DNA from: Alteracholeplasma palmae J233 | GTDB lineage: Bacteria > Bacillota_I > Bacilli_A > Acholeplasmatales > Acholeplasmataceae | Direction: 5' to 3' | Assembly (NCBI RefSeq): GCF_000968055.1 | Contig: NC_022538.1 | Span: forward strand, 1,027,499 to 1,091,498 | DNA length: 64,000 bases | Shown here: positions 1 through 64,000 of the stretch, piece after piece | Numbering within the stretch: position 1 is the stretch's first letter | Layout of the letters: the number at the start of each line of letters is the position of its first letter | Notes under the pieces: model-generated | Seen by the model: only the letters and a program-made list of their open reading frames with translations | Databases searched by the model: none | What the model was told of the DNA's origin: nothing | Translations under genes and position numbers: made by a program

Positions 1-511
1 TGCTTAAAACATCATTTATTTTTTCGTTTTGTTTTTTAATTGATTTTCTTATACCAAATAATTCTACTGTTGCTTGATCTTTAATTAAATTTTTATCATC
101 AATATAGTGATCTAATTTTTTAATCAAGGTATCGTTATTTTCTAAATTAAATAGTTCTTCAATTTGAGTATATGATTTTTTATCTTTTATACGTTGGTAG
201 TACTCTTTTACTTCTTTTTCTAGTTTTAAGTATAGTTTTACTAAGAGAATTTCTTCTAAATTTAAAAAACCTGTTTTATCACTTTTCTCAATCAAATAAA
301 AAATATCAAAGTCTTGCACAAAAGGAACTTTACCATAAGCATAGTTTAATCTTAAAAGCTCATCGGTTTCCGCAAGTAACTTTTTTATTTTTGTTATATC
401 AGTAATTGGGCTTAATAAAGTTATATGTTTCTTTGCAGTTTGCGTGTATGCATATTTCAATATTCTTTCTTGAATTTCCAAGAACTCTAGAGTTTTTAAA
501 TCAAAGGTCAT
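1..511 (-). CDS. mutS2: Endonuclease MutS2 / ribosome-collision factor RqcU, N-terminal part
   Basis: The minus strand is open from an ATG at 511 to the window edge and gives 170 residues beginning MTFDLKTLEFLEIQERILKY. This is the typical start of MutS2, and the following helical segment with LLAETDELLRL and KTGFLNLEEILLVK also fits. The family is about 780 residues long, so most of the gene, including the ATPase core and Smr domain, lies outside. Known members act on stalled or collided ribosomes, or were earlier linked to recombination control. It is divergent from rnhC, an arrangement common in low-GC Gram-positives. Confidence 0.85.
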   Translation of the reverse strand, partial: MTFDLKTLEFLEIQERILKYAYTQTAKKHITLLSPITDITKIKKLLAETDELLRLNYAYGKVPFVQDFDIFYLIEKSDKTGFLNLEEILLVKLYLKLEKEVKEYYQRIKDKKSYTQIEELFNLENNDTLIKKLDHYIDDKNLIKDQATVELFGIRKSIKKQNEKINDVLS

Positions 512-541
512 TTCCTTAGCCTACAACTTTTCTTAATTTTA

Positions 542-550
542 TGTTATAAT
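542..550 (+). promoter_or_regulatory. Extended -10 promoter of rnhC
   Basis: TGTTATAAT matches the extended -10 consensus TGnTATAAT. It lies 7 bases before the GAGG ribosome binding site of rnhC, so the leader would be very short. No good -35 box is visible. Confidence 0.5.
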
Positions 551-567
551 GTAATTGAGGTGTGTCC

Positions 568-1428
568 ATGAAACATTATACAATGAATTTGTCTGAGTCT
601 CAACTAAATCAATTAAAAAATGGTTATAGCAGTTTTATAAAGGCTTCTGATAGTGAAGCTGTCTTTTTTATTGCAGAGCATAATCAGACCACTATCACAG
701 CTTTAAAAAATGGTAAAGTTACCATTGAAGGAATTGAAATTAATAATGAATTAGTTTTAATTAAGAATTTTTTAAATATTAAGGATTACGAGGCAGTTGG
801 TTCTAGTGATGCTGGATCACTAGATGTTTTTGGCCCTGTTGTCATTTGTTCTACTTATGTCTCTTTGGAAGATATTGCTTTTTTAGAAACCCTTGATATC
901 GGTATTCAAAGAACTATTTCAATGAAAAAAATAGTTGAGATTGCCCCTATTATAGCAAAAAGGCTTACTCACTCAATTGTCATACTAAAACCTTTTAAGT
1001 ATAACGAGTTATCTAAAAATGGATTTAACATGAATAAGATTAAATCGCTTCTTAATAACCATATGATTATTAAAACAACGGCTAAAATTGATAAAACTAT
1101 TCCTGTTATTCTAGAACAATACTGTAATCCAAATAATTATTTCAATTATTTAAAGGAAGAAAAATTAGTCTATAGAGATATTGAGTTTAGTGAAAAATCA
1201 GAAACTCCACATATTAGTGTTTTAGTCTCTTCTATTATCGCTAAGTATGCTTACTTAGTTGAGATGCATAGACTGAGTAAAAAACTTAATCTGAAATTGA
1301 AACTTGGTGCTACAAAAGATGTTGATGAACAAATTCTTGAAGTCGTTAATACTCATGGTTCTAAAGTTTTAATTGAAGTGGCTAAGTGCAATTTCAAAAA
1401 CATCACTAAGCAAAATATTGAATTTTAA
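568..1428 (+). CDS. rnhC: Ribonuclease HIII with altered active-site motif
   Basis: The protein has 286 residues, with an N-terminal TBP-like domain (residues 1-75) followed by the RNase HII/HIII fold. That order and its position beside mutS2 fit RNase HIII, which cuts RNA in RNA/DNA hybrids. ATG 568 is chosen over GTG 562 because GAGG at 557-560 is 7 bases before the ATG and only 1 before the GTG. The motif that normally reads GSDEVGTGDYFGP reads GSSDAGSLDVFGP (residues 78-90), so the first two catalytic acids D-E become S-D. The later D of the DQF motif appears as E (LEQY). SSIIAKYA is kept. Activity may be changed or lost. Confidence 0.85.
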   Translation: MKHYTMNLSESQLNQLKNGYSSFIKASDSEAVFFIAEHNQTTITALKNGKVTIEGIEINNELVLIKNFLNIKDYEAVGSSDAGSLDVFGPVVICSTYVSLEDIAFLETLDIGIQRTISMKKIVEIAPIIAKRLTHSIVILKPFKYNELSKNGFNMNKIKSLLNNHMIIKTTAKIDKTIPVILEQYCNPNNYFNYLKEEKLVYRDIEFSEKSETPHISVLVSSIIAKYAYLVEMHRLSKKLNLKLKLGATKDVDEQILEVVNTHGSKVLIEVAKCNFKNITKQNIEF

Positions 1429-1432
1429 CATT

Positions 1433-1475
1433 AAACAATCTACCCATTTTTAAAATTTGAGTAGATTGTTTTTTA
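1433..1475 (+). terminator. Rho-independent terminator of rnhC
   Basis: Arms AAACAATCTAC (1433-1443) and GTAGATTGTTT (1461-1471) form a stem followed by a T-run on the plus strand. It lies between two convergent genes. Confidence 0.7.
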
Positions 1476-1477
1476 TT

Positions 1478-4186
1478 TTATATTTGATTCTTTTCAAGTT
1501 TAATTGATTCTATTTTTATGCGATCTGGAAGGATAATTTCAAGGGCATTGATGCCATTAATTAAATTTACTTGAGTTTGATAAAGATCTTCTTGTGACTG
1601 AATGAGTGTTGTTAAGATAACCTTTTTGTTTAATAAAATAAGAATTGTATTTTGTTCAATAAACTGAGTTATTTTTTTTATTTGGATAGATAGAGTTGTT
1701 TCTAGATATTTTTTAGAAATAATCTTATAATTGTATGGTTTTTCAATTTTAAGTTCTATTTTTTCTTCTAAAAAATCAATTTCTTCAGTGTATTCTAAGA
1801 GTTTTTCTACTTTGTTTTGTTTAATTTTATAAGTATCTACTCTTTCTTCTTGATAATTTACAGCTTGTATTATATTTTCTTTTTCTTGTTTTATCTCATA
1901 TTTTGTTTCATCAAATTCGTTTATTAAATAGTTTGACTGATATTTTTTAAAATCTATTTCTTTTACTCTTAATTCTTTATAATCATCGTTGAAATTAAAA
2001 ATATGGGTTGCTGCTAGTTTTAATTTAGAAATAATAGTTTCATCATTTAAGTTTTTAATAACATTATGCTTATGCGTTTGAGCATCCTCAACTACCATGT
2101 AAAGATCAGTTCCAGCATCGATCATCGAAATAGTATCTGTTTTATTATTATCATTTAAATATGACCACCAATCAGTCATTACAATCCCTTTAAATTTCCA
2201 TTCATCTCTTAAAATTGTTGTCATTAAATCTTTATTAGAGGCTGCATAATAATTATTGATTTTATTATAAGATGCCATTACAGCATAGGCACCATTTTTT
2301 ATTGCATAATAAAAACCTTTTAAATAGATTTCTCTTAATGCTCTTTCAGATACATATACATCTATTTTTGTTCTCAAAGTTTCTTGATTATTTAAAGCAA
2401 AATGTTTTAAAACACCGGTTACTCCTGCTTTGTTTAATCCTTTTAGTGTCGCACTGGCCATCATCCCCGTTAAAAAAGGATCTTCACTGAAATATTCAAA
2501 GTTTCTACCATTTAAAGGATTTTTTTGAATATTCATCCCTGGAGCTAATAGTAAATCTATCTGATAGTTATTCATTTCATGACCAACAAGTTGATATAAC
2601 TCTTGAATTAAACTTAAATTAAAGGTTGATGCCAAAAGAGTCCCAATAGGAATTCTTGTAGCATAGCTTCCATTATCCATTCTAATGCCTGAAGGTCCAT
2701 CTGCACAACAAAATAACTTTAACCCTTTTTCTTTTAAACTTTCTGTAATACCGCCAAAGGCTGAAGCTGTTCCAGGAGTAACTTTCTTACTATACATACC
2801 TTCACCTAAAATGATGTTAGATAAATCTTTTTTAGATAGTTTAGATACATTAGGATGTATTTTTTCTAAATTTACTTGTTCTTGTTCTAGTCTTTTATCC
2901 GGTGTATCTTCATAAATGATACTGTTGTTTTTATTACTTATTCTTTTAAATTGTATTTTAGATGGTATTGAATAACTGTGCTTTTCTATAATAATATTTT
3001 TCTTTATTATAAACGTCTTAACTAATTTCATAGTTCTTGCACAAGTACCTATGTAAAGGTTATACTTACCTTTTTCTATTACAAAACTATTCTCACTTAA
3101 AAGTCCTATATCATCAAAAGTCGCAAAGTCTTTTAAATCTATATTATAGTTGATGATTTGTGATTCTTGTGGCTTCAAATATTTTGTTTTAGAAAATGCT
3201 ATTAATTCTACTAAAGGTTTACCGATTAAGCTATTTTCATGATTCAAATAGACTTGTAGAACTTCTTTTCCAAAGCATTTCCCAATATTCTTTATTTTAG
3301 CAGTAAAACTGATTTGGGTATTATTAATTATAAAATCGCTACTTTCATAGCTAAATTCAGTGTAACTTAATCCATAGCCAAAAGGATATAAAACTCTATC
3401 TTTTTCAAACGTTTCAAAATATCTATAGCCAACATAAATATCTTCATTATAAAATATTTTTTTGTTAGATGAATCATATTCATTTTTTGGGTAATCCTTA
3501 ATACTTTTCGGGATTGTTATTGGCAATTTTCCACTAGGCGTTATAAGTCCTGTGATGATATCAGCAAGCCCATACATTCCATCTTGTCCTGCATGCCAAA
3601 AATAAAGAATAGTAGAAAAATCATTTTCTTCAAAAAAAGTCATATCAATGATATTTCCTGTATTTAAAATAATAATGATTTTATCATAAATTTCTTTAAT
3701 TCTTAATAACATTTGTTCTTCTATCTTTGTTAACTTGTAACTACCACTTTTATTCTGATTATCCTTATCTTCACCAGCAGTTCTGCCTAAGATAAAAATC
3801 GCAATTTCTTCTTCTCTTTTATTTTCAATGATTAAATTTTTACTTATTAAATATTCTTTTTGAGACCATGGTTCACTTTTCCATGATCCGTCGCCATGAT
3901 TAAACGGGTTTTTAATTTCCCAATCAGTATATAAATCAATGAATTTTTTGTTTAAATCTATTTTTGGATATTGACTAAAAACTTCAATCATATTTTCAAT
4001 ATCAGTTAAATTGACTCTTCCGCCCGATCCTGTACCACTATAATAATGATGAAGCTGCATTCTACCAAAAAGAGCTACGTTACTTATTTTTAATGGTAAA
4101 ATATTTTGATCATTTTTAAGCAAAACAATTCCTTCAGTTGAAACCTTTCTAGTAAATTGTCGTAATACTTCTAATGGTTGACTCAT
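1478..4186 (-). CDS. Glycoside hydrolase family 3, beta-glucosidase type, circularly permuted domain order
   Basis: A 902-residue GH3 enzyme that would remove terminal beta-linked sugars, most likely glucose, from imported oligosaccharides. The C-terminal GH3 domain and a fibronectin-III-like domain come first (about residues 1-400). The TIM-barrel domain with KHFALNNQE and GIVMTDWW follows, with Asp672 as likely nucleophile. This inverted order is known from some rumen and gut beta-glucosidases. There is no signal peptide, so it is cytoplasmic. The start overlaps the stop of the ABC ATPase by 4 bases, so the two are translationally coupled. About 200 residues after the barrel are poorly conserved and Lys/Glu-rich. 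Exact substrate is not decided by sequence. Confidence 0.88.
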   Translation of the reverse strand: MSQPLEVLRQFTRKVSTEGIVLLKNDQNILPLKISNVALFGRMQLHHYYSGTGSGGRVNLTDIENMIEVFSQYPKIDLNKKFIDLYTDWEIKNPFNHGDGSWKSEPWSQKEYLISKNLIIENKREEEIAIFILGRTAGEDKDNQNKSGSYKLTKIEEQMLLRIKEIYDKIIIILNTGNIIDMTFFEENDFSTILYFWHAGQDGMYGLADIITGLITPSGKLPITIPKSIKDYPKNEYDSSNKKIFYNEDIYVGYRYFETFEKDRVLYPFGYGLSYTEFSYESSDFIINNTQISFTAKIKNIGKCFGKEVLQVYLNHENSLIGKPLVELIAFSKTKYLKPQESQIINYNIDLKDFATFDDIGLLSENSFVIEKGKYNLYIGTCARTMKLVKTFIIKKNIIIEKHSYSIPSKIQFKRISNKNNSIIYEDTPDKRLEQEQVNLEKIHPNVSKLSKKDLSNIILGEGMYSKKVTPGTASAFGGITESLKEKGLKLFCCADGPSGIRMDNGSYATRIPIGTLLASTFNLSLIQELYQLVGHEMNNYQIDLLLAPGMNIQKNPLNGRNFEYFSEDPFLTGMMASATLKGLNKAGVTGVLKHFALNNQETLRTKIDVYVSERALREIYLKGFYYAIKNGAYAVMASYNKINNYYAASNKDLMTTILRDEWKFKGIVMTDWWSYLNDNNKTDTISMIDAGTDLYMVVEDAQTHKHNVIKNLNDETIISKLKLAATHIFNFNDDYKELRVKEIDFKKYQSNYLINEFDETKYEIKQEKENIIQAVNYQEERVDTYKIKQNKVEKLLEYTEEIDFLEEKIELKIEKPYNYKIISKKYLETTLSIQIKKITQFIEQNTILILLNKKVILTTLIQSQEDLYQTQVNLINGINALEIILPDRIKIESIKLEKNQI

Positions 4187-5358
4187 TTTTTATCTTTATC
4201 ATCTTTTCTATTTTTTTTAAGTCCTTTAGGTTGATCCGAAAGAGAGATCGGTTTATCATTTTCATATCTTAATCTTAATTGTGTTTCAGGATCAAAAAAA
4301 TATATTTTTGTTGTATCCATCAAAAGTTCTATTTCATCATTCATTTTAACACCAGCACGAGCTTTGATGCTTGCACATACATTATAATTATTCAGTTGCA
4401 TATAAATATTAGTCCCTGAACCTAGAAGTTCTGAAACGTCTACTGTACCTTTAAATTTAGTTTCATTTAAAGGAAAGTCAGATACGCTGTATAAATCTTC
4501 TGGTCTAATACCTAAAATAATTTTTTTATTAATAAAATCAAAATCTTTTAGTTCTTTTAACTTTTCTTTTGGTAATTTAAGTATTTGGTTGTTTATTTCA
4601 AATTCCCCTTTTTCATTCACAACAACATCGATAAAATTCATAGGCGGTGTCCCAATAAATCCAGCAACAAACATATTTACAGGATAGTCATAAACATTTT
4701 TTGGCGTATCAATTTGTTGAACAAAGCCATCTTTCATCACAACAATTCTATCAGCCATTGTCATTGCTTCTATTTGATCATGTGTTACATAAATAGTTGT
4801 TGTTTCAATTTTTTTATGGAGTTTAATTAATTCTCCTCTCATTTGAACTCTCAACTTGGCATCTAGATTAGATAACGGTTCATCCATTAGAAATACTTTT
4901 GCATCTCTAACAATCGCACGACCTAGTGCAACACGCTGTCTTTGCCCTCCAGATAATGCCTTAGGTTTTCTTTTTAAATAAGGTGTTAAACCTAATATTT
5001 CAGCCGCATCATTTACTTTTTTAGCGATTTCAACTTTTTTAAATTTTTTAAGTTTAAGACCAAAAGCCATATTATCATATACGCTCATATGGGGATATAA
5101 GGCATAGCTTTGAAATACCATAGCTATATTTCTATCCTTTGGAGCTTTATCATTCATATATTCTGAATCAATTTCTAATGTTCCACTTGTGATATCTTCT
5201 AATCCTGCAATCATTCTTAAGGTTGTTGACTTACCACATCCCGATGGTCCAACAAGTACGATAAACTCTTGATCTTTTATTTCTAAATTAAAATCATAAA
5301 CAGCTTGAACACCATTCGGATATACTTTGTTAATTCCTTCTAACTTTAAATTTGCCAT
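4183..5358 (-). CDS. Sugar ABC importer ATPase, MalK/MsmX/UgpC family
   Basis: The 391-residue protein carries Walker A GPSGCGKST, signature LSGGQRQR, Walker B VFLMDEP, the switch His (VTHDQ) and the C-terminal OB-like regulatory domain of MalK-type ATPases. It powers carbohydrate import together with CUT1 permeases at the membrane. It heads a two-gene unit with the GH3 glucosidase, but no permease or binding protein is beside it. It could therefore serve the ATPase-less sugar ABC operon at 22.9-26.2 kb, as MsmX serves several transporters in Bacillus; that link is an inference. AGGAGGG precedes the ATG. Confidence 0.9.
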   Translation of the reverse strand: MANLKLEGINKVYPNGVQAVYDFNLEIKDQEFIVLVGPSGCGKSTTLRMIAGLEDITSGTLEIDSEYMNDKAPKDRNIAMVFQSYALYPHMSVYDNMAFGLKLKKFKKVEIAKKVNDAAEILGLTPYLKRKPKALSGGQRQRVALGRAIVRDAKVFLMDEPLSNLDAKLRVQMRGELIKLHKKIETTTIYVTHDQIEAMTMADRIVVMKDGFVQQIDTPKNVYDYPVNMFVAGFIGTPPMNFIDVVVNEKGEFEINNQILKLPKEKLKELKDFDFINKKIILGIRPEDLYSVSDFPLNETKFKGTVDVSELLGSGTNIYMQLNNYNVCASIKARAGVKMNDEIELLMDTTKIYFFDPETQLRLRYENDKPISLSDQPKGLKKNRKDDKDKK

Positions 5359-5404
5359 TTCAAATCCCTCCTATTTTATTAATTTAATTATATCGTTTTA
5401 TAGA

Positions 5405-5431
5405 AAATAAAAAATGTGCAGTATGCACATT
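5405..5431 (-). terminator. Terminator of the PucR-type regulator gene
   Basis: Arms AATGTGCA (5413-5420) and TGCACATT (5424-5431) flank a 3-base loop and run into TTTTTTATTTT on the minus strand. The stem includes part of the regulator's stop codon. It separates the regulator from the ABC ATPase operon. Confidence 0.65.
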
Positions 5432-6002
5432 AATTAGTAAGTAAAGTATATATTAAAAAAGCATCTTTAAATATTCTTATATTGAAACCTGTTTTTAGAT
5501 AAAATTTATCGATTCTTTGATTAAGCGTATTCCTATGTAAAAATAATAATTTAGCTGCTTCAAGTGCATTTTGATTCTCTTCAATATAAGTTTTAATTAA
5601 AATAAGCGTTTCTTTATCATAGTAATATTCAGCTAGTATGATTTTTTTTAATGCTTTATTAATATTTTTTATATTTTCTTTTAGAATAATTTGATTATTT
5701 ATATAATAATATTTTTGATCATAGTGAATAATTTCTTTTTTTATATATTCTATAACAATAAAAATTTCTTGTTTATTTTTATAATAGGCAGATTCATAGA
5801 CAATCACATCACCATATAAATCATTTAACATACTAAAGACTATTTCTTTTATGAGTGAATCATAATCATTTTTAAAATATAAAATCATCTCATAATCAAA
5901 AATTTCATAGGTTAAATTTTCTAACAGTGGAGAAAAAATATCATAAATAATTTGAGCATTTTTCTTAATTTGAGTATTAGATCTAATATAAAGAAATCTC
6001 AT
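5430..6002 (-). CDS. Small PucR/CdaR-type transcriptional regulator
   Basis: The 190-residue protein ends in a PucR-family HTH (residues about 135-188) with the features of HTH_30, including AAKLLFLHRNTLNQRIDKF. The N-terminal 130 residues do not resemble the usual GGDEF-like or sensor domains and may be a shortened ligand domain. AGGAAG precedes the ATG by 6 bases. It sits just upstream of the ABC ATPase-GH3 unit and downstream of a broken membrane protein gene, so it may control either. Target and ligand are unknown. Confidence 0.6.
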   Translation of the reverse strand: MRFLYIRSNTQIKKNAQIIYDIFSPLLENLTYEIFDYEMILYFKNDYDSLIKEIVFSMLNDLYGDVIVYESAYYKNKQEIFIVIEYIKKEIIHYDQKYYYINNQIILKENIKNINKALKKIILAEYYYDKETLILIKTYIEENQNALEAAKLLFLHRNTLNQRIDKFYLKTGFNIRIFKDAFLIYTLLTN

Positions 6003-6022
6003 AGGTTCTTCCTACTCTTTTT

Positions 6023-6415
6023 CTAATTCTTTTTTATTTTTCTTTCTTCTAGCATTTTCAATGTTGGTCTTAAAAAGAATATAAGATAAGTCATAACAAC
6101 TACGATAATACAGTATATAATGATAATACTTGCGTAGGTTCCATTATATTTAGATAATAACTCAGGGTATAAGATACCTAATTCACTTTCATTTTCGTAA
6201 TTTTCCATTAAATTAAAATTTTTAATATTCCCATTAAAGGTTGTTGAAACTTGTGTCCCCTCTTTTTCTATAAAAGTATCTTCACTGTTAAAGTCATCCT
6301 GATGCTGAATTTTAAATTTAGGGTAATGTGTTGGTTGTTCGTTTTCCTTTTTACTAAAATCATAGAACAGTAATTCTATGTACTCAATTTTAGTTGATAC
6401 TTTTTTAACTATTTT
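6023..6415 (-). pseudogene. C-terminal part of a frameshifted two-helix membrane protein
   Basis: The frame is open from 6415 to 6023 but has no plausible start or ribosome binding site before Met at 6208. Its first codons (KIVKKVSTKIEYIELLFYDF) continue exactly where the upstream reading frame stops at 6409. The C-terminus has a clear transmembrane helix (IIIIYCIIVVVMTYLIFFL) and a basic tail. One extra A in the A5 run at 6412-6416 would fuse both parts into about 300 residues. A downstream reinitiation product of 61 residues from 6208 is possible. Function is not recognised. Confidence 0.55.
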
Positions 6416-6894
6416 TCACTTTCATTATTTTCATAGTGAAAATGAACTAAATCATCTTTCTTAGTTTCTAAAAATATCAGTGGCATAAGCTTATTAATAT
6501 CTAATTGATAATAACCTTGAATAATTTTTTCATCACCTTCCATTTTTAAATTAAGTTCAATTTGAATATGTTTAGATTCTAATTGCATAGATACATTGTG
6601 TATAAAAAATGCTAGATAGCCACTTTTTTCTGACTGAACGTGGTAAATGGAAAAATCTAGGCTTTCTTCTTGTTGTTTATAATTAATATGATATATTGGT
6701 TTTTTTAAATAATCTTTCACTTGGTTTGCTGTCATAAAATGAGGAATATATTCTTCCATATTATTTTCTTTTAAATATGGTATTGCATTTTCTTCATAAT
6801 AAGTTGCGTTTTTTTTCATTGCTGCATAGTCAAAAATAATAAGTGTTATAAATCCAATTACTAACAAATATACTAACCTAAAAATCCATTTCAT
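6409..6894 (-). CDS. Membrane-anchored protein of unknown function, N-terminal part, probably frameshifted
   Basis: ATG 6894 is chosen because GGGGGA lies 5-6 bases before it; longer versions lack a ribosome binding site. The product has 161 residues: an N-terminal membrane anchor (WIFRLVYLLVIGFITLIIF) and an extracytoplasmic beta-rich domain. It stops at TAG 6409 immediately after an A-run, and the other frame continues with a second membrane helix (see 6023-6415). The intact protein would be an extracellular domain held by two helices. I do not recognise the family. It may be co-transcribed with the PucR-type regulator 21 bases downstream of the second part. Confidence 0.6.
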   Translation of the reverse strand: MKWIFRLVYLLVIGFITLIIFDYAAMKKNATYYEENAIPYLKENNMEEYIPHFMTANQVKDYLKKPIYHINYKQQEESLDFSIYHVQSEKSGYLAFFIHNVSMQLESKHIQIELNLKMEGDEKIIQGYYQLDINKLMPLIFLETKKDDLVHFHYENNESEK

Positions 6895-6955
6895 TTTAGT
6901 TCCCCCATATCTATTGATATTTTCATTATAACACACTATAAAAACTTAAAAACTA

Positions 6956-6984
6956 TGTTTTCGTAAATAAGTAAGCGTTTTCGG
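6956..6984. promoter_or_regulatory. Operator-like site upstream of the ROK kinase
   Basis: GTAAGCGTTTTCG at 6971-6983 resembles LacI-family or cre operators with a central CG. A second half-like TTTTCGTAAA lies just before it. Nearly the same string, GTAAGCGTTTTACG, occurs upstream of the lacI-type gene at 27.3 kb. Confidence 0.4.
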
Positions 6985-7074
6985 TGATTATCGCTATTTT
7001 AGCTTCTTTATTTTCGATATTCTTGTTTTTACTCGTATTATTTATTATAATAATCTTAAAGTAGAGGTGATCTT

Positions 7075-7959
7075 ATGAATTTATACTTAACATTTGATAT
7101 TGGTGGAACAGATTTAAAATATGGTATCATTACTGAAAATGAAACTTTACTCTTTCAAAGTATTACTAAAACTAATGGAGACCTTGGAAGTAAAGTTTTA
7201 ATAGAAAAATTAAAATCTATCTTTCAAAATCTATCAACAGAATATAATATTAAAGGTATTGCTATTAGTACAACTAGTTCTATCAATACCCAAACTACTG
7301 AGGTATTAACACCCAGTATTTCTATTAAAAACTATCTTGGTTTAAATTTTAGAGATGCTTTAAAAGATTTAAACTTACCCATCAGTGTTCAAAATGATGT
7401 TAAGTGTATGATTCTTTGTGAAAAAGATTTTTTACCTGAAAATAAATATAAAAATATACTTGCAATCACTTACGGAACTGGCATTGGTAGTGCACTCATT
7501 ATTGACAATCATTTATATCATGGCTTTTTATATAGTGCTGGCGAATGTGGGAAAATGATGATGTATAATAGCACCTATGAGGGTCTAGCTTCTACTAACT
7601 CATTAGTAAAGTTTGCTAAAAAAGTATATCCTCATATTCAAAATGGCATTGATGTTTTTTCACTCTATGATATTAATGATGAAAAGATTGTGCCTATCGT
7701 AAATAAATTTTATGATAATTTAACGACTGGTCTAGCAAATATGATTTATATTTTAAACCCAGATCATATTATTATCGGTGGCGGAATAACTAATAGAGGT
7801 ACCCAATTTTTAAATGAAGTTTATTCAGCTTTAGAGCCTAAGTTATGGGATTACTTTAAAGGAAAAATATCCATTAGTCTTGCTAAAACTAAAAATAATG
7901 CTGGTATGATTGGTGCTTTCAAATTTTATAAGAGCATCTTTAATACCAAAAATGAATAA
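7075..7959 (+). CDS. ROK-family sugar kinase (glucokinase-like)
   Basis: This 294-residue protein has the ROK ATP-binding signature FDIGGTDLKYGI at its N-terminus, GTGIGSALI near residue 140 and IIIGGGI in the C-terminal half. It phosphorylates a hexose or related sugar using ATP in the cytoplasm. The usual zinc motif CxCGxxGCxE is replaced by a stretch with STYEGLAST, seen in other zinc-less ROK kinases, so sugar choice is uncertain. AGAGGTGAT precedes the ATG. The shared operator-like site suggests co-regulation with the GH94 operon, whose reaction would release free hexose. Confidence 0.82.
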   Translation: MNLYLTFDIGGTDLKYGIITENETLLFQSITKTNGDLGSKVLIEKLKSIFQNLSTEYNIKGIAISTTSSINTQTTEVLTPSISIKNYLGLNFRDALKDLNLPISVQNDVKCMILCEKDFLPENKYKNILAITYGTGIGSALIIDNHLYHGFLYSAGECGKMMMYNSTYEGLASTNSLVKFAKKVYPHIQNGIDVFSLYDINDEKIVPIVNKFYDNLTTGLANMIYILNPDHIIIGGGITNRGTQFLNEVYSALEPKLWDYFKGKISISLAKTKNNAGMIGAFKFYKSIFNTKNE

Positions 7960-7986
7960 ATAGTATTATATTATACTAAGCAAAAT

Positions 7987-8026
7987 AAAAGCATGATTTC
8001 CAAATCTTTTGGTTCATGCTTTTTTT
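7987..8026. terminator. Bidirectional terminator between convergent genes
   Basis: AAAAGCATGA (7987-7996) pairs with TCATGCTTTT (8014-8023), with an inner CCAAA/TTTGG stem. A-run and T-run flanks make it suitable for both strands. Confidence 0.75.
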
Positions 8027-8033
8027 ATGAGTT

Positions 8034-8504
8034 TTATTTTTGTTGCTTTAAAAAATCAACTAATTTTGTTCTACTTAAAAATATTTTTCCGTTTTCTTTG
8101 ATTGCCCCTACTACAAATAAATTAACATAGGCAAACTGGTTTTCAAGCGGTTTTTCTAGTAATTCTTTTTTTGAATCAATGATTGTTTTACTACTTTCTC
8201 TAGAATCTGTATATAAACCATATATTTTTTTGCCAAGTGCAGCCATATAGCCAATTTCAGCACTCACTCCTGGATCAATTGTTATGCCATCTAATACTGC
8301 AACAATTGCATCTGACTGATCTAAGTGAAACTTATCACCTTGGTAAATTTCTTTTGAGTTAGCTGACTTTGTTTTATCATTAATACTAAGGTTTCTTTGT
8401 GGTGCATAGACTTCATGTCCACTTGTGGTAATATCATCTATTAATATTTCATTATATAAATATTCTGCTTCTGAAAATAAAGCATTTGCTAAATAAATTT
8501 TCAT
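8034..8504 (-). CDS. Nucleoside 2-deoxyribosyltransferase
   Basis: The 156-residue protein starts MKIYLANALFSEAE and has SDAIVAVLDG, IDPGVSAEIGYMAALG and an aromatic C-terminal region typical of the family. The Glu in VSAEIGY is the nucleophile that forms the deoxyribosyl-enzyme intermediate, and Asp of VLDG binds the sugar or base. It exchanges bases between deoxynucleosides in the cytoplasm, a salvage step common in lactobacilli and mollicutes. It lies 8 bases after the ABC-2 permease gene and may be its last cistron, although roles are unrelated. Confidence 0.88.
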   Translation of the reverse strand: MKIYLANALFSEAEYLYNEILIDDITTSGHEVYAPQRNLSINDKTKSANSKEIYQGDKFHLDQSDAIVAVLDGITIDPGVSAEIGYMAALGKKIYGLYTDSRESSKTIIDSKKELLEKPLENQFAYVNLFVVGAIKENGKIFLSRTKLVDFLKQQK

Positions 8505-8512
8505 AAATCCTC

Positions 8513-9637
8513 CTATTTTGAAAACATCACTTTTTCACTGTTAAACATTCTTGTTAAAATGTATATTAGTCCTGCTGATATGATTAGATTAGATACGATC
8601 ATAATAACCATATGAGTTAGATTAAAATCAAATGAGAAAATTGCTAATAATATTTGGGCACTATTATATAAAGGAATCATATAAAGATATGGATTACTAG
8701 CAGCCACTGGGGAAATAAATGTTGTCATTCCAACAACCATTGAAACAAGCATCAAAGGTAGAGCGAGCATTGAAGCCTCTTTTACATTTTTGGCTTGTGC
8801 TGAAAGAATTGAAATCATTCCTATAATGACTAGCACAGTAATCAATAAAACACCTAAGACTGACATATAATCGCTTACGCTATATGTTAAGGAAAAATTT
8901 GTAGAAGCAAGCATTTTTGGAAGTGAGAAAATTACTCCTATAAAACTTGATATTGCAGATAGCATAGTTAATATAGATAATGAAATAATTTTACCTAAAG
9001 CTATCTCGCTTCTTTTCACAGGTGTTGCTAATAAAGTAGCAATCGTGCCACGTTCTTTATCACCAGAAATTGACTCTGGTCCTAATGCCATCGCACCTTG
9101 AAATAAAAAGGTCATAATAAGAAATGGTAGTATATATGCTATAGATGGTGCAGTTTGGGAAGTATTATTAGCTAAATCAGAGGCTAGGTTAAGTTCGTAT
9201 TGTTTTCCATCTATGATCACTTTTTCTAGTGTTTTAATTGTATTTTCACAATATAAATAAGCTGTTTTAGATTGAGTATTTGATGAATTATATAAAATAG
9301 TCATTTGGTCATTTTCCATTTTAATAGCAACATCTAAATTACCATTCTTTATTTTTTCTTCTAAATCCTTATTCTCAAAACTAAATGAAATATTTCCAAT
9401 ATTAAATAAGTCAAGCGCTTCTTTTTGATTTAATACTTCTGTTATAGAACTATTTTCTTCAACATAAATTCTCACAGTTTCAAACTTTTCATTACTTGTT
9501 CTATTAAAAGCAGTTCCCATTAAAGAATATAATAAAAAGATCATTGCGCCAGGTAAAATTAAAACAGTAAGAATCATTTTTTTATCTGTAAAAACTCTAG
9601 AGAGTTCTTTTTTCATAATAGTCCAAATGTTTTTCAT
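8513..9637 (-). CDS. ABC-2 type permease, NatB-like
   Basis: The 374-residue membrane protein has one N-terminal helix (about 20-40), an extracytoplasmic domain of about 130 residues, and five or six helices from residue 165 on. The segment GPESISGDKERGTIATLLATP is the conserved amphipathic element of NatB-type exporters. With the ATPase just upstream, which it overlaps by 4 bases, it forms an efflux pump. Substrate is unknown; NatAB family members have been linked to sodium or toxic compound efflux. Confidence 0.85.
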   Translation of the reverse strand: MKNIWTIMKKELSRVFTDKKMILTVLILPGAMIFLLYSLMGTAFNRTSNEKFETVRIYVEENSSITEVLNQKEALDLFNIGNISFSFENKDLEEKIKNGNLDVAIKMENDQMTILYNSSNTQSKTAYLYCENTIKTLEKVIIDGKQYELNLASDLANNTSQTAPSIAYILPFLIMTFLFQGAMALGPESISGDKERGTIATLLATPVKRSEIALGKIISLSILTMLSAISSFIGVIFSLPKMLASTNFSLTYSVSDYMSVLGVLLITVLVIIGMISILSAQAKNVKEASMLALPLMLVSMVVGMTTFISPVAASNPYLYMIPLYNSAQILLAIFSFDFNLTHMVIMIVSNLIISAGLIYILTRMFNSEKVMFSK

Positions 9638-10410
9638 ATTGTTCTACCCTTTGCCTTTGCGTATTCATCAAAAAAGATACTTTCAATATTTTTTTCTTTT
9701 GTTAATTCACTAATTTTTCCTTCTAGAGCCATTTTTCCATCAATAATGATGCCAACTCTATCACATACTTTTTCTACTAATGAAAAAATATGAGTTGATA
9801 AAATAATTGTATAGCCTTTATTCTTAAGTTCAATAATTAAATCAGTAACATCTTTAGCAGTTAAAACATCTAATCCGTTTGTTGGCTCATCAAAAATAAT
9901 AATTTTAGGGTCATTTACTAATGAGATAGCAAGTGATATTTTTTGCTTCATACCAGTAGATAAATCACCTATTTTAACTTCAGCAAATTTATGAATCTCA
10001 AATTTATCAAAAAGGTGTTTCTTGCGTTCTTCTCTGACTTCTAGTGGAACTTGATAAAGATCACTATAAAAATTAAACATATAATTTGGGGTAAAAAACT
10101 CTTCTAATTTTAATTCACTTGTTAAAAAACCTATTCTTCTTCTAATTTCAGTTGGATCTTCTTTTGATGATATACCACTAACTATAATATCACCTTCATC
10201 TGGTTTAATAAGTGTTGAAATCATTCTTAATGTTGTTGTTTTTCCTGCACCGTTTGAACCTAAAAGTCCGTAAACTTCACCTTCATAAGCAGTAAAACTT
10301 AACCCATTTACAGCTATTTTTTCTTTATCTGTTGTTTTATCGATTCTTTGTTGCTTTTTTGATAGTTTAAAAGTCTTTTTTACATTTTTAATTATTAGCG
10401 TTTCTATCAT
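9634..10410 (-). CDS. ABC-2 exporter ATPase, NatA-like
   Basis: The 258-residue protein has Walker A GSNGAGKTTT, signature LSTGMKQK, Walker B IIIFDEPTNGLD and the switch His in LSTHIF. Such ATPases energise ABC-2 permeases; the partner gene follows with a 4-base overlap. A short charged insert (SKKQQRIDKTTDKEK) precedes the core fold. It overlaps the upstream small membrane gene by 4 bases, so the four genes from 11638 to 8513 are one transcription unit. Confidence 0.9.
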   Translation of the reverse strand: MIETLIIKNVKKTFKLSKKQQRIDKTTDKEKIAVNGLSFTAYEGEVYGLLGSNGAGKTTTLRMISTLIKPDEGDIIVSGISSKEDPTEIRRRIGFLTSELKLEEFFTPNYMFNFYSDLYQVPLEVREERKKHLFDKFEIHKFAEVKIGDLSTGMKQKISLAISLVNDPKIIIFDEPTNGLDVLTAKDVTDLIIELKNKGYTIILSTHIFSLVEKVCDRVGIIIDGKMALEGKISELTKEKNIESIFFDEYAKAKGRTI

Positions 10411-10994
10411 TTTATATTACCTTTAGAAATACTATAATTTAAACTATCTATTACAATATTTTTCACAACTATACTGCTTGAAAAACTAAAATATGTATAA
10501 GATTCATGATTGATAAGTGTTATGGGTTGATTATCAACAGAAACAGTTTCAATTGTTTGAGGGATATAAATAAAGACTTCTTTCTTTGTTGTAAGCATAT
10601 AGCCATATAAAACATTTTTATTTTCATAATCTATAAAACTGACTACTTCTAAATCATTATTCTTAGTATAAAAAAGCCAATATTTTTTATAAATGTTAGG
10701 TTCATAAGTTATGATTTCAGTATTAGTTTTATCTTTTTTAGTCTTTTTAGCTAGAATAACTGAGTACCCATCTAATTCTATTGGTTCTGTTATTTCACTA
10801 CTCATATTATAAAAGTGATCAAACTTATAGGATAATGTTGCGCTAAAACTAATTGATCCAATAATAACAAATAAGCCTATTGTAATAATATATAAGAAAA
10901 ATTTAATTAACCCTTTTTTCTTTTTAAAAATGCTATATAAAATTGTGTATGCTAGAATGATTGATAATAAAATTAATTCTTTTATCGTAAACAT
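10407..10994 (-). CDS. Membrane protein of unknown function in ABC-2 operon
   Basis: The 195-residue protein has two N-terminal membrane helices (about 5-22 and 30-50) followed by an extracytoplasmic domain of about 140 residues that looks beta-rich. No family is recognised. Its stop overlaps the ATPase start and its start abuts the XRE-type regulator, so it is probably an accessory or sensor part of the exporter system. Confidence 0.65.
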   Translation of the reverse strand: MFTIKELILLSIILAYTILYSIFKKKKGLIKFFLYIITIGLFVIIGSISFSATLSYKFDHFYNMSSEITEPIELDGYSVILAKKTKKDKTNTEIITYEPNIYKKYWLFYTKNNDLEVVSFIDYENKNVLYGYMLTTKKEVFIYIPQTIETVSVDNQPITLINHESYTYFSFSSSIVVKNIVIDSLNYSISKGNIK

Positions 10995-11638
10995 TATTTT
11001 ACTCCTTTAGTAAGTATTTGTAATTTATACATTTTTCTAGTTGAAAAGATATAGTATAATCCCATAGCAAATGTAATCAGTAAAATTGAAAAATATCCTA
11101 CGTATGCTGCTTGAAATTTATCAATAATAAAAAATAGTAGTGAGATAAAACCAATGCTAATTGGATATACTAGCATCTTATAATAGTTTAATTGTTGTCT
11201 ATATTTAGCTTTTAAGAAGAATAATAGCATGATAACAATAATAATGATACAACTTATAAAATGAATCCATAAAGAAATATAAGGAATAATATAAGTTCCC
11301 AAATTAACTTTTGGGGTAAATAAGAAAGCCATTGCATTCATGTTTTCATATAATGGTAAAAAGTACCCCAGTAAAACTGCCATTGTCATAAATAATAACA
11401 TCATAGAAGTATTCTCTAATGTTGAAACACTTCTTTGCACAACAAAGAGGTTTTGTCCTTCTTTTTCTGGTATTTTAAGCAATTGAATTAACCTTTGCAT
11501 TTCACTATCACTTGGTATTAATCTGTCTGCTTCCCAATATTCAATTTTTTTTCTTTTAGCTGGAAATTTTGCAGCTAACTCCTCAGTAGATAGTTTAGCT
11601 CTACTTCTGTATTTTGAAATCAATGTTCCTAACGTCAT
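10994..11638 (-). CDS. Membrane-bound XRE-family regulator
   Basis: The 214-residue protein starts with an XRE-type helix-turn-helix (residues 3-60: LGTLISKYRSRAKLSTEELA, KIEYWEADRLIPS). It then has four membrane helices from about residue 78 to the end. It would bind DNA near the membrane and sense a membrane or external signal. As first gene of the operon with a small membrane protein and an ABC-2 exporter, it is likely the local regulator. Confidence 0.78.
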   Translation of the reverse strand: MTLGTLISKYRSRAKLSTEELAAKFPAKRKKIEYWEADRLIPSDSEMQRLIQLLKIPEKEGQNLFVVQRSVSTLENTSMMLLFMTMAVLLGYFLPLYENMNAMAFLFTPKVNLGTYIIPYISLWIHFISCIIIIVIMLLFFLKAKYRQQLNYYKMLVYPISIGFISLLFFIIDKFQAAYVGYFSILLITFAMGLYYIFSTRKMYKLQILTKGVK

Positions 11639-11741
11639 TATATATCACCTAAAAATATTATAACATTAAAATCTATATTTTAGTATTTCTTTTTAGCTGT
11701 AACTAAGCAATCTTTAATGTTTAAATTAAACAATATATCTT

Positions 11742-11773
11742 AAAAAAAAGAAAGAATGATTAGTTCTTTCTTA
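11742..11773 (-). terminator. Terminator of guaC
   Basis: GAAAGAA (11750-11756) pairs with TTCTTTC (11764-11770), followed on the minus strand by a run of eight T. Confidence 0.7.
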
Positions 11774-11826
11774 TCGTTTTATTTATTAAAATAACTCTTA
11801 TAAGTATTTGTATTATTTCTTATGCT

Positions 11827-12804
11827 TTATGACCAATCGCCATTAAAAATTGAATTTTTTACAATCACATAATCTACTTTTCTAATAGATTCAATATCTT
11901 TACCACCTGCATATGAGATAGATGATTGTAAATCTTCTTGCATCTCTTTTAAAGTAGCTGAAATTTTACCTTTTGAAGGGATAAGTATTTTCTTTCCTTC
12001 TACGTTAATTCTTTCACCTTTTTGATATTCTGAAGCACTGCCGTAATATTCTTTCATGGCTTGCCCATCTTTAATAATAATCTTACCTGGTGATTCTTCA
12101 TGTCCTGCAAAAAGAGAACCAATCATACATAAAGTAGCTCCAAATCTAATTGATTTAGCAATATCGCCGTGATTTCTGATTCCACCATCTGCAATTAACG
12201 GTTTTCTAGCAACTTTTGAACAACGGTTTAAAGCAGCTAATTGCCATCCACCAGTACCAAATCCAGTTTTTAACTTAGTAATACATACTTTACCAGGTCC
12301 AATACCAACTTTAGTTGCATCTGCACCAGCATTTTCTAACTCTCTTACTGCTTCAGGTGTACCTACGTTACCAGCAATTACAAACGTTTCTGGTATTTCT
12401 CTTTTGATATGTTGAATCATTTCTATTACGGCATCTGAGTGTCCATGAGCAATATCTATTGTAATATAGTCTGGAATTAAATTTTCATTTTTTAATTCAG
12501 TTATAAACTGATACTCATTATTTTTAACACCTACACTAATGGATGAAATTAAATTAGATTTTTTCATTGTTTGAATGAATTCTTTTCTATTTTCTTCATC
12601 AAATCTGTGCATGATATAAAAATAACCGTTTGATGCTAGCCAAAAAGCTAATTTATCATCTATAATTGTCCCCATATTTGCTGGAACAACTGGTAATTTA
12701 AATGTATGTTTACCAAACTTAACGCTTGTATCACATTCACTTCTACTTTTAACTATACACTTGTTGGGAATTAACTGAATATCTTCGTAATCAAATATTG
12801 TCAT
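11827..12804 (-). CDS. guaC: GMP reductase
   Basis: A 325-residue enzyme of the IMPDH/GMP reductase family without CBS domains. It converts GMP to IMP with NADPH in purine salvage. The start [20 protein letters not shown], the catalytic Cys loop [19 protein letters not shown] and the active-site flap distinguish GMP reductase of the Bacillus type from IMP dehydrogenase. It stands alone, with a terminator after it and a leader of about 80 bases. Confidence 0.92.
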
Positions 12805-12886
12805 CTTTAGCCTCGCAATAATATATTTGGTTTAAAACCATATTTATTATACACGAATTACACTTATTTTATTTGTGTAAATGATT

Positions 12887-13594
12887 TCATCTAAATTCAA
12901 TAATTGCACAATCATCATTATTCTCATTTTTTATAACCACAATATAAAAACTTTCTTCTTTATATAATTCTGCGTGTATCACTTCTTTATATAAAACAGG
13001 TTTCTTATATTCTGCTCTAAAATTACCAATAGTATAATTTTCTGGTAATAAGCTTTCCGCAAAAGCTATATAAAATGCATTGTTCATATGTAAATAAGAA
13101 TCAATATGCATAATATCTACTGTGATATCTGCCCCACGAGAAAGATAATTATCTTTGTTATATCCAATTTTCCTTGGTAAGTATTCCATATCATATCTAG
13201 TTTCTTGATCAAGTGTATCAATAATTTCTTGATTAATTTTAGTTGGTCTTAGCGTATCTAGACTCATAAAAGTTCCCAAGCAGTATGTTTCAGCAATCAC
13301 TTCTTTTTTATCATTATAGATAATAGTATTTCTATATCCAAAATAACCCTTAGTATCGTATGGATAAGTTTCAATATGTAAGGTATCAAATAATTTAGGC
13401 CATTTTTTTATATTAACTTGTCTAAATGACAAATAAATACCTAAATTATTGTCTTTTAAAGATGTGCTAAATTCACCTAACTGATCAATATGTAGTCCCT
13501 CTACATCTTGCAATATATTAATTAAATCAAAAAGCTTCAACTTATTTGAAGGACCGATTTGACTGCTAAGTATTTGATAAGTTGTTTTATACAT
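12887..13594 (-). CDS. Acyl-ACP thioesterase (FatA/FatB family)
   Basis: The 235-residue protein has two hot-dog repeats. The N-terminal part includes the helix LINILQDVEGLHIDQLG and YPYDTKGYFGYRNTIIY; the C-terminal part has the DxNxHxxN-like segment VDIMHIDSYLHMNNAFYI with probable catalytic residues. It releases free fatty acids from acyl-ACP, which a fatty-acid-making Acholeplasma-like cell could use for lipids. It lies 50 bases after fni with no clear terminator between, so it may be co-transcribed with the mevalonate genes. Confidence 0.85.
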   Translation of the reverse strand: MYKTTYQILSSQIGPSNKLKLFDLINILQDVEGLHIDQLGEFSTSLKDNNLGIYLSFRQVNIKKWPKLFDTLHIETYPYDTKGYFGYRNTIIYNDKKEVIAETYCLGTFMSLDTLRPTKINQEIIDTLDQETRYDMEYLPRKIGYNKDNYLSRGADITVDIMHIDSYLHMNNAFYIAFAESLLPENYTIGNFRAEYKKPVLYKEVIHAELYKEESFYIVVIKNENNDDCAIIEFR

Positions 13595-13643
13595 AAGTTT
13601 CCCCTTTTTTGTTTTTATTTATTTTACCAAAAAAAAGTCATTT

Positions 13644-14618
13644 TTAGTCAAAATATTGAACATTTCTTAAATCTTTAATATTATTTACATTTAATAAAAT
13701 CATAACTTTCTTTATATCACTAATAAGTTCATCAACTTTTTTAATTTGTTCATCCCATGCTAATTGTATTGTTTCTAGGAAAAATTTGGATAAGCCCACC
13801 GCACAAGCTCCTAGAACAAGTGACTTAACAATATCAAGAGCACTTCTAATACCACCTGAGGCAATAAAATTAGCCTTTTCTTGATATTTTTGACTATACT
13901 TTAAGGATTTGACTGTAGAAATTCCAAAGCCTTCTAAAAAGCCATCATTTCTATTAACTCTAGCGTTTTCTATTTTTGCAAAGTTAGTCCCGCCATTACC
14001 ACTAACATCAATATTAGAAACACCCAGATTAATCAAAGATGCTATTGTCTTTTCATTCATTCCAAATCCAACTTCTTTGACAATTAAAGGAATCTTTATT
14101 TCTTTTGCAATAAGAGCAATATTATTTTTCCAATGTTTAAAATTTCTATCGCCTTCTTGCATAGCTAATTCTTGAACAGGATTCAAATGAATTTGAAATG
14201 CTTGAGCATGAATCATTTGGCTTGCCTTTAAAACATCCTCATAAGTAGCATTAGCTGATAAATTTCCAATAAAAAAGCCATCAGGATAAATATCATGAAT
14301 AACTGAAAATGTATCTTGAACACTTTTGTTTTCAAGAGCTATTTTTTGTGATCCAACTGCCATTGCAAGTCCGTAATGTTTTGCTAATTTTGCCAGTTTT
14401 TCATTAGCTTCTTTCGTTTTTTGTGTTCCACCAGTCATTGCATTAATATAAAATGGATATTTAAATTGGCGATTAAAATAACATGATTCTAAGTTAATAT
14501 CATTAAAATCATATTTAGGCAATGACATATGCTCAAAGTGTATTTGATCAAAATCGTTTGTCCCAGTCTTTTGAGTTAAAGCAAGCGCCATATGTTTGTC
14601 TTTTCTAATTTCTCTCAT
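13644..14618 (-). CDS. fni: Isopentenyl-diphosphate delta-isomerase, type II (FMN-dependent)
   Basis: The TIM-barrel enzyme begins MREIRKDKHMALALTQKTGT and has AMTGGTQKT, VGSQ, SGNGGTNFAKIE and ASGGIRSALD, the FMN- and substrate-binding segments of type II isomerases. It interconverts isopentenyl and dimethylallyl diphosphate. ATG 14618 is preferred over GTG 14627 because GGAG lies about 9 bases before the ATG. It overlaps the end of mvaK2 by 14 bases, so it is the fourth gene of the mevalonate operon. Length 324 residues is slightly short for the family but complete. Confidence 0.93.
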   Translation of the reverse strand: MREIRKDKHMALALTQKTGTNDFDQIHFEHMSLPKYDFNDINLESCYFNRQFKYPFYINAMTGGTQKTKEANEKLAKLAKHYGLAMAVGSQKIALENKSVQDTFSVIHDIYPDGFFIGNLSANATYEDVLKASQMIHAQAFQIHLNPVQELAMQEGDRNFKHWKNNIALIAKEIKIPLIVKEVGFGMNEKTIASLINLGVSNIDVSGNGGTNFAKIENARVNRNDGFLEGFGISTVKSLKYSQKYQEKANFIASGGIRSALDIVKSLVLGACAVGLSKFFLETIQLAWDEQIKKVDELISDIKKVMILLNVNNIKDLRNVQYFD

Positions 14619-15666
14619 TTTTATCACTCCATACTTCTAATTTTAATGGTTTAATGTCGCTGTTTTGCCAATTTTTAGCTATTTTTTCTTCTATTATATG
14701 AGAAAAATTATTTTGAACAACACAAATACCACAATCACCACCACCTGAACCCGAAACTTTCGATACTAAATTAGAGTTCTTTGAAATTTTATTTAACATT
14801 GTTAGTTCAGGTGTCATTATTTTTATCTCTGACCAGTTTTCTAACTCATTTAATAAATTTTGATAATCTTCTGTTAGTTGATAAATCTTATCCGTATTAT
14901 TATCAATTAAAAGCTCTTTTTTAAAAGCTAATACTATTTTATTAGCCTTAGCTAAAAAATCTTTATACCAACTATCATTTAAGTTTCTACTTTCTAATTT
15001 TTGAATAGTATCACTACTAGATGAAGCTTTTTTAGTCCAACCAACAAGCACCCTATAATTTATAACAGGAAGTATTTCAATTTTTAGACTAGGCCACTCT
15101 TCTTCAATCAGTTCAAAAGCACTCTTATCTTTTTGATATAACCAAGCGAGATCATATTTTTTATAATAAACCCATCCAGTGTAAATAACTGTTGCTAAAT
15201 CTGCTCCAGAAGATAAATCATTAATTTCTAATTGAGTCATAACAGCTAATTTAAATAATTCTAATTTTGTAGGTCTAACTTGATGTAAGTTTAGAATAGC
15301 TCTTAAAACACCCACTAAAGAGGCGGCTGATGATCCTAAACCATACTTATTACCTTGTTCTTCAAGTTCACTATTTAACTTTATATTATATGTTTTTGGT
15401 TCTATTTTAAGATGATTCAAATACTTATGAGCCATAAAAATGGCAGCTTTAACATGCTTAAAATCTTTATAATCTAAAACAGGTATTTTATCCTCATCTA
15501 ATATCCATCTAAAATGACCTAGTTCACTTTCAAATTCATAATTTGAGTTCTCGGTAATATCGACATATATAAATTTTGATACACTTACTAAAATCGCAGT
15601 ACTTTCTTTAGAAAGGATACTAAATTCACCTGCAATAAATAGTTTGCCTGGAACTTTACTTTTCAT
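14605..15666 (-). CDS. mvaK2: Phosphomevalonate kinase
   Basis: A 353-residue GHMP kinase with KVPGKLFIAGEFSIL at the N-terminus, the phosphate loop GLGSSAASLVG near residue 105 and SGSGGGDCGI near the C-terminus. It makes mevalonate diphosphate from mevalonate phosphate. ATG 15666 has AGGAG 9 bases before it, whereas GTG 15672 is only 3 bases away, so the ATG is preferred. It overlaps the end of mvaD. Confidence 0.92.
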   Translation of the reverse strand: MKSKVPGKLFIAGEFSILSKESTAILVSVSKFIYVDITENSNYEFESELGHFRWILDEDKIPVLDYKDFKHVKAAIFMAHKYLNHLKIEPKTYNIKLNSELEEQGNKYGLGSSAASLVGVLRAILNLHQVRPTKLELFKLAVMTQLEINDLSSGADLATVIYTGWVYYKKYDLAWLYQKDKSAFELIEEEWPSLKIEILPVINYRVLVGWTKKASSSSDTIQKLESRNLNDSWYKDFLAKANKIVLAFKKELLIDNNTDKIYQLTEDYQNLLNELENWSEIKIMTPELTMLNKISKNSNLVSKVSGSGGGDCGICVVQNNFSHIIEEKIAKNWQNSDIKPLKLEVWSDKNERN

Positions 15667-16609
15667 ATCCACTAACTCCTAATCCTGCTTTTGAAACTTT
15701 ATATGAAACAGGTTGTATTTTTTCAATAATAGTATCTACATACTTTTCTTCTGTCATAATTTTTATATTGGGTCCAGCATCCATTGTAAAATAGGCTGGA
15801 ATTCCATTTTTTTGTAATTCATATAAAATATTCATTATTTTAATTGTTTCTGGGTTAAAGTACCATTTACCAATAGATAAAATAGTCGCATGCATTTTTA
15901 GTGCATTACTTTGTGCAATTTCGCCCACTTTAAAAATATCTTTTTCATAAAGAGCTTTTTTCATCATGCTTAAGTCTTTTTTAGACTCTTTTACCCATTC
16001 TTTATAAAAAGGTGATTTTTCTACTGTCTCTTTCATTGTTTGACTACTTAAAAACTGTTTTTCATTTTCATCAATTAAACAAAAAATCATTCTAAAACTA
16101 TCCCACTTTACTGAAAGTGGTTTTGCATAACTGGTCTCATGTGATTTTCCAGCTTGCCACATAACAAAACCAGGGTAAATAGATCTTGAAGCAGATCCTG
16201 AACCTACTCTAGCAACTTTAGATAATTCTTTTTTATTTAGTTTAATCCCATAAGCTAAAAGTGCTGCTTGTGCTAACGCTGCAAATGCTGATGCTGAAGA
16301 AGCTAATCCTGCCGCTTCTGGCACTTTATTAACAGATTCTATTCTAGCATAAAAAGGAATATGATATTCCTTTCTAATCCAGTCCATAAAGTTAGCAACT
16401 CTAGCTAACTTGTTTTTCTCTTGTTTTATACCATTAATATATAATATATCTTCATTAAGAGTTTTGTCATAAAAAACTGTTGTTTCAGTATAAAACTCTT
16501 CTAGTGTTAAAGATAGACTCGACTGAAAGGGTATTTTTAATTCCTCTTGTTTTTTTCCCCAATATTTAATTAAAGCAATATTTGTATATGCTCTTGCCTT
16601 AGCTTTCAT
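15656..16609 (-). CDS. mvaD: Diphosphomevalonate decarboxylase
   Basis: The 317-residue GHMP-family enzyme begins with ARAYTNIALIKYWGKKQEEL, the signature of this decarboxylase. It has PEAAGLASSASAFAALA for the ATP loop, GSGSASRSIYPGFVMW, and the Asp in YFTMDAGPNIK expected at the active site. It converts mevalonate diphosphate to isopentenyl diphosphate. Overlaps with both neighbours show operon expression. Confidence 0.94.
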   Translation of the reverse strand: MKAKARAYTNIALIKYWGKKQEELKIPFQSSLSLTLEEFYTETTVFYDKTLNEDILYINGIKQEKNKLARVANFMDWIRKEYHIPFYARIESVNKVPEAAGLASSASAFAALAQAALLAYGIKLNKKELSKVARVGSGSASRSIYPGFVMWQAGKSHETSYAKPLSVKWDSFRMIFCLIDENEKQFLSSQTMKETVEKSPFYKEWVKESKKDLSMMKKALYEKDIFKVGEIAQSNALKMHATILSIGKWYFNPETIKIMNILYELQKNGIPAYFTMDAGPNIKIMTEEKYVDTIIEKIQPVSYKVSKAGLGVSGYEK

Positions 16610-17546
16610 TGATAACTTCCTTTAAATGATAAAACCAAGTATTGGATGCCCCGTTTTCTTTTAGTGCTTCTGCAACTGCCTTTGCCTTTTCTAAAGATTC
16701 AACAACAGCAATCATACAACCGCCTTTGCCACCGCCTGTTAATTTAGCACCTAAAGCACCTGAAGCAAGTGCCGCATCTACTAACTTCTCTAGCCCTTCA
16801 TCACTCACATTGATTGATTTTAGTAATTGATGAGCTTCAGTGAGGGCCATACCTAGTCTTTTTACTTCATTAGAAATTAAATAACTTCTAACTTCGTTGG
16901 TTAATTCTCCTAATCTATCTAATATAGGATTAATAATAGTTGGATTTTCTTTCCATAATTTTTTTACTTCTAAAATAGCTTCTTTAGTTTTACCCATTCT
17001 TCCAGTATCAGCAACCACTAATATTCCATCTACACGTAATGGGATATAGGTTTTTTCTGAGTCTTTTTGAAAGAAGATTGCATCATTAGAAACAACCGTT
17101 GAACTATCTATTCCACTTGGATTAACGTGGTGAATTTGTTCTGCAATGTTAGAAAAATATTGAAGTAATTCATCTGTTAAAATTTCATTATATAAATTAA
17201 ATAAAGATCTAACAACCGCAATCGATACAGCAGCTGATGATCCTAAGCCTCTTTGGGCAGGTAATTTAGAATCTATTCTAATATGCAAACCAAATGGCTT
17301 TTTACCTAAATACTCTAATACTGAAATTACTAATTTTTTTATTCCCTCTATAACTAAATCTGCTTCTTCTAATATCCCTTTATAGTATAAACAATCAATA
17401 GTTATAGGACTATTTGTAAAAGAAACATAAGATTCAATTTTAACTTCTTTAAATGGTAATGCAATGGCTGGTTTTCCATAAACAACTGAATGTTCACCCA
17501 TTAAGATAATTTTACCATTTGCAAATCCATATCCTAAATGATTCAT
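16599..17546 (-). CDS. mvaK1: Mevalonate kinase
   Basis: The 315-residue GHMP kinase has GKIILMGEHSVVYGKPAIAL, PAQRGLGSSAAVSIA and GALGAKLTGGGKGGCMIAV. It phosphorylates mevalonate as the first gene of the operon mvaK1-mvaD-mvaK2-fni. Product isopentenyl diphosphate would feed polyprenols and, in Acholeplasma, carotenoids. HMG-CoA synthase and reductase are not in the window. The 210 bases upstream hold its promoter and little else that I can see. Confidence 0.93.
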   Translation of the reverse strand: MNHLGYGFANGKIILMGEHSVVYGKPAIALPFKEVKIESYVSFTNSPITIDCLYYKGILEEADLVIEGIKKLVISVLEYLGKKPFGLHIRIDSKLPAQRGLGSSAAVSIAVVRSLFNLYNEILTDELLQYFSNIAEQIHHVNPSGIDSSTVVSNDAIFFQKDSEKTYIPLRVDGILVVADTGRMGKTKEAILEVKKLWKENPTIINPILDRLGELTNEVRSYLISNEVKRLGMALTEAHQLLKSINVSDEGLEKLVDAALASGALGAKLTGGGKGGCMIAVVESLEKAKAVAEALKENGASNTWFYHLKEVINES

Positions 17547-17768
17547 ATTGATTTTCCCTTCATATAATTGCGTATATATTATATCATATTAAGGTATTTT
17601 TGTGAGTCATGTATGAAAATTTTTAAAATCTCTTGTATTTATAACTCTAAACTGAATGAGAAAAACTTATATTTCAAACAAAAACACTTCATTAGAAAAA
17701 TTCATATACCAAGCATAATAGACAGCTTCATTATATAATGAAATAAAAAACAAAAGGAAGTGCATAAA

Positions 17769-18212
17769 ATGAAAAAGAAAATTGATTACTATACGTTAGC
17801 AAAAGATAAAATGGATATTATTCTAAAACTTGAAAAGCAATTAGAAAATACAACTATTAGCGAAAAAGTATTAGATTATATAAAAATAAGAGTATCACAA
17901 TTAAATGGCTGTGCTTATTGTATTGGTATTCATACAAAAGATGCTAGAAAAAAAGGTATCACTGAAGATGAAATCTATTTATTAAATGCGTGGAGAGAAT
18001 CAAATATTTATGATAAAAAGACTAAGTTAGTACTAGAACTAGCTGAAACAATTACACTAGACATACAACATGGCATATCAGATGAGCTATTGGATCGTCT
18101 AGATGAAGAATTTTCAGATATAGAGTATATAGATTTGGTTTTATCTATTAATCAGATTAACATGTGGAATAGATTATCAATTGCCATGGGAAATACTTAT
18201 AATAAAACATAA
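17769..18212 (+). CDS. Carboxymuconolactone decarboxylase / AhpD-like peroxidase-family protein
   Basis: The 147-residue protein has the CxxC motif of AhpD-like proteins in NGCAYCIGIHTKDARKKG (about residue 53), with the downstream His. Members act as alkylhydroperoxidases or thiol reductants, and many are uncharacterised. ATG 17769 is chosen because AAGGAAG is 8 bases before it; the upstream GTG at 17760 overlaps that site. It is monocistronic. Confidence 0.8.
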   Translation: MKKKIDYYTLAKDKMDIILKLEKQLENTTISEKVLDYIKIRVSQLNGCAYCIGIHTKDARKKGITEDEIYLLNAWRESNIYDKKTKLVLELAETITLDIQHGISDELLDRLDEEFSDIEYIDLVLSINQINMWNRLSIAMGNTYNKT

Positions 18213-18422
18213 GTATCTATTAATTGTCAATTAGAGTTTCTTTTTATCCTGTTTAATAATTTAATTATCTCTAAAGTGTTTATCCAATATTTAAAAATAT
18301 TATAATGAAATAGTATTTATAGTAAGTTTTCTCTATGCTTTTACACCTAGATTTATCGCCTTAACTTGTAAAAATACAAATTGAGAGTTATAATATTTAT
18401 AATAAATGAAATGAGGCAACTT

Positions 18423-19316
18423 ATGAAAAATATCTTAGTAAACGAATCACAGTCCATTCAAAAAATACTCGATGACAATTTGAATGAACCCCTTATTCTA
18501 ACTTTAGAACCTGGTTTTTATAAGGAAAAATTATATATTAAAAACAATGACTTAACAATTATTGGTAAAGATCCTGTCAAAACCATTATTTGTTATAATG
18601 ACTTTAACTATAAGTTTCATGAAGATGGGCTTTTCTATAATACTTTTAGAACATCAACAATCGATGTTATAGGAAAAAATGTTACATTTAAAAATATAAC
18701 AGTTGAAAATGCTGCTGGTCCTGCAATGAAGAAAACAGGCACTGCAGTTGCCTTAAGTATTTATGGTACAAACTTTAAAGCTATCAATTGTCACATAAAA
18801 GCACACCAAGACACTCTTTTTATAGGACCACTTCCAGTAGATTTAGCTGAACGCTATTTTCATATTCTAACACATGAAATGAGACATACTCATCTTGTAG
18901 AATCACTTTTTGTAGATTGCCAAATTTTTGGTAATGTCGACTTTATCTTTGGTTCAGGCATAGCCATTTTTAAGGATTCTGAGATTCATATCATAAATGT
19001 TGATGCTCATGGTTATATCACTGCACCTTCTACTTATGAAGCTTTTGAATATGGTTTTATTTTTAAAGATTCACGTATTATTAATCATTGTGATAAAGAA
19101 GTTTACCTAGGTAGACCTTGGAGAGAATTCGGTGCTACTCACTTTATTGACTGTCATTTCATAGGTTTATATAAAGAAGAAAGATATACTGACTGGGATA
19201 AAGAACATATTAGATTCTTTGAAAGTCCTTATGTAACATCTAAACTTTCTAATCCATTAAATGATTTAGAGTTAGAAAAAGTAAATAAATATATCAATGA
19301 AAAACTAAATCATTAA
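18423..19316 (+). CDS. Pectinesterase (CE8), cytoplasmic
   Basis: A 297-residue right-handed beta-helix esterase that removes methyl groups from pectin or oligogalacturonides. Family motifs are visible in order: GFYKE, AVAL, HQDTLF, GNVDFIFG and YLGRPWR, including both catalytic Asp residues and the Arg. The Gln normally before AVAL is Thr here (GTAVALS). ATG 18423 follows GAGG by 6 bases. No signal peptide is present, so it would act on imported short methylated oligomers rather than on the polymer. Flanking genes are unrelated. This suggests plant-derived carbon in the habitat. Confidence 0.87.
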   Translation: MKNILVNESQSIQKILDDNLNEPLILTLEPGFYKEKLYIKNNDLTIIGKDPVKTIICYNDFNYKFHEDGLFYNTFRTSTIDVIGKNVTFKNITVENAAGPAMKKTGTAVALSIYGTNFKAINCHIKAHQDTLFIGPLPVDLAERYFHILTHEMRHTHLVESLFVDCQIFGNVDFIFGSGIAIFKDSEIHIINVDAHGYITAPSTYEAFEYGFIFKDSRIINHCDKEVYLGRPWREFGATHFIDCHFIGLYKEERYTDWDKEHIRFFESPYVTSKLSNPLNDLELEKVNKYINEKLNH

Positions 19317-19323
19317 TAAAATA

Positions 19324-19372
19324 AAATCCCCTGTAGTATCATTTTAGATTGATAACTACTTGGGATATTTTT
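19324..19372. terminator. Bidirectional terminator between pectinesterase and peroxidase genes
   Basis: AAAATCCC at the left pairs with GGGATATTTTT at the right, with inner CTGTAGT/AACTAC pairing. It separates two convergent genes. Confidence 0.55.
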
Positions 19373-19373
19373 A

Positions 19374-19880
19374 TTATAATAATTCTTCTATATAAGGTTT
19401 AATCATATCAGGTGTAACATTAGGGGCAAATCTTTTAACTACATTGCCATTACGATCTATTAAAAACTTAGTAAAGTTCCACTTAATACGTTTAGTTGTT
19501 TCTTCTTCTAAACTTCCATCCTTATTTTTAGTTAATTGAACAGGAAGTTGTTCTTTCAAATAATCAAATAGAGGACTTGCGTCCTTACCATTAACTTTTA
19601 CTTTTGAAAAAGTTTCAAATGTTGTAAAATAGTTTAATTGACAAAACTCTGCTAATTCTTCATCTGATCCAGGAGCTTGCATTAAAAATTGATTACACGG
19701 AAAATCTAATACTTCAAAGCCTTTATCTTTATAGTCTTGATAAAGTGATTCTAAACCTTCGTACTGCTTAGTATATCCACATTTGGTTGCTGTGTTAACT
19801 ACTAGAAAGACTTGTCCTTTATATTTTTCTAATGATTGATTTTCTTGTTTAATATTTTTCACTTCATAATCATAAATCAT
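19374..19880 (-). CDS. Glutathione peroxidase family (thioredoxin-type) peroxidase
   Basis: The 168-residue thioredoxin-fold protein has the peroxidatic Cys in NTATKCGYT (residue about 35), FPCNQF and KWNFTKFLID, giving the Cys-Gln-Trp-Asn tetrad. The Cys of FPCNQF is also present. Bacterial members without a glutathione system usually use thioredoxin. It detoxifies hydrogen or lipid peroxides in the cytoplasm. A small membrane protein gene starts upstream by 12 bases spacing, so they may be one unit. Confidence 0.88.
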   Translation of the reverse strand: MIYDYEVKNIKQENQSLEKYKGQVFLVVNTATKCGYTKQYEGLESLYQDYKDKGFEVLDFPCNQFLMQAPGSDEELAEFCQLNYFTTFETFSKVKVNGKDASPLFDYLKEQLPVQLTKNKDGSLEEETTKRIKWNFTKFLIDRNGNVVKRFAPNVTPDMIKPYIEELL

Positions 19881-19892
19881 GATTTTTTCCCC

Positions 19893-20366
19893 TTATTCTT
19901 TAATAGTTAAATAAACTGAAGTTAATGCTGCTACCCCATTTAACCCAACAGCAACATACACTGGCCATTGTAATACCCAATCAATAACACTTTCATTACC
20001 ACCAATAATTGTATCTAGTTTAACACTAATATATTGTGGCATAGTAACTAATAAAATTGCTGATCCAATAAATACTACAGCTGATACTAAGTAACCTAGT
20101 CTTTTTCCAGAAACCATTATAAATATAACACCTAATGCTGGTAAAAAGTAAGCTGCTAATGCTAGGAAATTAAACTCTAATTTTAATTCAGCTAGCCCTC
20201 CTAATTTACCTATATTCGCACCAAATGTTGCTTCAAGTCCAGTAAAAACTGTGTCACTATCTTTAGTTGCTATAGCTCCTAAAAAAATTGACAGAACTGC
20301 TAAAACACCTAAAATCACTACGAAAAACTTAATCATTGATGCATTACTACTATTTCTTTTTGCCAT
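19893..20366 (-). CDS. Four-helix membrane protein of unknown function
   Basis: The 157-residue protein has a short Lys/Arg/Asn-rich start and four predicted helices (about 12-33, 68-84, 92-110 and 130-152). No family is recognised. It lies 12 bases upstream of the peroxidase gene in the same direction. Confidence 0.65.
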   Translation of the reverse strand: MAKRNSSNASMIKFFVVILGVLAVLSIFLGAIATKDSDTVFTGLEATFGANIGKLGGLAELKLEFNFLALAAYFLPALGVIFIMVSGKRLGYLVSAVVFIGSAILLVTMPQYISVKLDTIIGGNESVIDWVLQWPVYVAVGLNGVAALTSVYLTIKE

Positions 20367-20461
20367 TTTAACATCCTTCTTTCTTTTTTTTAATTATATC
20401 ACAGACCTTTACAGAATTGTTAAAAAAGGCAAGTTCATCTTAAACCGCCTTTCATTTAAAC

Positions 20462-22885
20462 TTATATTATATATTTAGTTATTTCATACACCTTTTGTTT
20501 ATTATTTAACTTAATTAAAATATTATCTTTCTGTTTTTTACCATCTACTACTAATTGCTGGTTCATTTTTTTATCTCTAATAATCTGAATATTAAATATC
20601 TTATTTCTAAAAACGCGTTTAACTGTTATGTTATCTAAATGTTTAGGTAAGACTGGATCAATAATTAATCCATCAAAATCTGGTCTTACACCTAAAATAT
20701 GTTGGCTAACTGCGACAAATGCCCATGAAGCAGTTCCTGTCAAAAAGCTATTCTTAGCTTCTCCATAAGTCTTAGAACTTCTGCCAGAGATTGTTTGACT
20801 ATAAACATATGGTTCAGTTTTATGAATATCACTTTTATCTTCTATAAACGCTGGTGCGTTTTTAGTATATAAAGCATAAGCATTTTCTCCATCCTTTATT
20901 TTAGTAAAACCAATGACAACCCAAGGGTTATTATGACAGAAGACACTACCGTTTTCTTTTTGTCCTGGTGGATATGAAGAAATCTCCCCTAATTCTAAGT
21001 AATATTTTGAATAAGGTGGATAAAGTAATTCCATTCCATAATCATTTTCTAAGTATTTTTTAGCACTCATGAGTGCTTTTTTTGCATATTCTGACCCGCC
21101 AATTAATGCCATTGTACAAAAACCTTGTGGCTCAATATAAATTTTACCTTCTTTATTTTCAGCACTACCTACTTTATTGTAATTAGCATCATAGGCTCTT
21201 AGAAACCACTTACCATCCCAGCCATGATCTATCACACTTTTTTCCATTTGAAGCACTTTTTCTTCTATCCTTTTAGCTTCATTAAGCAAGTTTAATTTCT
21301 CACAAATTTCAATATACTCTCTTCCATATTGAACAAACATTCCCGCGATAAATACACTTTCAGCTTTTGACTGAATATTTTCAGTTGTTTGAAAGGATTC
21401 CCCTGGGTTTGTTGAGTAGCAATTTAAATTTAAACAGTCATTCCAGTCAGCCCTACCTATTAAAGGTAGGCCATGTGGACCTAAGTTATTAAGTGTATAA
21501 TCTATACTTTTTCTTAGGTGGTTAAGTAATGTATCACTGTCTTCTACTACATTATTAAAAGGTACCATCTCTTTTAGAATTGAAAAGTCTCCTGTTTCTT
21601 TTAAATAAGCACTTGCCGCACCAATTAACCATAAAGGATCATCATTAAAGCCTCCACCAATATCAGCATTGCCTCTTTTTGTAAGTGGTTGATACTGATG
21701 ATAGGTACTACCATCTTTAAACTGAATTGAGGCTAAATCAATGATTCTTTGTCTAGCTTTATCAGGAATCATATGTACAAAACCTAAAATATCTTGACAA
21801 CTATCTCTAAATCCCATTCCACGACCGGTACCACTTTCAAAAAAGCTTGCTGATCTACTCATATTAAAAGTAACCATACATTGATACTGATGCCAAATAT
21901 TTACCATTCTATCAAGCTTTTCTTCACTAGATGAAATTTCATATTTAGATAATGTTTCATTCCAAAAAGTGTTAAGTTTTTTAAATTCTTGATTTACATA
22001 ATCAATATCTTCATATTTTTCTATTTGTTTTAAAACATTTCGTTTATTGATGAAACCTTTTTTATCAAATTTGCTATTTTCCTTATTTTCAAAGTAACCT
22101 AATTGATAGACTAATTCCTTTTTTTCATTAGGTTTTAAGTCTAAGCTTACTTCTAAACTAGCAATCGGTGAACCTCCATATGTGATACTATTCTTACTTT
22201 TTCTTGATAAGACTACTTCAGGCTTATCATATCCCTTATACGCTCCTAAAAATTGGTCTCTATTTGTATCAAATCCACTTATCTTTTGATTAACATGATA
22301 ATAAGCAAAATGATTTCTTCTTTCTCTATATTCTGTCTTATGGAAAATAGTCTGTTCGGTAACTTCAACTTCTCCAATATTTAAATTTCTTTGGAAATTA
22401 GTTTGATCATCAACTGCATTCCATAATGCCCATTCTGTTAATCCATAAATTTTGATATTTTTATTTTCATTACTCAAATTCTCGACTATTACTTTATGTA
22501 TTTCAACATTATCATTTAATGGAATGAAATAAGTAACAACTACTTTTAAATTATTTTTGACACTAGTAATCACGGTATATCCTAAACCGTGTCTTGTACT
22601 ATATTCATCTAACTTATTTTCTAGAGGAAAGTAACCTGGATTAAATGTTTCTTTTCCATCACAAATGTAATAATACCTTCCCCCAGATTCTTTTGGTACA
22701 TTATTATATCTATATCTTGTAAGCCTTCTTAACTTGGCATCTTGGTAGAAGGTATACCCTCCACCAGAATGAGAAATCAAGCCATAATATCCATTATTTC
22801 CTAAATAATTAATCCATGGTAGTGGTGTTAATGGATTGGTGATTACGTATTCCTTTTTTAAATCATCAAAATATCCATATTTCAT
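20462..22885 (-). CDS. GH94 disaccharide phosphorylase (cellobiose phosphorylase-like)
   Basis: The 807-residue protein matches the length of cellobiose phosphorylase. It has the N-terminal beta domain (PLTPLPWINYLGN, SHSGGGYTFYQD) and the (alpha/alpha)6 barrel with GTGRGMGFRDSCQDILGF, GGFNDDPLW and GRADWNDCLNLN. Asp415 or Asp416 is the general acid. It splits a beta-linked disaccharide with phosphate to sugar-1-phosphate and free sugar. Cellobiose is favoured by family resemblance; chitobiose or others cannot be excluded. It is the last gene of a LacI-controlled ABC sugar operon, which supports action on the imported sugar. Confidence 0.87.
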   Translation of the reverse strand: MKYGYFDDLKKEYVITNPLTPLPWINYLGNNGYYGLISHSGGGYTFYQDAKLRRLTRYRYNNVPKESGGRYYYICDGKETFNPGYFPLENKLDEYSTRHGLGYTVITSVKNNLKVVVTYFIPLNDNVEIHKVIVENLSNENKNIKIYGLTEWALWNAVDDQTNFQRNLNIGEVEVTEQTIFHKTEYRERRNHFAYYHVNQKISGFDTNRDQFLGAYKGYDKPEVVLSRKSKNSITYGGSPIASLEVSLDLKPNEKKELVYQLGYFENKENSKFDKKGFINKRNVLKQIEKYEDIDYVNQEFKKLNTFWNETLSKYEISSSEEKLDRMVNIWHQYQCMVTFNMSRSASFFESGTGRGMGFRDSCQDILGFVHMIPDKARQRIIDLASIQFKDGSTYHQYQPLTKRGNADIGGGFNDDPLWLIGAASAYLKETGDFSILKEMVPFNNVVEDSDTLLNHLRKSIDYTLNNLGPHGLPLIGRADWNDCLNLNCYSTNPGESFQTTENIQSKAESVFIAGMFVQYGREYIEICEKLNLLNEAKRIEEKVLQMEKSVIDHGWDGKWFLRAYDANYNKVGSAENKEGKIYIEPQGFCTMALIGGSEYAKKALMSAKKYLENDYGMELLYPPYSKYYLELGEISSYPPGQKENGSVFCHNNPWVVIGFTKIKDGENAYALYTKNAPAFIEDKSDIHKTEPYVYSQTISGRSSKTYGEAKNSFLTGTASWAFVAVSQHILGVRPDFDGLIIDPVLPKHLDNITVKRVFRNKIFNIQIIRDKKMNQQLVVDGKKQKDNILIKLNNKQKVYEITKYII

Positions 22886-22905
22886 CTTTATATCCTCTTT
22901 TTATT

Positions 22906-23739
22906 TTATCCCTTGACGCTACCTAGGGTAACTCCTTTAATAATTTTTTTAGAGAAAATCAAATAAATAATTAGCATTGGTATAATTGCTAGTAGCATTA
23001 ACATATAAATCTTTCCTAAATCAAAGGTCTTAGGATCAGAATTTCCTAATAAGGAAATGATAATTGGAACTGTTCTTTTATTTCCTGATTGAATAATAAG
23101 TCCTGGTAAGAACAAATTGTTCCAACTAGCAACAAATGAAAAAATAAATTGTACTGCAAGTGCTGGTTTTAAAACGGGTAAAACTATTTGATTAAAGGTT
23201 CTAAACTCACTAGAACCATCCACTCTAGCAGCTTCTACGATTTCTTTTGGTAAAGTACTCTCTAAATATTGTTTCATAAAGAAAAATGTTGTTGGTGAAG
23301 CGATTGCTGGAATAATAATTACCCAAAAGTTATCAGTCCAGTTAATACTATATAGCATAGTAACTAATCCAATACTGGCAATTGAGGAGGGTACCATGAT
23401 AACCGCTAACATAAAGAAATAGAAAAATGTTCTTCCTTTAAATTTATACATGTGAATACCATAAGCAGCAAGGGCACTAAAATAGGTTGTAAGTATGGCT
23501 GTTGAAAAAGCTATAATAAAACTATTTTTTAACCCTGATAAGACAAACATATTATGGTCATCTAATAAGTTTCTAAAGTTACTTATAAATGATTTGCCCG
23601 GTAACAATGAGAACCCTTGTTGAATTTCAGTGTGTGCCCTCGTTGAATTAATAATTAATGTATAGAAAATAAAGATAATTCCAAGTGTGATTAGAATCAA
23701 TACTGTATAAACAATAACTCTAAAAAAATACAATGGCAA
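22906..23739 (-). CDS. Sugar ABC permease, MalG type, N-terminus frameshifted
   Basis: The product has six helices and the EAA loop EAARVDGSSEFRTFNQIVLP that contacts the ATPase, as in CUT1 importers. The in-frame start available is TTG 23739, without a ribosome binding site and directly before the first helix. A strong GGAGG and ATG at 23782 open another frame, MTEPQKKKNKNNR, that stops after 13 codons. Removing one A from the A8 run at 23757-23764 would join that start to this permease. The gene is therefore either disrupted, variable or rescued by slippage. Confidence 0.8.
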   Translation of the reverse strand: MPLYFFRVIVYTVLILITLGIIFIFYTLIINSTRAHTEIQQGFSLLPGKSFISNFRNLLDDHNMFVLSGLKNSFIIAFSTAILTTYFSALAAYGIHMYKFKGRTFFYFFMLAVIMVPSSIASIGLVTMLYSINWTDNFWVIIIPAIASPTTFFFMKQYLESTLPKEIVEAARVDGSSEFRTFNQIVLPVLKPALAVQFIFSFVASWNNLFLPGLIIQSGNKRTVPIIISLLGNSDPKTFDLGKIYMLMLLAIIPMLIIYLIFSKKIIKGVTLGSVKG

Positions 23740-23778
23740 TTTATCTGTTATTTTTGTTTTTTTTCTTTTGAGGCTCAG

Positions 23779-24750
23779 TCATTTTTGTAACCTCCTTTGT
23801 CTTTTTTCTTCCCTATGTTCAGCCAACTGTTCTCTGTTCATAATAAAGAAGAAGGTTAAACTCACAGCTGATGTTAATAAGAATAATAAGACGGATACTG
23901 CTCCTGCTTTGCCATACTGCTTGCTTGGATTAACAAGTCCCTGTATATACATCATAACTGTTTTAGATGATGATAAAGGTCCTCCCGTATTTCTTGTAAA
24001 TATTTGAGGAATATCAAACATTTGAACCCCACCTACTAATGACGTTACCATGACAAATAATAAAATTGGTTTTAATAGAGGTAAGATGACTTTAAAAAAT
24101 ATTTGGAATGAATTAGCACCATCAACTTGTGCTGATTCAATTAAAGTATCATCTATTCCCATAATTCCTGCCATAAGTAATATCGTTGTATTTCCAAACC
24201 ACATAATAAAATTCATTAATGCTATTAATCCTCTAGTAGGCCAAACCCTGTCTATGAAACTAAAACTTTCTGGAATGATCTTTCCATCAATTAATAATGT
24301 AGTAAGTGCTCCAGAATTTGAAAATAATTGTAAAAACAACATTGAAAATGCCGCTGCCATTACAAGATTGGGCATATAAATAATTGTCTTAAAAAAACCT
24401 TGTCCTTTTATTTTAAGTCTCGTATTAGTAAACCACAAAGCTAATAATAAAGATAAAATAATTTGTGGAATAAACCCCATGAGCCAAATAATAATAGTAT
24501 TTCCTAAATATTCAAAAAATATTCCTTCTTTAAAAACATTCATATAATTGTTTAATCCAAAAAAATTAGGTCCTACTTTTATGAAGCCACCTTGTGCATA
24601 ATAATATTCAAAGAAACTGTAATAAAAGGTTGAAATTAATGGTATTAATGAAAATAGTATATAGATTAATAGAAAAGGCGCAATAAACCTATAACCCCAC
24701 CTATTATAATTAACTTGTTTATTTTTCTTTCTTTTTTCCAATGGACTCAT
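23779..24750 (-). CDS. Sugar ABC permease, MalF type
   Basis: The 323-residue protein has six or seven helices and the EAA motif ESAQVDGANSFQIFFKVILP near residue 220. It pairs with the MalG-type permease to form the channel. Its TGA overlaps the ATG at 23782 of the next gene, which supports coupling. An Arg/Lys-rich N- and C-terminus is typical of cytoplasmic ends. Confidence 0.9.
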   Translation of the reverse strand: MSPLEKRKKNKQVNYNRWGYRFIAPFLLIYILFSLIPLISTFYYSFFEYYYAQGGFIKVGPNFFGLNNYMNVFKEGIFFEYLGNTIIIWLMGFIPQIILSLLLALWFTNTRLKIKGQGFFKTIIYMPNLVMAAAFSMLFLQLFSNSGALTTLLIDGKIIPESFSFIDRVWPTRGLIALMNFIMWFGNTTILLMAGIMGIDDTLIESAQVDGANSFQIFFKVILPLLKPILLFVMVTSLVGGVQMFDIPQIFTRNTGGPLSSSKTVMMYIQGLVNPSKQYGKAGAVSVLLFLLTSAVSLTFFFIMNREQLAEHREEKRQRRLQK

Positions 24751-24765
24751 CTCCTAAAATAGATA

Positions 24766-24793
24766 TTAGATAGGAACTAGTGTTCCTATCTAA
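24766..24793 (-). promoter_or_regulatory. Intercistronic hairpin between binding protein and permease genes
   Basis: TTAGATAGGAAC and GTTCCTATCTAA form a perfect 12-bp stem with a 4-base loop. No T-run follows on the minus strand, so it looks like an mRNA-stabilising or partial attenuation element that raises binding-protein levels relative to permeases. Confidence 0.55.
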
Positions 24794-24810
24794 TCCTATA
24801 TAAACTTTTT

Positions 24811-26208
24811 TTACTTAGGTTCAGCTATGTTTTCTGGTACTTTTAATTCTGGATATATTTCATTGACTAGTTTGACAAAATTTGCCCATGCAGCTTGCCA
24901 TGTTGCAGTACCTGAGAAATAATCTTTTAGAGCTGTTTGAATCTTTTCATTTAACCCTTGGTCATATGGTGAAGCATTTTTCATATCAATTGCATCTGCA
25001 GATTGTGTAAATAATGCAATATGATTTTGTCCACCTAAAAATGCAGAACCATAGTTTGGATCGTTTGCTATTTCATTCATTGCAGTTTTATTATTTGTAT
25101 AATCTTCTGTTTTTAAAGTGATGTCTTTCATTATTTTTGGATTTGCAGTTAATTTAAGCATGATATCTTTTACTAGTGTTGGATTATCTGTTCCTTTAGC
25201 TCCAACAATCCATGTACCACCCCAGTAGTAACTTTCTGGTCCTTTTACTACTCTATATTTACCAAATAATCCATTACCTAGTTCTTGCTTAGCATTCGCA
25301 TCAGCAAGTGAATTACCTAATAATGTAAAATTAATACCCCAAGTAGAATAGAAGAAACCAAATACATCACCTTCTGGACCTTGATCTTTTTTCCAGCCAT
25401 CATCCCAAAGGCTTGTTCCATTACTATAACCACTATCTTTATACTTTTTAGTTTGTTTAGCCCAATCTAAGACTTTTTGATCAATAACTACGTTATTATT
25501 GATATCTACCCATTTGCCACTAAAGTTATTTGAATAGGTTCTATAAGCATCATCATAACCTGATAACATCTTATATCCATTATTCTTCATATCAGTTGCA
25601 ACCTTATCAAACTCAGCCCAGTTCTTTAATTTCTCTTGAACTTGTTCTGGTGTCACACCTGCTCCCCACAGTTTTTCTGCGATATCTTGTCTATATGCAA
25701 ATAAGCCTGGAGTTGCTTGCCATGAAGTTGCTCTTAGCACTCCTTTTTCATCAGTAACAATATCTTTTGTATATTGATATTGATCTGCTAGGGCAGACTT
25801 TTTAATTTTAAGATCTTCATGAATGTCTAATGCATATCTATCATTGGCATATTTAGTTGCATAGTCTGCTTCAATTAAGAAGATATCAATCTTATCATCT
25901 GCAGCCGCACTACCTTGTTGTGCTAATGCTGTGTCTAGTGCTACTTGATATTGGTTGCCATCATTTGATACTTGAATCCATTTAACAATAGTTCCATCAT
26001 CAAGCAAGTCAGTTCCATCTGAGTTTGTTTTAACATACCCTGGATAAAAGCTTCTAAATCTTTCTTGAAACTCATTATTCCAAATACGGATAACTAAAAC
26101 ATCCCCCTCTTTTTTAGCCTCTACACTGCTACCACTATTTGTACATGCTACCAAAATAAGTGTTAACAATAGTAAAAGAATTGGTGTAAAGATTTTTTTT
26201 AATCTCAT
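24811..26208 (-). CDS. Sugar ABC substrate-binding lipoprotein
   Basis: The 465-residue protein begins with a lipoprotein signal (ILLLLLTLILVACTNSGSS; Cys about 22). The rest is a family 1 extracellular solute-binding protein rich in Trp/Tyr/Asp. It captures the oligosaccharide outside the cell for the two permeases. It follows the lacI-type gene and precedes the permeases, so the operon is lacI-SBP-permease-permease-GH94. AAGGAG and GAAGGG lie before the ATG. Confidence 0.9.
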   Translation of the reverse strand: MRLKKIFTPILLLLLTLILVACTNSGSSVEAKKEGDVLVIRIWNNEFQERFRSFYPGYVKTNSDGTDLLDDGTIVKWIQVSNDGNQYQVALDTALAQQGSAAADDKIDIFLIEADYATKYANDRYALDIHEDLKIKKSALADQYQYTKDIVTDEKGVLRATSWQATPGLFAYRQDIAEKLWGAGVTPEQVQEKLKNWAEFDKVATDMKNNGYKMLSGYDDAYRTYSNNFSGKWVDINNNVVIDQKVLDWAKQTKKYKDSGYSNGTSLWDDGWKKDQGPEGDVFGFFYSTWGINFTLLGNSLADANAKQELGNGLFGKYRVVKGPESYYWGGTWIVGAKGTDNPTLVKDIMLKLTANPKIMKDITLKTEDYTNNKTAMNEIANDPNYGSAFLGGQNHIALFTQSADAIDMKNASPYDQGLNEKIQTALKDYFSGTATWQAAWANFVKLVNEIYPELKVPENIAEPK

Positions 26209-26237
26209 TGCCCTTCTTATTCTCCTTTTTTTATTAT

Positions 26238-26253
26238 CATAGTTTAAACTATG
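26238..26253. promoter_or_regulatory. Perfect 16-bp palindrome between lacI-type and binding-protein genes
   Basis: CATAGTTTAAACTATG is a complete palindrome 30 bases before the binding-protein start and 2 bases after the lacI-type stop. It has no CG centre typical of LacI operators. It may be an operator or an RNA hairpin. Confidence 0.4.
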
Positions 26254-26254
26254 T

Positions 26255-27271
26255 TTATAAACTATTCAGTGTTTTAACAGTCTTTCCTTGTTGAAGATAG
26301 CCTGATATTACAACTTGTTCTGGAATATAAGTTTTCGGGTTTTCAATCATTTCTATTAATTTTCTAGCTGCCATCATTCCAATTTTATTGCTATCTTGCA
26401 CATAGGTTGTTAAAACAGGTCTTAAAACTCTAGATAAGTAAATCCCATCATATCCTACAACACTAATGTCTTCTCCAATTTTTAACTTATGCTTTTCTAT
26501 TTCAGTTAATCCGCCTAAGTAAGAATAATCATCAGGATATATAATGCATGTTGGTCTATCCTCTAGGGCTAAAAGTTCTCTAGTTGCTAGTCCACTATAT
26601 TTGGGAATATGATATTGTGCTTCTTTAATATAACTATCAGGTATGTCTAATTTTAATTTTTGGCATGTGCGATAAAAACTTGCTAAACGGTTTCTGGTTA
26701 CTTCAGTATCTTCTCCGTGAATAAAGGCAATTTTTTTATGCCCCTTATCATGTAGGTACTCAACAATTGTTTCTAGCCCTTTAACATTATCTGATAGAAT
26801 GCTTGTACGATTATGAAATAGATGATCTATAGTCACTGTTGGTAAGTCAGATTCTACTAAAGTTGTAATTTTAGGGTTTTTGAAATCTGCTGAAACAATA
26901 ATCACCCCGTCACAGCCTCTATATTTTGCATGACTTAAATAAGAATTTTTAAGTCCTCCTATTTTATTGCTAATGAGGACAACATCATAGCCCGACTCTT
27001 CAGCTTCTTTTTTTATCCCATTTAACATCACACTAAAATATTCGTGTTCTAATCCGCTGTTTGTACTATCAAAATAAATAATCCCTAAACTATAAGAGCG
27101 TTTAGTTTTTAAACTTCTTGCATTAGAATTTGCTACATACCCAAGTTCATTAGCTTTCTTAATGATTTTTCTAGTTGTTTCTTCACTAATTTCATGAGAA
27201 CGATTTAAAGCTTTACTGACAGTTCCGATTGATACTTGGCATGCTTCTGCTATGTCTTTTATCTTAACCAT
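26255..27271 (-). CDS. LacI-family transcriptional regulator of the sugar operon
   Basis: The 338-residue repressor has the LacI HTH (residues 1-45: VKIKDIAEACQVSIGTVSKA), hinge helix, and a periplasmic-binding-protein-like sensor domain. It is first in the operon with the sugar ABC transporter and GH94 enzyme, so it probably senses the imported sugar. Operator-like sites lie in its own upstream region (27288-27363). A general CcpA role is less likely given context, but cannot be excluded. Confidence 0.9.
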   Translation of the reverse strand: MVKIKDIAEACQVSIGTVSKALNRSHEISEETTRKIIKKANELGYVANSNARSLKTKRSYSLGIIYFDSTNSGLEHEYFSVMLNGIKKEAEESGYDVVLISNKIGGLKNSYLSHAKYRGCDGVIIVSADFKNPKITTLVESDLPTVTIDHLFHNRTSILSDNVKGLETIVEYLHDKGHKKIAFIHGEDTEVTRNRLASFYRTCQKLKLDIPDSYIKEAQYHIPKYSGLATRELLALEDRPTCIIYPDDYSYLGGLTEIEKHKLKIGEDISVVGYDGIYLSRVLRPVLTTYVQDSNKIGMMAARKLIEMIENPKTYIPEQVVISGYLQQGKTVKTLNSL

Positions 27272-27287
27272 GGACTATTACCCTCTT

Positions 27288-27363
27288 TTCGAAATCGTTT
27301 TCGCAACCTCATTATATCATCATAAAAAATGTTAATCAATATAAAATGTAAGCGTTTTACGAA
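27288..27363. promoter_or_regulatory. Two LacI-type operator-like sites upstream of the sugar operon
   Basis: CGAAATCGTTTTCG at 27290-27303 is palindromic at 12 of 14 bases around a CG centre. A second, TGTAAGCGTTTTACG, lies about 45 bases upstream. Both share AnCGTTTT with the site upstream of the ROK kinase gene. Confidence 0.5.
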
Positions 27364-27439
27364 AATGAAATAACGAAAAAAGGCTATTAAGCCATTATCT
27401 TATTATTTTATTTTCGTACTTTTTTGATACTTAAAATTA

Positions 27440-27466
27440 AAAAATGAGCCCTAGTGAGCTCATCTT
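27440..27466 (-). terminator. Terminator of cassette copy 1
   Basis: ATGAGC (27444-27449) pairs with GCTCAT (27458-27463), and the minus strand continues TTTTTTAATTTT. It is placed after the ATPase gene ending at 27518. Confidence 0.6.
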
Positions 27467-27517
27467 ATAATTATTTAGGTATATTCTTTTTTAAAACTAG
27501 CAATTATTTATTACTAT

Positions 27518-28255
27518 TTACAGTAGGTACGTATTATGATCTTCTTTTTCTATTTTAATATTTTGTTTGACGCTAGTATAAATAATTTGTGTATTCCTTA
27601 TCATAAATTCTAGCAATATTCCTATCATATCAGTATCTAATCCATCATATAAATTATCGAATAACATGAGACTATAAGTATCATTTAATGAATCTAAAAT
27701 TTTAGTTACCTTAATTTTAGAAGATTGTTCCTCGTTTTCATATTTATAAATAAACTTCCAGTTAGTGAGTACATCAAAGATTGCACTAAATAGATCGTTA
27801 TCTTTAGTATGTCTTAAAAAAGGTAATATAAGTCTTTTTTCATCCAGTTTGATCAGTTCTAAGTACTTTTTAATATCCCCTGTGACTTGCTTACCTAATT
27901 TTATACTAGATTCATTTTTAACATATATATCTTTAAAATATGAATCGTATTGTCCACTTAACCTTTCGTATATAATACTATTATTTTGAATTCTATATTC
28001 ATATTGAAACTTCTTTTCATTAATAATAAAACTAATTTCATAAATGAATACTTCATTATAATTACTAATGTATTCTAAGTTTTTTGAAGTAACTTCTCCT
28101 TTTATAAAATTATTTATTTCTTCTAAACATCTAAGAATAGTTGTTTTACCCGAATTGTTATTTCCTATAATCTCTAAAGTAGGGTAATTGCCTAATTTTA
28201 AAAGAATATCTTCTTTAAAGTATTTTACATTCTTTATTTTTATTGTCTCTATCAT
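27518..28255 (-). CDS. AAA-type ATPase of duplicated cassette, copy 1
   Basis: The 245-residue protein resembles the ATPase cores of OLD/AbiEii-like AAA proteins. It has Walker A GNNNSGKTT (about 31-39), a helical middle with the strongly conserved ERLSGQYDSYFKDIY, and Walker B-like LMLFDNLYDGLD. The usual catalytic Glu after the Walker B Asp is Asn. ATG 28255 (MIETIKIKN) is chosen because AAAGGG lies 9 bases before it and the same start is used by copy 2; ATG 28264 directly abuts the binding site. It follows the small membrane protein. It is about 60% identical by eye to 60937-61668, highest in the first 160 residues. No TOPRIM or nuclease domain is present. Function unknown. Confidence 0.75.
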   Translation of the reverse strand: MIETIKIKNVKYFKEDILLKLGNYPTLEIIGNNNSGKTTILRCLEEINNFIKGEVTSKNLEYISNYNEVFIYEISFIINEKKFQYEYRIQNNSIIYERLSGQYDSYFKDIYVKNESSIKLGKQVTGDIKKYLELIKLDEKRLILPFLRHTKDNDLFSAIFDVLTNWKFIYKYENEEQSSKIKVTKILDSLNDTYSLMLFDNLYDGLDTDMIGILLEFMIRNTQIIYTSVKQNIKIEKEDHNTYLL

Positions 28256-28303
28256 TTGATTCATCCCTTTTTAATTTTTTTATTGCCTGTTTTAAATATC
28301 TAA

Positions 28304-28597
28304 TTAACTATCTAACTTTTCACACGCATCACTTGATGTGATATCTTCCTTTTCAGCAATTTGATCTTTTTCATTTTTTATGCTTTTTTCTCTTATTTCA
28401 CCATATACTAATCCAACTATTAATCCACAAGTGATACTAAGTATTAAAAATAATATAATATATAATGCTGGTAACTTATAACCTTCATAATAGAGTCCTA
28501 TTGATAATAAAACCATTGAGGGCGGGTATAATAATCCAACAACAGAAATAACCATATTTTTATCTATATTTATTTTAATTTTCATTTTTAACCACAC
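28304..28597 (-). CDS. Small two-helix membrane protein of duplicated cassette, copy 1
   Basis: The 97-residue protein has helices at about 15-37 and 43-65 and an acidic cytoplasmic tail ending EDITSSDACEKLDS. Over the first 70 residues it is nearly identical to the protein at 61807-62025. Start GTG 28597 follows AGAGGGATGGA; that block is conserved in copy 2, although ATG 28585 is also possible. It comes just before the ATPase, with 48 bases between them, so both are probably one transcript. No known family is recognised; it could be the membrane effector or anchor of the ATPase. Confidence 0.68.
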   Translation of the reverse strand: MWLKMKIKINIDKNMVISVVGLLYPPSMVLLSIGLYYEGYKLPALYIILFLILSITCGLIVGLVYGEIREKSIKNEKDQIAEKEDITSSDACEKLDS

Positions 28598-29033
28598 TCC
28601 ATCCCTCTAGTAATCTGATTTATAAAAAAAATTCTATACTCTTTTAAAGCAATTAACTCTTTTTTTGTCTTAAAAAACTTTTTGGAGTATGCTTTTATAG
28701 TTTATAAACTTTATCAATAAAGTAATCAATATTTTATTAAGTAGCAAATCTTTAGATTGTAACTAGAATCAATTTTTATGCTTTTTATACTTATTTTGAA
28801 TTCATTTTTTAATACTAAATTGCACTTTTATGCAAATATCTTATAAATCTTATCTTTTTATAGTGGCTGTTCTATCATTTTCTGTTAAATTATCATGGCT
28901 GTTGCTACCATTTATTTCAAGCTTTTTTCATTTATCTTTTATATGAATACTGATACAGGTATCAAAATTCATAAAAAAAGGAAATAGAAAATATTAGGTT
29001 AAAGTTTGTTATTTTATACTTTATATTGCTTCG
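28598..29033 (-). other. Long leader region of cassette copy 1
   Basis: No gene of convincing quality is seen in these 436 bases. It contains the GATAC...GTATC palindrome (28951-28964) and a possible secondary promoter with TTGATA at 28960-28965 and TATAAA at 28938-28943 on the minus strand, 16 bases apart. A direct repeat, TGGCTGTT, occurs at about 28864 and 28896. Patches align with the leader of copy 2. Confidence 0.5.
28951..28964. promoter_or_regulatory. Conserved palindrome TGATAC-AG-GTATCA in leader, copy 1
   Basis: Six-base arms with a 2-base spacer, followed by AAAAT. The matching site in copy 2 is GGATAC-GT-GTATCA followed by AAAAT. Its overlap with a TTGATA -35-like box suggests an operator. 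Confidence 0.45.
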
Positions 29034-29049
29034 TAAAGGTACACCTTTA
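29034..29049. repeat. Inversion site A of copy 1
   Basis: TAAAGGT-AC-ACCTTTA: 7-bp inverted arms around an asymmetric central dinucleotide, the design of a serine-recombinase crossover site. Imperfect symmetry extends to 26 bp (CTTCG...TGAAG). It is the exact inverse of site B at 29158. Confidence 0.75.
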
Positions 29050-29157
29050 TGAAGGTATCTTTTTGTCTATAAATGCTTTTTTTGGGTATTGTTTTTGTCT
29101 TTTTTCTATTAAATATGTTAGAATATAGACACATAGTCTGTTATTTTATCTATTTTA
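29050..29157 (+). promoter_or_regulatory. Invertible promoter segment of copy 1, OFF orientation
   Basis: This 108-bp segment lies between inverted sites. It carries an extended -10 TATGTTAGAAT (29115-29124; hexamer 29119-29124) and a TTGTCT-like -35 at about 29095, reading rightward, away from the cassette genes. The same features appear in copy 2 only on the opposite strand. An internal inverted repeat TGTCTATA/TATAGACA is also present. Confidence 0.7.
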
Positions 29158-29173
29158 TAAAGGTGTACCTTTA
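29158..29173. repeat. Inversion site B of copy 1
   Basis: TAAAGGT-GT-ACCTTTA, with flanks TTTTA and TAAAA that extend the symmetry to 26 bp with only the central GT asymmetric. Its centre is 124 bp from that of site A. Confidence 0.75.
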
Positions 29174-29222
29174 TAAAAATAAGAAAATTTGGTATTGTTT
29201 AGGAATAAAATCAAATAAAAAA

Positions 29223-29261
29223 ATGAGTATAAATCCCCTTTAAAAGGAAATCTATACTCAT
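29223..29261. terminator. Bidirectional terminator next to inversion site B, end of rluD
   Basis: ATGAGTATA (29223-29231) pairs with TATACTCAT (29253-29261), extended by A-run and T-run. It ends rluD and would also stop transcripts from the rightward promoter of the copy 1 switch. Confidence 0.75.
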
Positions 29262-29263
29262 TT

Positions 29264-30166
29264 TTATATTTCTTCGTTTTCTATTTTTTTCAATACTTCT
29301 TTAAAGTTATCTGGAACATCAACTTCAAAAGTTACTAAGTCATTAGTTATAGGATGATTAAATGATAGTTTTCTAGCATGTAAATATTGTCCAGAAGACC
29401 CATATACTTTTTTAGGTCCATATATTGGATCACCTAAAATAGGATGTCCAATATAAGCTAAATGCACTCTGATTTGATGTGTTCTCCCCGTTTCTAGGAA
29501 ACACCTAATAAGTGAATAGCCTTTATATCTTTCAATTGTTTCAAAATGAGTAATTGCATCTTTACCATCATGCGTAACACTCATTTTTAGTCTATTGACT
29601 TTATGTCTACCAATTGGAGCATCTATCTTACCCTTATCTTCAATGTGTCCATAAATAATTGCGATATATTCTCTTTTAACATCATGAACTTTTAAATCTT
29701 CTGATAATTTTTTATGTGCTTTATCCGTTTTAGCTACTACTAAAAGCCCACTTGTATCTTTATCTATTCTATGAACAATCCCTGGTCGATATGTCCCATT
29801 GATATCACTTAAATCATCTATTTCATGTAAAAGTCCATGAACTAAGGTAGGTTCATTATAGCTACTAGCCGGATGAACAACTAACCCTTGAGGTTTATTA
29901 ACTACTAGAATATCTGAATCCTCATAAACGATATCTAGTTTTAAATCTACAGGTTTTAACTCTAGTGTTTTAACCTCTGGAATAATAACTGTTATAAGAT
30001 CATCTAACTTTAAGATATATCCTGTTTTTTCTTTTTTATCATTAATAAGAATATGTTCTTCTTTAATTAATTGTTGAATTCTACTTCTTGTTAAATCTAG
30101 ATTTTGAGTTAAATAGTGATCAAGTCGTTGCCCAATATCATCTGTTGTTATTTTAAATTGCTTCAT
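29264..30166 (-). CDS. rluD: Ribosomal large subunit pseudouridine synthase, RluD family
   Basis: The 300-residue protein has an N-terminal S4 RNA-binding domain (residues 1-70) and the RluA/RluD catalytic domain with HRIDKDTSGLLVVAKTD, which holds the catalytic Asp, and RTHQIRVHLAYIGHPILGD. It isomerises uridines in 23S rRNA; the exact sites are not decided by sequence. It overlaps the end of lspA by 14 bases, as in other Firmicutes-type operons. Confidence 0.9.
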   Translation of the reverse strand: MKQFKITTDDIGQRLDHYLTQNLDLTRSRIQQLIKEEHILINDKKEKTGYILKLDDLITVIIPEVKTLELKPVDLKLDIVYEDSDILVVNKPQGLVVHPASSYNEPTLVHGLLHEIDDLSDINGTYRPGIVHRIDKDTSGLLVVAKTDKAHKKLSEDLKVHDVKREYIAIIYGHIEDKGKIDAPIGRHKVNRLKMSVTHDGKDAITHFETIERYKGYSLIRCFLETGRTHQIRVHLAYIGHPILGDPIYGPKKVYGSSGQYLHARKLSFNHPITNDLVTFEVDVPDNFKEVLKKIENEEI

Positions 30167-30647
30167 TTGTTTTCTTCTTTCTTTTATCTTCTAAAAATAA
30201 AATATCAATAGCAAACAAAATCACTCCAAAAGTTAAAAAGGCATCCGCTAAATTAAAGATAAAGTTATTTCCAAATAATATATATTGAATAAACGGCATA
30301 TGTAAAAAATCAATTACATACCCTAATATAAGTCTATCAATAGCATTTCCTAAAGTTCCAGCAATCAATAAAACTAGACTAATTGAGTATACTTTTTTCT
30401 TACTAAAATCAACTTTAGTAAATAAGTATCCTAAAACAAGTAGAACAACAATGGTAATTCCGAAAAACAGTAATTGATGTCCTTGAAAAGATCCAAATGC
30501 TGCCCCAGTGTTTTCATAGTAATTAAACTCTAATAAATTTGGGATAGCAACAATCGTTTTACTTCCTGTTAATATTTCTTTCATAAGATACTTTGTACCT
30601 TGATCTAATCCTATTAATACTATAATACTTATAAGTCCTATTATCAT
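30153..30647 (-). CDS. lspA: Lipoprotein signal peptidase (signal peptidase II)
   Basis: The 164-residue protein has four membrane helices and the catalytic Asp pair in GTLGNAIDRL and FNLADAFLTFG, plus ENTGAAFG. It removes the signal peptide from lipid-modified prolipoproteins such as the sugar-binding protein in this window. It is the first gene of a two-gene unit with rluD. Confidence 0.94.
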   Translation of the reverse strand: MIIGLISIIVLIGLDQGTKYLMKEILTGSKTIVAIPNLLEFNYYENTGAAFGSFQGHQLLFFGITIVVLLVLGYLFTKVDFSKKKVYSISLVLLIAGTLGNAIDRLILGYVIDFLHMPFIQYILFGNNFIFNLADAFLTFGVILFAIDILFLEDKRKKKTNEAI

Positions 30648-30682
30648 TTTTTTACACCACGCTTAATATTTTTATTAAAACT

Positions 30683-30691
30683 ATTATACCA
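30683..30691 (-). promoter_or_regulatory. Extended -10 promoter of lspA-rluD
   Basis: On the minus strand TGGTATAAT matches the extended -10 consensus, about 36 bases before the lspA start. Confidence 0.45.
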
Positions 30692-30733
30692 AAAATTGTC
30701 ATAAATATAGAAACTGATATACTTTCTGTTAAA

Positions 30734-30771
30734 AATAAAAGTTTAGTATTTGCTCCACTGATACTTTTATT
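30734..30771 (-). terminator. Possible terminator after the hisS-aspS operon
   Basis: AATAAAAGT (30734-30742) pairs with ACTTTTATT (30763-30771); a short T-run follows on the minus strand. The stem has little GC. Confidence 0.4.
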
Positions 30772-31034
30772 TATTTTTTTAGATAAAAATAGTTAAAGTA
30801 AAAATATGAAAAGACTGCTAAATTAATAAAGATAAATAAAATAGTTACCCATAACCACTGTAGGCTTGCAAACATAAATAATTGAATTGTTATGAGTATA
30901 AAAGGAGCGATAATAACAACTGTTGTCAAAAGAGCGTAAATAAGTGCGAGTCCTGTTTGTTTAAAAGTAACTCTGGAGTTTAATTTACTATTCAAATCTT
31001 GATATTTTTTAATGAAGTTTAGTATATATTTCAT
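30771..31034 (-). CDS. Small two-helix membrane protein of unknown function
   Basis: The 87-residue protein has a charged N-terminal 25 residues and two long helices (about 28-50 and 56-80). It overlaps the end of the PDZ/Lon protease gene by 26 bases and is the last gene of the T-box operon. No family is recognised. Confidence 0.6.
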   Translation of the reverse strand: MKYILNFIKKYQDLNSKLNSRVTFKQTGLALIYALLTTVVIIAPFILITIQLFMFASLQWLWVTILFIFINLAVFSYFYFNYFYLKK

Positions 31035-31974
31035 CTAGTATTTTTACCGCCTGTTCTATAGTTTCTATTCGATAAATTTTCATATTAGGAAATTTTTCTA
31101 TTACTTTCAATTCTTCATCGTAGTTATCTTTAGCCATGAAAAAGTGATTGGCTTTATATCTATTTGCAGTATAAATTTTTTGTGTAGCTCCACCAATTTT
31201 CCCTATTGTTCCATCGTTATTAATTGTCCCAGTCCCAACAATTTTTGAATTTATTTTTTCATAGTTTAATAAACTTGCGTATATGTGCAGGGTTTGCATC
31301 ATTCCACCTGAAGGTCCACCAGTGTATGTGTTTAATCCTTTAAGATCAATGTTTGATGTTTTACTTTCAAATGAATAATATGGATAAAATAAGTATTTTT
31401 TCCCACTAGCAAAGGAAACTGTAGTGCCATCTTCTAATAAAAAACTATAGTTTTTATCCTTCTTAATACTATTTATCATTTCTTCATAGGTGTTAAATCC
31501 ATTGATACTTTTAATTAAAGTTCCTATTTTTAAACTTTCTCTTTGTTCTAACTCACTGTAATAAACTTTTAGTCCTAAAAAATTAGAAGTAAAATCAATA
31601 TCAGTTTTTTTCATTTTAGCTAATTCAAAAGCTTTAATTAAGGACATTTGATATGAGGCTTCTTTAGAAATTTGTCCTTGAAGAGACTCCTCTTTTTTTG
31701 TTAAACTACTTTCATAAGCAGACATTTTATCTGTATCCATAGATTGAGAAAGACCAAAAACCATTTTTTCAAATGGTGTTATTTTTGTTTTATAATAAAC
31801 TGAAATAGTATATAGATCTAGTGTATTGGTTTTATTATCAATTAAGATATCTTCTGATACACTACCGATTGTGCCTGGCGCGGTTACTTGGTAATCTGTT
31901 GGTATAATTAAAGCCATCATAACGTAACAATAAGCGAAAAGACATGTAAAAAAGATTTTCTTAAATTTAGTCAT
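31009..31974 (-). CDS. Membrane-anchored PDZ/Lon-type serine protease (YlbL/SepM-like)
   Basis: The 321-residue protein has one N-terminal helix, a PDZ-like domain (about 110-180) and a Lon-type S16 domain. The catalytic Ser lies in TGGPSGGMMQT and the Lys in GGATQKIYTA. It would cleave substrates at the outer face of the membrane; Bacillus YlbL and streptococcal SepM are known relatives. It overlaps comEB by 8 bases. Confidence 0.85.
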   Translation of the reverse strand: MTKFKKIFFTCLFAYCYVMMALIIPTDYQVTAPGTIGSVSEDILIDNKTNTLDLYTISVYYKTKITPFEKMVFGLSQSMDTDKMSAYESSLTKKEESLQGQISKEASYQMSLIKAFELAKMKKTDIDFTSNFLGLKVYYSELEQRESLKIGTLIKSINGFNTYEEMINSIKKDKNYSFLLEDGTTVSFASGKKYLFYPYYSFESKTSNIDLKGLNTYTGGPSGGMMQTLHIYASLLNYEKINSKIVGTGTINNDGTIGKIGGATQKIYTANRYKANHFFMAKDNYDEELKVIEKFPNMKIYRIETIEQAVKILDEIYTKLH

Positions 31975-32440
31975 TTTTCACTACTTCACTAGCATTTATT
32001 TGTCTATACGAAATATTTGCAGCTTTCATCATTTTAAATGCAGCCTTGTGTAAGTCTGTTTCACTATATTTATCTGAAACATAGACTATTTCTTTAATAC
32101 CACTTTGAATGATTAATTTCATACATTCGTTACAAGGAAATAATGTTACATATATGCTAGAACCTTTAGTTTCTCTGGTAGCATTTAAAATAGCATTTGC
32201 CTCAGCATGAACAACATAGGGATATTTAGTATCTACAATGCTCTTATTTTCTCTTTCCCATGGAAATTCATCATCTTCACAGCCACTAGGTAAACCATTA
32301 TATCCAATGCCTATAATTCTTTTATCAGTATTAACAATACAAGCGCCAACTTGTGTACTTGGATCTTTACTTCTTAAAGCAGATAATTGTGCTACTCCAA
32401 TAAAATATTCATCCCATGAAATATATTTTTGTCGTTTCAT
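31967..32440 (-). CDS. comEB: Deoxycytidylate deaminase (ComEB-like)
   Basis: The 157-residue protein has the zinc motif HAEANAI and PCNECMKLII, and the N-terminal WDEYFIGVAQLSALRSKDPS typical of dCMP deaminases. It converts dCMP to dUMP for thymidylate synthesis. Coupled to msrA by a 4-base overlap. Confidence 0.9.
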   Translation of the reverse strand: MKRQKYISWDEYFIGVAQLSALRSKDPSTQVGACIVNTDKRIIGIGYNGLPSGCEDDEFPWERENKSIVDTKYPYVVHAEANAILNATRETKGSSIYVTLFPCNECMKLIIQSGIKEIVYVSDKYSETDLHKAAFKMMKAANISYRQINASEVVKND

Positions 32441-32931
32441 TTTTTCTCCTCATCTTTTAAAAGTCCCAAATCAATATGACAATAACCATTTGGATTTTTA
32501 GTTAAATAATCTTGATGATATTTTTCAGCATCATAAAAATTAACTAAAGGTTCTACTTCAACTACTATTTTTTGTGAACTTTCACTTTGTTTTTTCTCTA
32601 TGAATTTAAGTGCTATTTCTTTTGTTTCTAGTGTTTCATAATAGATGCCTGTTCTATATTGAATGCCGATATCTCCTCCTTGCTTATTTAAGGAAAAAGG
32701 ATTAATGATTCTAAAAAAGTGTTCTAATATTGTTTCTAGTCTCACTTCATTTGTGTATATAATTTCAATAGCTTCAGAAAAATGGTAAAGACCACTACAT
32801 ACTTCTTCGTATGTAGGGTTTTCTTTATTACCATTAGCATAGCCTACCTTAGTGTCTAAAACACCTTTTAATTGTTTAAAATAAGCTTCTACGCCCCAAA
32901 AACAACCACCCGCTAAATAGATTTTATTCAT
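32437..32931 (-). CDS. msrA: Peptide methionine (S)-S-oxide reductase
   Basis: The 164-residue protein has the catalytic GGCFWGVEAYFKQLKGV, GYANG and YHQDYL motifs of MsrA. It repairs oxidised methionine in proteins using thioredoxin. No fused MsrB domain is present. It overlaps aspS by 8 bases. Confidence 0.93.
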   Translation of the reverse strand: MNKIYLAGGCFWGVEAYFKQLKGVLDTKVGYANGNKENPTYEEVCSGLYHFSEAIEIIYTNEVRLETILEHFFRIINPFSLNKQGGDIGIQYRTGIYYETLETKEIALKFIEKKQSESSQKIVVEVEPLVNFYDAEKYHQDYLTKNPNGYCHIDLGLLKDEEKK

Positions 32932-34642
32932 TTTTACTATCTACCTTAATATTTAATTCTTTTAATTGAATAGGTTCTACAAAATCTGGAGCTTCTAACA
33001 TTAAATCTTTAGCACTTTGTGTTTTAGGGAAAGCAACAACATCTTTAATATTATTTGTTTTGGTTGCTAGCATCACAACTCTATCAAGTCCTAGAGCTAT
33101 TCCTCCGTGTGGTGGTGTACCATATTTTAACGCTTCAACAAAGAAACCAAATTTACTCTTAATTTCTTCTTGGCTAAATCCAAGTGTTTTAAACATTAAA
33201 TTTTGAACTTGTTGTCTGTGGATTCTAATAGATCCTCCGCCAACTTCATAACCATTCCATACAATATCATATGCTTGTGCAAGTGAATCTTTTGGGTTAT
33301 TTTCTAAAATATGCGCATCTTGTGGTGCTGTAAATGGGTGATGCATTGCATAATATCTTTGTTCTTCACTATCATATTCTAATAATGGCCAGTTAACTAC
33401 CCATAGTAAGTTATCTTTTGTTTCATCAATCATATTAAGATCAGATGCTACTTTTAATCTAAGTGCACCTAATGCTGGTAAAACATTTTCTGTTTTACCA
33501 GGTACAATCAATACTAATTCATCTTCTAAAATGAAATCTTCTTTTTCAATGAATTTAGCAATAGAACCTGATAATTGTCCGTTTTCTTTTCTTAAGAAAG
33601 CTAATGCTTCACCATGATGTTTTTTAACTAAAGCTGCATATTCATCTAGTTTTTTTCTAGTAATTGATTTATCATTTTTGACACGGATGGCTCTTATAGT
33701 TTCTTTTCCTTCAAAAAGAGGAATTGCATAACCATTAAGTATTGATGTTAAGTCTTCTATTAAACATTCAAAACGCGTATCTGGTTTATCACTACCATAT
33801 AAATTTAAAGCATCTTTATAATCCATTTTTTGTAATGGTAAAGTTATTTTTTTGTTTAGTACATTTTTAAATAAATTGGCGAATACTTCTTCTGTTAATT
33901 CCATAATATCTTCTTGTGTGATAAAAGAGGCTTCAACGTCTATTTGTGTAAACTCAGGTTGTCTATCGGCTCTTAAGTCTTCATCTCTAAAGCATTTAGC
34001 TACTTGGAAGTATTTTTCAAATCCAGCAACCATATATAATTGTTTAAAGATTTGAGGTGATTGTGGTAAGGCATAAAATTGGCCTTCATATAGACGTGAT
34101 GGAACTAAATAGTCTCTAGCACCTTCTGGAGTAGATTTTGCTAGAATAGGTGTTTCTAGTTCATAGAATTTGTTATTTAACAGTGTTTGTCTAATAGATT
34201 GTGTGATTTCATGTCTTTTAATTAAGTATTTTTGTACACTTGGTCTTCTTAAATCAAGATATCTATATTTAAGTCTTGTTTCTTCTAAACTTTCTGACTC
34301 TTCTTGCATACTAATTACAGGAGTTTCTGATTCGTTTAGTAAAACTAGATTTTTAACATCTACTTCTATTTGTCCTGTTATTATTTGGTTATTTTTATTT
34401 TCTCTTTCTAAAACTGTTCCAGATACTTCAATTACATATTCAGATTTTAAAGATGAAATGAGTTCATATTGTGGATGTTCTGGTCTAATGACTAATTGAG
34501 TGATACCAAAATGGTCACGTAAGTCAATAAAGATTAATCCACCTAAGTTTCTTTTTTTAGCAACCCAACCTTTTAATAAAACAGCTTCTCCTACATTATT
34601 AAGTGTCAGTTCATTGTTATGGTGTGTGTATTTATTTTTCAT
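32924..34642 (-). CDS. aspS: Aspartyl-tRNA synthetase
   Basis: A 572-residue class II synthetase with an N-terminal OB-fold anticodon domain, motif 2 (FRDEDLRADRQPEFTQID), GAD insertion domain and motif 3 (GGIALGLDRVVML). It charges tRNA-Asp, and may also charge tRNA-Asn where the non-discriminating form is used, which sequence alone does not settle. It overlaps hisS by 4 bases, under the T-box leader at 36.5 kb. Confidence 0.96.
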   Translation of the reverse strand: MKNKYTHHNNELTLNNVGEAVLLKGWVAKKRNLGGLIFIDLRDHFGITQLVIRPEHPQYELISSLKSEYVIEVSGTVLERENKNNQIITGQIEVDVKNLVLLNESETPVISMQEESESLEETRLKYRYLDLRRPSVQKYLIKRHEITQSIRQTLLNNKFYELETPILAKSTPEGARDYLVPSRLYEGQFYALPQSPQIFKQLYMVAGFEKYFQVAKCFRDEDLRADRQPEFTQIDVEASFITQEDIMELTEEVFANLFKNVLNKKITLPLQKMDYKDALNLYGSDKPDTRFECLIEDLTSILNGYAIPLFEGKETIRAIRVKNDKSITRKKLDEYAALVKKHHGEALAFLRKENGQLSGSIAKFIEKEDFILEDELVLIVPGKTENVLPALGALRLKVASDLNMIDETKDNLLWVVNWPLLEYDSEEQRYYAMHHPFTAPQDAHILENNPKDSLAQAYDIVWNGYEVGGGSIRIHRQQVQNLMFKTLGFSQEEIKSKFGFFVEALKYGTPPHGGIALGLDRVVMLATKTNNIKDVVAFPKTQSAKDLMLEAPDFVEPIQLKELNIKVDSKNE

Positions 34643-35904
34643 TTTTTAAGTAACTCCTTTAAGTGTTTAACCACAATCTTATTAGGGATTGTTTCTTGTG
34701 TTTCTGTTTTTGTATTTTTAATTGTAATCATTTGATTCTTAATTTCTTCTTCACCTAATATTAGTAAGTAAGAAGCATTTTGCTTAATTGCTTGTTTAAG
34801 TTGTCCTTTAAAATTTCTATTCATATAATTCATTTCAGCTTTAATATCATTACTTCTTAATTGATTTAAAAGTGTGGTTGATACTAAACTATCTTTATTA
34901 TCAAAAGTTAGAATATAAGCATCTAATTTATCTTCATCAATTAATGAAATATCTTCAGCTTCAAGTGCTAATAAAAGTCTTTCCATCCCAAAAGCAAATC
35001 CGATTCCACTTAGGTCTGGTCCTCCTAGTTCTTGGACTAATTTTTGATAACATCCGCCTCCGCCTAAAACATTTTGTGCTCCAAAACCTTCAATATCAGC
35101 TTCTATTTCAAATACTGTATGACTATAGTAATCTAATCCTCTTACTAGTTTAGGTGCTGTTTCATATGGAATATTTGCCTCATTTAAACCTTTTAATACA
35201 AGCATATAACGTTCGTGCGCAGCTGGTGTTAAATGTTCTGCTGGAACTGGGGCAGTTTGTAAGGCAATGTGATCTTTATCAATTTTACAATCTAGAATTC
35301 TTAATGGGTTTTTATCAATTCTTTTTTGACAATCTTCACATAGAGTTTCTTTGTGTTTACTAAAGTGATCAACAAGAATTTCTTGATAGTTTTTTCTAGA
35401 TTCTGCATCACCTAAGGTATTGATTCTAACTCTTACTCCCTTTAAGCCTAATCTTTTAATTGTTTCATAAGCAAGTGATACAACCTCAATATCTAGATAA
35501 GGGCTATCAGATCCAACAGCTTCGATACCAAATTGACTGAATTGACGATATCTTCCTTTTTGTGGTCTTTCATATCTAAAATTAGGTCCCATATAATAAA
35601 ACTTAGATACATCTTGATTGACATAAAGTTTATTTTCAACGTAACTTCTAATAACACCAGCCGTTCCTTCTGGTCTTAGAGTTAGTTCTCTATCACTTCT
35701 ATCTAAAAAATTATAGGTTTCTTTAGTCACCATTTCTGATTGTTCTGTTTCTCTATGGAAAACTTTACTATATTCCATAATAGGTGTTCTAATTTCTGAA
35801 TAATTGTAGACTTCAAATATTTTTCTCACCTTTTGTTCAAGTGCTTGCCATCTTCTTGTTTCATCAAATAATAAATCATATGTTCCTTTAACCTTTGTAA
35901 TCAT
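34639..35904 (-). CDS. hisS: Histidyl-tRNA synthetase
   Basis: The 421-residue class II synthetase begins KVKGTYDLLFDETRRWQAL and has motif 2 FRYERPQKGRYRQFSQFG, the His-specific LVRGLDYYSHTVFE and a C-terminal anticodon-binding domain. It lies between a GNAT gene, which it overlaps by 17 bases, and aspS. Confidence 0.96.
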   Translation of the reverse strand: MITKVKGTYDLLFDETRRWQALEQKVRKIFEVYNYSEIRTPIMEYSKVFHRETEQSEMVTKETYNFLDRSDRELTLRPEGTAGVIRSYVENKLYVNQDVSKFYYMGPNFRYERPQKGRYRQFSQFGIEAVGSDSPYLDIEVVSLAYETIKRLGLKGVRVRINTLGDAESRKNYQEILVDHFSKHKETLCEDCQKRIDKNPLRILDCKIDKDHIALQTAPVPAEHLTPAAHERYMLVLKGLNEANIPYETAPKLVRGLDYYSHTVFEIEADIEGFGAQNVLGGGGCYQKLVQELGGPDLSGIGFAFGMERLLLALEAEDISLIDEDKLDAYILTFDNKDSLVSTTLLNQLRSNDIKAEMNYMNRNFKGQLKQAIKQNASYLLILGEEEIKNQMITIKNTKTETQETIPNKIVVKHLKELLKK

Positions 35905-36445
35905 TTTCGTACTCCTTTTTTGTTAGTTGATACCAGTAAGTATCTTCATATTCTTGTTCAAATCTATTATAATAATTCATTTTTTTTATTTCTATCAATT
36001 TAAAATGATTAGCTTTAATTACCTTCATACTTGCCAAATTAGATTCAGCATGTCCTATGAGTAGTGTTTCATAATTAAGCTGGAAAAAACCTATTTTAAT
36101 GAGCTTAGATACTGCTTTTTTCATGATGCCTTGATTCCAATAATTAGAATTAAGGACATATCCGATTTCTACTGTGTTATCAGGGTGGATTGTATGAAAG
36201 TCTAGTGTTCCAATCATTTTATTTAACTTTAAATCAACAATAGCATATCCGACAGGAAGTCCTCTTTTAGGCCTTTCTAAAAAGTGGTACTTAATCGTAT
36301 CATAGGCTTCAGTTTTTGTTAAGTAGGGTCCCCAACTGAGTAATTTGATTACTTTATAATCAGAACCATACTCAAAAAGATCTTTATAGTCATCTAGTTG
36401 AATATCTCTTAACATATAGTTTGAAAACAATACTGAAGATGCCAT
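35888..36445 (-). CDS. GNAT acetyltransferase, RimJ/RimL type
   Basis: The 185-residue protein has MLRDIQLDDYKDLFEYG, IGYVLNSNYWNQGIMKKAV for acetyl-CoA binding, and a C-terminal Asn/Tyr-rich part typical of RimJ/RimL-like N-acetyltransferases. Substrate unknown. It is the first gene after the T-box leader, ahead of hisS. Confidence 0.8.
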   Translation of the reverse strand: MASSVLFSNYMLRDIQLDDYKDLFEYGSDYKVIKLLSWGPYLTKTEAYDTIKYHFLERPKRGLPVGYAIVDLKLNKMIGTLDFHTIHPDNTVEIGYVLNSNYWNQGIMKKAVSKLIKIGFFQLNYETLLIGHAESNLASMKVIKANHFKLIEIKKMNYYNRFEQEYEDTYWYQLTKKEYENDYKG

Positions 36446-36470
36446 ATGAACATTCCTTTCTTAATAAAAT

Positions 36471-36690
36471 AAAAACGTCCTTAAATAAAACTCTAAGGAC
36501 GAATTAATCGCGGTACCACCTTAGTTCTATAACAATTGTTATAGCACTTAAAAATAGATTAGTCTCAAAAGGTGTCTGCTTATACTTTTTATGCAATCTT
36601 TCACCAACATTGCTCGCTTTAATAAAAATTATTATAAGTCTATTCTTTCTCATCAACTGATTTAATTATATTAATATCATATAAGATTTA
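36471..36690 (-). ncRNA. T-box riboswitch leader of the GNAT-hisS-aspS operon
   Basis: The minus strand carries the diagnostic T-box AAGGTGGTACCGCG (36509-36522). A terminator follows with CGTCCTTA/TAAGGACG arms (36494-36501 and 36476-36483) and a T-run. The competing antiterminator can use the same CGTCCTT strand. A stem I region precedes it. GACAC at 36572-36576 is the best specifier candidate: GAC (Asp) followed by a purine, overlapping CAC (His). Uncharged tRNA would allow readthrough. Confidence 0.9.
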
Positions 36691-36704
36691 CATCTTTTTG
36701 TCAA
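36676..36704 (-). promoter_or_regulatory. Sigma-A type promoter of the T-box operon
   Basis: TTGACA (36699-36704) and TATGAT (36676-36681) are separated by exactly 17 bases on the minus strand. It begins right after the stop codon of the upstream AI-2E family gene. Confidence 0.85.
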
Positions 36705-36705
36705 T

Positions 36706-37773
36706 CTATATTGAATCTTTCATTTGTTTTAATTTAGATTTAATAGGCTCATGGTAATATCTATAAGTAATCACAGTAATCACTAAGACTGGTAAAGATA
36801 GAATCGTTCCATAAATGCCAAATACTGCACTTCCAACTAAGACAAAAGCAATAGAGATAACAGGATTTATTTTTAGCTGCTTTTTATAAATTTTAGGGTT
36901 AATAACATAACCATCTAATTGAGGGAAAATGAGCATAAAAATAATTAATCCTAGAATTGGAATTGCGGCATGAGCAACTCCCATAATGACAATTCCAGAA
37001 AATGTTATCGATAAATATCCTCCAAAATAAGGTATTAAAGATAAAACAGATGCTGTAATCCCAACAATTAAAGCATACGGTAATAAAGCATGGTTAAATA
37101 TAGATAATATTAAAAATAAGGTTGTATATTCTAAAAATTGAATACCTGCAATAATAATTTCTACTCTTACATAATTGTTTAATTCTGTACTTAATGTTTT
37201 GACATATTGATATGTATGTTCATTTTTTTCTTTCAAGTGTTCGGTTACTTTTTGTTTAATCTTATTAAAATTAAATAAGAAAGTAATACCTACAATCACC
37301 ATTACGATTGCCCCAATAAAAATTTGAGCAACTTCTTCCACCGTACCATTGGTAGCGGTAAATAAGTTATTAATTCGTGCGACAACTTTATCTACAAATT
37401 CTACAACATAATTAGAAAACTCATCTGTATTGATATTAAATAGTTGTCCAATTTCAGTAATAATATTTCTAACCCCATTTGAAAGATTAGTTAAATTAGG
37501 AACAGCTGGTTTAATAATATAAATAACAATAAGTGTTATTCCTATAATGACTGTTGAATATAAAATAACAATTGCAAGTCCCCTATGAACTTTAAATCTT
37601 TCTAAGAAGTTGACTGCAGGATTTAAGACAAAAGCTAGAATAAAGGCAAATATTAATGGTAATAAGGCAATAAGAATCCTTTTAGCAACAGGAAATGCAT
37701 AAGGAATTAGTAAAATTGCTACATAGATAATTGCCAGTAAGACTAATATGTTGATTAGTTTTTTATTTATCAT
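36706..37773 (-). CDS. AI-2E family / UPF0118 membrane permease
   Basis: The 355-residue protein has seven or eight helices, the long amphipathic central region, and the C-terminal IIFMLIFPQLDGYVINPKIY motif of this exporter family. Substrates differ between members (autoinducer-2 export, ion antiport) and cannot be assigned here. It is the last gene of apt-rel-dtd and ends just before the T-box promoter. Confidence 0.85.
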   Translation of the reverse strand: MINKKLINILVLLAIIYVAILLIPYAFPVAKRILIALLPLIFAFILAFVLNPAVNFLERFKVHRGLAIVILYSTVIIGITLIVIYIIKPAVPNLTNLSNGVRNIITEIGQLFNINTDEFSNYVVEFVDKVVARINNLFTATNGTVEEVAQIFIGAIVMVIVGITFLFNFNKIKQKVTEHLKEKNEHTYQYVKTLSTELNNYVRVEIIIAGIQFLEYTTLFLILSIFNHALLPYALIVGITASVLSLIPYFGGYLSITFSGIVIMGVAHAAIPILGLIIFMLIFPQLDGYVINPKIYKKQLKINPVISIAFVLVGSAVFGIYGTILSLPVLVITVITYRYYHEPIKSKLKQMKDSI

Positions 37774-37775
37774 TG

Positions 37776-38210
37776 TTATATTTCGATGATGATTGTAACG
37801 GGCCCATTGTTAATAGAGGCTATTTTCATATCAGCACCGAATTCTCCTTCCTCAGTTGGAATAAATTCTTTCATTTTTTTTACAAATGTTTGATATAACA
37901 AAGATGCTTTTTCTCTATTGAGTGCTTTAGTAAAGGATGGTCTATTGTTTTTAGACGCATCGGCATAAAGGGTGAACTGTGAAATAAGTAAACAAGATCC
38001 CTTCACATCTAGAATATTTAAATTCATTTTTTGTTCACTATCTTCAAAAATTCTTAATTTAATAATTTTTTGAATCATTTTATTAACGTGTTCTTCAGTA
38101 TCTTCCAAGGTAAATCCAACATAAACTAATAACCCTTCGTTGATTGATCCAATTACTTTATTTGAAACAGTTACATTGGCTTCTGTTACTCTTTGTACAA
38201 CTACTTTCAT
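37776..38210 (-). CDS. dtd: D-aminoacyl-tRNA deacylase
   Basis: The 144-residue protein starts MKVVVQRVTEANVTV and has LLISQFTLYAD and NNGPVTIIIE, the family's active-site segments (SQFTL and GPVT). It removes D-amino acids from mischarged tRNA. It overlaps rel by 4 bases, as in many Firmicutes. Confidence 0.95.
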   Translation of the reverse strand: MKVVVQRVTEANVTVSNKVIGSINEGLLVYVGFTLEDTEEHVNKMIQKIIKLRIFEDSEQKMNLNILDVKGSCLLISQFTLYADASKNNRPSFTKALNREKASLLYQTFVKKMKEFIPTEEGEFGADMKIASINNGPVTIIIEI

Positions 38211-40387
38211 CTGATATCTCTTTCTATTTGATAAACTTGGGATACTTTATGTAAATTAGCAATCAATTTACTGAGCTCATCAAAATTAGCAACTGATACT
38301 TTTAACTTTACTGTAGATTCTAATTTAGTGTTAGAAACAGCATTCATTTCCAAAATAGATATGCCTAAAGCATTAATGGTTGTAATTACTTCTGAAATAA
38401 GTGAGTCTCTGGTTGTTCCTACTAATTTTACCCATGTTCCAAACTTTCTAGTTACATTTTTTCCCCAGTAAGCAGGAATTAATCTATTTTTATCATATTC
38501 TGATAAATTAGGACAATCTAGTCTATGAATAACAATACCACTCCCTTTAGTAACATATCCTGCTACTTCATCATTTAATACTGGTGTACAGCAATTTGCA
38601 AGTTTTAATTGTGGATTTGTTAGTCCATCTACAATTACTCCAGTTTCACTTTGTGCAATAATTTGTCTGGTAGCTTTTTCCATTTGTTTTTGAAGCATGG
38701 CTTCTTTATCTACTTCTGGTTGAACAATTTTATTGATTACTGTTTTAACACTTATCGTGTTTTTACCAATTTCATGATATAAATCGGATAAAGTTGAGAT
38801 CATATTCTTTTCAAAGTTTTTCTTAACAAAATTATCATCTAGTGATTGTGTGATTTTATTAGCAATGAATTCTTTTTCTAACTGATCTTTTCCAGATTGA
38901 ACTAAAAAGTCTTTATTCTTTTTATTTAAAAATCCCTTAATTTTATGTCTTGCATGTGAACTTTTGGCTATTTTTAACCAGTCATCACTAGGACCAGAAG
39001 AATTTTTATTAATCTTAATACTAATAATATCTCCTGTTTTTAATTCATATTCAAGAGGGACAATTCTATCATTAACGATTGCTCCAACCATTCTTGTTCC
39101 CAAATCAGTATGTATTCTAAAAGCAAAGTCAATAGGCGTAGATCCTTTTGGTAATTCAACTACTTGTCCTTTTGGAGTAAAAATATATACATTAGCACTT
39201 AAGATATCACTTTTTACTGTTTCAACAAATGATTCTGATCCACCGTCTCTATCATCATCGTCTTCTGACATCTTAAGAAGTTCGCCATACCATTTAAGTT
39301 TTTCAGCAATTTCAAATTGTTCTTTTTCTTTGGAGTATGCTTTATTTTCTTTATAAGCCCAGTGAGCAGCAATACCATTTTCAGCAATATCATCCATCTC
39401 TTTAGTTCTAATCTGAACTTCAAATAATGTTCCATCATTTGCTAAAACAGTTGTATGAAGTGATTGATATAAATTGGGTTTAGGAACAGCAATATAGTCT
39501 TTAAATCTTCTAGGAATAGGAGTATAGTTTGCATGAATTAATCCTAGCGCTTGATAACAGTTTTCAACTTTATCAACAATAATTCTTACCGCAAGTAAGT
39601 CATAAATATCTTCAAAATCTCTATTATTTTTAACCATTTTTTTATAGATACTATAGATATTTTTGATTCTTCCTTTAATTTCATACTGATTTAAATCATA
39701 TTCTTTAAACATTGTTTTTATATTTTCTATAACAAGTTCTATTGAATGTTCTCTTTGTTCCATTTTTAACTTGATTAAATTATTAACTTTATAATACATA
39801 CCTGGATCAGTATATCTTAAAGATCTATCCTCAAGTTCTGCTTTAATCCTAAAAAGTCCTAAGCGGTGTGCTAAGGGCGCATAAATTTCTAAAGTTTCTG
39901 AAGCAATCCTAACTTGTTTATCTTTAGGCATAAAGTCAAGCGTTCGCATATTATGTAGTCTATCTGCAATTTTAATAATAACCACTCGAATATCTCTTGC
40001 CATCGCAAGCAACATTTTTTGATGATTATCAGACTGCGTGCCTTCTTGATTGAATGATAGTTTAGTTAGTTTCGTGACACCATCAATTAGGCTTGCTACA
40101 TCTTTACCAAACATTTGTGTTAAATCATCAAAAGTAACATCTGTATCTTCCACTATATCATGTAATAAACCTGCAACAAGTGTATTAGGACCCGCATTAA
40201 GTCCAGCCAAAATACGTGTAACAGCAACCGGATGAATAATATACGGTTCTCCACTACGACGCATTTGACCTGTGTGTTTGCTTTTAGCTAACAAGTAGGC
40301 TTTTTCAATTTTATCTAAATCTTCTTTTTTAGTAATATATTTTGAAACATCATCTAATAATGCTTCATATAATGGGTCTACTTGCAT
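38207..40387 (-). CDS. rel: Bifunctional (p)ppGpp synthetase/hydrolase
   Basis: The 726-residue RelA/SpoT protein has the HD hydrolase domain (GQMRRSGEPYIIHPVAV, LLHDIVEDTDV), synthetase domain (RIKNIYSIYKKM, LVRII-type region, HTTV), TGS domain and C-terminal zinc-finger/ACT region. The intact HD motif suggests both hydrolysis and synthesis. It sets the stringent response to starvation. It is co-transcribed with apt and dtd. Confidence 0.95.
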   Translation of the reverse strand: MQVDPLYEALLDDVSKYITKKEDLDKIEKAYLLAKSKHTGQMRRSGEPYIIHPVAVTRILAGLNAGPNTLVAGLLHDIVEDTDVTFDDLTQMFGKDVASLIDGVTKLTKLSFNQEGTQSDNHQKMLLAMARDIRVVIIKIADRLHNMRTLDFMPKDKQVRIASETLEIYAPLAHRLGLFRIKAELEDRSLRYTDPGMYYKVNNLIKLKMEQREHSIELVIENIKTMFKEYDLNQYEIKGRIKNIYSIYKKMVKNNRDFEDIYDLLAVRIIVDKVENCYQALGLIHANYTPIPRRFKDYIAVPKPNLYQSLHTTVLANDGTLFEVQIRTKEMDDIAENGIAAHWAYKENKAYSKEKEQFEIAEKLKWYGELLKMSEDDDDRDGGSESFVETVKSDILSANVYIFTPKGQVVELPKGSTPIDFAFRIHTDLGTRMVGAIVNDRIVPLEYELKTGDIISIKINKNSSGPSDDWLKIAKSSHARHKIKGFLNKKNKDFLVQSGKDQLEKEFIANKITQSLDDNFVKKNFEKNMISTLSDLYHEIGKNTISVKTVINKIVQPEVDKEAMLQKQMEKATRQIIAQSETGVIVDGLTNPQLKLANCCTPVLNDEVAGYVTKGSGIVIHRLDCPNLSEYDKNRLIPAYWGKNVTRKFGTWVKLVGTTRDSLISEVITTINALGISILEMNAVSNTKLESTVKLKVSVANFDELSKLIANLHKVSQVYQIERDIR

Positions 40388-40403
40388 AAAGCCACCTTCT
40401 TTT

Positions 40404-40916
40404 CTAATATTTCATAAGTGCTTTAACTGGGTATTGTTTAATTTTATCTCTTCCGTTTAATTCTTCTAATTCTATTAAAAATGCTAATCCAACAACAATT
40501 CCACCTAATGATTCAACTAATGAGATGGTCGCTTCTACAGTTCCACCTGTTGCAAGCAAATCATCTATAATAAGTACTCTATCACCTTTTTTAATAGCAT
40601 CTTTGTGTATAGATAATGTATTTGTTCCATATTCTAAGTCGTATGTAACACTTTGTGCTTCTCTTGGTAATTTACCAGGTTTTCTTACTGGGGCAAACCC
40701 TATTCCTAAGTTAACAGAAACTGGACAACCAAAAATGAATCCTCTTGCTTCTGGTCCAACTATTAGAGTTGCTTCTTGTTCTTTAGCAAATGTAGTAAAT
40801 TCATCTGATGCATATTTATATGCCTTCCCATTTAACATTAAAGGCGTAATATCTCTAAATAAAATTCCTTCTTTAGGAAAATCAGCTACTGAAGCAATAT
40901 AATCTTTTAAATTCAT
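40404..40916 (-). CDS. apt: Adenine phosphoribosyltransferase
   Basis: The 170-residue protein has [14 protein letters not shown] at the N-terminus and the PRPP motif [13 protein letters not shown]. It makes AMP from adenine and PRPP. It is first in the operon before rel, a standard Firmicutes arrangement. Its leader holds a weak hairpin, AAAAAGC/GCTTTTT, about 25 bases before the start; I do not call this a regulator. Confidence 0.94.
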
Positions 40917-41040
40917 GTTCTTAATGTCCTCCGACTAAATTAAAAAAGCGAATGCTTTTTCGTGTATCTATATTTTAATCTAAAACGAGCAATTTTACAA
41001 GGTCAGTATATGATATAATATTTAAGTAGGAGTTGATTAT

Positions 41041-42270
41041 ATGCAACCTTTAGCTTATCGCATGCGTCCAAAAAACTTTGATGATGTTTATGGACAAGAC
41101 CATTTAGTAGGTTCTAATGGTGTTTTAACAAAAATGTTAGAAAAAAATAAATATTTATCATTTATTTTATATGGTTTACCGGGAACTGGTAAAACTACTA
41201 TCGCAATGCTTTTTTCAGAAAAAAGTCAGTTAGATACTTATTTTTTTAATGCCTCTACTGATAATAAATCTAGATTAGTTGATATTTTAAACACAACAAC
41301 TTATCACAATGTATTACTAGTAATAGACGAAATTCATAGAATGAAAAAAGATATTCAAGATTATTTATTACCGTTTATGGAAAATGGTAAGGCAGTTGTC
41401 ATTGGTATGACAACAGTCAATCCTTATCAAAGCATTAATGCTGCTATTCGTTCTAGATGTCATTTATATGAAGTGAGATCTCTTTTAGATGAAGATATAA
41501 AAAAAGCTTTATTAAAATCTGTTCATAGTCTTGAAGTTGATATTAAAGTAAAACCAGAAGCACTTGATACAATTATTAGATTTTCTAATTTTGAAATTAG
41601 AAGTGCTTTAAATCTTTTAGAAGCTGCTTCTTTAGTTTTAAACGATGGTGATACACTAACATCTAACATTGTTAGAAGTGTAGCTGGTAAAGCACAACTT
41701 GCCCTAGATGGTGGTGAAGATCATTTCTATGATAATTTAAGTGCTTTACAAAAATCAATTAGAGGCTCTGATGTTGATGCTGGTCTACATTATCTAGCAA
41801 GGCTTATTACATTAGGTGACTTAGAAATCATTTACAGACGTTTAATTGTCATTGCTTATGAAGATATTGGTCTGGCTAATCCAACGATGGGACAAAAGGT
41901 TTTAGCGGCTTGCGAGGCTGCTAAGATGTTGGGGATGCCTGAAGCTAGAATTCCACTGGCTAATATTGTTATAGATTTAAGTTTATCTCCTAAGTCAAAC
42001 AGTGCTTATACTGCTTTAGATAAAGCAATAGATGATTTTTCTAATGGTCATGCTGGTAAGATTCCTAATCAAGCTTTAAATAGAGAAATTAAAAAAGACC
42101 CTAGTATTTATCATTATCCTCATGATGATGTTAATAGTTTAAATAGTCAAAGATATATTCCTGATAATTTACTAAGTAAACATTATTATGTTCCTAAAGA
42201 AGAAAGTGCTTATGAAAAAGCACTTAGTGAAAGAAAGAAACTCATTGATAAAGTTAAACATATAAAATAA
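41041..42270 (+). CDS. rarA: Replication-associated recombination ATPase RarA/MgsA
   Basis: The 409-residue AAA+ protein starts MQPLAYRMRPKNFDDVYGQD. It has Walker A GLPGTGKTT, Walker B LVIDEIHR, the sensor region, and the C-terminal RarA tetramerisation domain (ALNREIKKDPSIYHYPHD). It acts at stalled forks. AGGAG lies about 8 bases before the ATG. It is monocistronic and divergent from apt. Confidence 0.93.
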   Translation: MQPLAYRMRPKNFDDVYGQDHLVGSNGVLTKMLEKNKYLSFILYGLPGTGKTTIAMLFSEKSQLDTYFFNASTDNKSRLVDILNTTTYHNVLLVIDEIHRMKKDIQDYLLPFMENGKAVVIGMTTVNPYQSINAAIRSRCHLYEVRSLLDEDIKKALLKSVHSLEVDIKVKPEALDTIIRFSNFEIRSALNLLEAASLVLNDGDTLTSNIVRSVAGKAQLALDGGEDHFYDNLSALQKSIRGSDVDAGLHYLARLITLGDLEIIYRRLIVIAYEDIGLANPTMGQKVLAACEAAKMLGMPEARIPLANIVIDLSLSPKSNSAYTALDKAIDDFSNGHAGKIPNQALNREIKKDPSIYHYPHDDVNSLNSQRYIPDNLLSKHYYVPKEESAYEKALSERKKLIDKVKHIK

Positions 42271-42276
42271 TAGATT

Positions 42277-42318
42277 AAGAATTAATTTTCTAGATAAAAT
42301 AGAAATTAGTTCTTTTTT
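42277..42318 (+). terminator. Terminator of rarA
   Basis: AAGAATTAATTTTCT (from 42277) pairs with AGAAATTAGTTCTT (from 42301), followed by seven T. Confidence 0.65.
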
Positions 42319-42397
42319 TGTATCTTGATATTCTAGAATTTTCATTAATAGACAAAATAACTATAAAAAAAATTTATTCTTAAATATGTTATAGAAA

Positions 42398-42427
42398 AAG
42401 AGGGAATTACAATGTTTTTTCCCTCTT
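42398..42427 (-). terminator. Terminator of the PPC protein operon
   Basis: AAGAGGGAA (42398-42406) and TTCCCTCTT (42419-42427) form a perfect 9-bp stem. The minus strand continues into CTTTTTCT. Confidence 0.7.
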
Positions 42428-42476
42428 AAATAGATTAAATTATAACATTATATTTATAAGATAAAAATGACTTAAT

Positions 42477-42773
42477 TTATTTTTTAGAATCAAATGTATA
42501 GCCTTTGAATACTTTTTCAATTTCATCTTCTTCTGGTTCTGGTATATCAATTATAATTTTTTTACAATGATCACAAAAATAGGATATGCAGTAGTAAGTT
42601 TTATCTTCGTCGTTGTGAAGGTTTATACTATTCTCAGCCATTCTAAAACGCCATTTTAGGCGCCACTTACGATTATAAGGATACCAAGCAATATTATCTC
42701 TAAAGTTAGGTATATATCCTTTAACCATGTCATTTTGACATATAGGACATTTCAATATATCGTTTGTTTTCAT
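42477..42773 (-). CDS. Small zinc-ribbon protein (DUF6487-like)
   Basis: The 98-residue protein has an N-terminal CPICQNDMVKGYI and a second CDHC pair near residue 70, together forming a zinc ribbon. It resembles the CPxCgkeMekG proteins of Firmicutes with unknown function. It overlaps the preceding secreted protein gene by 4 bases, so the two are coupled and may work together. Confidence 0.65.
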   Translation of the reverse strand: MKTNDILKCPICQNDMVKGYIPNFRDNIAWYPYNRKWRLKWRFRMAENSINLHNDEDKTYYCISYFCDHCKKIIIDIPEPEEDEIEKVFKGYTFDSKK

Positions 42774-44140
42774 TTGAATATTTTACCAAAATCCGATATA
42801 TCTATAATCGGGGTAACATCACCATAGAATATATTATTTCCTTGATAGTAATTGATATAATTACTATTATGACTTAGACTTTCAAGCGATGTATCTGTCC
42901 AGTGAAATTTAACATAAATATATCCTCCACCGCCATAAGACCCCGGTCTTGATGTGGAAACAAATTCACAACTATACCACGATGTAATACGAATCACTTG
43001 TTCTCCTTGTACATCTGCTGAAGTTCTAAGAGTAACAATTAAGGCACTTAGCCAAGCTCGGTGTTCATCAACACGTTTAGAATTTCCTGATGGAAGTATG
43101 GAAAAGGCAGATAACCCCAAGCTGATATTTGTTAAGGCAGCTTCTGCTGCTCCTGGAATTAATGCAATCAAAGCTATGCCAAGACTTGCTTTCGAAGCGC
43201 TAGTTTGCAGTTTCATAAAAAGATTATCTGAATAGCGTCCTAATTCATTGTATATTTTTTCTAAATCATTAGCAATCTGTCTTTTTTCTTCAGCACCCCA
43301 AACAAACAATACTCTAGATAAATACTTAGTTGTAGATGCATTGTTTGACATAGTTAAAAAACTATCAAAATTACCAGTATTTTTTACACCAGAATGATTA
43401 GCTATTGTCTCATAAATAGGTTTTCCCTCATAGTTATCTGGATCTATATTGTTAGGAAAGTAGTGACTTGTCCAAACTGCTGCTTTGTATTGTGCTTTAT
43501 TTTCAGCCGACAAGTAAAAACTTGTTCCTGTTAGAGTTGATGAATTTAGTTTTAGTTCGTATGTATCAGAATCATTATTATGATCAAACATTGAATAGAC
43601 ATGAACATAATATGTTCCAGCACCAAGCGTAATATTAATCAATTCATTTGCATTACCACTTTTATAGCCACCACTACCAGGTACAAATTGCATATTCCAG
43701 TCATAGATTTTAACATCATAATCACATCCACTTGGCAGTGATTCCAAGGTGAGTGCCAACTCGATCTTTGTTCTAGTAACAAACTTAAAATAGTCTTGAT
43801 CATTATCATTTCCATTCCACCAAGCATTGGTATGAAGTGTAGCGTATATAGTGCTAGTTCTATTTATAGTTGTAGCATTAGAAAAATTGTTATTACTTTC
43901 ATACTTATCTCCGCTACCTTGAGTCCACCCTTTGTGCACGACTATATCACCGACATCATATGTTTCTGGCATTCCTAATTCACTTATTCTTTGTTCAGAA
44001 AATTGCATTGGAGGAACATATACATCTTCATAAGGACTATATTTATCTTCAGGTTCCGTTTCAAGTGCTTCAACAGACATAAATCCCATTAGTAGGGTAC
44101 TACTTGTTATTAAGCAAAGCAAACATAATATTTTTTTCAT
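42770..44140 (-). CDS. Secreted protein with PPC-like beta domain and hydrophobic core segment
   Basis: ATG 44140 (MKKILCLLCLITSSTLLMGF) is preferred because it gives a proper signal peptide; GAGGAG is 12 bases upstream, a rather long spacing. The 456-residue product has a bacterial pre-peptidase C-terminal-like beta domain at about 75-200 (ESNNNFSNATTI, DQDYFKF, GTYYVHVYS). A helical part follows, with a hydrophobic Ala/Gly/Leu-rich stretch (LGIALIALIPGAAEAALTNI) and a Tyr/Gly-rich beta end. No protease motif is seen. Family otherwise not recognised. Confidence 0.6.
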   Translation of the reverse strand: MKKILCLLCLITSSTLLMGFMSVEALETEPEDKYSPYEDVYVPPMQFSEQRISELGMPETYDVGDIVVHKGWTQGSGDKYESNNNFSNATTINRTSTIYATLHTNAWWNGNDNDQDYFKFVTRTKIELALTLESLPSGCDYDVKIYDWNMQFVPGSGGYKSGNANELINITLGAGTYYVHVYSMFDHNNDSDTYELKLNSSTLTGTSFYLSAENKAQYKAAVWTSHYFPNNIDPDNYEGKPIYETIANHSGVKNTGNFDSFLTMSNNASTTKYLSRVLFVWGAEEKRQIANDLEKIYNELGRYSDNLFMKLQTSASKASLGIALIALIPGAAEAALTNISLGLSAFSILPSGNSKRVDEHRAWLSALIVTLRTSADVQGEQVIRITSWYSCEFVSTSRPGSYGGGGYIYVKFHWTDTSLESLSHNSNYINYYQGNNIFYGDVTPIIDISDFGKIFK

Positions 44141-44470
44141 ATAATTAATATTCTCCTCTTTATTTTTATAAATTGAGATTGTTACTAGTAATGATAAATA
44201 TGTGATATTACAAATCAAAATTTTTTATTATTGTTTATTATATCCATTTTTTCTTTACTATTCTATTCCTTATGCTGATAAATACTTTACATCTCTAAAA
44301 TTTGTTCGAACATACATTTTATATCTAATCACCACCTCCGTCACTTTACTTTGAAACAATAAAAATACTGAAATTCTATAATTACTATCTTTATTTTATC
44401 AACTATTACTAGTATAGAACAGGGCAAAACTGTCATTAAAAGTAAAAATGTTATAAATGTTAAATATATT
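44141..44470. other. Intergenic region upstream of the secreted protein gene
   Basis: About 330 AT-rich bases. It must contain the promoter of the secreted protein operon, but I see no clear box, palindrome or gene. Confidence 0.3.
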
Positions 44471-44650
44471 TTAATTTTTTATATACTTATTTGTCTGGTT
44501 TGAAATTGAAAGCAAGTTATCTTTATTGATAATCCCATTATTATATTCTTCTCTTAATTCATAGAAGTTGCAATCGTTCCAAACTAATGCTGAATTAGAG
44601 TCATTAAATAAAAATTCGAATCCATAGATTTCTATAGTTATCATTATCAT
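44471..44650 (-). CDS. Small hypothetical protein, 59 residues
   Basis: An open frame begins MIMITIEIYGFEFLFN and ends SNQTNKYIKN. It has normal composition for this genome (acidic, Asn-rich) and no membrane helix. No ribosome binding site is visible before the ATG. It may be a real small gene or a remnant of a larger one. No family recognised. Confidence 0.35.
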   Translation of the reverse strand: MIMITIEIYGFEFLFNDSNSALVWNDCNFYELREEYNNGIINKDNLLSISNQTNKYIKN

Positions 44651-44671
44651 ATATTAATAATTATAAAAACA

Positions 44672-44700
44672 GTTGCTTAAACTCACTAAATTTAAGCAAC
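44672..44700 (-). terminator. Terminator of the oxidoreductase gene
   Basis: GTTGCTTAAA (44672-44681) and TTTAAGCAAC (44691-44700) form a perfect 10-bp stem followed on the minus strand by TGTTTTTAT. Confidence 0.7.
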
Positions 44701-44742
44701 CATCATTTCATGTATTATACTATTTTTATAATCATTTAGTTT

Positions 44743-46026
44743 TTAAAACTTAACTAATGAATCTATTTCAACTACTTCTCCACTAGCAATTGCTTTATTA
44801 GCCGCAACCCCAGTTAATACTGATTTAGCTCCATCAATTTGATTAGCTGATCTATTGAAACTATCTTCTTTGGGTTCTCCAAAGATAAAATCTAGCATGA
44901 CATTATCTCCTCCGCCATGCCCACCTTTACCTTCTACAAAGTGTACTTCATATGGCTTTCCAAACATTGGATGAACAATAATTTGTTTCTTAAGAGTAGC
45001 TCCTTCATCAGATTTTTCTCCACCTGCATTAATATATGATTTTTCTATTACATTATATTCTATTCTACCTTTAGATCCATTGATAGATACATTGTATCCT
45101 TCCCATGGCATATAGGAGTTTAAAGAATATGTTAAGATTGCTTTAGAATCATATTGAACAATAACTCCCATTGTATCTTCAATTGAGATGTCATCTGCAA
45201 AGACACTTCTATCTCTTATATAACCACTGTCTTTTTCGGCATCTAAATAAAGACCTTTTAATGTTTCATTAGATTCTAAATCGATTGCGAAAGGATCTTC
45301 TTCAGGTGTTACATTGCCATGACATCTGTCATAAAATTTAGTAATTCCTCTTTTTTCTGCATTTTCTTTACCATAAAAGTTTCTTTCCCCAAAGGCAAAG
45401 ACTCTTTTAGGATTAGCATTTAACCAAAAGTTAACTAAATCAAAATGGTGTGTTGATTTATGAACTAGTAGTCCACCGCTATTTACTTTATTTCTATGCC
45501 ATCTTCTATAGTAATCTGCACCATGTTGTGTATTTAATAACCATTCAAAATGAACAGAGAAAACTTGCCCAATCACTCCTGTTGAAATTAATTCACGCAC
45601 TTTAGTATTGTTTGGTGAATATCTATAGTTAAAGGTTACTTTAATGTTTCTTCCTGTTTCTTTTTGAACATCTAAGATTTCTTGGATTTTTTCTGCATCA
45701 ATTGTCATTGGTTTTTCAGTAACCACATCACAGCCTTTTCTCATTGATCGAATAATATAATCATGGTGAGTTCTATCAATGCTTGTTACAATAACATAAT
45801 CAGGTTTTAACTCATCTAGCATCTTATCAAAGTCTAGATAGTGATACGTTTTAACCTCTTGATAACCTAATTCTTTTAGTGCTTTATTTGTGAAGTCCAT
45901 TCTAGTTTGACTCATATCACAAATAGCTAATAGTTCTGATGTTTCTTTATATGTTGTCGCGATTGCTTCATAAAACATTCTAGAACGCCCACCGACACCA
46001 ACAATTACATATTTTTTCTTACTCAT
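44743..46026 (-). CDS. Gfo/Idh/MocA family oxidoreductase
   Basis: The 427-residue protein has an N-terminal Rossmann fold (VIVGVGGRSRMFYEAI) with EKPMTIDAEK, the family's conserved EKP motif, and a C-terminal beta-sheet domain with HKSTHHFDLVNFW. It is likely an NAD(P)-dependent sugar or sugar-acid dehydrogenase. It directly follows the serine hydrolase gene without a gap, so the two form one unit. Confidence 0.85.
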   Translation of the reverse strand: MSKKKYVIVGVGGRSRMFYEAIATTYKETSELLAICDMSQTRMDFTNKALKELGYQEVKTYHYLDFDKMLDELKPDYVIVTSIDRTHHDYIIRSMRKGCDVVTEKPMTIDAEKIQEILDVQKETGRNIKVTFNYRYSPNNTKVRELISTGVIGQVFSVHFEWLLNTQHGADYYRRWHRNKVNSGGLLVHKSTHHFDLVNFWLNANPKRVFAFGERNFYGKENAEKRGITKFYDRCHGNVTPEEDPFAIDLESNETLKGLYLDAEKDSGYIRDRSVFADDISIEDTMGVIVQYDSKAILTYSLNSYMPWEGYNVSINGSKGRIEYNVIEKSYINAGGEKSDEGATLKKQIIVHPMFGKPYEVHFVEGKGGHGGGDNVMLDFIFGEPKEDSFNRSANQIDGAKSVLTGVAANKAIASGEVVEIDSLVKF

Positions 46027-47319
46027 TTACTTTTCCTCATTTCTTATATTTATATTTAAATTAAAGTGATTTAGTATGGTTTCTGCATATCCCTTCGAAT
46101 AGATACTAATTAGGTCTTTATCATAATAAATATCCATTAAAATGGTACCTAGATTTTCTCCAATTAAGTAAACTGTTAAATTAAGTCCCTTTTCTTTTTC
46201 ATTAGCATAGGCTATATAAGGATATTTATTTTCTAAAATACCTTTACTATAGTTACTAGTAGAAAAATTGATTTCTATGCCATTAAGATTAATATGTGCT
46301 TTATCCTCAATGATTTCTAAAAAAACTCTATTTTTATCGTCTTGATATAACTTACTAAAATTATTGTTATTAGAAATTCTTTTATCTATTAGAAAATATT
46401 TTTTAGTATTCTGCTCTTTTTTATCAAAAAAATTATTAAATAGATCGATTATTTTTTGACTACCACTTTGAATGCTTTGTAGGTCTGCATAAACTGTTAA
46501 TGACATATTTTTAATAGGATTATAATAATAAATTTGACCTCCCATACCAAATAAGGTAAATCCTCCATATCTATTTTTCCATAATTGATAACCATAACCG
46601 TATCTAAAATCTGGTCCTTCTGTAGCAAGAAAAGTATCAGTTTGTTTAGAAATCGCTTGTTTCATATAATCTATATCAATATATTGTTTATGATTAGATC
46701 TTCCTAAATTTTTGATGAAATTTCCTACTTTAAACAAATCTTCTAATCTACACATTAATCCAGAACCGCCATGTGAAATACCTTCATATGTTTTTATGAT
46801 ATAACTTTCTTTAGTAAAACCTAGATCATTTAGAATTTCTATCTTAAGATATTCTAACATATCCATTTGAGTGATACTTTCCACTAAGGCTGATAGTACA
46901 TATGAAGCAGAAGTATCATAAGCAAATAAAGTACCTGGTTCTTTTTCTGGTTCTAAGGTGAAAAAGCTTTCTAAGTAGTCTTTAGTAGATCTCTTATACG
47001 TAGTTGATAAAAAACTTGTTTGCATCGTAAGAAGATCTTTAACTGTCATTTTCTTAATCATTTCATGTTTCACATCAAAAGAAAAGTATTGATAAATCTT
47101 ATCTTCAAGTTTTAATTTCTTTTGTGTATATAAAAGACCAACTGCTAGCATTACAAATGTTTTAGTCACTGAATACATTCTATGCATTGTATGTTTATTA
47201 AATGGTTCGTAATACTTTTCTAGTAGTACCTTATCATCTTGTTCTACTATGATTCCATGAATTGGTAAGTTTTCTTCTTTTAACCTATCTAAAAATGAAA
47301 TATTCATATTTTCTATCAT
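46027..47319 (-). CDS. Beta-lactamase-fold serine hydrolase (class C / esterase type)
   Basis: The 430-residue protein carries the SxxK nucleophile in YSVTKTF (Ser50), a Tyr motif in FAYDTSASYVLSAL, and GYGYQLW further on. It lacks a signal peptide, so a cytoplasmic esterase or transesterase role is more likely than cell-wall work, which fits a wall-less cell. GGAGG lies 4 bases before the ATG. It shares a transcript with the Gfo/Idh/MocA oxidoreductase, which suggests a sugar ester or lactone as substrate. Confidence 0.75.
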   Translation of the reverse strand: MIENMNISFLDRLKEENLPIHGIIVEQDDKVLLEKYYEPFNKHTMHRMYSVTKTFVMLAVGLLYTQKKLKLEDKIYQYFSFDVKHEMIKKMTVKDLLTMQTSFLSTTYKRSTKDYLESFFTLEPEKEPGTLFAYDTSASYVLSALVESITQMDMLEYLKIEILNDLGFTKESYIIKTYEGISHGGSGLMCRLEDLFKVGNFIKNLGRSNHKQYIDIDYMKQAISKQTDTFLATEGPDFRYGYGYQLWKNRYGGFTLFGMGGQIYYYNPIKNMSLTVYADLQSIQSGSQKIIDLFNNFFDKKEQNTKKYFLIDKRISNNNNFSKLYQDDKNRVFLEIIEDKAHINLNGIEINFSTSNYSKGILENKYPYIAYANEKEKGLNLTVYLIGENLGTILMDIYYDKDLISIYSKGYAETILNHFNLNINIRNEEK

Positions 47320-47394
47320 GTTGCCTCCATATGTAGTTCTTTAAACTGATAATAGCATGTTAAGGCTTTCAAAGTCAATCTTTTAGGCTTTAAA

Positions 47395-47435
47395 TTGAGT
47401 TTTTCGTGCTCGTGCACTTGATGTGCTTTTTAAAA
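47395..47435. promoter_or_regulatory. GTGC-rich operator-like stretch upstream of the serine hydrolase gene
   Basis: TTTTTCGTGCTCGTGCACTTG is followed by GATGTGC. The repeated GTGC half-sites about 75 bases before the gene start look like a regulator site, but no clean palindrome decides it. Confidence 0.25.
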
Positions 47436-47444
47436 ATGAAAAAG

Positions 47445-47467
47445 AAGCTAGCAAATGCTAACTTCTA
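47445..47467 (-). terminator. Terminator of the galM operon
   Basis: AGAAGCTAGC and GCTAACTTCT pair with a 4-base loop, overlap the galM stop codon, and are followed by CTTTTTCATTTTT on the minus strand. Confidence 0.65.
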
Positions 47468-48430
47468 CTTTTCTTCTAATGTGTATGTAACAGTTTGTTT
47501 AAATGTTTCACCTGGTTTTAATATGATATTGCTAAATTCAGGATGATTGACTGCATCTATTTCATATTGTGATTCAAAAGCTATTCCATGATATTTATTG
47601 ACGATAACATCTCTTGTCAACATTTGACCTGATGGAAAATTCATGGAATATATTTGTAAACTAGGATAACTTGTTTCCATTTTTAATGATTTATTTTTGT
47701 ATGTTAATAAAACTGTGTGATTATTTTTTTCAAATACTAGATTATGGTCAATTCCTTTTTTAGATGAATTTTGCAAAAATGGATCTTCTATAATATCACC
47801 TATTCTTACTTCTTTTCTAAAGTCAAGCGGAGTGTTTGTAACATCTATTAATTGACCACTTGGAATACTGAACTCATCTGTATCTAAAAATTTATTTGCA
47901 GAGACTTTTAATTTATGATTTAAAATTGTATTTTCTTCACTTAAGTTAAAATGTACATGATTGGTTATGTTAATTGGTGTCTTTTTATCTGTTGTGGCAG
48001 TATATGTAACTAATAATTGGTTCTTATCTAGTTTGTATGAAACATCTAGGGTTAGATTACCAGGGTAACCTTCTTCACCATCTTTAGATAAGTATCTTAA
48101 TACTATTTCTTCATCTGTCTTTTTTATAACATCAAAAGTTCTCATATAAAACCCTGTAGGTCCGCCATGCCCACCGTGATTACCAGCAAAGTTTCTGTTT
48201 AGTTGATAGACTTTACCGTCTATTTCAAACTTGCCATCTTTAATTCTGTTTGCGACTCTACCAATTGTATTTCCATAAAAACCAGTTCTTGGTCCATCAT
48301 ATACTTTTAAATCTTTATTTGTTAAAATAATATTTTTTTTATCTTCGTATGCTAGCCACTGATACATCGTAGCACCTTGATCTAAAACTTTAAGTGTTTG
48401 ATACTCATTTTTGATTTCATAAATTTTCAT
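47465..48430 (-). CDS. galM: Aldose 1-epimerase (galactose mutarotase family)
   Basis: The 321-residue protein has NRIKDGKFEIDG, RNFAGNHGGH, the catalytic His in NITNHVHFNLS and Glu in AFESQYEIDAVNHP. It interconverts anomers of aldoses such as galactose. It lies 11 bases after the enolase-superfamily gene in one unit, so it may act on the sugar of that pathway. Confidence 0.88.
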   Translation of the reverse strand: MKIYEIKNEYQTLKVLDQGATMYQWLAYEDKKNIILTNKDLKVYDGPRTGFYGNTIGRVANRIKDGKFEIDGKVYQLNRNFAGNHGGHGGPTGFYMRTFDVIKKTDEEIVLRYLSKDGEEGYPGNLTLDVSYKLDKNQLLVTYTATTDKKTPINITNHVHFNLSEENTILNHKLKVSANKFLDTDEFSIPSGQLIDVTNTPLDFRKEVRIGDIIEDPFLQNSSKKGIDHNLVFEKNNHTVLLTYKNKSLKMETSYPSLQIYSMNFPSGQMLTRDVIVNKYHGIAFESQYEIDAVNHPEFSNIILKPGETFKQTVTYTLEEK

Positions 48431-48441
48431 TATAATACTCC

Positions 48442-49542
48442 TTAGAATTCTTCTTTAAATGGAGCTAATTTTTCAAAATCAAATGTTACACCTGTTCCTG
48501 GTTCTTCAGGAGCAATAGCATAACCAGTTTTTTTATCAATTACAAGAGGTCTTGTAGTATATTGATCAATTGGGAAACTGTGCATTTCTAAGTATCCTTT
48601 ATTTGGTAATGCAGCAAGTAAACTTACATGTAATTCTTGCATACCGTGTGCTGATACTGGTAAATTATTCACATGTGAAATTGCAGCAACCTTCATAAAT
48701 CCTGTAATACCACCTACGTTTGAAGCATCTGGTTGAGGGAATCCAATTTGTCCATATTTAATTAAATGAGCAAATTCCATTGGAGTTCTTAAGTTTTCGC
48801 CAGCAGCAATTGCCATACCGGTTCTATCTGCAATTATCTTATGTCCTTCATAATTGTTTGGATCAATTGGTTCTTCTAAGAATAAAATATCATATTTCAA
48901 GAATTCACGAGCTGCTTTAATTGCTTGTTCAACAGTCCAGCTCATGTTAGCATCTACCATGAATAAAGTATCTGGTCCAATCATTTCTCTTAATGCTTTA
49001 ACTCTTTCAATATCTTCTGCTAATGTTTTTTGTCCTACTTTAATTTTGATTGCTTTTAATCCCATATCAAGATATTTCTTATGGTGTGCTAATAATTTTG
49101 GTAATGGGAAACTTAAATCGATTGCTCCACCATATGTGAAGACTTCGTTAGATGATCCACCTAGTAATTTATATAATGGTTCTCCTGCTTTTTTAGCTCT
49201 TAAATCCCATAAAGCAATATCTACAGCTGAAATCGCAAAGCTTGCTAAACCACCGTGACCTAAATAGTGAACTGCAGTTTGCATCACTTCCCATAAATGT
49301 TCTACATTAGCAGGATCTTTTCCTAATAATGCATTTCTTAATTCAATTTGGATAAGTTTAGCAACTGAACGTCCGCCAAACCCTCCTGTATATGTATATC
49401 CAACACCAACTCTATTATCATCAGTGATAACTTTAACTATTGGTACTTCAAAATGCGTATGAACGCCATGTTTCGCATCACTTACTAATTCAGGAAGTGG
49501 AATGCGGTAATACTCTACAATGATATCTTTAATTGTTGACAT
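48442..49542 (-). CDS. Mandelate racemase/muconate lactonizing family acid-sugar dehydratase
   Basis: The 366-residue enolase-superfamily protein has the KxK motif in AIKIKVG, metal ligands in MVDANMSW, LEEPID and AAGENL, and a His in SAHGMQELHVSL. This set fits dehydratases of acid sugars such as galactarate/talarate; cycloisomerases remain possible. ATG 49542 has AGGAGG 8 bases before it, better than TTG 49548. Together with galM it suggests oxidation or dehydration of a galactose-type sugar acid. Confidence 0.82.
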   Translation of the reverse strand: MSTIKDIIVEYYRIPLPELVSDAKHGVHTHFEVPIVKVITDDNRVGVGYTYTGGFGGRSVAKLIQIELRNALLGKDPANVEHLWEVMQTAVHYLGHGGLASFAISAVDIALWDLRAKKAGEPLYKLLGGSSNEVFTYGGAIDLSFPLPKLLAHHKKYLDMGLKAIKIKVGQKTLAEDIERVKALREMIGPDTLFMVDANMSWTVEQAIKAAREFLKYDILFLEEPIDPNNYEGHKIIADRTGMAIAAGENLRTPMEFAHLIKYGQIGFPQPDASNVGGITGFMKVAAISHVNNLPVSAHGMQELHVSLLAALPNKGYLEMHSFPIDQYTTRPLVIDKKTGYAIAPEEPGTGVTFDFEKLAPFKEEF

Positions 49543-49565
49543 TTTCAATGCCTCCTATTTATTGT

Positions 49566-49597
49566 TGTCCGTTATCTTGGACACTGTCTATATTATA
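49566..49597 (-). promoter_or_regulatory. Promoter -10 and operator-like palindrome of the dehydratase operon
   Basis: TATAAT lies at 49592-49597 on the minus strand. Just downstream, TGTCC (49579-49583) and GGACA (49566-49570) form an inverted repeat spaced by 8 bases, well placed for a repressor acting on early elongation. Confidence 0.45.
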
Positions 49598-49646
49598 AGT
49601 CGTTTTAGATAAATAATCAATAGTTTTACTTAACTTTTTAAAATAA

Positions 49647-49678
49647 AAAGCAAGCAGAAATATTATTCTGCCTGCTTT
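49647..49678 (-). terminator. Terminator of the nadD-recD2 operon
   Basis: AAAGCAAGCAGAA (49647-49659) and TTCTGCCTGCTTT (49666-49678) pair with one mismatch, followed by TTTTATTTTA on the minus strand. Confidence 0.75.
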
Positions 49679-49742
49679 GCTAGTCTTTATTCATATTTTA
49701 CCACTTTATTCTATAACTTACAATCAAGTTTTAAATGCTTAT

Positions 49743-51944
49743 TTAATCTAAAAAGTCATATGGAGAAATATCATCTGAATCATTTACTTGATTCATACTG
49801 CTTAATCTTTGAGCTAACATAGTTTTTCTTTTTTCCGCTAATTGATTAGAGGCAAATTTGAGTATTTCCATATTTCCTAAAATTAGTAGATACTTTTTTG
49901 CTCTTGTGATAGCTGTATAAATTAATTCTTTTTTTAACATATGCATATATTGTCTTACAACAGGAAGTATAACAATAGGGTATTCACTTCCTTGAGATTT
50001 ATGAATGCTGATTGCGTAAGCTAAATTTAATTCTTCTAAGTCTTGTTTATAGTATCTCACTTTTGTCTCATCAAACGATACTTCCAAAAAAGGTTTAGAA
50101 TCATTGTCGTATGAAAACTCTGTTACAAGTCCTATATCGCCGTTCATTACATTTCTTTCAGGGTCATTGACTAATTGAATCACTTTATCATGCAAGAAAA
50201 AGGTTTTATCGTTATAGTTTAATCCTTCGTTTTTGATATTAGGATTAAACGTTGACTGAATGAGTTTATTGATTTCATCAATACCTAAATCACCTTTATA
50301 CATTGGTATTAAGACCTCTATATCATCTTTTAAACTATATCCTTGTTCTAAAGCACCTTTGATTTGACTTAAAATCATATTCTTAATTTCTGGAATATTA
50401 CCTGTTTTAAAATAAACATCTTCGTTTGTCATTAATAAATCATCTGTTAAGTTTTGTTCATTAATACTTCTTGCCAGGGTAATAATATGAGAATCTTTAG
50501 CTTGTCTGTGGATTTCATTTAATTTAACAGTAGGTATGACTTTTGACGCAATCATATCTCCTAATACATTTCCCGGGCCAACTGATGGTAGTTGATCTTC
50601 ATCACCTACAATAATCACTTGATGATTCACTCTTATCGCATCAAATAACTTTTTAGCTAAAAAGATATCTATCATTGATGCTTCATCAATAATTAATAAT
50701 TTCTCTCTTATTGGATTATTTTCATCAAATGTGAATTTCCCATCATAGTTGTATCCTAGTTGTCTATGAATTGTTTGAGCTTTTAAATCTAGTAATTCTT
50801 CCATTCTTTTAGCAGCTCTGCCGGTTGGGGCCATTAATGCTAGTTGGTAATTCTTTTTAAAATCAACATCGTAATATAATTGATACACACTAATAATACC
50901 ATCGATAATTGTTGTTTTCCCTGTACCTGGTCCACCTGTAATAATTGTTAAAGGGTTATTAAGTGCCGTAATAATTGCTTGTTTTTGAAGGTTAGTATAT
51001 GTAATACCTTTTTGTTTTTCAACAAAACTGATTAAATCAGCTAAACTATCATTATCTAAATCAAAGGAATCGTTTAATAAATGTTTAATTTTATCAGAAA
51101 GAGCTAGTTCAGTATGATAAATAACTGCTAAAAAGTAATTATTATTTTCTAGAATAATCTTTTTTTCGTTAACAAGTTCCTCTAAGGCATCCTCAATAGG
51201 TAAATCTTCTTTAAGTAATCCTCTTACCATTTCATAAATTTCAAATTTAGTTGTGTATAAATGTCCATTTTGGTAAGAAAGAGTTTCTAATGTATAAATA
51301 ATCGAAGCTTTAATACTTCTTAAGTCAGCATTAGATAGTCCAAATTTTTTAGCAATTGCATGTGCTTTATTAAAACCAAATCCATCTATTTCATACATTA
51401 ATCTATAAGGATCTTCTTTTAGCTTAATAAGCGTATCATCATGATATGTATTAATAAGTTTTAATGCAACTTTACTTGTAAGTCCATATCCGTAAAGTTC
51501 TACTAATATCTCTTCTTCTTTTTTATTTTCTTTTAACTGATCATATAATTTTTTACTTTTAAGTTCAGTAAAACCTATTTTAGATAAAATAGTATGATCT
51601 TTAATAATTTGTTCAATTGCTGTTTCACCAAAAGTTTCAACAATTTTAAAGGCTGTTTTAGGTCCAATACCTACAAAAAAAGAGCTAGATAAATAACTCA
51701 CTAGCCCTGATTTAGTTTGTACTTCTAACTGCTTAAAAGAATCTACTTTAAATTGTTTCCCGTAAGTATTGTGTTCTGTATAACTCCCTGTAAATTCATA
51801 TGAAACATCATCACTTAGTTTTGGAAAATAGCCAACAACAGTAATTGTTTTATGGTCTTCAGTTTCAATTTTGGCAATTGAATAACCATTTTCAGCATTA
51901 TGAAATAAGTAAGTTTTTATGGTGCCGCTAACAACTTCTGTCAT
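49743..51944 (-). CDS. recD2: RecD2-type 5'-3' DNA helicase
   Basis: The 733-residue SF1B helicase has an N-terminal OB-like and helix-hairpin-helix region (FVGIGPKTAFKIVETFG), Walker A GGPGTGKTTI, Walker B LLIIDEASM, GDEDQLPSVGPGNVL and motif VI (YTAITRAKKYLLILG). It acts without RecBC in repair. It ends an operon nadD-nadE-mnmA-recD2, 11 bases after mnmA. Confidence 0.93.
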   Translation of the reverse strand: MTEVVSGTIKTYLFHNAENGYSIAKIETEDHKTITVVGYFPKLSDDVSYEFTGSYTEHNTYGKQFKVDSFKQLEVQTKSGLVSYLSSSFFVGIGPKTAFKIVETFGETAIEQIIKDHTILSKIGFTELKSKKLYDQLKENKKEEEILVELYGYGLTSKVALKLINTYHDDTLIKLKEDPYRLMYEIDGFGFNKAHAIAKKFGLSNADLRSIKASIIYTLETLSYQNGHLYTTKFEIYEMVRGLLKEDLPIEDALEELVNEKKIILENNNYFLAVIYHTELALSDKIKHLLNDSFDLDNDSLADLISFVEKQKGITYTNLQKQAIITALNNPLTIITGGPGTGKTTIIDGIISVYQLYYDVDFKKNYQLALMAPTGRAAKRMEELLDLKAQTIHRQLGYNYDGKFTFDENNPIREKLLIIDEASMIDIFLAKKLFDAIRVNHQVIIVGDEDQLPSVGPGNVLGDMIASKVIPTVKLNEIHRQAKDSHIITLARSINEQNLTDDLLMTNEDVYFKTGNIPEIKNMILSQIKGALEQGYSLKDDIEVLIPMYKGDLGIDEINKLIQSTFNPNIKNEGLNYNDKTFFLHDKVIQLVNDPERNVMNGDIGLVTEFSYDNDSKPFLEVSFDETKVRYYKQDLEELNLAYAISIHKSQGSEYPIVILPVVRQYMHMLKKELIYTAITRAKKYLLILGNMEILKFASNQLAEKRKTMLAQRLSSMNQVNDSDDISPYDFLD

Positions 51945-51955
51945 GATATCTCCTT

Positions 51956-53095
51956 TTAGCTATAAAGTCTTTTTTTCCCTTCGTTAAACACTTCGTTAAT
52001 AAATCCCGCTCCTAAACAAACATCATCTAAATAGAAAGCAGCTGCTTGTCCAGGTGTCACAGCTTTTATTTTTTGTGGGTATGTTACTTCAATTGTCGTA
52101 TCATCTAACCATTTAATAAATACATCTTGATCTGGTTGACGGTATCTAAACTTAGCAAACATTTTTCCTGATTTTTTTTCACCTCTCCATTTTACATCAG
52201 TAATAATTGCTTTATCACTATATAAATAAGGGTGATCAAATCCTTTTTCTACATAAAGTGTATTTGTTTTTAAGTCTTTACCCACAACAAACCATGGTTC
52301 TTGACCATCTTGTGTACCACCTATACCTAAACCTTTTCTTTGTCCAATTGTATAGTTCATAAGTCCAAAGTGTTCTTTAATAAATGTTCCATCAAGCGTT
52401 CTCATATCGCCACTTTTAGCTGGTAAATAATTGCTTAAAAATCCTGAAAAATCTCTTTCTCCAATAAAACAAACGCCTGTTGAATCTTTTTTAGTAGCAT
52501 TAATTAAATTATTTTCTAATGCTATTTTTCTTACTTCAGGCTTTGTTAAGTGTCCAATAGGAAATAATACTTTTTTTATTTGTTCACTTTCAAGTTGTGA
52601 TAAGAAATATGTTTGATCTTTATTATTATCTACTGCTTTAATTAATTTAGGGTTATTGATATCTGTTTGATCAACTTGAGCATAATGCCCCATTGCAATG
52701 TAATCAGGGTTAAATTTTTGTGCATATTCTACAAATGATTTAAATTTAATTTCATTATTACATAGAATATCTGGATTAGGTGTTCTATTTTTTCTATATT
52801 CATCTAAGAAATATTCAAAGACTTTATTCCAATATTCATCAATAAAGTCTACTTTATGTATTTTAATACCTATTTGGTTAGCAACTCTTACTGCATCTTG
52901 ATAATCTTTTTCTTGTTCGCAAACTTCATCATTTAAAGTTGGGTTACCATTAATATCACTGTTGGTTGCGCTATCCCAGTTTCTCATGAAAACAGCTTCT
53001 ACATCGTATCCTTGTTGTTTTAGTAGTAACGCAGCAACACTACTATCAACACCTCCGGATAATCCTATTAATACTTTTTTATTTTTATTATTCAT
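51956..53095 (-). CDS. mnmA: tRNA-specific 2-thiouridylase
   Basis: The 379-residue protein has the PP-loop LIGLSGGVDSSVAALLL, catalytic Cys in PDILCNNEIKF and the second Cys in STGVCFIGERDF, and GQRKGLGIGG. It makes 2-thiouridine at tRNA position 34. ATG 53095 (MNNKNKKVLIG) fits the family length; GTG 53104 overlaps the nadE stop and is an alternative. Confidence 0.94.
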   Translation of the reverse strand: MNNKNKKVLIGLSGGVDSSVAALLLKQQGYDVEAVFMRNWDSATNSDINGNPTLNDEVCEQEKDYQDAVRVANQIGIKIHKVDFIDEYWNKVFEYFLDEYRKNRTPNPDILCNNEIKFKSFVEYAQKFNPDYIAMGHYAQVDQTDINNPKLIKAVDNNKDQTYFLSQLESEQIKKVLFPIGHLTKPEVRKIALENNLINATKKDSTGVCFIGERDFSGFLSNYLPAKSGDMRTLDGTFIKEHFGLMNYTIGQRKGLGIGGTQDGQEPWFVVGKDLKTNTLYVEKGFDHPYLYSDKAIITDVKWRGEKKSGKMFAKFRYRQPDQDVFIKWLDDTTIEVTYPQKIKAVTPGQAAAFYLDDVCLGAGFINEVFNEGKKRLYS

Positions 53096-53100
53096 TGACT

Positions 53101-54948
53101 TCACTTTCTTTTTATATCGCTTGGTAATCTTAATTCTCCTCTTGGAGATAAACTTATAGATAATACTTTTGGTCCTTCTGGCATAGGTTGTCTTTTGAAC
53201 TGCTGAGTATAAAAACGTTTAAAGAAACGTTCGATATATTTATCATTTTGCTCATTAGTAAGTCCAAATGTATTTTCAAGTAACCATTTAATTTGTTTTT
53301 TATCTTTACCATTTACTAAAAAATGATACATGATAAAATCATTAATTTCATATAATCCTACTTCATCTTCAGTTTTTTGTTCTTTTTTGAGTTCTGGTGA
53401 AATAGGTGCGTTATAAATACTTTCTAATATATTTTTATAATCTTTAAATTCATTTTCAGCATAATACTCAACTAATGCTTTAACCCATATTTTAGGTAAA
53501 CCAGCATTCACGTTATACATACTCATGTGATCTCCATTAAATGTCATCCAGCCTAAAGCAATCTCTGACATGTCACCTGTGCCTAAGACAAAAGCATTTT
53601 CTTTATTAGCAGTGTTCATTAAGATCATTGTTCTAATTCTGGCTTGTGTATTCTCATAGGTAGTATCTTCATGGTTATGGTTAAGTAATTCTAGATGTGT
53701 TTCAACTTCTTTTTTAATTGGAATCACTAATTGTGTAATATTTAGTTTTTCCATTAGTTTAACTGCATCATTTTTACTTCTATTTGAAGTTGCCTCTGCA
53801 GGCATTGTAATCCCAATGACATCTTTTGGGTCTCTATTTAATTCTTTTATTGCTTTATACGCAGTTAATAGTGCGAGTGTTGAATCAAGCCCTCCAGAAA
53901 TACCAATGACAATTTTTAAGTTATTTACACTTCTTAATTTAGTTTTAAGAGCCTCTGTTTGAATTGCACTCGCTAATCTAAATTGATACTCTGTATTATT
54001 TTTAGGAATAAATGGTGTTTTATCTAATTGTTTTTCAAATTGATATGTTTTACTTTCAGTTATTGTAAAAGGAATGAATGGAATATTTTTTTCATTTCCT
54101 ATTTTTTGATCTGCATAAGTCATATCAACTCTTCTTTGATGTTTAATAGCATCAACATCAACATCAACTACTAAAGTCTCATCTTTATTGAAAAAATCTT
54201 TTTCTCCAATAACCTCACCTAAAACAGCAGCCAGTTTATGATTTGAATAAACAACATCAGTTGTTGATTCACTTGAGCCACAGCTTGTATAAAAATAACC
54301 ACTAATCTGTTTTCTTGAGTGATCTATCACTGCACTTCTTCTACCTTCAACTTTATTAATATGCTCTGTTGAAGCAGATAGATTAAAGAGTAAATGTGCT
54401 CCATTTAAGGCAAGTAAATCACTTGGAGCATAAGTAGTCCATAAGTCTTGGCATATTTCAACGCCAAATTTCACATTATATTGACTATTTTCAAAAATCA
54501 TATCTCCAAATAAAACTTTTTGTCCTAAAATAGTTATTTCTTTATTTTGGGTAAACATTCCTGCTTGAAACCATCTTTTTTCATAAAACTCTTTATAATT
54601 TGGAATGAATTTTTTAGGTATCGCTCCAAGTATTTTCTTATCTTGAATAACAATAGCTGCATTAAACAAAACTTCATCTACTAAAAGTGGTAAACCAACT
54701 ATGTATACCCCTTTATAAGTTGTTTTATCTATTACCTCTTTTAAAGCTTCTAAAGACTCATCTAAAAAACTTTTTTCATAAAATAAATCAGCTGCTGTAT
54801 ATCCACTTAATGAAAGTTCAGGAAAAAGAACAATAGCCGATTGACTATTATTTAATATTTTTAATGTTTCTATTGCATTTTCTAAAGGACGACCAATTGT
54901 TTGGTTAATGGTTGCTAATTCTACTTTTATAAATCCGTTTTTATACAT
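53101..54948 (-). CDS. nadE: Glutamine-dependent NAD+ synthetase
   Basis: The 615-residue protein joins an N-terminal nitrilase-type glutaminase (Glu in LFPELSLSGY, Lys in AIPKKFIPNYKEFYEKRWF, Cys in FGVEICQDLW) to a C-terminal synthetase with the ATP loop VIGISGGLDSTLAL. It completes NAD from nicotinate adenine dinucleotide. It lies 6 bases after nadD. Confidence 0.94.
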   Translation of the reverse strand: MYKNGFIKVELATINQTIGRPLENAIETLKILNNSQSAIVLFPELSLSGYTAADLFYEKSFLDESLEALKEVIDKTTYKGVYIVGLPLLVDEVLFNAAIVIQDKKILGAIPKKFIPNYKEFYEKRWFQAGMFTQNKEITILGQKVLFGDMIFENSQYNVKFGVEICQDLWTTYAPSDLLALNGAHLLFNLSASTEHINKVEGRRSAVIDHSRKQISGYFYTSCGSSESTTDVVYSNHKLAAVLGEVIGEKDFFNKDETLVVDVDVDAIKHQRRVDMTYADQKIGNEKNIPFIPFTITESKTYQFEKQLDKTPFIPKNNTEYQFRLASAIQTEALKTKLRSVNNLKIVIGISGGLDSTLALLTAYKAIKELNRDPKDVIGITMPAEATSNRSKNDAVKLMEKLNITQLVIPIKKEVETHLELLNHNHEDTTYENTQARIRTMILMNTANKENAFVLGTGDMSEIALGWMTFNGDHMSMYNVNAGLPKIWVKALVEYYAENEFKDYKNILESIYNAPISPELKKEQKTEDEVGLYEINDFIMYHFLVNGKDKKQIKWLLENTFGLTNEQNDKYIERFFKRFYTQQFKRQPMPEGPKVLSISLSPRGELRLPSDIKRK

Positions 54949-54954
54949 AACTTT

Positions 54955-55515
54955 TCACCTGCGGTATAGTTTGTTTTTTATAATATATTCATATACATCA
55001 TTCATTAAATAATCTTTGTTTAATTCTACGTTATTTCTAACCTCAGTTGAAGATATATCTAAATCAAGTTGAATAAATCTAATTCTAGGATTATATTCAT
55101 CATACTTAGTTTCATCAATTTTATAATTAGGTCTTAAAATAACAATTAATTCATATTTTTTTAAAATTTCTTCATATTTAATCCAATTAGAAAAGTTTAA
55201 ATACTGATCGCTACCAATCAATAGTACTATTTTTTCATCTCGATATTCTTGACTAATTTTTTCTAACGTCTCAACTGTTCCATTAAATTTCTGTTTTTCT
55301 TCTAAATGGGAAACAATTAAGAATGGGAAATCTTTTTGGTAAAGTTTTAACATGTTACTTCTATCAGAAAAAGAAACTAAATCATCTTTATGATAAAGTT
55401 CGCCCACCGGTATAGCAATAAAAGCTTTTGGTTTAAAAAGCTCATAAGTTGTTTGTATGATGTTATAATGTGCCTTAGTGGGTGGATTAAAAGCTCCGCC
55501 ATAAACAATAATCAT
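54955..55515 (-). CDS. nadD: Nicotinate-nucleotide adenylyltransferase
   Basis: The 186-residue nucleotidyltransferase has IIVYGGAFNPPTKAHYNI (the HxGH-like motif reads TKAH) and the C-terminal DISSTEVRNN in place of ISSTxIR. It makes deamido-NAD for NadE. It is first in its operon and lacks the HD hydrolase partner (YqeK) next door that Firmicutes often have. Confidence 0.92.
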   Translation of the reverse strand: MIIVYGGAFNPPTKAHYNIIQTTYELFKPKAFIAIPVGELYHKDDLVSFSDRSNMLKLYQKDFPFLIVSHLEEKQKFNGTVETLEKISQEYRDEKIVLLIGSDQYLNFSNWIKYEEILKKYELIVILRPNYKIDETKYDEYNPRIRFIQLDLDISSTEVRNNVELNKDYLMNDVYEYIIKNKLYRR

Positions 55516-55600
55516 TTCTAATCACCAAAAATATTATATCATTATATTGCAATTTTTACTTTATAAACGTTTATTGATAGCGTATTTATTACCTTTTTTG

Positions 55601-55662
55601 TATAATAGATATATTAGTTTGATTGATTTTTTTGTAAGTGGAATCCTTTTAACTTACAAAAA
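55601..55662 (+). promoter_or_regulatory. Promoter and long inverted repeat before the Fur-family gene
   Basis: TATAAT lies at 55601-55606. TTTTTGTAAGT (55629-55639) and ACTTACAAAAA (55652-55662) form a perfect 11-bp inverted repeat with a 12-base spacer in the leader, about 10 bases before GGAGG. It could be an autoregulatory operator or an RNA hairpin. Confidence 0.5.
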
Positions 55663-55683
55663 TGGCTTAAGGAGGAAAGAATT

Positions 55684-56115
55684 ATGGATAATCACTACAC
55701 TAATTATCTTTCTCATCTAGATAAAGATGCTTTTAGATTAACTAAAGCAAGAAAAGCTTTACTTGATGTATTAGAAAATAATCATTTAAGATTTAAAGAC
55801 ATCCACGATCGTTTAGTAGAAAAAGGATTTGATAACATTTCTACTTTATATAATAATTTAGATTTCTTTGTTCAAAACAAAGTTATTATGGAATTAAATA
55901 TTGATGGTGAGATTTATTATGATATTGCACAAAATAACCCTCATCATAATATTTCTAGTCACATTCATATTGTGACAAAAGATTTAACTAATGAAACACA
56001 AGAAATTTCAGAAATCCAAAATCCAGAAATTTTTAATTTGGTTAAAGATCATCCGCTATTTAAAAATAGTAATGTAGAATATATTCAGATGATTGTCTCT
56101 GTTATTAAAAAATAA
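55684..56115 (+). CDS. Fur-family metalloregulator lacking the Cys zinc site
   Basis: The 143-residue protein has the Fur winged-helix domain (residues 10-85: RLTKARKALLDVLE, ISTLYNNLDFF) and a short dimerisation domain with HHNISSHIHIV in place of the usual HHHHLxCxxC. No Cys is present in the whole protein, so the structural Cys4 zinc site is absent. Zinc, iron or peroxide sensing cannot be decided. AAGGAGG lies before the ATG. Confidence 0.82.
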   Translation: MDNHYTNYLSHLDKDAFRLTKARKALLDVLENNHLRFKDIHDRLVEKGFDNISTLYNNLDFFVQNKVIMELNIDGEIYYDIAQNNPHHNISSHIHIVTKDLTNETQEISEIQNPEIFNLVKDHPLFKNSNVEYIQMIVSVIKK

Positions 56116-56134
56116 ACAGTTTCGCTTAGATGTC

Positions 56135-56172
56135 AAAAAAAGAGATTATGTGGTTAAATAATCTCTTTTTTT
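56135..56172. terminator. Bidirectional terminator between Fur-family gene and mgsA
   Basis: An A7 run plus GAGATTA (56142-56148) pairs with TAATCTC (56159-56165) followed by T7. Confidence 0.8.
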
Positions 56173-56173
56173 A

Positions 56174-56542
56174 TTACTTCTTATTAATATGTTCTAAAAA
56201 TAATGTGGCACTGGCAAGATTGGTTGCTAAAGGTACTTCATAAACATCACATAATCTTAATAATGCTGAAACATCAGGCTCATGAGGTTGAGCCGTAAGT
56301 GCATCTCTAAAAAAGATAATGATATCTAACTTATCATTAGCAATCATAGAACCAATTTCTTGATCTCCGCCAAGTGGCCCAGATTTTTTTCTTTCTATTT
56401 TTAAATGAGTAGCTTCCATCAAAAGTTTTCCTGTTGTCCCTGTTGCAAATAAGTTATGCTTTGAGAATGCTTTTTCATTTTCTTTAACAAATTGTATTAA
56501 TTGTTCTTTTTTCTTATCATGGGCAATTAATGCTATATTCAT
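56174..56542 (-). CDS. mgsA: Methylglyoxal synthase
   Basis: The 122-residue protein starts [19 protein letters not shown] and has [17 protein letters not shown] and [14 protein letters not shown] with the catalytic Asp and His. It turns dihydroxyacetone phosphate to methylglyoxal, relieving sugar-phosphate stress. It follows rsmH by 12 bases and could share its transcript. Confidence 0.95.
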
Positions 56543-56554
56543 TTTATATTATCC

Positions 56555-57457
56555 TCACTTATTTTTTTCAGCTACTCTTAATTTAGCAGAGTGGCTTCTT
56601 TTATTTTCTAATAGTTCCTCTTCTGTTGGTAATATTGCTTTTCTAGTAATTAACTTTAATGGGGCAACCTCATTACTTATAATAGGCAGTCCTTTAGGTA
56701 TTTTTATTTCACTATATTCTTTAAAAAAGTGTTTGACAATTCTATCCTCTAAAGAATGAAAACTAATTAATGCCATTCTACCGCCAACATTTAATAGTTC
56801 CATACTTTGTACTAAAGCGTCTTTTAATACTTCTAATTCCTGATTCACTTCAATTCTTAGCGCCTGAAAGACTCTTTTAGCACTGTGCCCTTTTTGTTTA
56901 AAGTTATATTTATCTGTAATAGCTACTAAATCAAAGGTAGTTTCAAGGGGTCTTCTTTTAATAATTTCACTAGCTATTTTAGAAGCATTTTTTTCTTCTC
57001 CGTAAATAAAGAAAATATCTCTTAATTGTTCAAATTCATAGGTATTAACAATTTCTTTAGCGGTAATTCTTTGTTGTTGGTTCATTCTCATATCAAGTGG
57101 TTTATCTACTAAGTAACTAAAGCCTCTATCAGAATCATCTATTTGAAAAGAGGATAACCCTAAATCAAATAAAATACCATCAATCTTAGTAATACCTTCT
57201 TCGTTTAACTTTTCTTTAAGATATGCAAAGTTACTATGAATGATTTTAAAATTAGAATATTTAGCTAATCGTTCGCTTGCTCTTTTAATAGCATAAAGAT
57301 CTTGGTCAAAAGCATATAAGAATCCTGAATCTAATTGTTCTAGTATTGCCTCACTATGACCACCACCACCTAAGGTCGCATCCACGTATATTCCATTTTT
57401 TTTAATATTTAATCCATCTACAGTTTCTTTTTTTAATACTGTTATGTGTTTTAACAT
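56555..57457 (-). CDS. rsmH: 16S rRNA (cytosine1402-N4)-methyltransferase
   Basis: The product has 300 residues with MLKHITVLKKETVDGL at the start, the SAM motif VDATLGGGGHSEAIL and ALISFHSLEDRIVKHFF. ATG 57457 gives the family's standard start and has GGTGAT close by; ATG 57478 has no binding site. The division and wall genes that normally follow rsmH (ftsL, pbp) are absent, as expected for a wall-less cell. Confidence 0.94.
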   Translation of the reverse strand: MLKHITVLKKETVDGLNIKKNGIYVDATLGGGGHSEAILEQLDSGFLYAFDQDLYAIKRASERLAKYSNFKIIHSNFAYLKEKLNEEGITKIDGILFDLGLSSFQIDDSDRGFSYLVDKPLDMRMNQQQRITAKEIVNTYEFEQLRDIFFIYGEEKNASKIASEIIKRRPLETTFDLVAITDKYNFKQKGHSAKRVFQALRIEVNQELEVLKDALVQSMELLNVGGRMALISFHSLEDRIVKHFFKEYSEIKIPKGLPIISNEVAPLKLITRKAILPTEEELLENKRSHSAKLRVAEKNK

Positions 57458-57564
57458 AATATCACCAAGTGCTTTCATAAAAATTATACCATACTTAAAT
57501 ACTTACTAATATCTTAAAGTATATATATTTAAGTTAAATATATTTAAAATTACTTAACTAAATA

Positions 57565-57593
57565 TAAAAAAAATAATGCCTAAGCATTATTTA
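57565..57593 (-). terminator. Terminator of gmk-rpoZ
   Basis: AAATAATGC and GCATTATTT form a 9-bp stem with a 4-base loop that includes the rpoZ stop codon, followed by T-run on the minus strand. Confidence 0.75.
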
Positions 57594-57796
57594 AATGTTA
57601 CTTCTACTCTATCATCTAAAATTTCTTCTAAAGCTTTACCAACTGATTTTACTGAATCAGCATCTACATCTAAGTTTTCTTCTTCAATCATATGTGCAAC
57701 TTTACTTGCTGCATAAACTAATTTATACTTAGAATCTATTTTATCTAATAATTTATCAATTGATGGGTAACGTAATCCTTCTTTATTTCTTGCCAT
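57587..57796 (-). CDS. rpoZ: RNA polymerase omega subunit
   Basis: The 69-residue protein reads LRYPSIDKLLDKIDSKYKLV with the AAxxA-type segment AASKVAHMIEE. It helps assemble RNA polymerase. It starts 3 bases after gmk, the usual pairing. Confidence 0.93.
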   Translation of the reverse strand: MARNKEGLRYPSIDKLLDKIDSKYKLVYAASKVAHMIEEENLDVDADSVKSVGKALEEILDDRVEVTFK

Positions 57797-57799
57797 GTT

Positions 57800-58417
57800 T
57801 TATTCCTCCAACATTTTAATGTAATTATGAATAGTTCGTTCTGTTTTAGCATGTTCAGCACGAATGATAGCCATAATTCTATCTGCAGCATTATTCACAT
57901 CATCATTAACTACAATATAATCATATTTATAAGCTAATAAGAATTCTTTATCTGCTTTTTCAACTCTTTGTTTAATAATTTCTTCGCTTTCAGTTCCACG
58001 TTTTTTAAGTCTATCATATAATGCTTGTTTTCCTGGTGGAACAATGAAGATAAAGACCGCATCCTTCATTCTCTCGCGAACTTGTAATGCTCCTTCAACT
58101 TCTATTTCTAAAACGACTTCTTTGCCTTGATCTAATTGAGCTTCAATTTTATCAAGAGGGGTTCCGTAGTAGTTACCTACAAATTCAGCCCATTCTAAAA
58201 ACTTATCATTTTTAATACCATCTAAAAATTCTTCTTTGCTTACAAAATAGTAATCTTGACCATCAATCTCACCTTCACGAGGCTTTCTGGTAGTCATTGA
58301 AACAGAGTATACTAAGTTATGATTTTTAATATCAAACAAAGCTTTTCTAACTGTCCCTTTTCCAACACCTGAAGGACCTGAAACAACTATTAATAAACCA
58401 CGTTGATTAAGTTTCAT
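57800..58417 (-). CDS. gmk: Guanylate kinase
   Basis: The 205-residue protein has the P-loop VVSGPSGVGKGTVRKAL, SVSMTTRKPREGEIDGQDYYF and EIEVEGALQVRERM. It phosphorylates GMP to GDP. It forms a two-gene unit with rpoZ and is divergent from rqcH. Confidence 0.96.
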   Translation of the reverse strand: MKLNQRGLLIVVSGPSGVGKGTVRKALFDIKNHNLVYSVSMTTRKPREGEIDGQDYYFVSKEEFLDGIKNDKFLEWAEFVGNYYGTPLDKIEAQLDQGKEVVLEIEVEGALQVRERMKDAVFIFIVPPGKQALYDRLKKRGTESEEIIKQRVEKADKEFLLAYKYDYIVVNDDVNNAADRIMAIIRAEHAKTERTIHNYIKMLEE

Positions 58418-58581
58418 AAGTACCTCCTTGTATTCTTAAATCATTATATAAGATATATGAAAAAATGTAAATAGTTTTCATTGTCAATTTCGTTTATTTT
58501 AGTCTTTTCATTATTTTTTATGCTTGTTATCGCTCATTTAAGTTATTGTTTTTGTGTTATACTTATTATGAGGTGTATATT

Positions 58582-60135
58582 ATGGCATTTGACGGTGTTT
58601 TTATTTATCATTTAATCAATGAATTTAATACAGAATTAAAACAAGCAAGAATAGAAAAAATCAATCAAACAGATAAAGAACTTTTCTCATTTCAATTATA
58701 TTTTAATAAAAAAAGAATGTTTTTAAATATCAATTTAAATTCTCATTTATGTAGTGCTTTTCTTACTTCAACGAAGAGTACTTCTAGTCTTTCATCCCAG
58801 TTTTTAATGACTCTAAGAAAGCATTTAGAAGGTGGAATTATTAATAATATTTCACAACACCATACAGATCGTGTGATCATTTTCGATATTACCACCTATG
58901 ATTTTTTAGAAGGTCCTGTGACTAGACAGTTAATTTTTGAGGCAATGGGAAAGCATGCTAATTTATATCTAATTAGCGACAATATTATTCTAGATTGTTT
59001 TAAAAAATCTTTTTCTTTAACCTCTAGACAATTAATGCCTAAGGCAACTTTTGAATACTTTCCTTCATCTAAATTATCATTCTTAGATTATACTTATGAC
59101 GCTCATCTTTCGTATAAGGAAATAACAGAAAAATACGAGGGCGTTTCAACTTTACTTGCAAAATATCTAGTCAGTGAAAAAGTAATGAGTCTTAAAAACC
59201 TTGAAGTTGTGCCTACCTTGGAATTAGATAGCCAAAAATTCTATTTCATCGATATTTTTAATTCTTCAAATAAGAAATACTTCAATTCATTATCAGAACT
59301 TCTTTCTAATCGAGGTATTAAAAAAGTAACTTCTAACTTAAAACTAGAAAAATTTATTGATGATAAACTTAAGAAAGCGATAAAAAAGAAAGTTACCTTA
59401 GAATCTCAAAAATTAACAGCCGAGAAGAATTTAGTTTATAAAGACTACGGAGATTATATTTATCAATCAAACCTTGATTTAAATTTAAAGTCAGCTACTT
59501 TAGATGATATTTTACTTGATTCTAATTTAACATTAAACCAAAATGCTCAAAAGTTTTATAAACTTTATCAAAAAGCTAAAAGAACTATCACACATATGGG
59601 CGACTTTTTAATTGAGATTGAAGATAAAATTACTTGGTATGAAGATATTATAAAAAGTTTTTCATATCTTAATAGTGATGATTATAATGATTTAGAACAA
59701 GAATTAATTTTAGAAGGTTATAGTAAGAAAAAACAAGTTCATCACTCAAAAAAGAAATCAAAGCCTAATATTTTACAAATAGAAATACCCGAAGGTATCA
59801 TATATATCGGTAAATCAAGCACACAAAATGCTTATTTAGTTTCTGAAATAGCACATTCTAATGATTACTGGTTTCATATTAAAGATGGTGGCGGGAGTCA
59901 TGTCATCTACAGAGGAGACACTTTAAATGAAAATGTCATTAGAGTGGCTTCAATGCTGGCAGCGCATTTTTCATCTTATAGTGACTCCAGTTCTATTCCC
60001 GTTGATTATACACAAGTAAGAAATCTTAAGAAAATCCCTGGAAAACCAGGTTATCAGTTAAACTACAAAAACCATAAGACAATCTATATTGATATTTCAA
60101 AAGAAATGATTGATTCTTTGATTTCTAAGCAATAA
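58582..60135 (+). CDS. rqcH: Ribosome quality control protein RqcH (NFACT family)
   Basis: The protein has 517 residues starting MAFDGVFIYHLINEFNTELK. It has the NFACT-N domain, helix-hairpin-helix and coiled-coil middle, and the NFACT-R domain (AHSNDYWFHIKDGGGSHVIY). It adds alanine tails to peptides on stalled large subunits. ATG 58582 follows GAGGTG by 6 bases; the upstream frame extension is not supported. MutS2/RqcU at the other window end belongs to the same quality-control process. Confidence 0.92.
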   Translation: MAFDGVFIYHLINEFNTELKQARIEKINQTDKELFSFQLYFNKKRMFLNINLNSHLCSAFLTSTKSTSSLSSQFLMTLRKHLEGGIINNISQHHTDRVIIFDITTYDFLEGPVTRQLIFEAMGKHANLYLISDNIILDCFKKSFSLTSRQLMPKATFEYFPSSKLSFLDYTYDAHLSYKEITEKYEGVSTLLAKYLVSEKVMSLKNLEVVPTLELDSQKFYFIDIFNSSNKKYFNSLSELLSNRGIKKVTSNLKLEKFIDDKLKKAIKKKVTLESQKLTAEKNLVYKDYGDYIYQSNLDLNLKSATLDDILLDSNLTLNQNAQKFYKLYQKAKRTITHMGDFLIEIEDKITWYEDIIKSFSYLNSDDYNDLEQELILEGYSKKKQVHHSKKKSKPNILQIEIPEGIIYIGKSSTQNAYLVSEIAHSNDYWFHIKDGGGSHVIYRGDTLNENVIRVASMLAAHFSSYSDSSSIPVDYTQVRNLKKIPGKPGYQLNYKNHKTIYIDISKEMIDSLISKQ

Positions 60136-60203
60136 CTTTGAAATTGTTTAGTTTTTTGTGTATCATATAACTATAAGAAAGACTTATAGGAGGAAATATT
60201 AAA

Positions 60204-60812
60204 ATGAAATTTGAATTACCAAAATTACCTTATGCATTTGATGCATTAGAACCATTTATAGATGCTAAAACTATGGAAATCCACCATGGTAAACACCATA
60301 ACGCTTATGTTACAAACCTTAACGCTGCTTTAGAAAAGCACCCAGAATTAGATAAAGACTTAGTTTCTTTATTAAGCGATTTAGAAAGTGTACCTGCTGA
60401 TATTCGTACTGCTGTACAAAATAACGGTGGTGGGCACTTTAATCACTCACTATTCTGGACTTTACTAAAAGTAAATAACGGAGCTACTCCAGAAGGTAAA
60501 TTGAAAGATGCTATTAACCGCGACTTTGGTTCATTTGAAGCTTTCAAAAATGAATTTGCTAATGCTGCTAAAACTCGTTTCGGTAGTGGTTGGGCTTGGT
60601 TAGTCGTTGGAAAAGATGGTAAATTAGTAGTTACTTCTACTTTAAACCAAGATACTCCACTTGATAAAGGTACTCCAATTTTAGGATTAGACGTTTGGGA
60701 ACATGCTTATTACTTAAATTATCAAAACCGTCGTCCTGATTATGTTGAAGCATTCTTTGCAGTTGTTAACTGGGATGAAGTTTCTAAACTTTTTGAAAAA
60801 GCAACTAAATAA
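60204..60812 (+). CDS. sodA: Superoxide dismutase, Fe/Mn type
   Basis: The 202-residue protein has metal ligands His ([11 protein letters not shown] and NHSLFW), Asp and His ([19 protein letters not shown]). It removes superoxide in the cytoplasm. Metal choice cannot be fixed from sequence, although the [11 protein letters not shown] and glycine pattern fits Mn or cambialistic types. Strong AGGAGG precedes the start. Confidence 0.96.
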
Positions 60813-60820
60813 TTAATGAT

Positions 60821-60850
60821 AATCCCCCGTCAATTATCGGGGGATTTTTT
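60821..60850 (+). terminator. Terminator of sodA
   Basis: AATCCCCC (60821-60828) pairs with GGGGGATT (60839-60846), followed by a T-run. Confidence 0.85.
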
Positions 60851-60936
60851 ATACTGTTGATCAATTTTATTTTTATACTTACTTAAAAAACATGCTAAAG
60901 GCAAACAAAAAAATAAATGATAATAAATAAGAAATC

Positions 60937-61668
60937 TTATATACTAAGTTCTTGTAATAGATAAGTATTATCTTCTAGTTTTTCTAGTTTAATATTTTGA
61001 TTAACGGTAGTGTAGATGACTTGTTTATTTGTTTTTACAATTTTATCTAATAAATAGGTAATTGTTTGTTCATCCAGTCTATTATATAAATCATCTAACA
61101 ATAATACTTCGCACGATGAATCAAGTAAATCTAATATCTCATTTGCCTTTGCTTTATATGTATAGACAAATTTACAATTAGTAATTTTATTTAATATAAT
61201 ACTAAATAGATCATTATCTTTAGTGTATTGCAATAGAGGCAAAAGTAGTTTTGTTTCTTCTAAATTAATGAGTTCCAAATATTTTTTTATATCCCCAATT
61301 ACTTGTTTTCCCAATTTTAAATTAGAGCCATTTTTTATATAGATGTCTTTAAAATAAGAGTCATATTGACCACTTAATCTTTCATAAACAACTTTTGATG
61401 CTAATACTCTAAATTCATATTGGAATTTTTTTTCATTAAGTATAAAGCTAAGTTCATAAGTAAATATTTCTTTATGATTAATATAGTTTAAGTCTTTAGA
61501 AGTAATGTCACCTCTAATGAAGCACACTATTTCTTCTAGACTTTTAAGTATCGTTGTTTTTCCTGTGTTGTTATTACCAATAATCTCTAATGTTTTGTAG
61601 CTACCTAATTTTAGAGTAATAGGTTCTTGAAAATATTTGATATTACTTATTTTTATTGTTTCTATCAT
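60937..61668 (-). CDS. AAA-type ATPase of duplicated cassette, copy 2
   Basis: The 243-residue paralogue of 27518-28255 has Walker A GNNNTGKTT and a Walker B-like VLLLDDLYNRLDEQT, in which the residue after the first Asp is Asp rather than Glu. The block ERLSGQYDSYFKDIY and GDIKKYLELI is identical or nearly so in both copies, while the C-terminal third differs more. The copy 2 product lacks about 10 residues before the Walker B strand. AAAGGG lies 9 bases before ATG 61668. It is the second gene of the copy 2 cassette. Function unknown; related ATPases occur in OLD-like defence proteins. Confidence 0.75.
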   Translation of the reverse strand: MIETIKISNIKYFQEPITLKLGSYKTLEIIGNNNTGKTTILKSLEEIVCFIRGDITSKDLNYINHKEIFTYELSFILNEKKFQYEFRVLASKVVYERLSGQYDSYFKDIYIKNGSNLKLGKQVIGDIKKYLELINLEETKLLLPLLQYTKDNDLFSIILNKITNCKFVYTYKAKANEILDLLDSSCEVLLLDDLYNRLDEQTITYLLDKIVKTNKQVIYTTVNQNIKLEKLEDNTYLLQELSI

Positions 61669-61806
61669 TTAATCATCCCTTTTAAATTTTATCTTATTCC
61701 TATTTTTATTTTGAATTTTTTAATACTTTTTATATCTATCTAGGCTTATGACTAGCATCTTTTGTCAAGCTATCCTCGTTTTCATTAACTTTATCTCTTT
61801 TACTTT

Positions 61807-62025
61807 TTAAGTTTTTTCTTTTATTTCACCATATACTATTCCAACTATTAATCCACAAGTTATACTAAGTATTAAAAATAATATGATGCACAGTGCAGGT
61901 AATATATAACCTTCAAGGTATAACCCTATTGATAATAAAACCATTGAGGGTGGATATAATAATCCTACAACAGATATAACCATATTCTTGTCTATATTTA
62001 TTTTGATCTTCATTTTCAGAAACAC
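61807..62025 (-). CDS. Small two-helix membrane protein of duplicated cassette, copy 2, tail frameshifted
   Basis: GTG 62025 follows AGAGGATGGA, as in copy 1, and gives 72 residues with two helices nearly identical to copy 1. After GEIKEK the frame ends at TAA 61807. One more A in the A6 run at 61812-61817 would extend it by about 25 residues (LKSKRDKVNENEDS...) to a stop at 61736, matching the acidic tail of copy 1. The tail is therefore truncated in this copy, or the run length varies. Confidence 0.65.
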   Translation of the reverse strand: MFLKMKIKINIDKNMVISVVGLLYPPSMVLLSIGLYLEGYILPALCIILFLILSITCGLIVGIVYGEIKEKT

Positions 62026-62483
62026 TCCATCCTCTATTTCCAAGTTTGCAATAATTAAATTTTCCTAATCTTTTAATATTATTTGCTCTTTTTGTGCGCG
62101 TAACCATTGTGAAGTATGTGCCCTTATTTATGATTCATCTGGTAAAATATTCAATCTTTTGTTTCATTAAGAATGACTATATTAGATAGATTATCTAGAC
62201 TATATTTAAATCGATTTTAAGCATTTTATATAGTATTTTTTCATAATTAATTTTATGATTTTTAATGCTAAATAGTCAATTTATACGAAAAATAACAAAT
62301 TTTATTATTTGTGCTTATTTTTTATTCAGACTATCATTACATGTTTGTGGCTAATTACTAGTATTTTTTATTTTATACTTCTAATAAATATGGATACGTG
62401 TATCAAAATAAATGCCAAAAGTATAATTTTAGAGCTTAACATCCAGTTCAGTTTTCTTTGTGCTTAACAGTTTATATTACTCA
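62026..62483 (-). other. Long leader region of cassette copy 2
   Basis: These 458 bases lie between the promoter switch and the membrane protein gene. They contain the GGATAC-GT-GTATCA palindrome at 62392 and AT-rich patches that align with the leader of copy 1. A 64-codon frame overlapping the membrane gene is not conserved in copy 1 and is not called. Confidence 0.5.
62392..62405. promoter_or_regulatory. Conserved palindrome GGATAC-GT-GTATCA in leader, copy 2
   Basis: Counterpart of 28951-28964, with the same GTATCAAAAT flank. A minus-strand TTGATA overlaps it, as in copy 1. Confidence 0.45.
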
Positions 62484-62499
62484 TAAAGGTACACCTTTA
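62484..62499. repeat. Inversion site A of copy 2
   Basis: TAAAGGT-AC-ACCTTTA, identical to site A of copy 1. Confidence 0.75.
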
Positions 62500-62607
62500 T
62501 AAATTAAATTTTAAAAAGGATTATACACGTCTATTTTAGCATATTTAGAGAAAAAAGGCTTGTATTATCAATCAAATGTATCAATTCTAGACATTTTTAA
62601 AGCATTA
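62500..62607 (-). promoter_or_regulatory. Invertible promoter segment of copy 2, ON orientation
   Basis: The segment is 108 bp, as in copy 1. Its reverse complement aligns with copy 1 in the same register: GTCTA at offset 16, CTTTTTTCT at about 50, and AAATATGnTAnAATA at 62-76. The extended -10 TATGCTAAAAT (hexamer 62533-62538) therefore reads leftward, toward the cassette genes. Confidence 0.72.
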
Positions 62608-62623
62608 TAAAGGTGTACCTTTA
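62608..62623. repeat. Inversion site B of copy 2
   Basis: TAAAGGT-GT-ACCTTTA, identical to site B of copy 1 and 124 bp centre to centre from site A. Confidence 0.75.
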
Positions 62624-62638
62624 ACAAATTTTACTTTT

Positions 62639-62665
62639 ATGCTTAAATTTTGAGCATTTTTTTTT
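62639..62665 (+). terminator. Terminator between promoter switch and recombinase gene
   Basis: ATGCT (62639-62643) pairs with AGCAT (62653-62657) and is followed by nine T. It would block rightward transcripts from the switch before they reach the recombinase. Confidence 0.55.
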
Positions 62666-62685
62666 ATACTATTTTTCAAGTATAT

Positions 62686-62694
62686 TGATATAAT
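62686..62694 (+). promoter_or_regulatory. Extended -10 promoter of the recombinase gene
   Basis: TGATATAAT matches TGnTATAAT exactly, 31 bases before the start. No strong -35 is seen. Confidence 0.55.
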
Positions 62695-62725
62695 ATATAG
62701 AAAAGTGAATAAGAAAGGAATTATT

Positions 62726-63313
62726 ATGCGCTACGGTTATGTTAGAGTTTCAACAATCACACAAAACATCGACAGACAATATGAAGAAATGCTAAGGCAA
62801 GGCTTAAGTGCTAAACAAATTATTATTGATAAGCAAAGTGGGAAAGACTTTGAGAGAAAAAATTATCAAAATTTAAGAAAAAAACTTAAGAAAAATGATT
62901 TACTACTAATCCACTCCATTGACAGATTAGGTAGAAATTATGATATGATCATTGAAGAATGGCATTATATTACAAAAGTTATTGAAGCGGATATCAAAGT
63001 ACTTGATATGCCCTTACTAGACACTAGAAATGATGCCAATAATTTGGTTGGTAAGTTTATAAGTGATATTGTTTTACAAATTTTATCGTTTGTTGCGGAA
63101 ACTGAAAGAAAAAATATTAAACAGCGTCAAGCTGAAGGAATAAAAATAGCTAAAGAAAAAGGCGTCCACATGGGGCGCCCTAAATATGTACTTCCTAATA
63201 ATTTTAAGAAAGTAGTTAAGAAGTATAAGAATAATGAATTAACTGTTTCTCAAGCTTTGCAAATACTTGATATGAAATACTCTACTTTTTTAAAGTATTC
63301 TAAAGATATCTAG
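62726..63313 (+). CDS. Serine recombinase (resolvase/invertase family)
   Basis: The 195-residue protein begins MRYGYVRVSTITQNIDRQ with the nucleophilic Ser in YVRVS. It has the conserved Arg segment HSIDRLGRNYDMI, the E-helix region FVAETERKNIKQRQAEG, and a C-terminal HTH (LTVSQALQILDMKYSTFLKY). Length and layout match small DNA invertases and resolvases. ATG 62726 is chosen because AAAGGAA is 5 bases before it; GTG 62705 lacks a site. It lies 102 bases from inversion site B of copy 2 and is the natural enzyme for both switches. Confidence 0.88.
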   Translation: MRYGYVRVSTITQNIDRQYEEMLRQGLSAKQIIIDKQSGKDFERKNYQNLRKKLKKNDLLLIHSIDRLGRNYDMIIEEWHYITKVIEADIKVLDMPLLDTRNDANNLVGKFISDIVLQILSFVAETERKNIKQRQAEGIKIAKEKGVHMGRPKYVLPNNFKKVVKKYKNNELTVSQALQILDMKYSTFLKYSKDI

Positions 63314-63319
63314 TGCTTT

Positions 63320-63961
63320 TTATACGTATGCTTGAACTCCATCTTTTAGATCCTTTTTTTCATTTATTATTATAATAAAAATGAAGTTTAACAATAGGAC
63401 TAGACAGCCTAAAATATAAGCAAGAATTATTTCTTCATTATAAACGTTATCCTTATAGAAATCCATAGCTTCAAATGCGATACCTGCATCTACTGCCATT
63501 AAAAACCAAACTGTAACTTTCAAAAATTTATTTATATTTTTTATATTTGATTCTGCAAAATAGAAAAAAGAAATCACTATAGAGTATAGAAAGATTGTTT
63601 TATTAAATATATTTATGATTTCAAAAAAAGTAAGATTTGTTTCTATATTCTTATTATAGTTTAGTGTGTAAAAACAAACGCTTATACCAATCACAGTTGA
63701 TATATATATTAAGTATTCTAGAATAAATGTTAGCATAATCTTAATTTTACTATAAGGAATAAAAATCATTTTTGATTTTCTTAAATATAATTTAAATGCA
63801 ATATTTAAAACTATAAAAATATTTATAGATAAAATGACAATTTTTGCAATATCGTGTGGCATAAAATACGTTCCAATCATAACTAATAGCGAAGTCGATA
63901 TAATACTATAAGTGTATTTATTAAAAATCTTACTTAGATTATAGTTTAGAATTTTTAGCAT
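63320..63961 (-). CDS. Six-helix membrane protein, possibly an ABC-2-like permease
   Basis: The 213-residue protein has about six hydrophobic helices and basic loops (KLYLRKSKMIF), with no recognised motif. AAGGAG precedes the ATG. Its start overlaps the end of another frame entering from the window edge, suggesting an operon. Small ABC-2 permeases have this shape, but the assignment is an inference. It is convergent with the recombinase gene. Confidence 0.55.
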   Translation of the reverse strand: MLKILNYNLSKIFNKYTYSIISTSLLVMIGTYFMPHDIAKIVILSINIFIVLNIAFKLYLRKSKMIFIPYSKIKIMLTFILEYLIYISTVIGISVCFYTLNYNKNIETNLTFFEIINIFNKTIFLYSIVISFFYFAESNIKNINKFLKVTVWFLMAVDAGIAFEAMDFYKDNVYNEEIILAYILGCLVLLLNFIFIIIINEKKDLKDGVQAYV

Positions 63962-64000
63962 TTTTTATAAAGCTCCTTGTAGTACTGATCAATAGATAGT
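63955..64000 (-). CDS. C-terminal end of an unknown upstream gene
   Basis: Fourteen residues LSIDQYYKELYKKC precede TAA at 63955 and overlap the next start (ATGCTAA). Such tails occur in ABC transporter ATPases, but too little is visible to name it. Confidence 0.35.
   Translation of the reverse strand, partial: LSIDQYYKELYKKC

Follow-up and report, generated by a model that had tools for sequence, protein, structure and literature searches.

The window analyzed here, a 64,000-nt stretch of NC_022538.1, belongs to a genome of one contig (1,554,229 bp; G000) and contains two loci, copies 1 and 2, in which a short segment is bounded by a pair of inverted sites. In copy 1, the 16-mers TAAAGGTACACCTTTA (29034–29049, core AC) and TAAAGGTGTACCTTTA (29158–29173, core GT) enclose an interior at 29050–29157. 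In copy 2, the same 16-mers at 62484–62499 (core AC) and 62608–62623 (core GT) enclose 62500–62607. A preliminary description of this DNA had reported one site pair with equal spacing in both copies, and the start-to-start distance is indeed 124 bp in each. To the left of either switch, two genes are encoded on the minus strand: a small membrane protein, the first controlled gene (28304–28585, 93 aa in copy 1; 61807–62013, 68 aa in copy 2), and an ABC/AAA_21-type ATPase (27518–28264, 248 aa in copy 1; 60937–61668, 243 aa in copy 2). A plus-strand serine recombinase (invertase) gene (62726–63313, 195 aa), recognized by profile and structure-relative searches, starts ~100 bp to the right of the copy 2 switch.

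Opposite interiors in paralogous loci

All four sites take the form TAAAGGT-NN-ACCTTTA and are perfect palindromes save for the central dinucleotide, their polarity coming from AC or GT alone. Inversion by serine recombinases requires such polarity: with AC in one site and GT in its partner, matching overhangs are regained by inversion alone. Both loci thus have the inverted sites and asymmetric crossover core of a serine-invertase-controlled invertible promoter. The 14-mer has eight near-matches in the window, a count equalled in 0 of 100 dinucleotide shuffles of the window; one further exact match to the degenerate 14-mer pattern in the genome is a lone symmetric site at 465140. Sites also recur in direct orientation from one switch to the other (29034–29173 and 62484–62623), so that cross-recombination between the two could delete or invert ~33 kb, and something must disfavour it.

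The interiors were compared as the 110 bp between the 14-mers by global alignment in both orientations, with 2000 shuffles each. As had been claimed, copy 1 matches copy 2 only as the reverse complement, with a score of 84 (shuffle mean 42.5, sd 7.7; 0 of 2000 shuffles as good). Direct-orientation homology was rejected, as its score of 41 was reached by 633 of 2000 shuffles (mean 37.2, sd 7.4). Ungapped identity was 62/110 for the reverse complement versus 37/110 for the direct orientation, and the landmarks GTCTA, CTTTTTTCT and AAATATGnTAnAATA fall in register within the reverse-complement alignment, again as described. The left flanks, which extend from the leader across the small membrane protein gene into the first part of the ATPase gene, align directly with a score of 857, compared with 355 against the reversed left flank, which is shuffle level (~351); the flanking genes therefore have the same orientation in both loci. 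No homology was found on alignment of the right flanks. Because the left flanks align and the right ones do not, the duplicated unit comprises the switch, the leader and two genes, with the interior alone reversed. The opposite orientation of the interiors within unreversed flanks is thereby confirmed, the two orientations being supplied by paralogous loci rather than by alleles of one locus or species.

Both controlled genes have dN well below dS between copies (ATPase, dN 0.23 and dS 1.96; membrane protein, dN 0.055 and dS 0.56), which places both copies under purifying selection. The dS of the membrane protein gene is far under that of its ATPase neighbor, hinting at gene conversion or a DNA-level constraint. 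By its sequence, the small protein is a membrane protein, probably with two helices; in copy 2, its C-terminal tail is frameshifted relative to copy 1 and shorter. The best defence-library match of the ATPase was AbiLi (1e-13, among many AAA ATPases), a match too general for naming the protein, and its predicted structure, built from a two-row alignment, was too poor to use (mean pLDDT 39.9). Outside G000, no ATPase relatives were found in the plasmids or phages searched. The ATPase was detected in 2 of 88 genomes of the family sample, the second being a 30% partial match, and in 1 of 295 genomes of the phylum sample at E ≤ 1e-10, that one being G000 itself.

Recombinases and related switches

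The window recombinase matches Pfam Resolvase (3e-25) and the PHROG DNA invertase family (5e-44), with Tn552 bin3/Sin as its closest solved relative; at the level of sequence, then, a small serine recombinase lies near the sites. A second recombinase, 68% identical, is encoded at genome positions 39102–39671 beside a third site pair (39736–39872, 125 bp apart), bringing the totals for G000 to two such recombinases and three site pairs, two of which lie in the window.

At E ≤ 1e-3, 9 of 61 genomes sampled from the family have a recombinase match. Exact site pairs (gap 95–125) were confined to the same three genomes, G000, G003 and G039, whether 88 family genomes or 395 class genomes were scanned; all three have the recombinase. 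Elsewhere, site pairs beside homologous recombinases are usually 114–125 bp apart. The pair in G044 is degenerate, and just one site is present in G034. Of 38 recombinase-relative loci, 9 have a GTnnAC pair in inverted orientation no more than 600 bp away where mononucleotide shuffles predicted 0, the motif having been picked after the first sites were known and the test designed afterwards. The other 29 loci had no strict pair, and three of the nine pairs had a self-complementary TA core. Most forks of the recombinase tree are weak; the window recombinase falls outside the DpnII-linked group (97/93).

The third switch of G000 and the switches of G003, G039 and G044 adjoin genes for a DpnII endonuclease and for two methyltransferases, one D12 and one N6_N4, with both methyltransferase frames short in G044. 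At the end of a DpnII cluster (L054:8751-9356), one gene encodes a DpnI_C HTH domain together with a T5orf172 domain. In two Clostridia MAGs, the same sites, with spacings of 216 bp (L009) and 156 bp (L010), lie before a methylase of Eco57I type and a ResIII protein. Recombinase relatives at L011 and L013 also lie by methylase or ResIII genes, with no site pair passing the test there. Non-defence neighbors of recombinase relatives include a VWA/PP2C cluster (L026) and large LRR or beta-helix proteins (L030 and L019). Besides copy 1, the AAGGTnnACCTT subgroup comprises seven loci, six of them restriction-linked and the seventh copy 2. Since other relatives adjoin non-defence genes, the link to defence belongs to this subgroup and not to the whole recombinase family. 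The G034 locus (L056:4900-5060) is a decayed switch: it retains the recombinase and one site, and lacks both the DpnII operon and the other site of its relative G039.

Among viral contigs, none held a site pair, two loci carried a recombinase relative, and 93 phage records matched the recombinase, all under 60% identity. Rfam gave no matches in the window. A Cas9 gene match in the same genome (G000:C1:305608-308211, L069) contains three TAA stops in the match region, which fits the degraded CRISPR/Cas system reported for A. palmae J233, 11 other acholeplasma genomes having none (PMC6882279).

Direction of the putative promoter and the proposed switch

The putative promoter of copy 1 is an extended −10, TGTTAGAAT (29116–29124, plus strand). 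Its −10, TAGAAT at 29119–29124, reads rightward, away from the copy 1 genes, in agreement with the preliminary description. The copy 2 counterpart, TGCTAAAAT (62533–62541, minus strand), reads towards the controlled genes. Copy 2 is accordingly predicted to be ON and copy 1 OFF, the latter from the direction of its extended −10 together with a leader in which no fixed promoter is conserved. Candidates for such a fixed promoter were rejected: two scans returned 1 (shuffle mean 3.8) and 4 (mean 4.2) promoter-like sites, none common to both leaders, and TTGATA-16-TATAAA, read by eye in copy 1, has no counterpart in copy 2. Neither copy has a good −35. A consensus scan returned one promoter-like site near copy 1, fewer than in shuffles (3.3), and a copy 2 promoter (62611–62584, minus strand) that differs from the conserved extended −10.

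Exactly one TGNTANNAT occurs per interior in 8 of 8 examined AAGGTnnACCTT-type switches (summed chance 1.44), with a weak −35; the eight represent only about four independent lineages, and the right site of G044 is degenerate. Copy 2 and L010 have the motif directed at the controlled operon; in copy 1, the third switch of G000, G003, G039, G044 and L009, it points the other way. On this reading, the four DpnII operons would be OFF in the assemblies. Other recombinase-linked interiors contain TGNTANNAT in four of eight cases (L033, L014, L015 and L026; absent from L012, L037, L030 and L035).

Past the copy 1 right site, a terminator hairpin (29219–29265) was called on the minus strand for a pseudouridine synthase gene; the plus strand folds too, ahead of a T run. 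Between the copy 2 switch and the recombinase gene lies a terminator-like hairpin with a T run (62639–62657, plus strand, −6.0 kcal/mol), missed by the consensus scan, followed by an extended −10, TGATATAAT (62686–62694, plus strand), outside the invertible segment. By eye, L009 and L010 also have a hairpin and T run after the right site; none was spotted there in the DpnII loci. Helical phasing of the site spacing was set aside as suggestive only (Rayleigh p ~0.09 over 10 distinct lengths at 10.5 bp/turn; p 0.0036 over 14 non-independent entries).

Copy 1 is very probably one of at least three promoter switches in this genome that are flipped by a serine invertase. As we propose it, a small serine recombinase, either the window enzyme (62726–63313) or its relative (39102–39671), would bind the palindromic arms and cut at the central dinucleotide, whereupon the segment, carrying one extended −10 promoter, would flip. 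With the promoter leftward, the small membrane protein and ATPase genes would be driven, as predicted for copy 2; with the promoter rightward, transcription would run into the terminator, as predicted for copy 1. Lacking an adjacent recombinase of its own, copy 1 would be flipped in trans. We infer from these features which enzymes may serve the switches and that inversion presumably continues.

It is unlikely that the loci are instead a frozen relic, in which a single inversion dates from about the time of the duplication or later and both copies have stopped switching. Such systems do decay, as the recombinase with one intact site and no restriction operon in G034 indicates, and copy 2 has a truncated membrane protein compared with copy 1. 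However, the four sites have been kept identical over 16 bp despite wide divergence of interior and leader, the recombinase frame is intact with catalytic-region motifs found by pattern test, and the ATPases have been held under purifying selection. We also judge it improbable that the inversion is real but acts chiefly on the recombinase gene, as feedback, or on both sides, with the ATPase pair not its main target. The opposite orientation in copy 2 would face the recombinase, as the promoter does in four DpnII-linked relatives, but the hairpin and separate extended −10 stand between the copy 2 switch and that gene, the copy 2 layout is shared (by eye) with L009 and L010, and copy 1 has no recombinase adjoining it. 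Although the near-perfect palindromes, broken at two bases only, and a separate conserved palindrome in both leaders (GATACNNGTATC, a possible operator at 28952–28963 and 62393–62404, with only three exact copies in the whole genome) might suggest operators of a transcription regulator with an incidentally reversed interior, this is very hard to credit, as inverted pairs recur by serine recombinase genes at near-constant spacing and a reversed interior with unreversed flanks would be left unexplained.

A possible portable switch and its known counterparts

Facing DpnII-type genes in four relatives and Eco57I-like/ResIII genes in two Clostridia MAGs, the invertase-controlled switch looks like a portable ON/OFF module that is often placed before defence genes. 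The module would consist of a GTnnAC-site serine invertase and an invertible promoter of about 110–220 bp, and would precede unrelated defence operons, of DpnII type in several Acholeplasmataceae and of Eco57I/ResIII type in Clostridia. By analogy with the neighbors of related switches, the ATPase pair may also act in defence. We raise as a tentative possibility, on the doubtful side, that the portable switch and the membrane protein/ATPase pair form a new phase-variable anti-phage system present as two independently flipped copies; if so, a population would hold several ON/OFF combinations. Together, the sequences provide evidence that a serine recombinase inverts promoters in an Acholeplasma-like genome. 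They suggest bet-hedging against phage in which entire restriction systems, and possibly an undescribed ATPase defence pair, are turned ON and OFF, and the site consensus makes further such switches findable by pattern search. Titles and abstract starts in the open literature yielded no Acholeplasma invertible promoter and no DpnII operon so controlled. The biochemistry is of a known kind. To judge from the searches, neither the cassette nor its targets have been described before.

Four known systems come closest. Mpi of Bacteroides is a master serine invertase that flips promoters at several short inverted sites, some of them in trans, and the proposed arrangement resembles it in each of these respects. 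The sites differ, the targets here are an ATPase pair and restriction-modification genes rather than surface polysaccharides, and the window recombinase scores 55.2 bits against the Mpi family (NCBIfam NF009949), under the equivalog cut-off of 272. Hin and Gin likewise pair a serine recombinase with inverted sites that have a 2-bp core and invert a promoter, as proposed here, and they require a Fis-bound enhancer. The Hin sites are about 1 kb apart, compared with 124 bp here, and among solved structures the window recombinase matches Tn552 bin3/Sin far better than the DNA-invertase chains 4m6f and 3uj3. Invertons (Jiang et al. 2019) are reportedly short promoter segments between inverted repeats upstream of operons, a description that would also suit the present segments; what sets the latter apart is a recombinase that commonly lies next to them, a GTnnAC palindrome as the site and an Acholeplasma-like host. 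Finally, hsdS shuffling makes restriction-modification phase-variable through DNA inversion that shuffles the recognition subunit (PMC5903667). The likeness is that restriction-modification genes come under inversion control, whereas the promoter in the relatives described here would switch a whole DpnII-type or Eco57I/ResIII system.

What the first reader, a model, noticed from the sequence alone, without database searches (positions are those of the whole stretch)
36471..36690. T-box with an overlapping Asp/His specifier before hisS-aspS
The leader has GACAC where the specifier loop is expected. GAC would pair with tRNA-Asp and CAC with tRNA-His, the two tRNAs charged by the operon's enzymes. 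T-boxes with two readable codons are known, so this one leader may respond to both tRNAs.
Basis: partly seen in the sequence, partly recalled or inferred. Interest (0 to 1): 0.5.

Follow-up and report, generated by a model that had tools for sequence, protein, structure and literature searches.

The report
Aspartate T-box before GNAT-hisS-aspS operon
A tRNA-sensing RNA switch sits before the genes that load histidine and aspartate onto tRNA; it most likely reads the aspartate tRNA, its overlapping histidine codon is largely what such switches carry by default, and relatives have much smaller versions of it.

Summary
The T-box is real: minus strand 36662-36492, RF00230, 84 bits, E 9.5e-19, with a terminator and a promoter-like site. 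GACAC lies in the specifier loop. The operon is T-box, GNAT acetyltransferase, hisS, aspS.

GACAC at hisS-aspS T-boxes, and sensing of both tRNAs, are already in print; I saw this only as quoted by later papers.

My tests favour aspartate. In 108 unique hisS leaders the Asp codon is kept in 105, the His codon in 89. On a 53-row hisS tree the His codon needs at least 7 changes, the Asp codon 1. A same-genus relative reads GACAA. A His codon two bases on is ordinary: 22 of 29 control leaders carry one, versus 89 of 108 here (P 0.43). UGGU can wobble with tRNA-Asp G73, not pair with tRNA-His C73. One result favours dual reading: CAC:CAU is 88:1 here, 12:10 in controls (not phylogeny-corrected).

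Outside the window, 28 related leaders have a Stem I of 36-54 nt without the elbow-binding module, no evident Stem II, and a terminator-like hairpin. A review calls the module essential in transcriptional T-boxes, and Stem II essential when Stem I is truncated.

The parts
36699..36704 (-). -35 hexamer TTGACA
   Evidence: 11 of 12 matches with the -10, spacer 17; 2 such sites found against a shuffled mean of 2.4, so only position and likeness to relatives speak for it
36676..36681 (-). -10 hexamer TATGAT
36561..36659 (-). Stem I (98-99 nt) with K-turn-like base
   Evidence: RF00230 alignment, fold, coordinates; K-turn and elbow-module naming by recall of T-box anatomy
36613..36618 (-). first T-loop sequence of the elbow-binding module (AGCGAG)
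   Evidence: aligned to the conserved AGAGA of RF00230; module pattern rings
36598..36608 (-). second T-loop sequence of the elbow-binding module (GUUGGUGAAAG)
   Evidence: aligned to UUGGUGaaA of RF00230; module pattern rings
36574..36576 (-). GAC, the favoured specifier (Asp)
   Evidence: kept as GAY in 105 of 108 leaders
36572..36574 (-). CAC, overlapping possible His specifier
   Evidence: kept as CAY in 89 of 108 leaders; absent in the same-genus relative L198
36524..36547 (-). Stem III
   Evidence: about 16 nt between Stem I and Stem III, so no room for Stem II or IIA/B
36509..36522 (-). T-box core AAGGUGGUACCGCG; UGGU at 36518-36515 meets the tRNA 3' end
36495..36522 (-). antiterminator
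   Evidence: RF00230 alignment, coordinates
36476..36501 (-). intrinsic terminator, 10 pairs then TTTTTATTTT
   Evidence: shuffled mean 0.0
35888..36445 (-). GNAT acetyltransferase, first gene
   Evidence: PF13302 E 6.4e-22
34639..35904 (-). hisS
   Evidence: TIGR00442 above cut-off
32924..34642 (-). aspS
   Evidence: NF001750 and TIGR00459 above cut-off

Best explanation
This is a transcriptional T-box riboswitch that reads tRNA-Asp through GAC in its specifier loop. Uncharged tRNA-Asp would pair its anticodon GUC with GAC, and its 3' end GCCA with the UGGU bulge through a G-U wobble; that stabilises the antiterminator and the GNAT-hisS-aspS operon is transcribed. Charged tRNA-Asp leaves the terminator to form. 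The CAC that overlaps GAC is mostly a by-product of T-box grammar: a specifier ending in C, then A, then a pyrimidine. The anatomy is shown by sequence and alignment; tRNA binding and switching are inferred from the known mechanism of the family.
For: RF00230 over the full model, 84 bits; terminator. GAY 105 of 108, CAY 89 of 108, both 86 of 108. Fewest changes on the 53-row hisS tree: His codon 7, Asp codon 1. Same-genus L198 reads GACAA with UGGC. Seven leaders without CAY (L051, L060, L061, L064, L065, L068, L071) precede GNAT-hisS-aspS and L106 precedes hisS-aspS. Controls: 22 of 29 leaders with a C-ending specifier before other genes also carry CAY at +2, not different from 89 of 108 (P 0.43). 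In the own genome asnS reads AAC-AC and ileS AUC-AU. The 108 leaders have UGGC or UGGU (63 and 45), both able to meet G73; own tRNA-Asp has G73 and tRNA-His has C73. The own asnS leader also meets a G73 tRNA with UGGU.
Against: CAC is kept far more often than CAU (88:1 here, 12:10 in controls, P 1e-7), although rows are related and each leader family has its own helix. In the window the fifth base C is not paired in Stem I (P paired 0.04 with GACA held open), so Stem I does not explain why it is kept. By the Rfam columns the +0 frame of the window is ACA (Thr); GAC is at -1 and CAC at +1, so position alone does not prefer Asp, although alaS and trpS of the same genome also use -1. UGGU meets G73 only by wobble. 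Three leaders read GGCAC, keeping His and losing Asp. A fold that includes the T-box pairs CAC with it. L109, which lost CAY, is followed by a gene only 31% like aspS.
Confidence: 0.7

Rival explanations
1. Two-codon T-box: the same loop reads tRNA-Asp by GAC and tRNA-His by CAC, shifted by two bases, so that shortage of either amino acid raises both synthetases.
For: Both codons match the two synthetases of the operon and lie in the unpaired loop, at -1 and +1 of the Rfam frame. Both are kept in 86 of 108 leaders, and CAC:CAU is 88:1 against 12:10 in controls. Two-codon T-boxes exist: Asn/Glu in C. acetobutylicum, as told by PMC4052509 (passages). The idea for hisS-aspS is in print, as told by PMC4342826 (passages). 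A T-box that answers a second tRNA is reported for B. cereus lysK in PMC2916919 (passages).
Against: CAY needs at least 7 changes on the tree, and leaders that lack it still precede hisS (9 of 9 looked at); CAY at +2 no commoner than in controls; UGGU cannot pair with C73, though TBDB sets that rule aside for tRNA-His (passages of PMC7778990). The apparent link of CAC with UGGU in f1+f5 (34 and 5 against 5 and 9, P 5e-4) is not borne out by independent pairs (6 pairs, the trait differs in none or one). PMC5313534 reports that Gutierrez-Preciado et al. thought GACAC mainly meets tRNA-Asp (passages).
Confidence: 0.22
2. CAC is kept for RNA folding: CACCUU of the specifier region pairs with AAGGUG of the T-box in a tRNA-free OFF state.
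For: Folding of the longer transcript pairs these stretches, P(unpaired) of CAC 0.18-0.21. The window's fifth C is otherwise unpaired.
Against: Thermodynamic fold without co-transcriptional order, K-turn or tRNA; CCUU-like strands occur at this place in other T-boxes of the genome, so chance complementarity is likely. The A of GACAA leaders breaks it. Not tested across leaders.
Confidence: 0.05
3. The leader reads tRNA-His alone or tRNA-Thr (ACA at the +0 frame).
For: ACA sits at the Rfam +0 columns; three leaders keep only CAC.
Against: thrS has its own T-box elsewhere in this genome (L010; gene named by recall) and no thrS is listed near this operon (32000-42000). GACGC leaders (L051, L061) keep GAC and lose both ACA and CAC; GAUAC (L106) keeps Asp by a synonymous codon.
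Confidence: 0.03

Closest known systems
hisS-aspS T-box leaders of Bacillales and Lactobacillales (GACAC leaders)
   Same: One T-box before hisS-aspS with GACAC in the specifier loop; stated in PMC5313534 (passages) and, for dual sensing, PMC4342826 (passages), both citing Gutierrez-Preciado et al. 2009, which is not held.
   Different: A GNAT gene is first in the operon; Stem II is absent from the window leader; related leaders are pared down much further.
Two-codon T-box of Clostridium acetobutylicum (Asn/Glu; Saad et al. 2013)
   Same: Overlapping codons in one specifier loop, each matching the pathway.
   Different: I recall a shift of one base there; here it is two. Binding of both tRNAs was shown there (as told by PMC4052509; the paper itself is not held) and is untested here.
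glyQS T-box
   Same: Long Stem I with the elbow-binding module, no Stem II (PMC7583486, passages; window).
   Different: The specifier is GGC, a strong codon that the review gives as the reason Stem II is dispensable; here it is GAC.
Ultrashort-Stem I translational ileS T-boxes of Actinobacteria
   Same: Stem I without the elbow-binding module, as in 28 relatives of the window leader.
   Different: Those act on translation and need Stem II (PMC7583486, passages); the relatives here have terminator-like hairpins and at most 21 nt before the next predicted hairpin.

Membership tests
T-box riboswitch (RF00230) | Match to the family covariance model | tested here: met
   84 bits, E 9.5e-19, model 1-219; but under the curated gathering score of 93
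T-box riboswitch (RF00230) | T-box core and antiterminator with UGGN | tested here: met
   AAGGUGGUACCGCG at 36522-36509
T-box riboswitch (RF00230) | Competing intrinsic terminator before the first gene | tested here: met
   36501-36476, 10 pairs and U-tract, shuffled mean 0.0
T-box riboswitch (RF00230) | Specifier in the Stem I loop matching a downstream gene | tested here: met
   GAC and CAC in the loop; hisS and aspS downstream
T-box riboswitch (RF00230) | Stem II and IIA/B (optional) | tested here: not met
   model columns skipped; 16 nt between Stem I and Stem III
T-box riboswitch (RF00230) | Binding of uncharged tRNA and antitermination | not testable with these tools
   needs in vitro or in vivo assay
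Two-codon T-box | Two overlapping codons in the loop, each matching the operon | tested here: met
Two-codon T-box | Second codon kept beyond what T-box grammar gives | tested here: inconclusive
   CAY 89 of 108 against 22 of 29 in controls, P 0.43; CAC:CAU 88:1 against 12:10 (not corrected for kinship)
Two-codon T-box | Discriminator pairing possible with both tRNAs | tested here: inconclusive
   UGGU wobbles with Asp G73 and mismatches His C73; TBDB does not apply the rule to tRNA-His
Two-codon T-box | Both tRNAs bind | not testable with these tools
   needs binding assay

The most novel reading that the evidence does not exclude
The hisS-aspS leaders of the window's family (f1) include a minimal transcriptional T-box: a Stem I of 36-54 nt that lacks the elbow-binding module and is followed by no Stem II, yet controls a terminator. 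In such a leader tRNA would be held by codon-anticodon pairing and its 3' end alone. The window leader is an intermediate that still has the elbow module but has lost Stem II. Loss of the elbow ruler may also allow the GAC and CAC frames to be read alternately.
Probability: 0.5. Interest if true: 0.6.

Novelty: new member of a known kind. Interest (0 to 1): 0.38.

Why it matters
The control count matters beyond this case: a His codon two bases after a C-ending specifier is common in T-boxes of these genomes, so an overlap such as GACAC is weak evidence of dual specificity. The reduced relatives matter more. If they work, they are natural transcriptional T-boxes without either of two parts that a review calls essential (the elbow module in transcriptional T-boxes, Stem II where Stem I is truncated), and the 13 tested score 38-55 bits against Rfam's cut-off of 93, so scans at that cut-off miss them.

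Tried and rejected
RNAalifold on the Stem I alignment A1 gave no pairs; I think because the apical hairpins differ in length and MAFFT does not line them up. Counts on a named structure gave 84.1% of cells paired and a covariation score of 0.255 against 0.150 in shuffles, reached by 0 of 500; but 'further pair types' did not exceed the shuffles (428 of 500 reached it), and only 65.4% of cells of the apical helix pair in that alignment. The 23 distinct apical stems in 27 rows come from a search for the longest complementarity per row, without a shuffled control. In the same way promoter distances, linker lengths and terminator stems are the best match or longest hairpin per row, without a control; the shortest linkers there look like chance stems.

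The first pattern for the elbow module (0 of 27 short leaders) had no positive control. One search supplied one: a stricter ordered pattern rings in 22 of 25 leaders that I had taken as long or left unclassed and in 0 of 28 short ones; the first pattern rings in 20 of 25 and 1 of 28 (L084, in a longer stretch that includes the promoter region). The three long or unclassed leaders without the pattern are L140, L199 and L215.

The link between CAC and UGGU looked strong without phylogeny (P 5e-4) and is not supported by independent pairs, which were too few to reach significance. A role of the GNAT in resistance to aspartyl-adenylate inhibitors was considered because MccE appears among PDB matches, but only at E 0.0069, behind RimJ/RimL-like acetyltransferases; it is left as a lead. 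PADLOC gave no match. A paper search for T-box with GNAT, acetyltransferase, synthetase and operon found none.

Rows dropped: of the 77 hisS loci L042-L118, 8 gave no T-box row (L062, L066, L067, L086, L111, L114, L116, L117), and 11 repeated other loci; the 60 rows include the window. From these I dropped three matches judged false by eye (L100 minus strand, L115, L118), L042 (the window itself) and L082 (leader cut off). From 100 fetched regions (not every hisS place was fetched) 27 had no T-box match and 17 repeated earlier leaders, leaving 56; in all 108 are unique. Leaders with a T-box far from the pattern would be missed. Four specifiers (L108, L148, L186, L215) were corrected by eye. 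The f-group labels were set by hand. The 29 controls are a hand reading out of 99 leaders (89 fetched, 10 own); the others have specifiers not ending in C or could not be read with certainty. Some controls are probably close relatives of each other (L289 and L291; L263 and L265).

Full report
The observation. On the minus strand, 36662-36492, the window carries a T-box leader (RF00230, 84 bits, E 9.5e-19). It is under Rfam's gathering score, so the default scan is empty. A promoter-like site (TTGACA, 17 nt, TATGAT, 36704-36676) and a terminator (36501-36476) frame it; the promoter match is not above chance by number (2 found, 2.4 expected), the terminator is (shuffled mean 0.0). The genes are a GNAT acetyltransferase, hisS and aspS, each overlapping the next. 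The genome is one contig of 1.55 Mb with 11 T-boxes. Of the 29 closest hisS records by title (L072-L100), 22 are named Acholeplasma, Paracholeplasma, Acholeplasmataceae or Acholeplasmatales, so I take it for a member of that group. T-boxes in Mollicutes are known (PMC2494555, passages).

Placement of GACAC. In the Rfam alignment the eight unpaired columns of the specifier loop read GCAGACAC. In the own genome the alignment shows where cognate codons sit: valS GUA, metG AUG, pheS UUC, asnS AAC, serS UCU, ileS AUC and thrS ACU fall on columns 5-7 of the eight, alaS GCU and trpS UGG one base earlier (synthetases named by recall from the ORFs). In the window those columns read ACA, with GAC one base earlier and CAC one base later. 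So GAC is in a place that two other leaders of this genome use, and CAC in a place that none of the nine others shown uses (the tenth, tyrS L011, has no printed alignment). Stem I alone folds as expected with GACAC open (P 0.80-0.95); with the T-box included, CACCUU pairs with AAGGUG.

tRNAs. Own tRNA-Asp(GUC) ends in G73-CCA, tRNA-His(GUG) in C73-CCA, with a G just before its 5' end. UGGU can wobble with G73 and mismatches C73. trpS and serS leaders use UGGC for G73 tRNAs, but asnS uses UGGU for a G73 tRNA, so wobble seems tolerated here. TBDB does not apply this rule to tRNA-His (PMC7778990, passages).

Comparative census. hisS was found at E 1e-60 or better in 152 of 160 genomes of the order. 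Leaders were read from loci, 12 of them from outside the order; 108 unique ones hold a T-box and a readable specifier. GACAC 85, GACAA 14, GGCAC 3, GACGC 2, GACAG 2, GACAU 1, GAUAC 1. GAY is kept in 105, CAY in 89, both in 86. On a tree of 53 hisS proteins (quick method, 22 of 50 inner branches starred, some long branches, the window among them) the fewest changes are 7 for the His codon and 1 for the Asp codon. The same-genus relative L198 reads GACAA with UGGC. Of the 19 leaders without CAY, 9 have their downstream genes in hand: 7 precede GNAT-hisS-aspS, L106 hisS-aspS, and L109 hisS followed by a gene 31% like aspS; the other 10 were fetched only up to hisS.

Control for the overlap. A specifier ending in C, a following A and a pyrimidine give CAY without any need. 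Of 29 leaders of other genes with a C-ending specifier, 22 carry CAY at +2: valS 3 of 6, pheS 5 of 7, asnS 4 of 5, Tyr leaders 5 of 5, Ile leaders 4 of 4, asnB-like 1 of 2 (hand reading; the genes of the non-synthetase ones are named by recall or by the specifier alone). Against 89 of 108 hisS leaders, P is 0.43. Within CAY, hisS leaders have CAC 88 and CAU 1, controls 12 and 10 (P 1e-7). This last result favours a reading of CAC, but it is not corrected for kinship.

Known or new. PMC5313534 (passages) says that GACAC is characteristic of hisS-aspS T-boxes and that Gutierrez-Preciado et al. 2009 thought it mainly meets tRNA-Asp. PMC4342826 (passages) says that the same review suggested two alternative structures sensing both tRNAs. 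The review itself is not held. The finding is therefore a new member of a known kind, and its interpretation is an open suggestion already in print.

What lies beside it. Of 46 unique f1 leaders, 28 have a Stem I of 36-54 nt (median 47.5). In 25 of the 28 the best promoter-like pair ends 16-20 nt before Stem I, which leaves no room for a longer Stem I; in all 28 the script finds a hairpin of 9-13 pairs with a U-rich tail after the T-box. An ordered pattern for the elbow module rings in 22 of 25 other leaders and in 0 of these 28. Of 16 leaders given to Rfam, all match RF00230 under the cut-off, the 13 short ones at 38-55 bits. The window, L198, eight g12 leaders and five others (L056, L073, L092, L093, L095) of f1 keep a long Stem I by eye and by the pattern; three (L140, L199, L215) lack the pattern and were not classed. 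In the review PMC7583486 (passages) the elbow module is called essential in transcriptional T-boxes, and Stem II essential where Stem I is truncated in Actinobacteria. The 28 leaders lack both, so they are either a minimal working form or decayed; the nearly unvaried specifier and K-turn bases and the kept T-box speak for function. On the 53-row tree the short form needs at least 6 changes. I saw no account of it in the listings of nine paper searches on T-boxes or in the passages read; only open-licence papers are held, and I read no paper whole.

Verdict. A real T-box, most likely read by tRNA-Asp. Dual reading stays possible at about one in five. The more interesting lead is the reduced form in relatives.

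Noticed in passing
L043-L174, 28 leaders listed: hisS leaders of related genomes with a Stem I of 36-54 nt, no elbow-binding module, no evident Stem II, and a terminator-like hairpin; in L071 the predicted specifier sits in a hairpin loop of a 36-nt Stem I.
   Followed up: partly
window 35888-36445: A RimJ/RimL-like GNAT gene is first in the operon and is found before hisS in 58 of the 59 loci L042-L100, repeated loci included (absent in L059). Weak PDB match to MccE (E 0.0069).
   Followed up: partly
L001, also L229, L249, L255: Another GNAT-like ORF (by recall of its sequence) follows a T-box with a GUA specifier; in the own genome (L001) it precedes valS. GNAT genes behind synthetase T-boxes may be a theme.
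   Followed up: no
L056, L156, L160: Three hisS leaders read GGCAC, which keeps CAC and loses GAC.
   Followed up: no
L105, L108, L109, L113: Outside the order, the gene after hisS matches aspS only at 30-33% identity; it may be another class II synthetase although the leaders read GACAC or GACAG.
   Followed up: no
window 36569-36574 with 36517-36522: CACCUU of the specifier region is complementary to AAGGUG of the T-box; folds of the longer transcript pair them.
   Followed up: partly
window 31967-32931: Two more short minus-strand ORFs follow aspS with overlapping ends; by recall of motifs they look like msrA and a dCMP deaminase, so the transcript may extend.
   Followed up: no

Follow-up and report, generated by a model that had tools for sequence, protein, structure and literature searches.

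A probable invertible promoter switch beside a serine recombinase gene in Alteracholeplasma palmae J233, present in opposite settings at two paralogous loci

A 140-bp element (62484-62623) lies between a serine recombinase gene and a membrane protein/ATPase gene pair in the window, the whole stretch of 64,000 nucleotides analysed here (A. palmae J233, a small wall-less bacterium; contig NC_022538.1). The element is very likely a phase-variation switch, in which the recombinase encoded at 62726-63313 flips a promoter on and off for the gene pair and probably flips a second segment at 29 kb as well. An invertible promoter beside a serine recombinase had been proposed in the preliminary description of this DNA. 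At the level of sequence, that reading is supported by the architecture, the neighbouring gene, the direction of the promoter and a second copy in the opposite orientation.

Crossover sites and promoter of the 62-kb segment

The left crossover site (TAAAGGTACACCTTTA, TAAAGGT-AC-ACCTTTA; 62484-62499, plus strand) and the right one (62608-62623, minus strand) are exact matches in inverse orientation, the right being the reverse complement of the left. Each site has 7-bp inverted arms around a 2-bp asymmetric centre, AC in the left site and GT in its partner, and the two enclose 108 bp (62500-62607), as had been described. The inverted repeat is actually longer than the 16 bp first given, since TAA/TTA is added on the inner side, making 19 bp with 100% complementarity (62484-62502/62605-62623). 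As in a serine-invertase promoter switch, the sites are inverse and carry an asymmetric 2-bp centre within a dyad. Across the single 1,554,229-bp contig of the genome, the exact 16-bp site occurs four times, and the copies form two pairs, each with 124-bp spacing. Such a pair was found in 0/60 windows simulated with the same dinucleotide composition and twice in the real window, so the pairs are beyond chance. An Rfam search gave no match.

The segment contains an extended -10 element, TATGCTAAAAT (TATG-C-TAAAAT; 62533-62543, hexamer 62533-62538), on the minus strand. It reads left into the cassette, as first reported, and stands at the same offset as its counterpart at 29114-29124. The -35 is poor, and the extended -10 is located approximately 510 nt upstream of the membrane protein's start codon. 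The pattern TRTGNTANAAT occurs 13 times in the 64 kb (both strands), and two of these occurrences are the promoters of the two segments. Judged solely by promoter direction, the 62-kb cassette would be ON.

Between segment and genes, each cassette leader holds a dyad: GATACGTGTATC plus AAAAT at 62393-62409 and GATACAGGTATC plus AAAAT at 28952-28968. The shared pattern, GATACNNGTATCAAAAT, is found in the genome only at these two places, and the dyad is a possible operator of some regulator. Given the leader of approximately 510 nt and the conserved dyad, the cassette may be under a second control.

A second copy in the opposite setting

The second site pair (29034-29173), absent from the preliminary description, lies 33 kb away, upstream of a paralogous cassette. 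Its left (29034-29049, plus strand) and right (29158-29173, minus strand) sites match the 62-kb sites exactly and enclose 29050-29157. Outside the sites, the flanks of both loci are collinear and align in the same direction. The inner 108 bp align only as reverse complement, with a score of 78 vs 33.6 ± 7.6 (0/3000 dinucleotide shuffles as high), and in the same direction their score is at chance level (p 0.46). Once the 62-kb copy is turned, the -10 hexamer lies at base 86 of the 140-bp segment at both loci.

The extended -10 at 29 kb, TATGTTAGAAT (29114-29124, plus strand; hexamer 29119-29124, TAGAAT, with TG; -35 TTGTCT, spacer 18), points away from its cassette. Since one promoter points into and the other away from the genes, the 62-kb copy is read as ON and the 29-kb copy as OFF. 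A strong near-symmetric hairpin at 29219-29265, called as a minus-strand terminator, may stop OFF-state transcripts before rluD. The evidence on orientation consists of opposite settings at two paralogous loci of one genome, with one orientation per locus. With both settings present in one genome, the case is stronger than the preliminary description made it.

The two inner segments are strongly diverged, so their opposite orientation need not be recent. The switch could once have been active and now be locked, with the two loci long fixed in opposite orientation and the recombinase no longer acting on them; relatives that keep the recombinase with one site left (A. laidlawii, L030:5912; L153, L159, L160) would fit such a history. 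In an AT-rich background that is diverging, the four sites remain identical to the letter, and the reading frame of the recombinase is open. This argues for continued selection and makes a locked switch quite improbable.

The recombinase and the proposed mechanism

The recombinase gene (62726-63313, plus strand) encodes 195 aa with a resolvase catalytic domain (Pfam Resolvase, E 3e-25), and its product is the likely invertase of both segments. The distance of 102 bp given earlier holds when counted from the right site to the ATG at 62726. An extended -10 (TG-A-TATAAT; 62684-62694, hexamer 62689-62694, plus strand), read from the sequence as the likely promoter of the recombinase itself, lies outside the segment, so that expression of the enzyme need not depend on the setting. 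Beyond the gene, the other strand (63320-64000 and beyond, L005:6819-9225) carries an operon for a GntR-like regulator, an ABC transporter and membrane proteins that seems to have no connection with the switch.

The best NCBIfam match of the recombinase was the Mpi family (PRK13413), with 55.2 bits against a curated cut-off of 272, and membership of that family was therefore rejected. The comparison with Mpi drawn in the preliminary description is apt functionally, but it does not extend to family assignment. In the PDB comparison the protein resembles Sin/bin3.

Serine recombinases bind each dyad as a dimer, synapse two sites, cleave at the 2-bp centre and rotate the strands, which gives inversion if the centres are inverse. 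At the 62-kb locus, recombinase dimers would bind each of the two inverse 16-bp sites. The sites would be synapsed and cut at the 2-bp centre, and strand rotation would invert the 108-bp segment. The promoter would then read either into the cassette (ON, as at present at 62 kb) or in the opposite direction. The 29-kb segment, which has identical sites and would at present be OFF, is probably inverted in trans by this enzyme. From the sequences we infer that inversion occurs at both loci, that the sites are recognised by the 62-kb recombinase, for which the tree described below gives support, and that the enzyme also works in trans at 29 kb. Transcription of the cassette is likewise taken to follow the orientation of the segment.

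The membrane protein/ATPase cassettes

The 62-kb cassette consists of a 68-aa membrane protein with two probable transmembrane helices (61807-62013, minus strand) and a 243-aa P-loop ATPase (60937-61668, minus strand). It had been given as a unit spanning 62025-60937; the two-gene unit stands, and its likely ATG is at 62013, with 62025 being an upstream in-frame start. The second cassette encodes a 93-aa membrane protein (28304-28585, minus strand) and a 245-aa P-loop ATPase (27518-28255, minus strand). Identity between the two copies is 64% for the ATPases and 91% for the shared part of the membrane proteins; the latter have dN 0.05 vs dS 0.57, and both copies are thus under selection. At 61735-61840, a tail like that of the 93-aa copy continues in another frame past the end of the 68-aa protein, with a one-base frame difference.

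The P loop of the 62-kb ATPase reads GNNNTGKTT, and the protein matches Pfam AAA_21 (32.9 bits, cut-off 27). Its best PADLOC match was AbiLi, a weak one (49 bits, E 1e-13), and PtuA, GajA and AriA matched more weakly. With these matches, a defence role of the cassette is at most plausible. Assignment to AbiL abortive infection was rejected: the partner is a membrane protein of 68-93 aa with no AbiLii match, and the ATPase is only weakly AbiLi-like. A search for close relatives of the cassette covered 160 genomes of the order and 395 of the class together with phages, plasmids and viral contigs, and turned up only the copies in its own genome; for the membrane protein, 392 genomes of the phylum gave the same result. 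An AlphaFold2 model of the ATPase, built from two sequences, had a mean pLDDT of 39.

A third segment before a DpnII-like operon

The genome has a second recombinase (C1:39102-39671), 68% identical to the 62-kb one and divergent from a DpnII-like restriction-modification operon. The operon is of the DpnII type, as it encodes two adenine methylases (MTase_II, E 7e-97 and E 3e-98) together with a type II endonuclease (REase_II, E 2e-89). A third segment of the invertible type (C1:39736-39872; L068:7735-7876) is located between this recombinase and the operon and would be OFF by promoter direction. It has 27-bp inverted repeats (96%) with 125-bp spacing and contains ATAAGGTACACCTTTT. The same arrangement of recombinase, segment and operon is present in two relatives, G004 (L069) and G063 (L063). 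All three restriction-modification segments have the same orientation and carry TTGAT(T/A/C), a spacer of 17 and TAGGAT plus TG. Since this promoter points away from the operon, the three operons are read as OFF. With 3/3 segments oriented alike, inversion may be rare or biased.

The core AAGGTACACCTT is common to all three segments of the genome. With a shared core, the 29-kb segment might be flipped by the recombinase at C1:39102-39671, or both enzymes might act on all three segments. We consider this unlikely, as the 29-kb and 62-kb sites share 16/16 bases and the arms of the restriction-modification sites (ATAAGGTACACCTTTT) differ from them. Control of the 62-kb and 29-kb segments by the 62-kb recombinase remains the preferred reading.

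Sites and recombinases in relatives

Paired inverse dyad sites were present beside the gene at 17/44 recombinase loci vs 0/278 control windows; the 44 loci came from named genomes and relatives, and the site motif was partly drawn from those same loci. In a second sample, a paired site was found at 2/48 further recombinase loci. A paired site beside the recombinase as a general rule was accordingly withdrawn; the linkage appears to vary between clades, from common to rare. A looser palindrome scan gave no clear separation (6/35 recombinase loci vs 7/145 controls). Viral contigs lacked the site-pair pattern, and in genomes with solo recombinases no pair with the 124-bp type of spacing was found away from the gene.

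Where the centre was asymmetric, 13 pairs were inverse and 2 direct, which fits the need of an inversion system. In a tree of 91 recombinases, those bearing AGGT-type sites and those bearing other sites were separated by one change. Each 16-bp near-palindrome is a dyad fit for a dimer, and the pair surrounds a promoter, so the sites might instead be paired operators of a dimeric regulator with no role in recombination. Such operators would leave unexplained the consistently inverse centres, the neighbouring recombinases, the tracking of recombinase clade by site type and, at the two A. palmae cassettes, the inverted inner segments between collinear flanks. Paired operators are accordingly regarded as extremely improbable, and the sites continue to be treated here as crossover sites.

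A symmetric AT centre (GTATAC) was found at L036, L037, L052, L057 and L059, which should not alone set direction for a serine recombinase. A single AGGTNNACCT site lies near a recombinase that has no segment at L030:5912 (A. laidlawii), L153:1697, L159:2384 and L160:2311; these lone sites are probably remains of a lost switch. The preliminary description had proposed comparing related genomes for flipped segments. Opposite orientations were seen between the 62-kb and 29-kb paralogues; the three restriction-modification segments were alike, and L036 and L037, two nearly identical metagenome loci, also had the same orientation.

When the gene beyond the segment was read by eye, it was part of a pair of large proteins, methylase-like plus partner, at L031, L032 and L057, and encoded a very long protein at L036, L052, L059, L070 and L041; others were seen elsewhere. 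In approximately 14/18 segments, the best promoter-like element is directed away from the target gene beside it (by a rough score, with some of the loci related), a bias suggesting that OFF is the commoner state among sequenced genomes.

A wider reading is put forward tentatively, as possible but somewhat doubtful. It holds that a subfamily of small serine recombinases, found across Bacillota and Acholeplasmataceae and having a core site of its own (AAGGTACACCTT), flips the promoters of defence-type operons. Here, one enzyme would independently set two paralogous membrane protein/ATPase units of a kind not yet described and possibly anti-phage, and cells would differ in the copy expressed.

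Significance and comparison with known systems

A serine invertase governing a restriction-modification operon and two copies of an orphan ATPase/membrane unit would widen the range of phase variation in acholeplasmas to include probable defence genes. With two copies in opposite states, the system is simple and open to test; the switch also offers a hint at what the gene pair, otherwise unannotated, does.

Promoter flipping by a serine invertase is already known, Mpi being an example. In Bacteroides fragilis, Mpi is a serine invertase that inverts 13 regions, seven of which are capsule promoters (PMC4747536). Likewise, a small serine recombinase here would flip short promoter segments, some of them distant (probably one near and one distant). 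The two differ in number, with two or three segments here vs 13 in the genome of Mpi, and in targets, which here are the ATPase/membrane cassette and the restriction-modification operon and for Mpi are capsule loci.

The sites of Hin, Gin and Cin have a 2-bp asymmetric centre in a dyad, and inverse sites give inversion. The dyad sites described here share that centre, whereas the recombinase is closer in sequence to gamma-delta resolvases and Sin/bin3 than to DNA invertases of solved structure.

The Vpma system uses a Xer-type tyrosine recombinase, and its targets are surface lipoproteins. Here, in contrast, the enzyme is a serine recombinase and the targets are not surface lipoproteins. What the two would share is site-specific inversion that alters expression in a mollicute, in that case M. 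agalactiae (PMC2268961). In the literature found on promoter inversion in mollicutes, the enzymes were tyrosine recombinases throughout.

Invertons detected by PhaseFinder and PhaVa are short promoter segments flanked by inverted repeats, and their detection relies on reads that show the two orientations (PMC11868660). The segments described here have the same form, but the evidence for them comes from comparison of paralogues rather than from reads.
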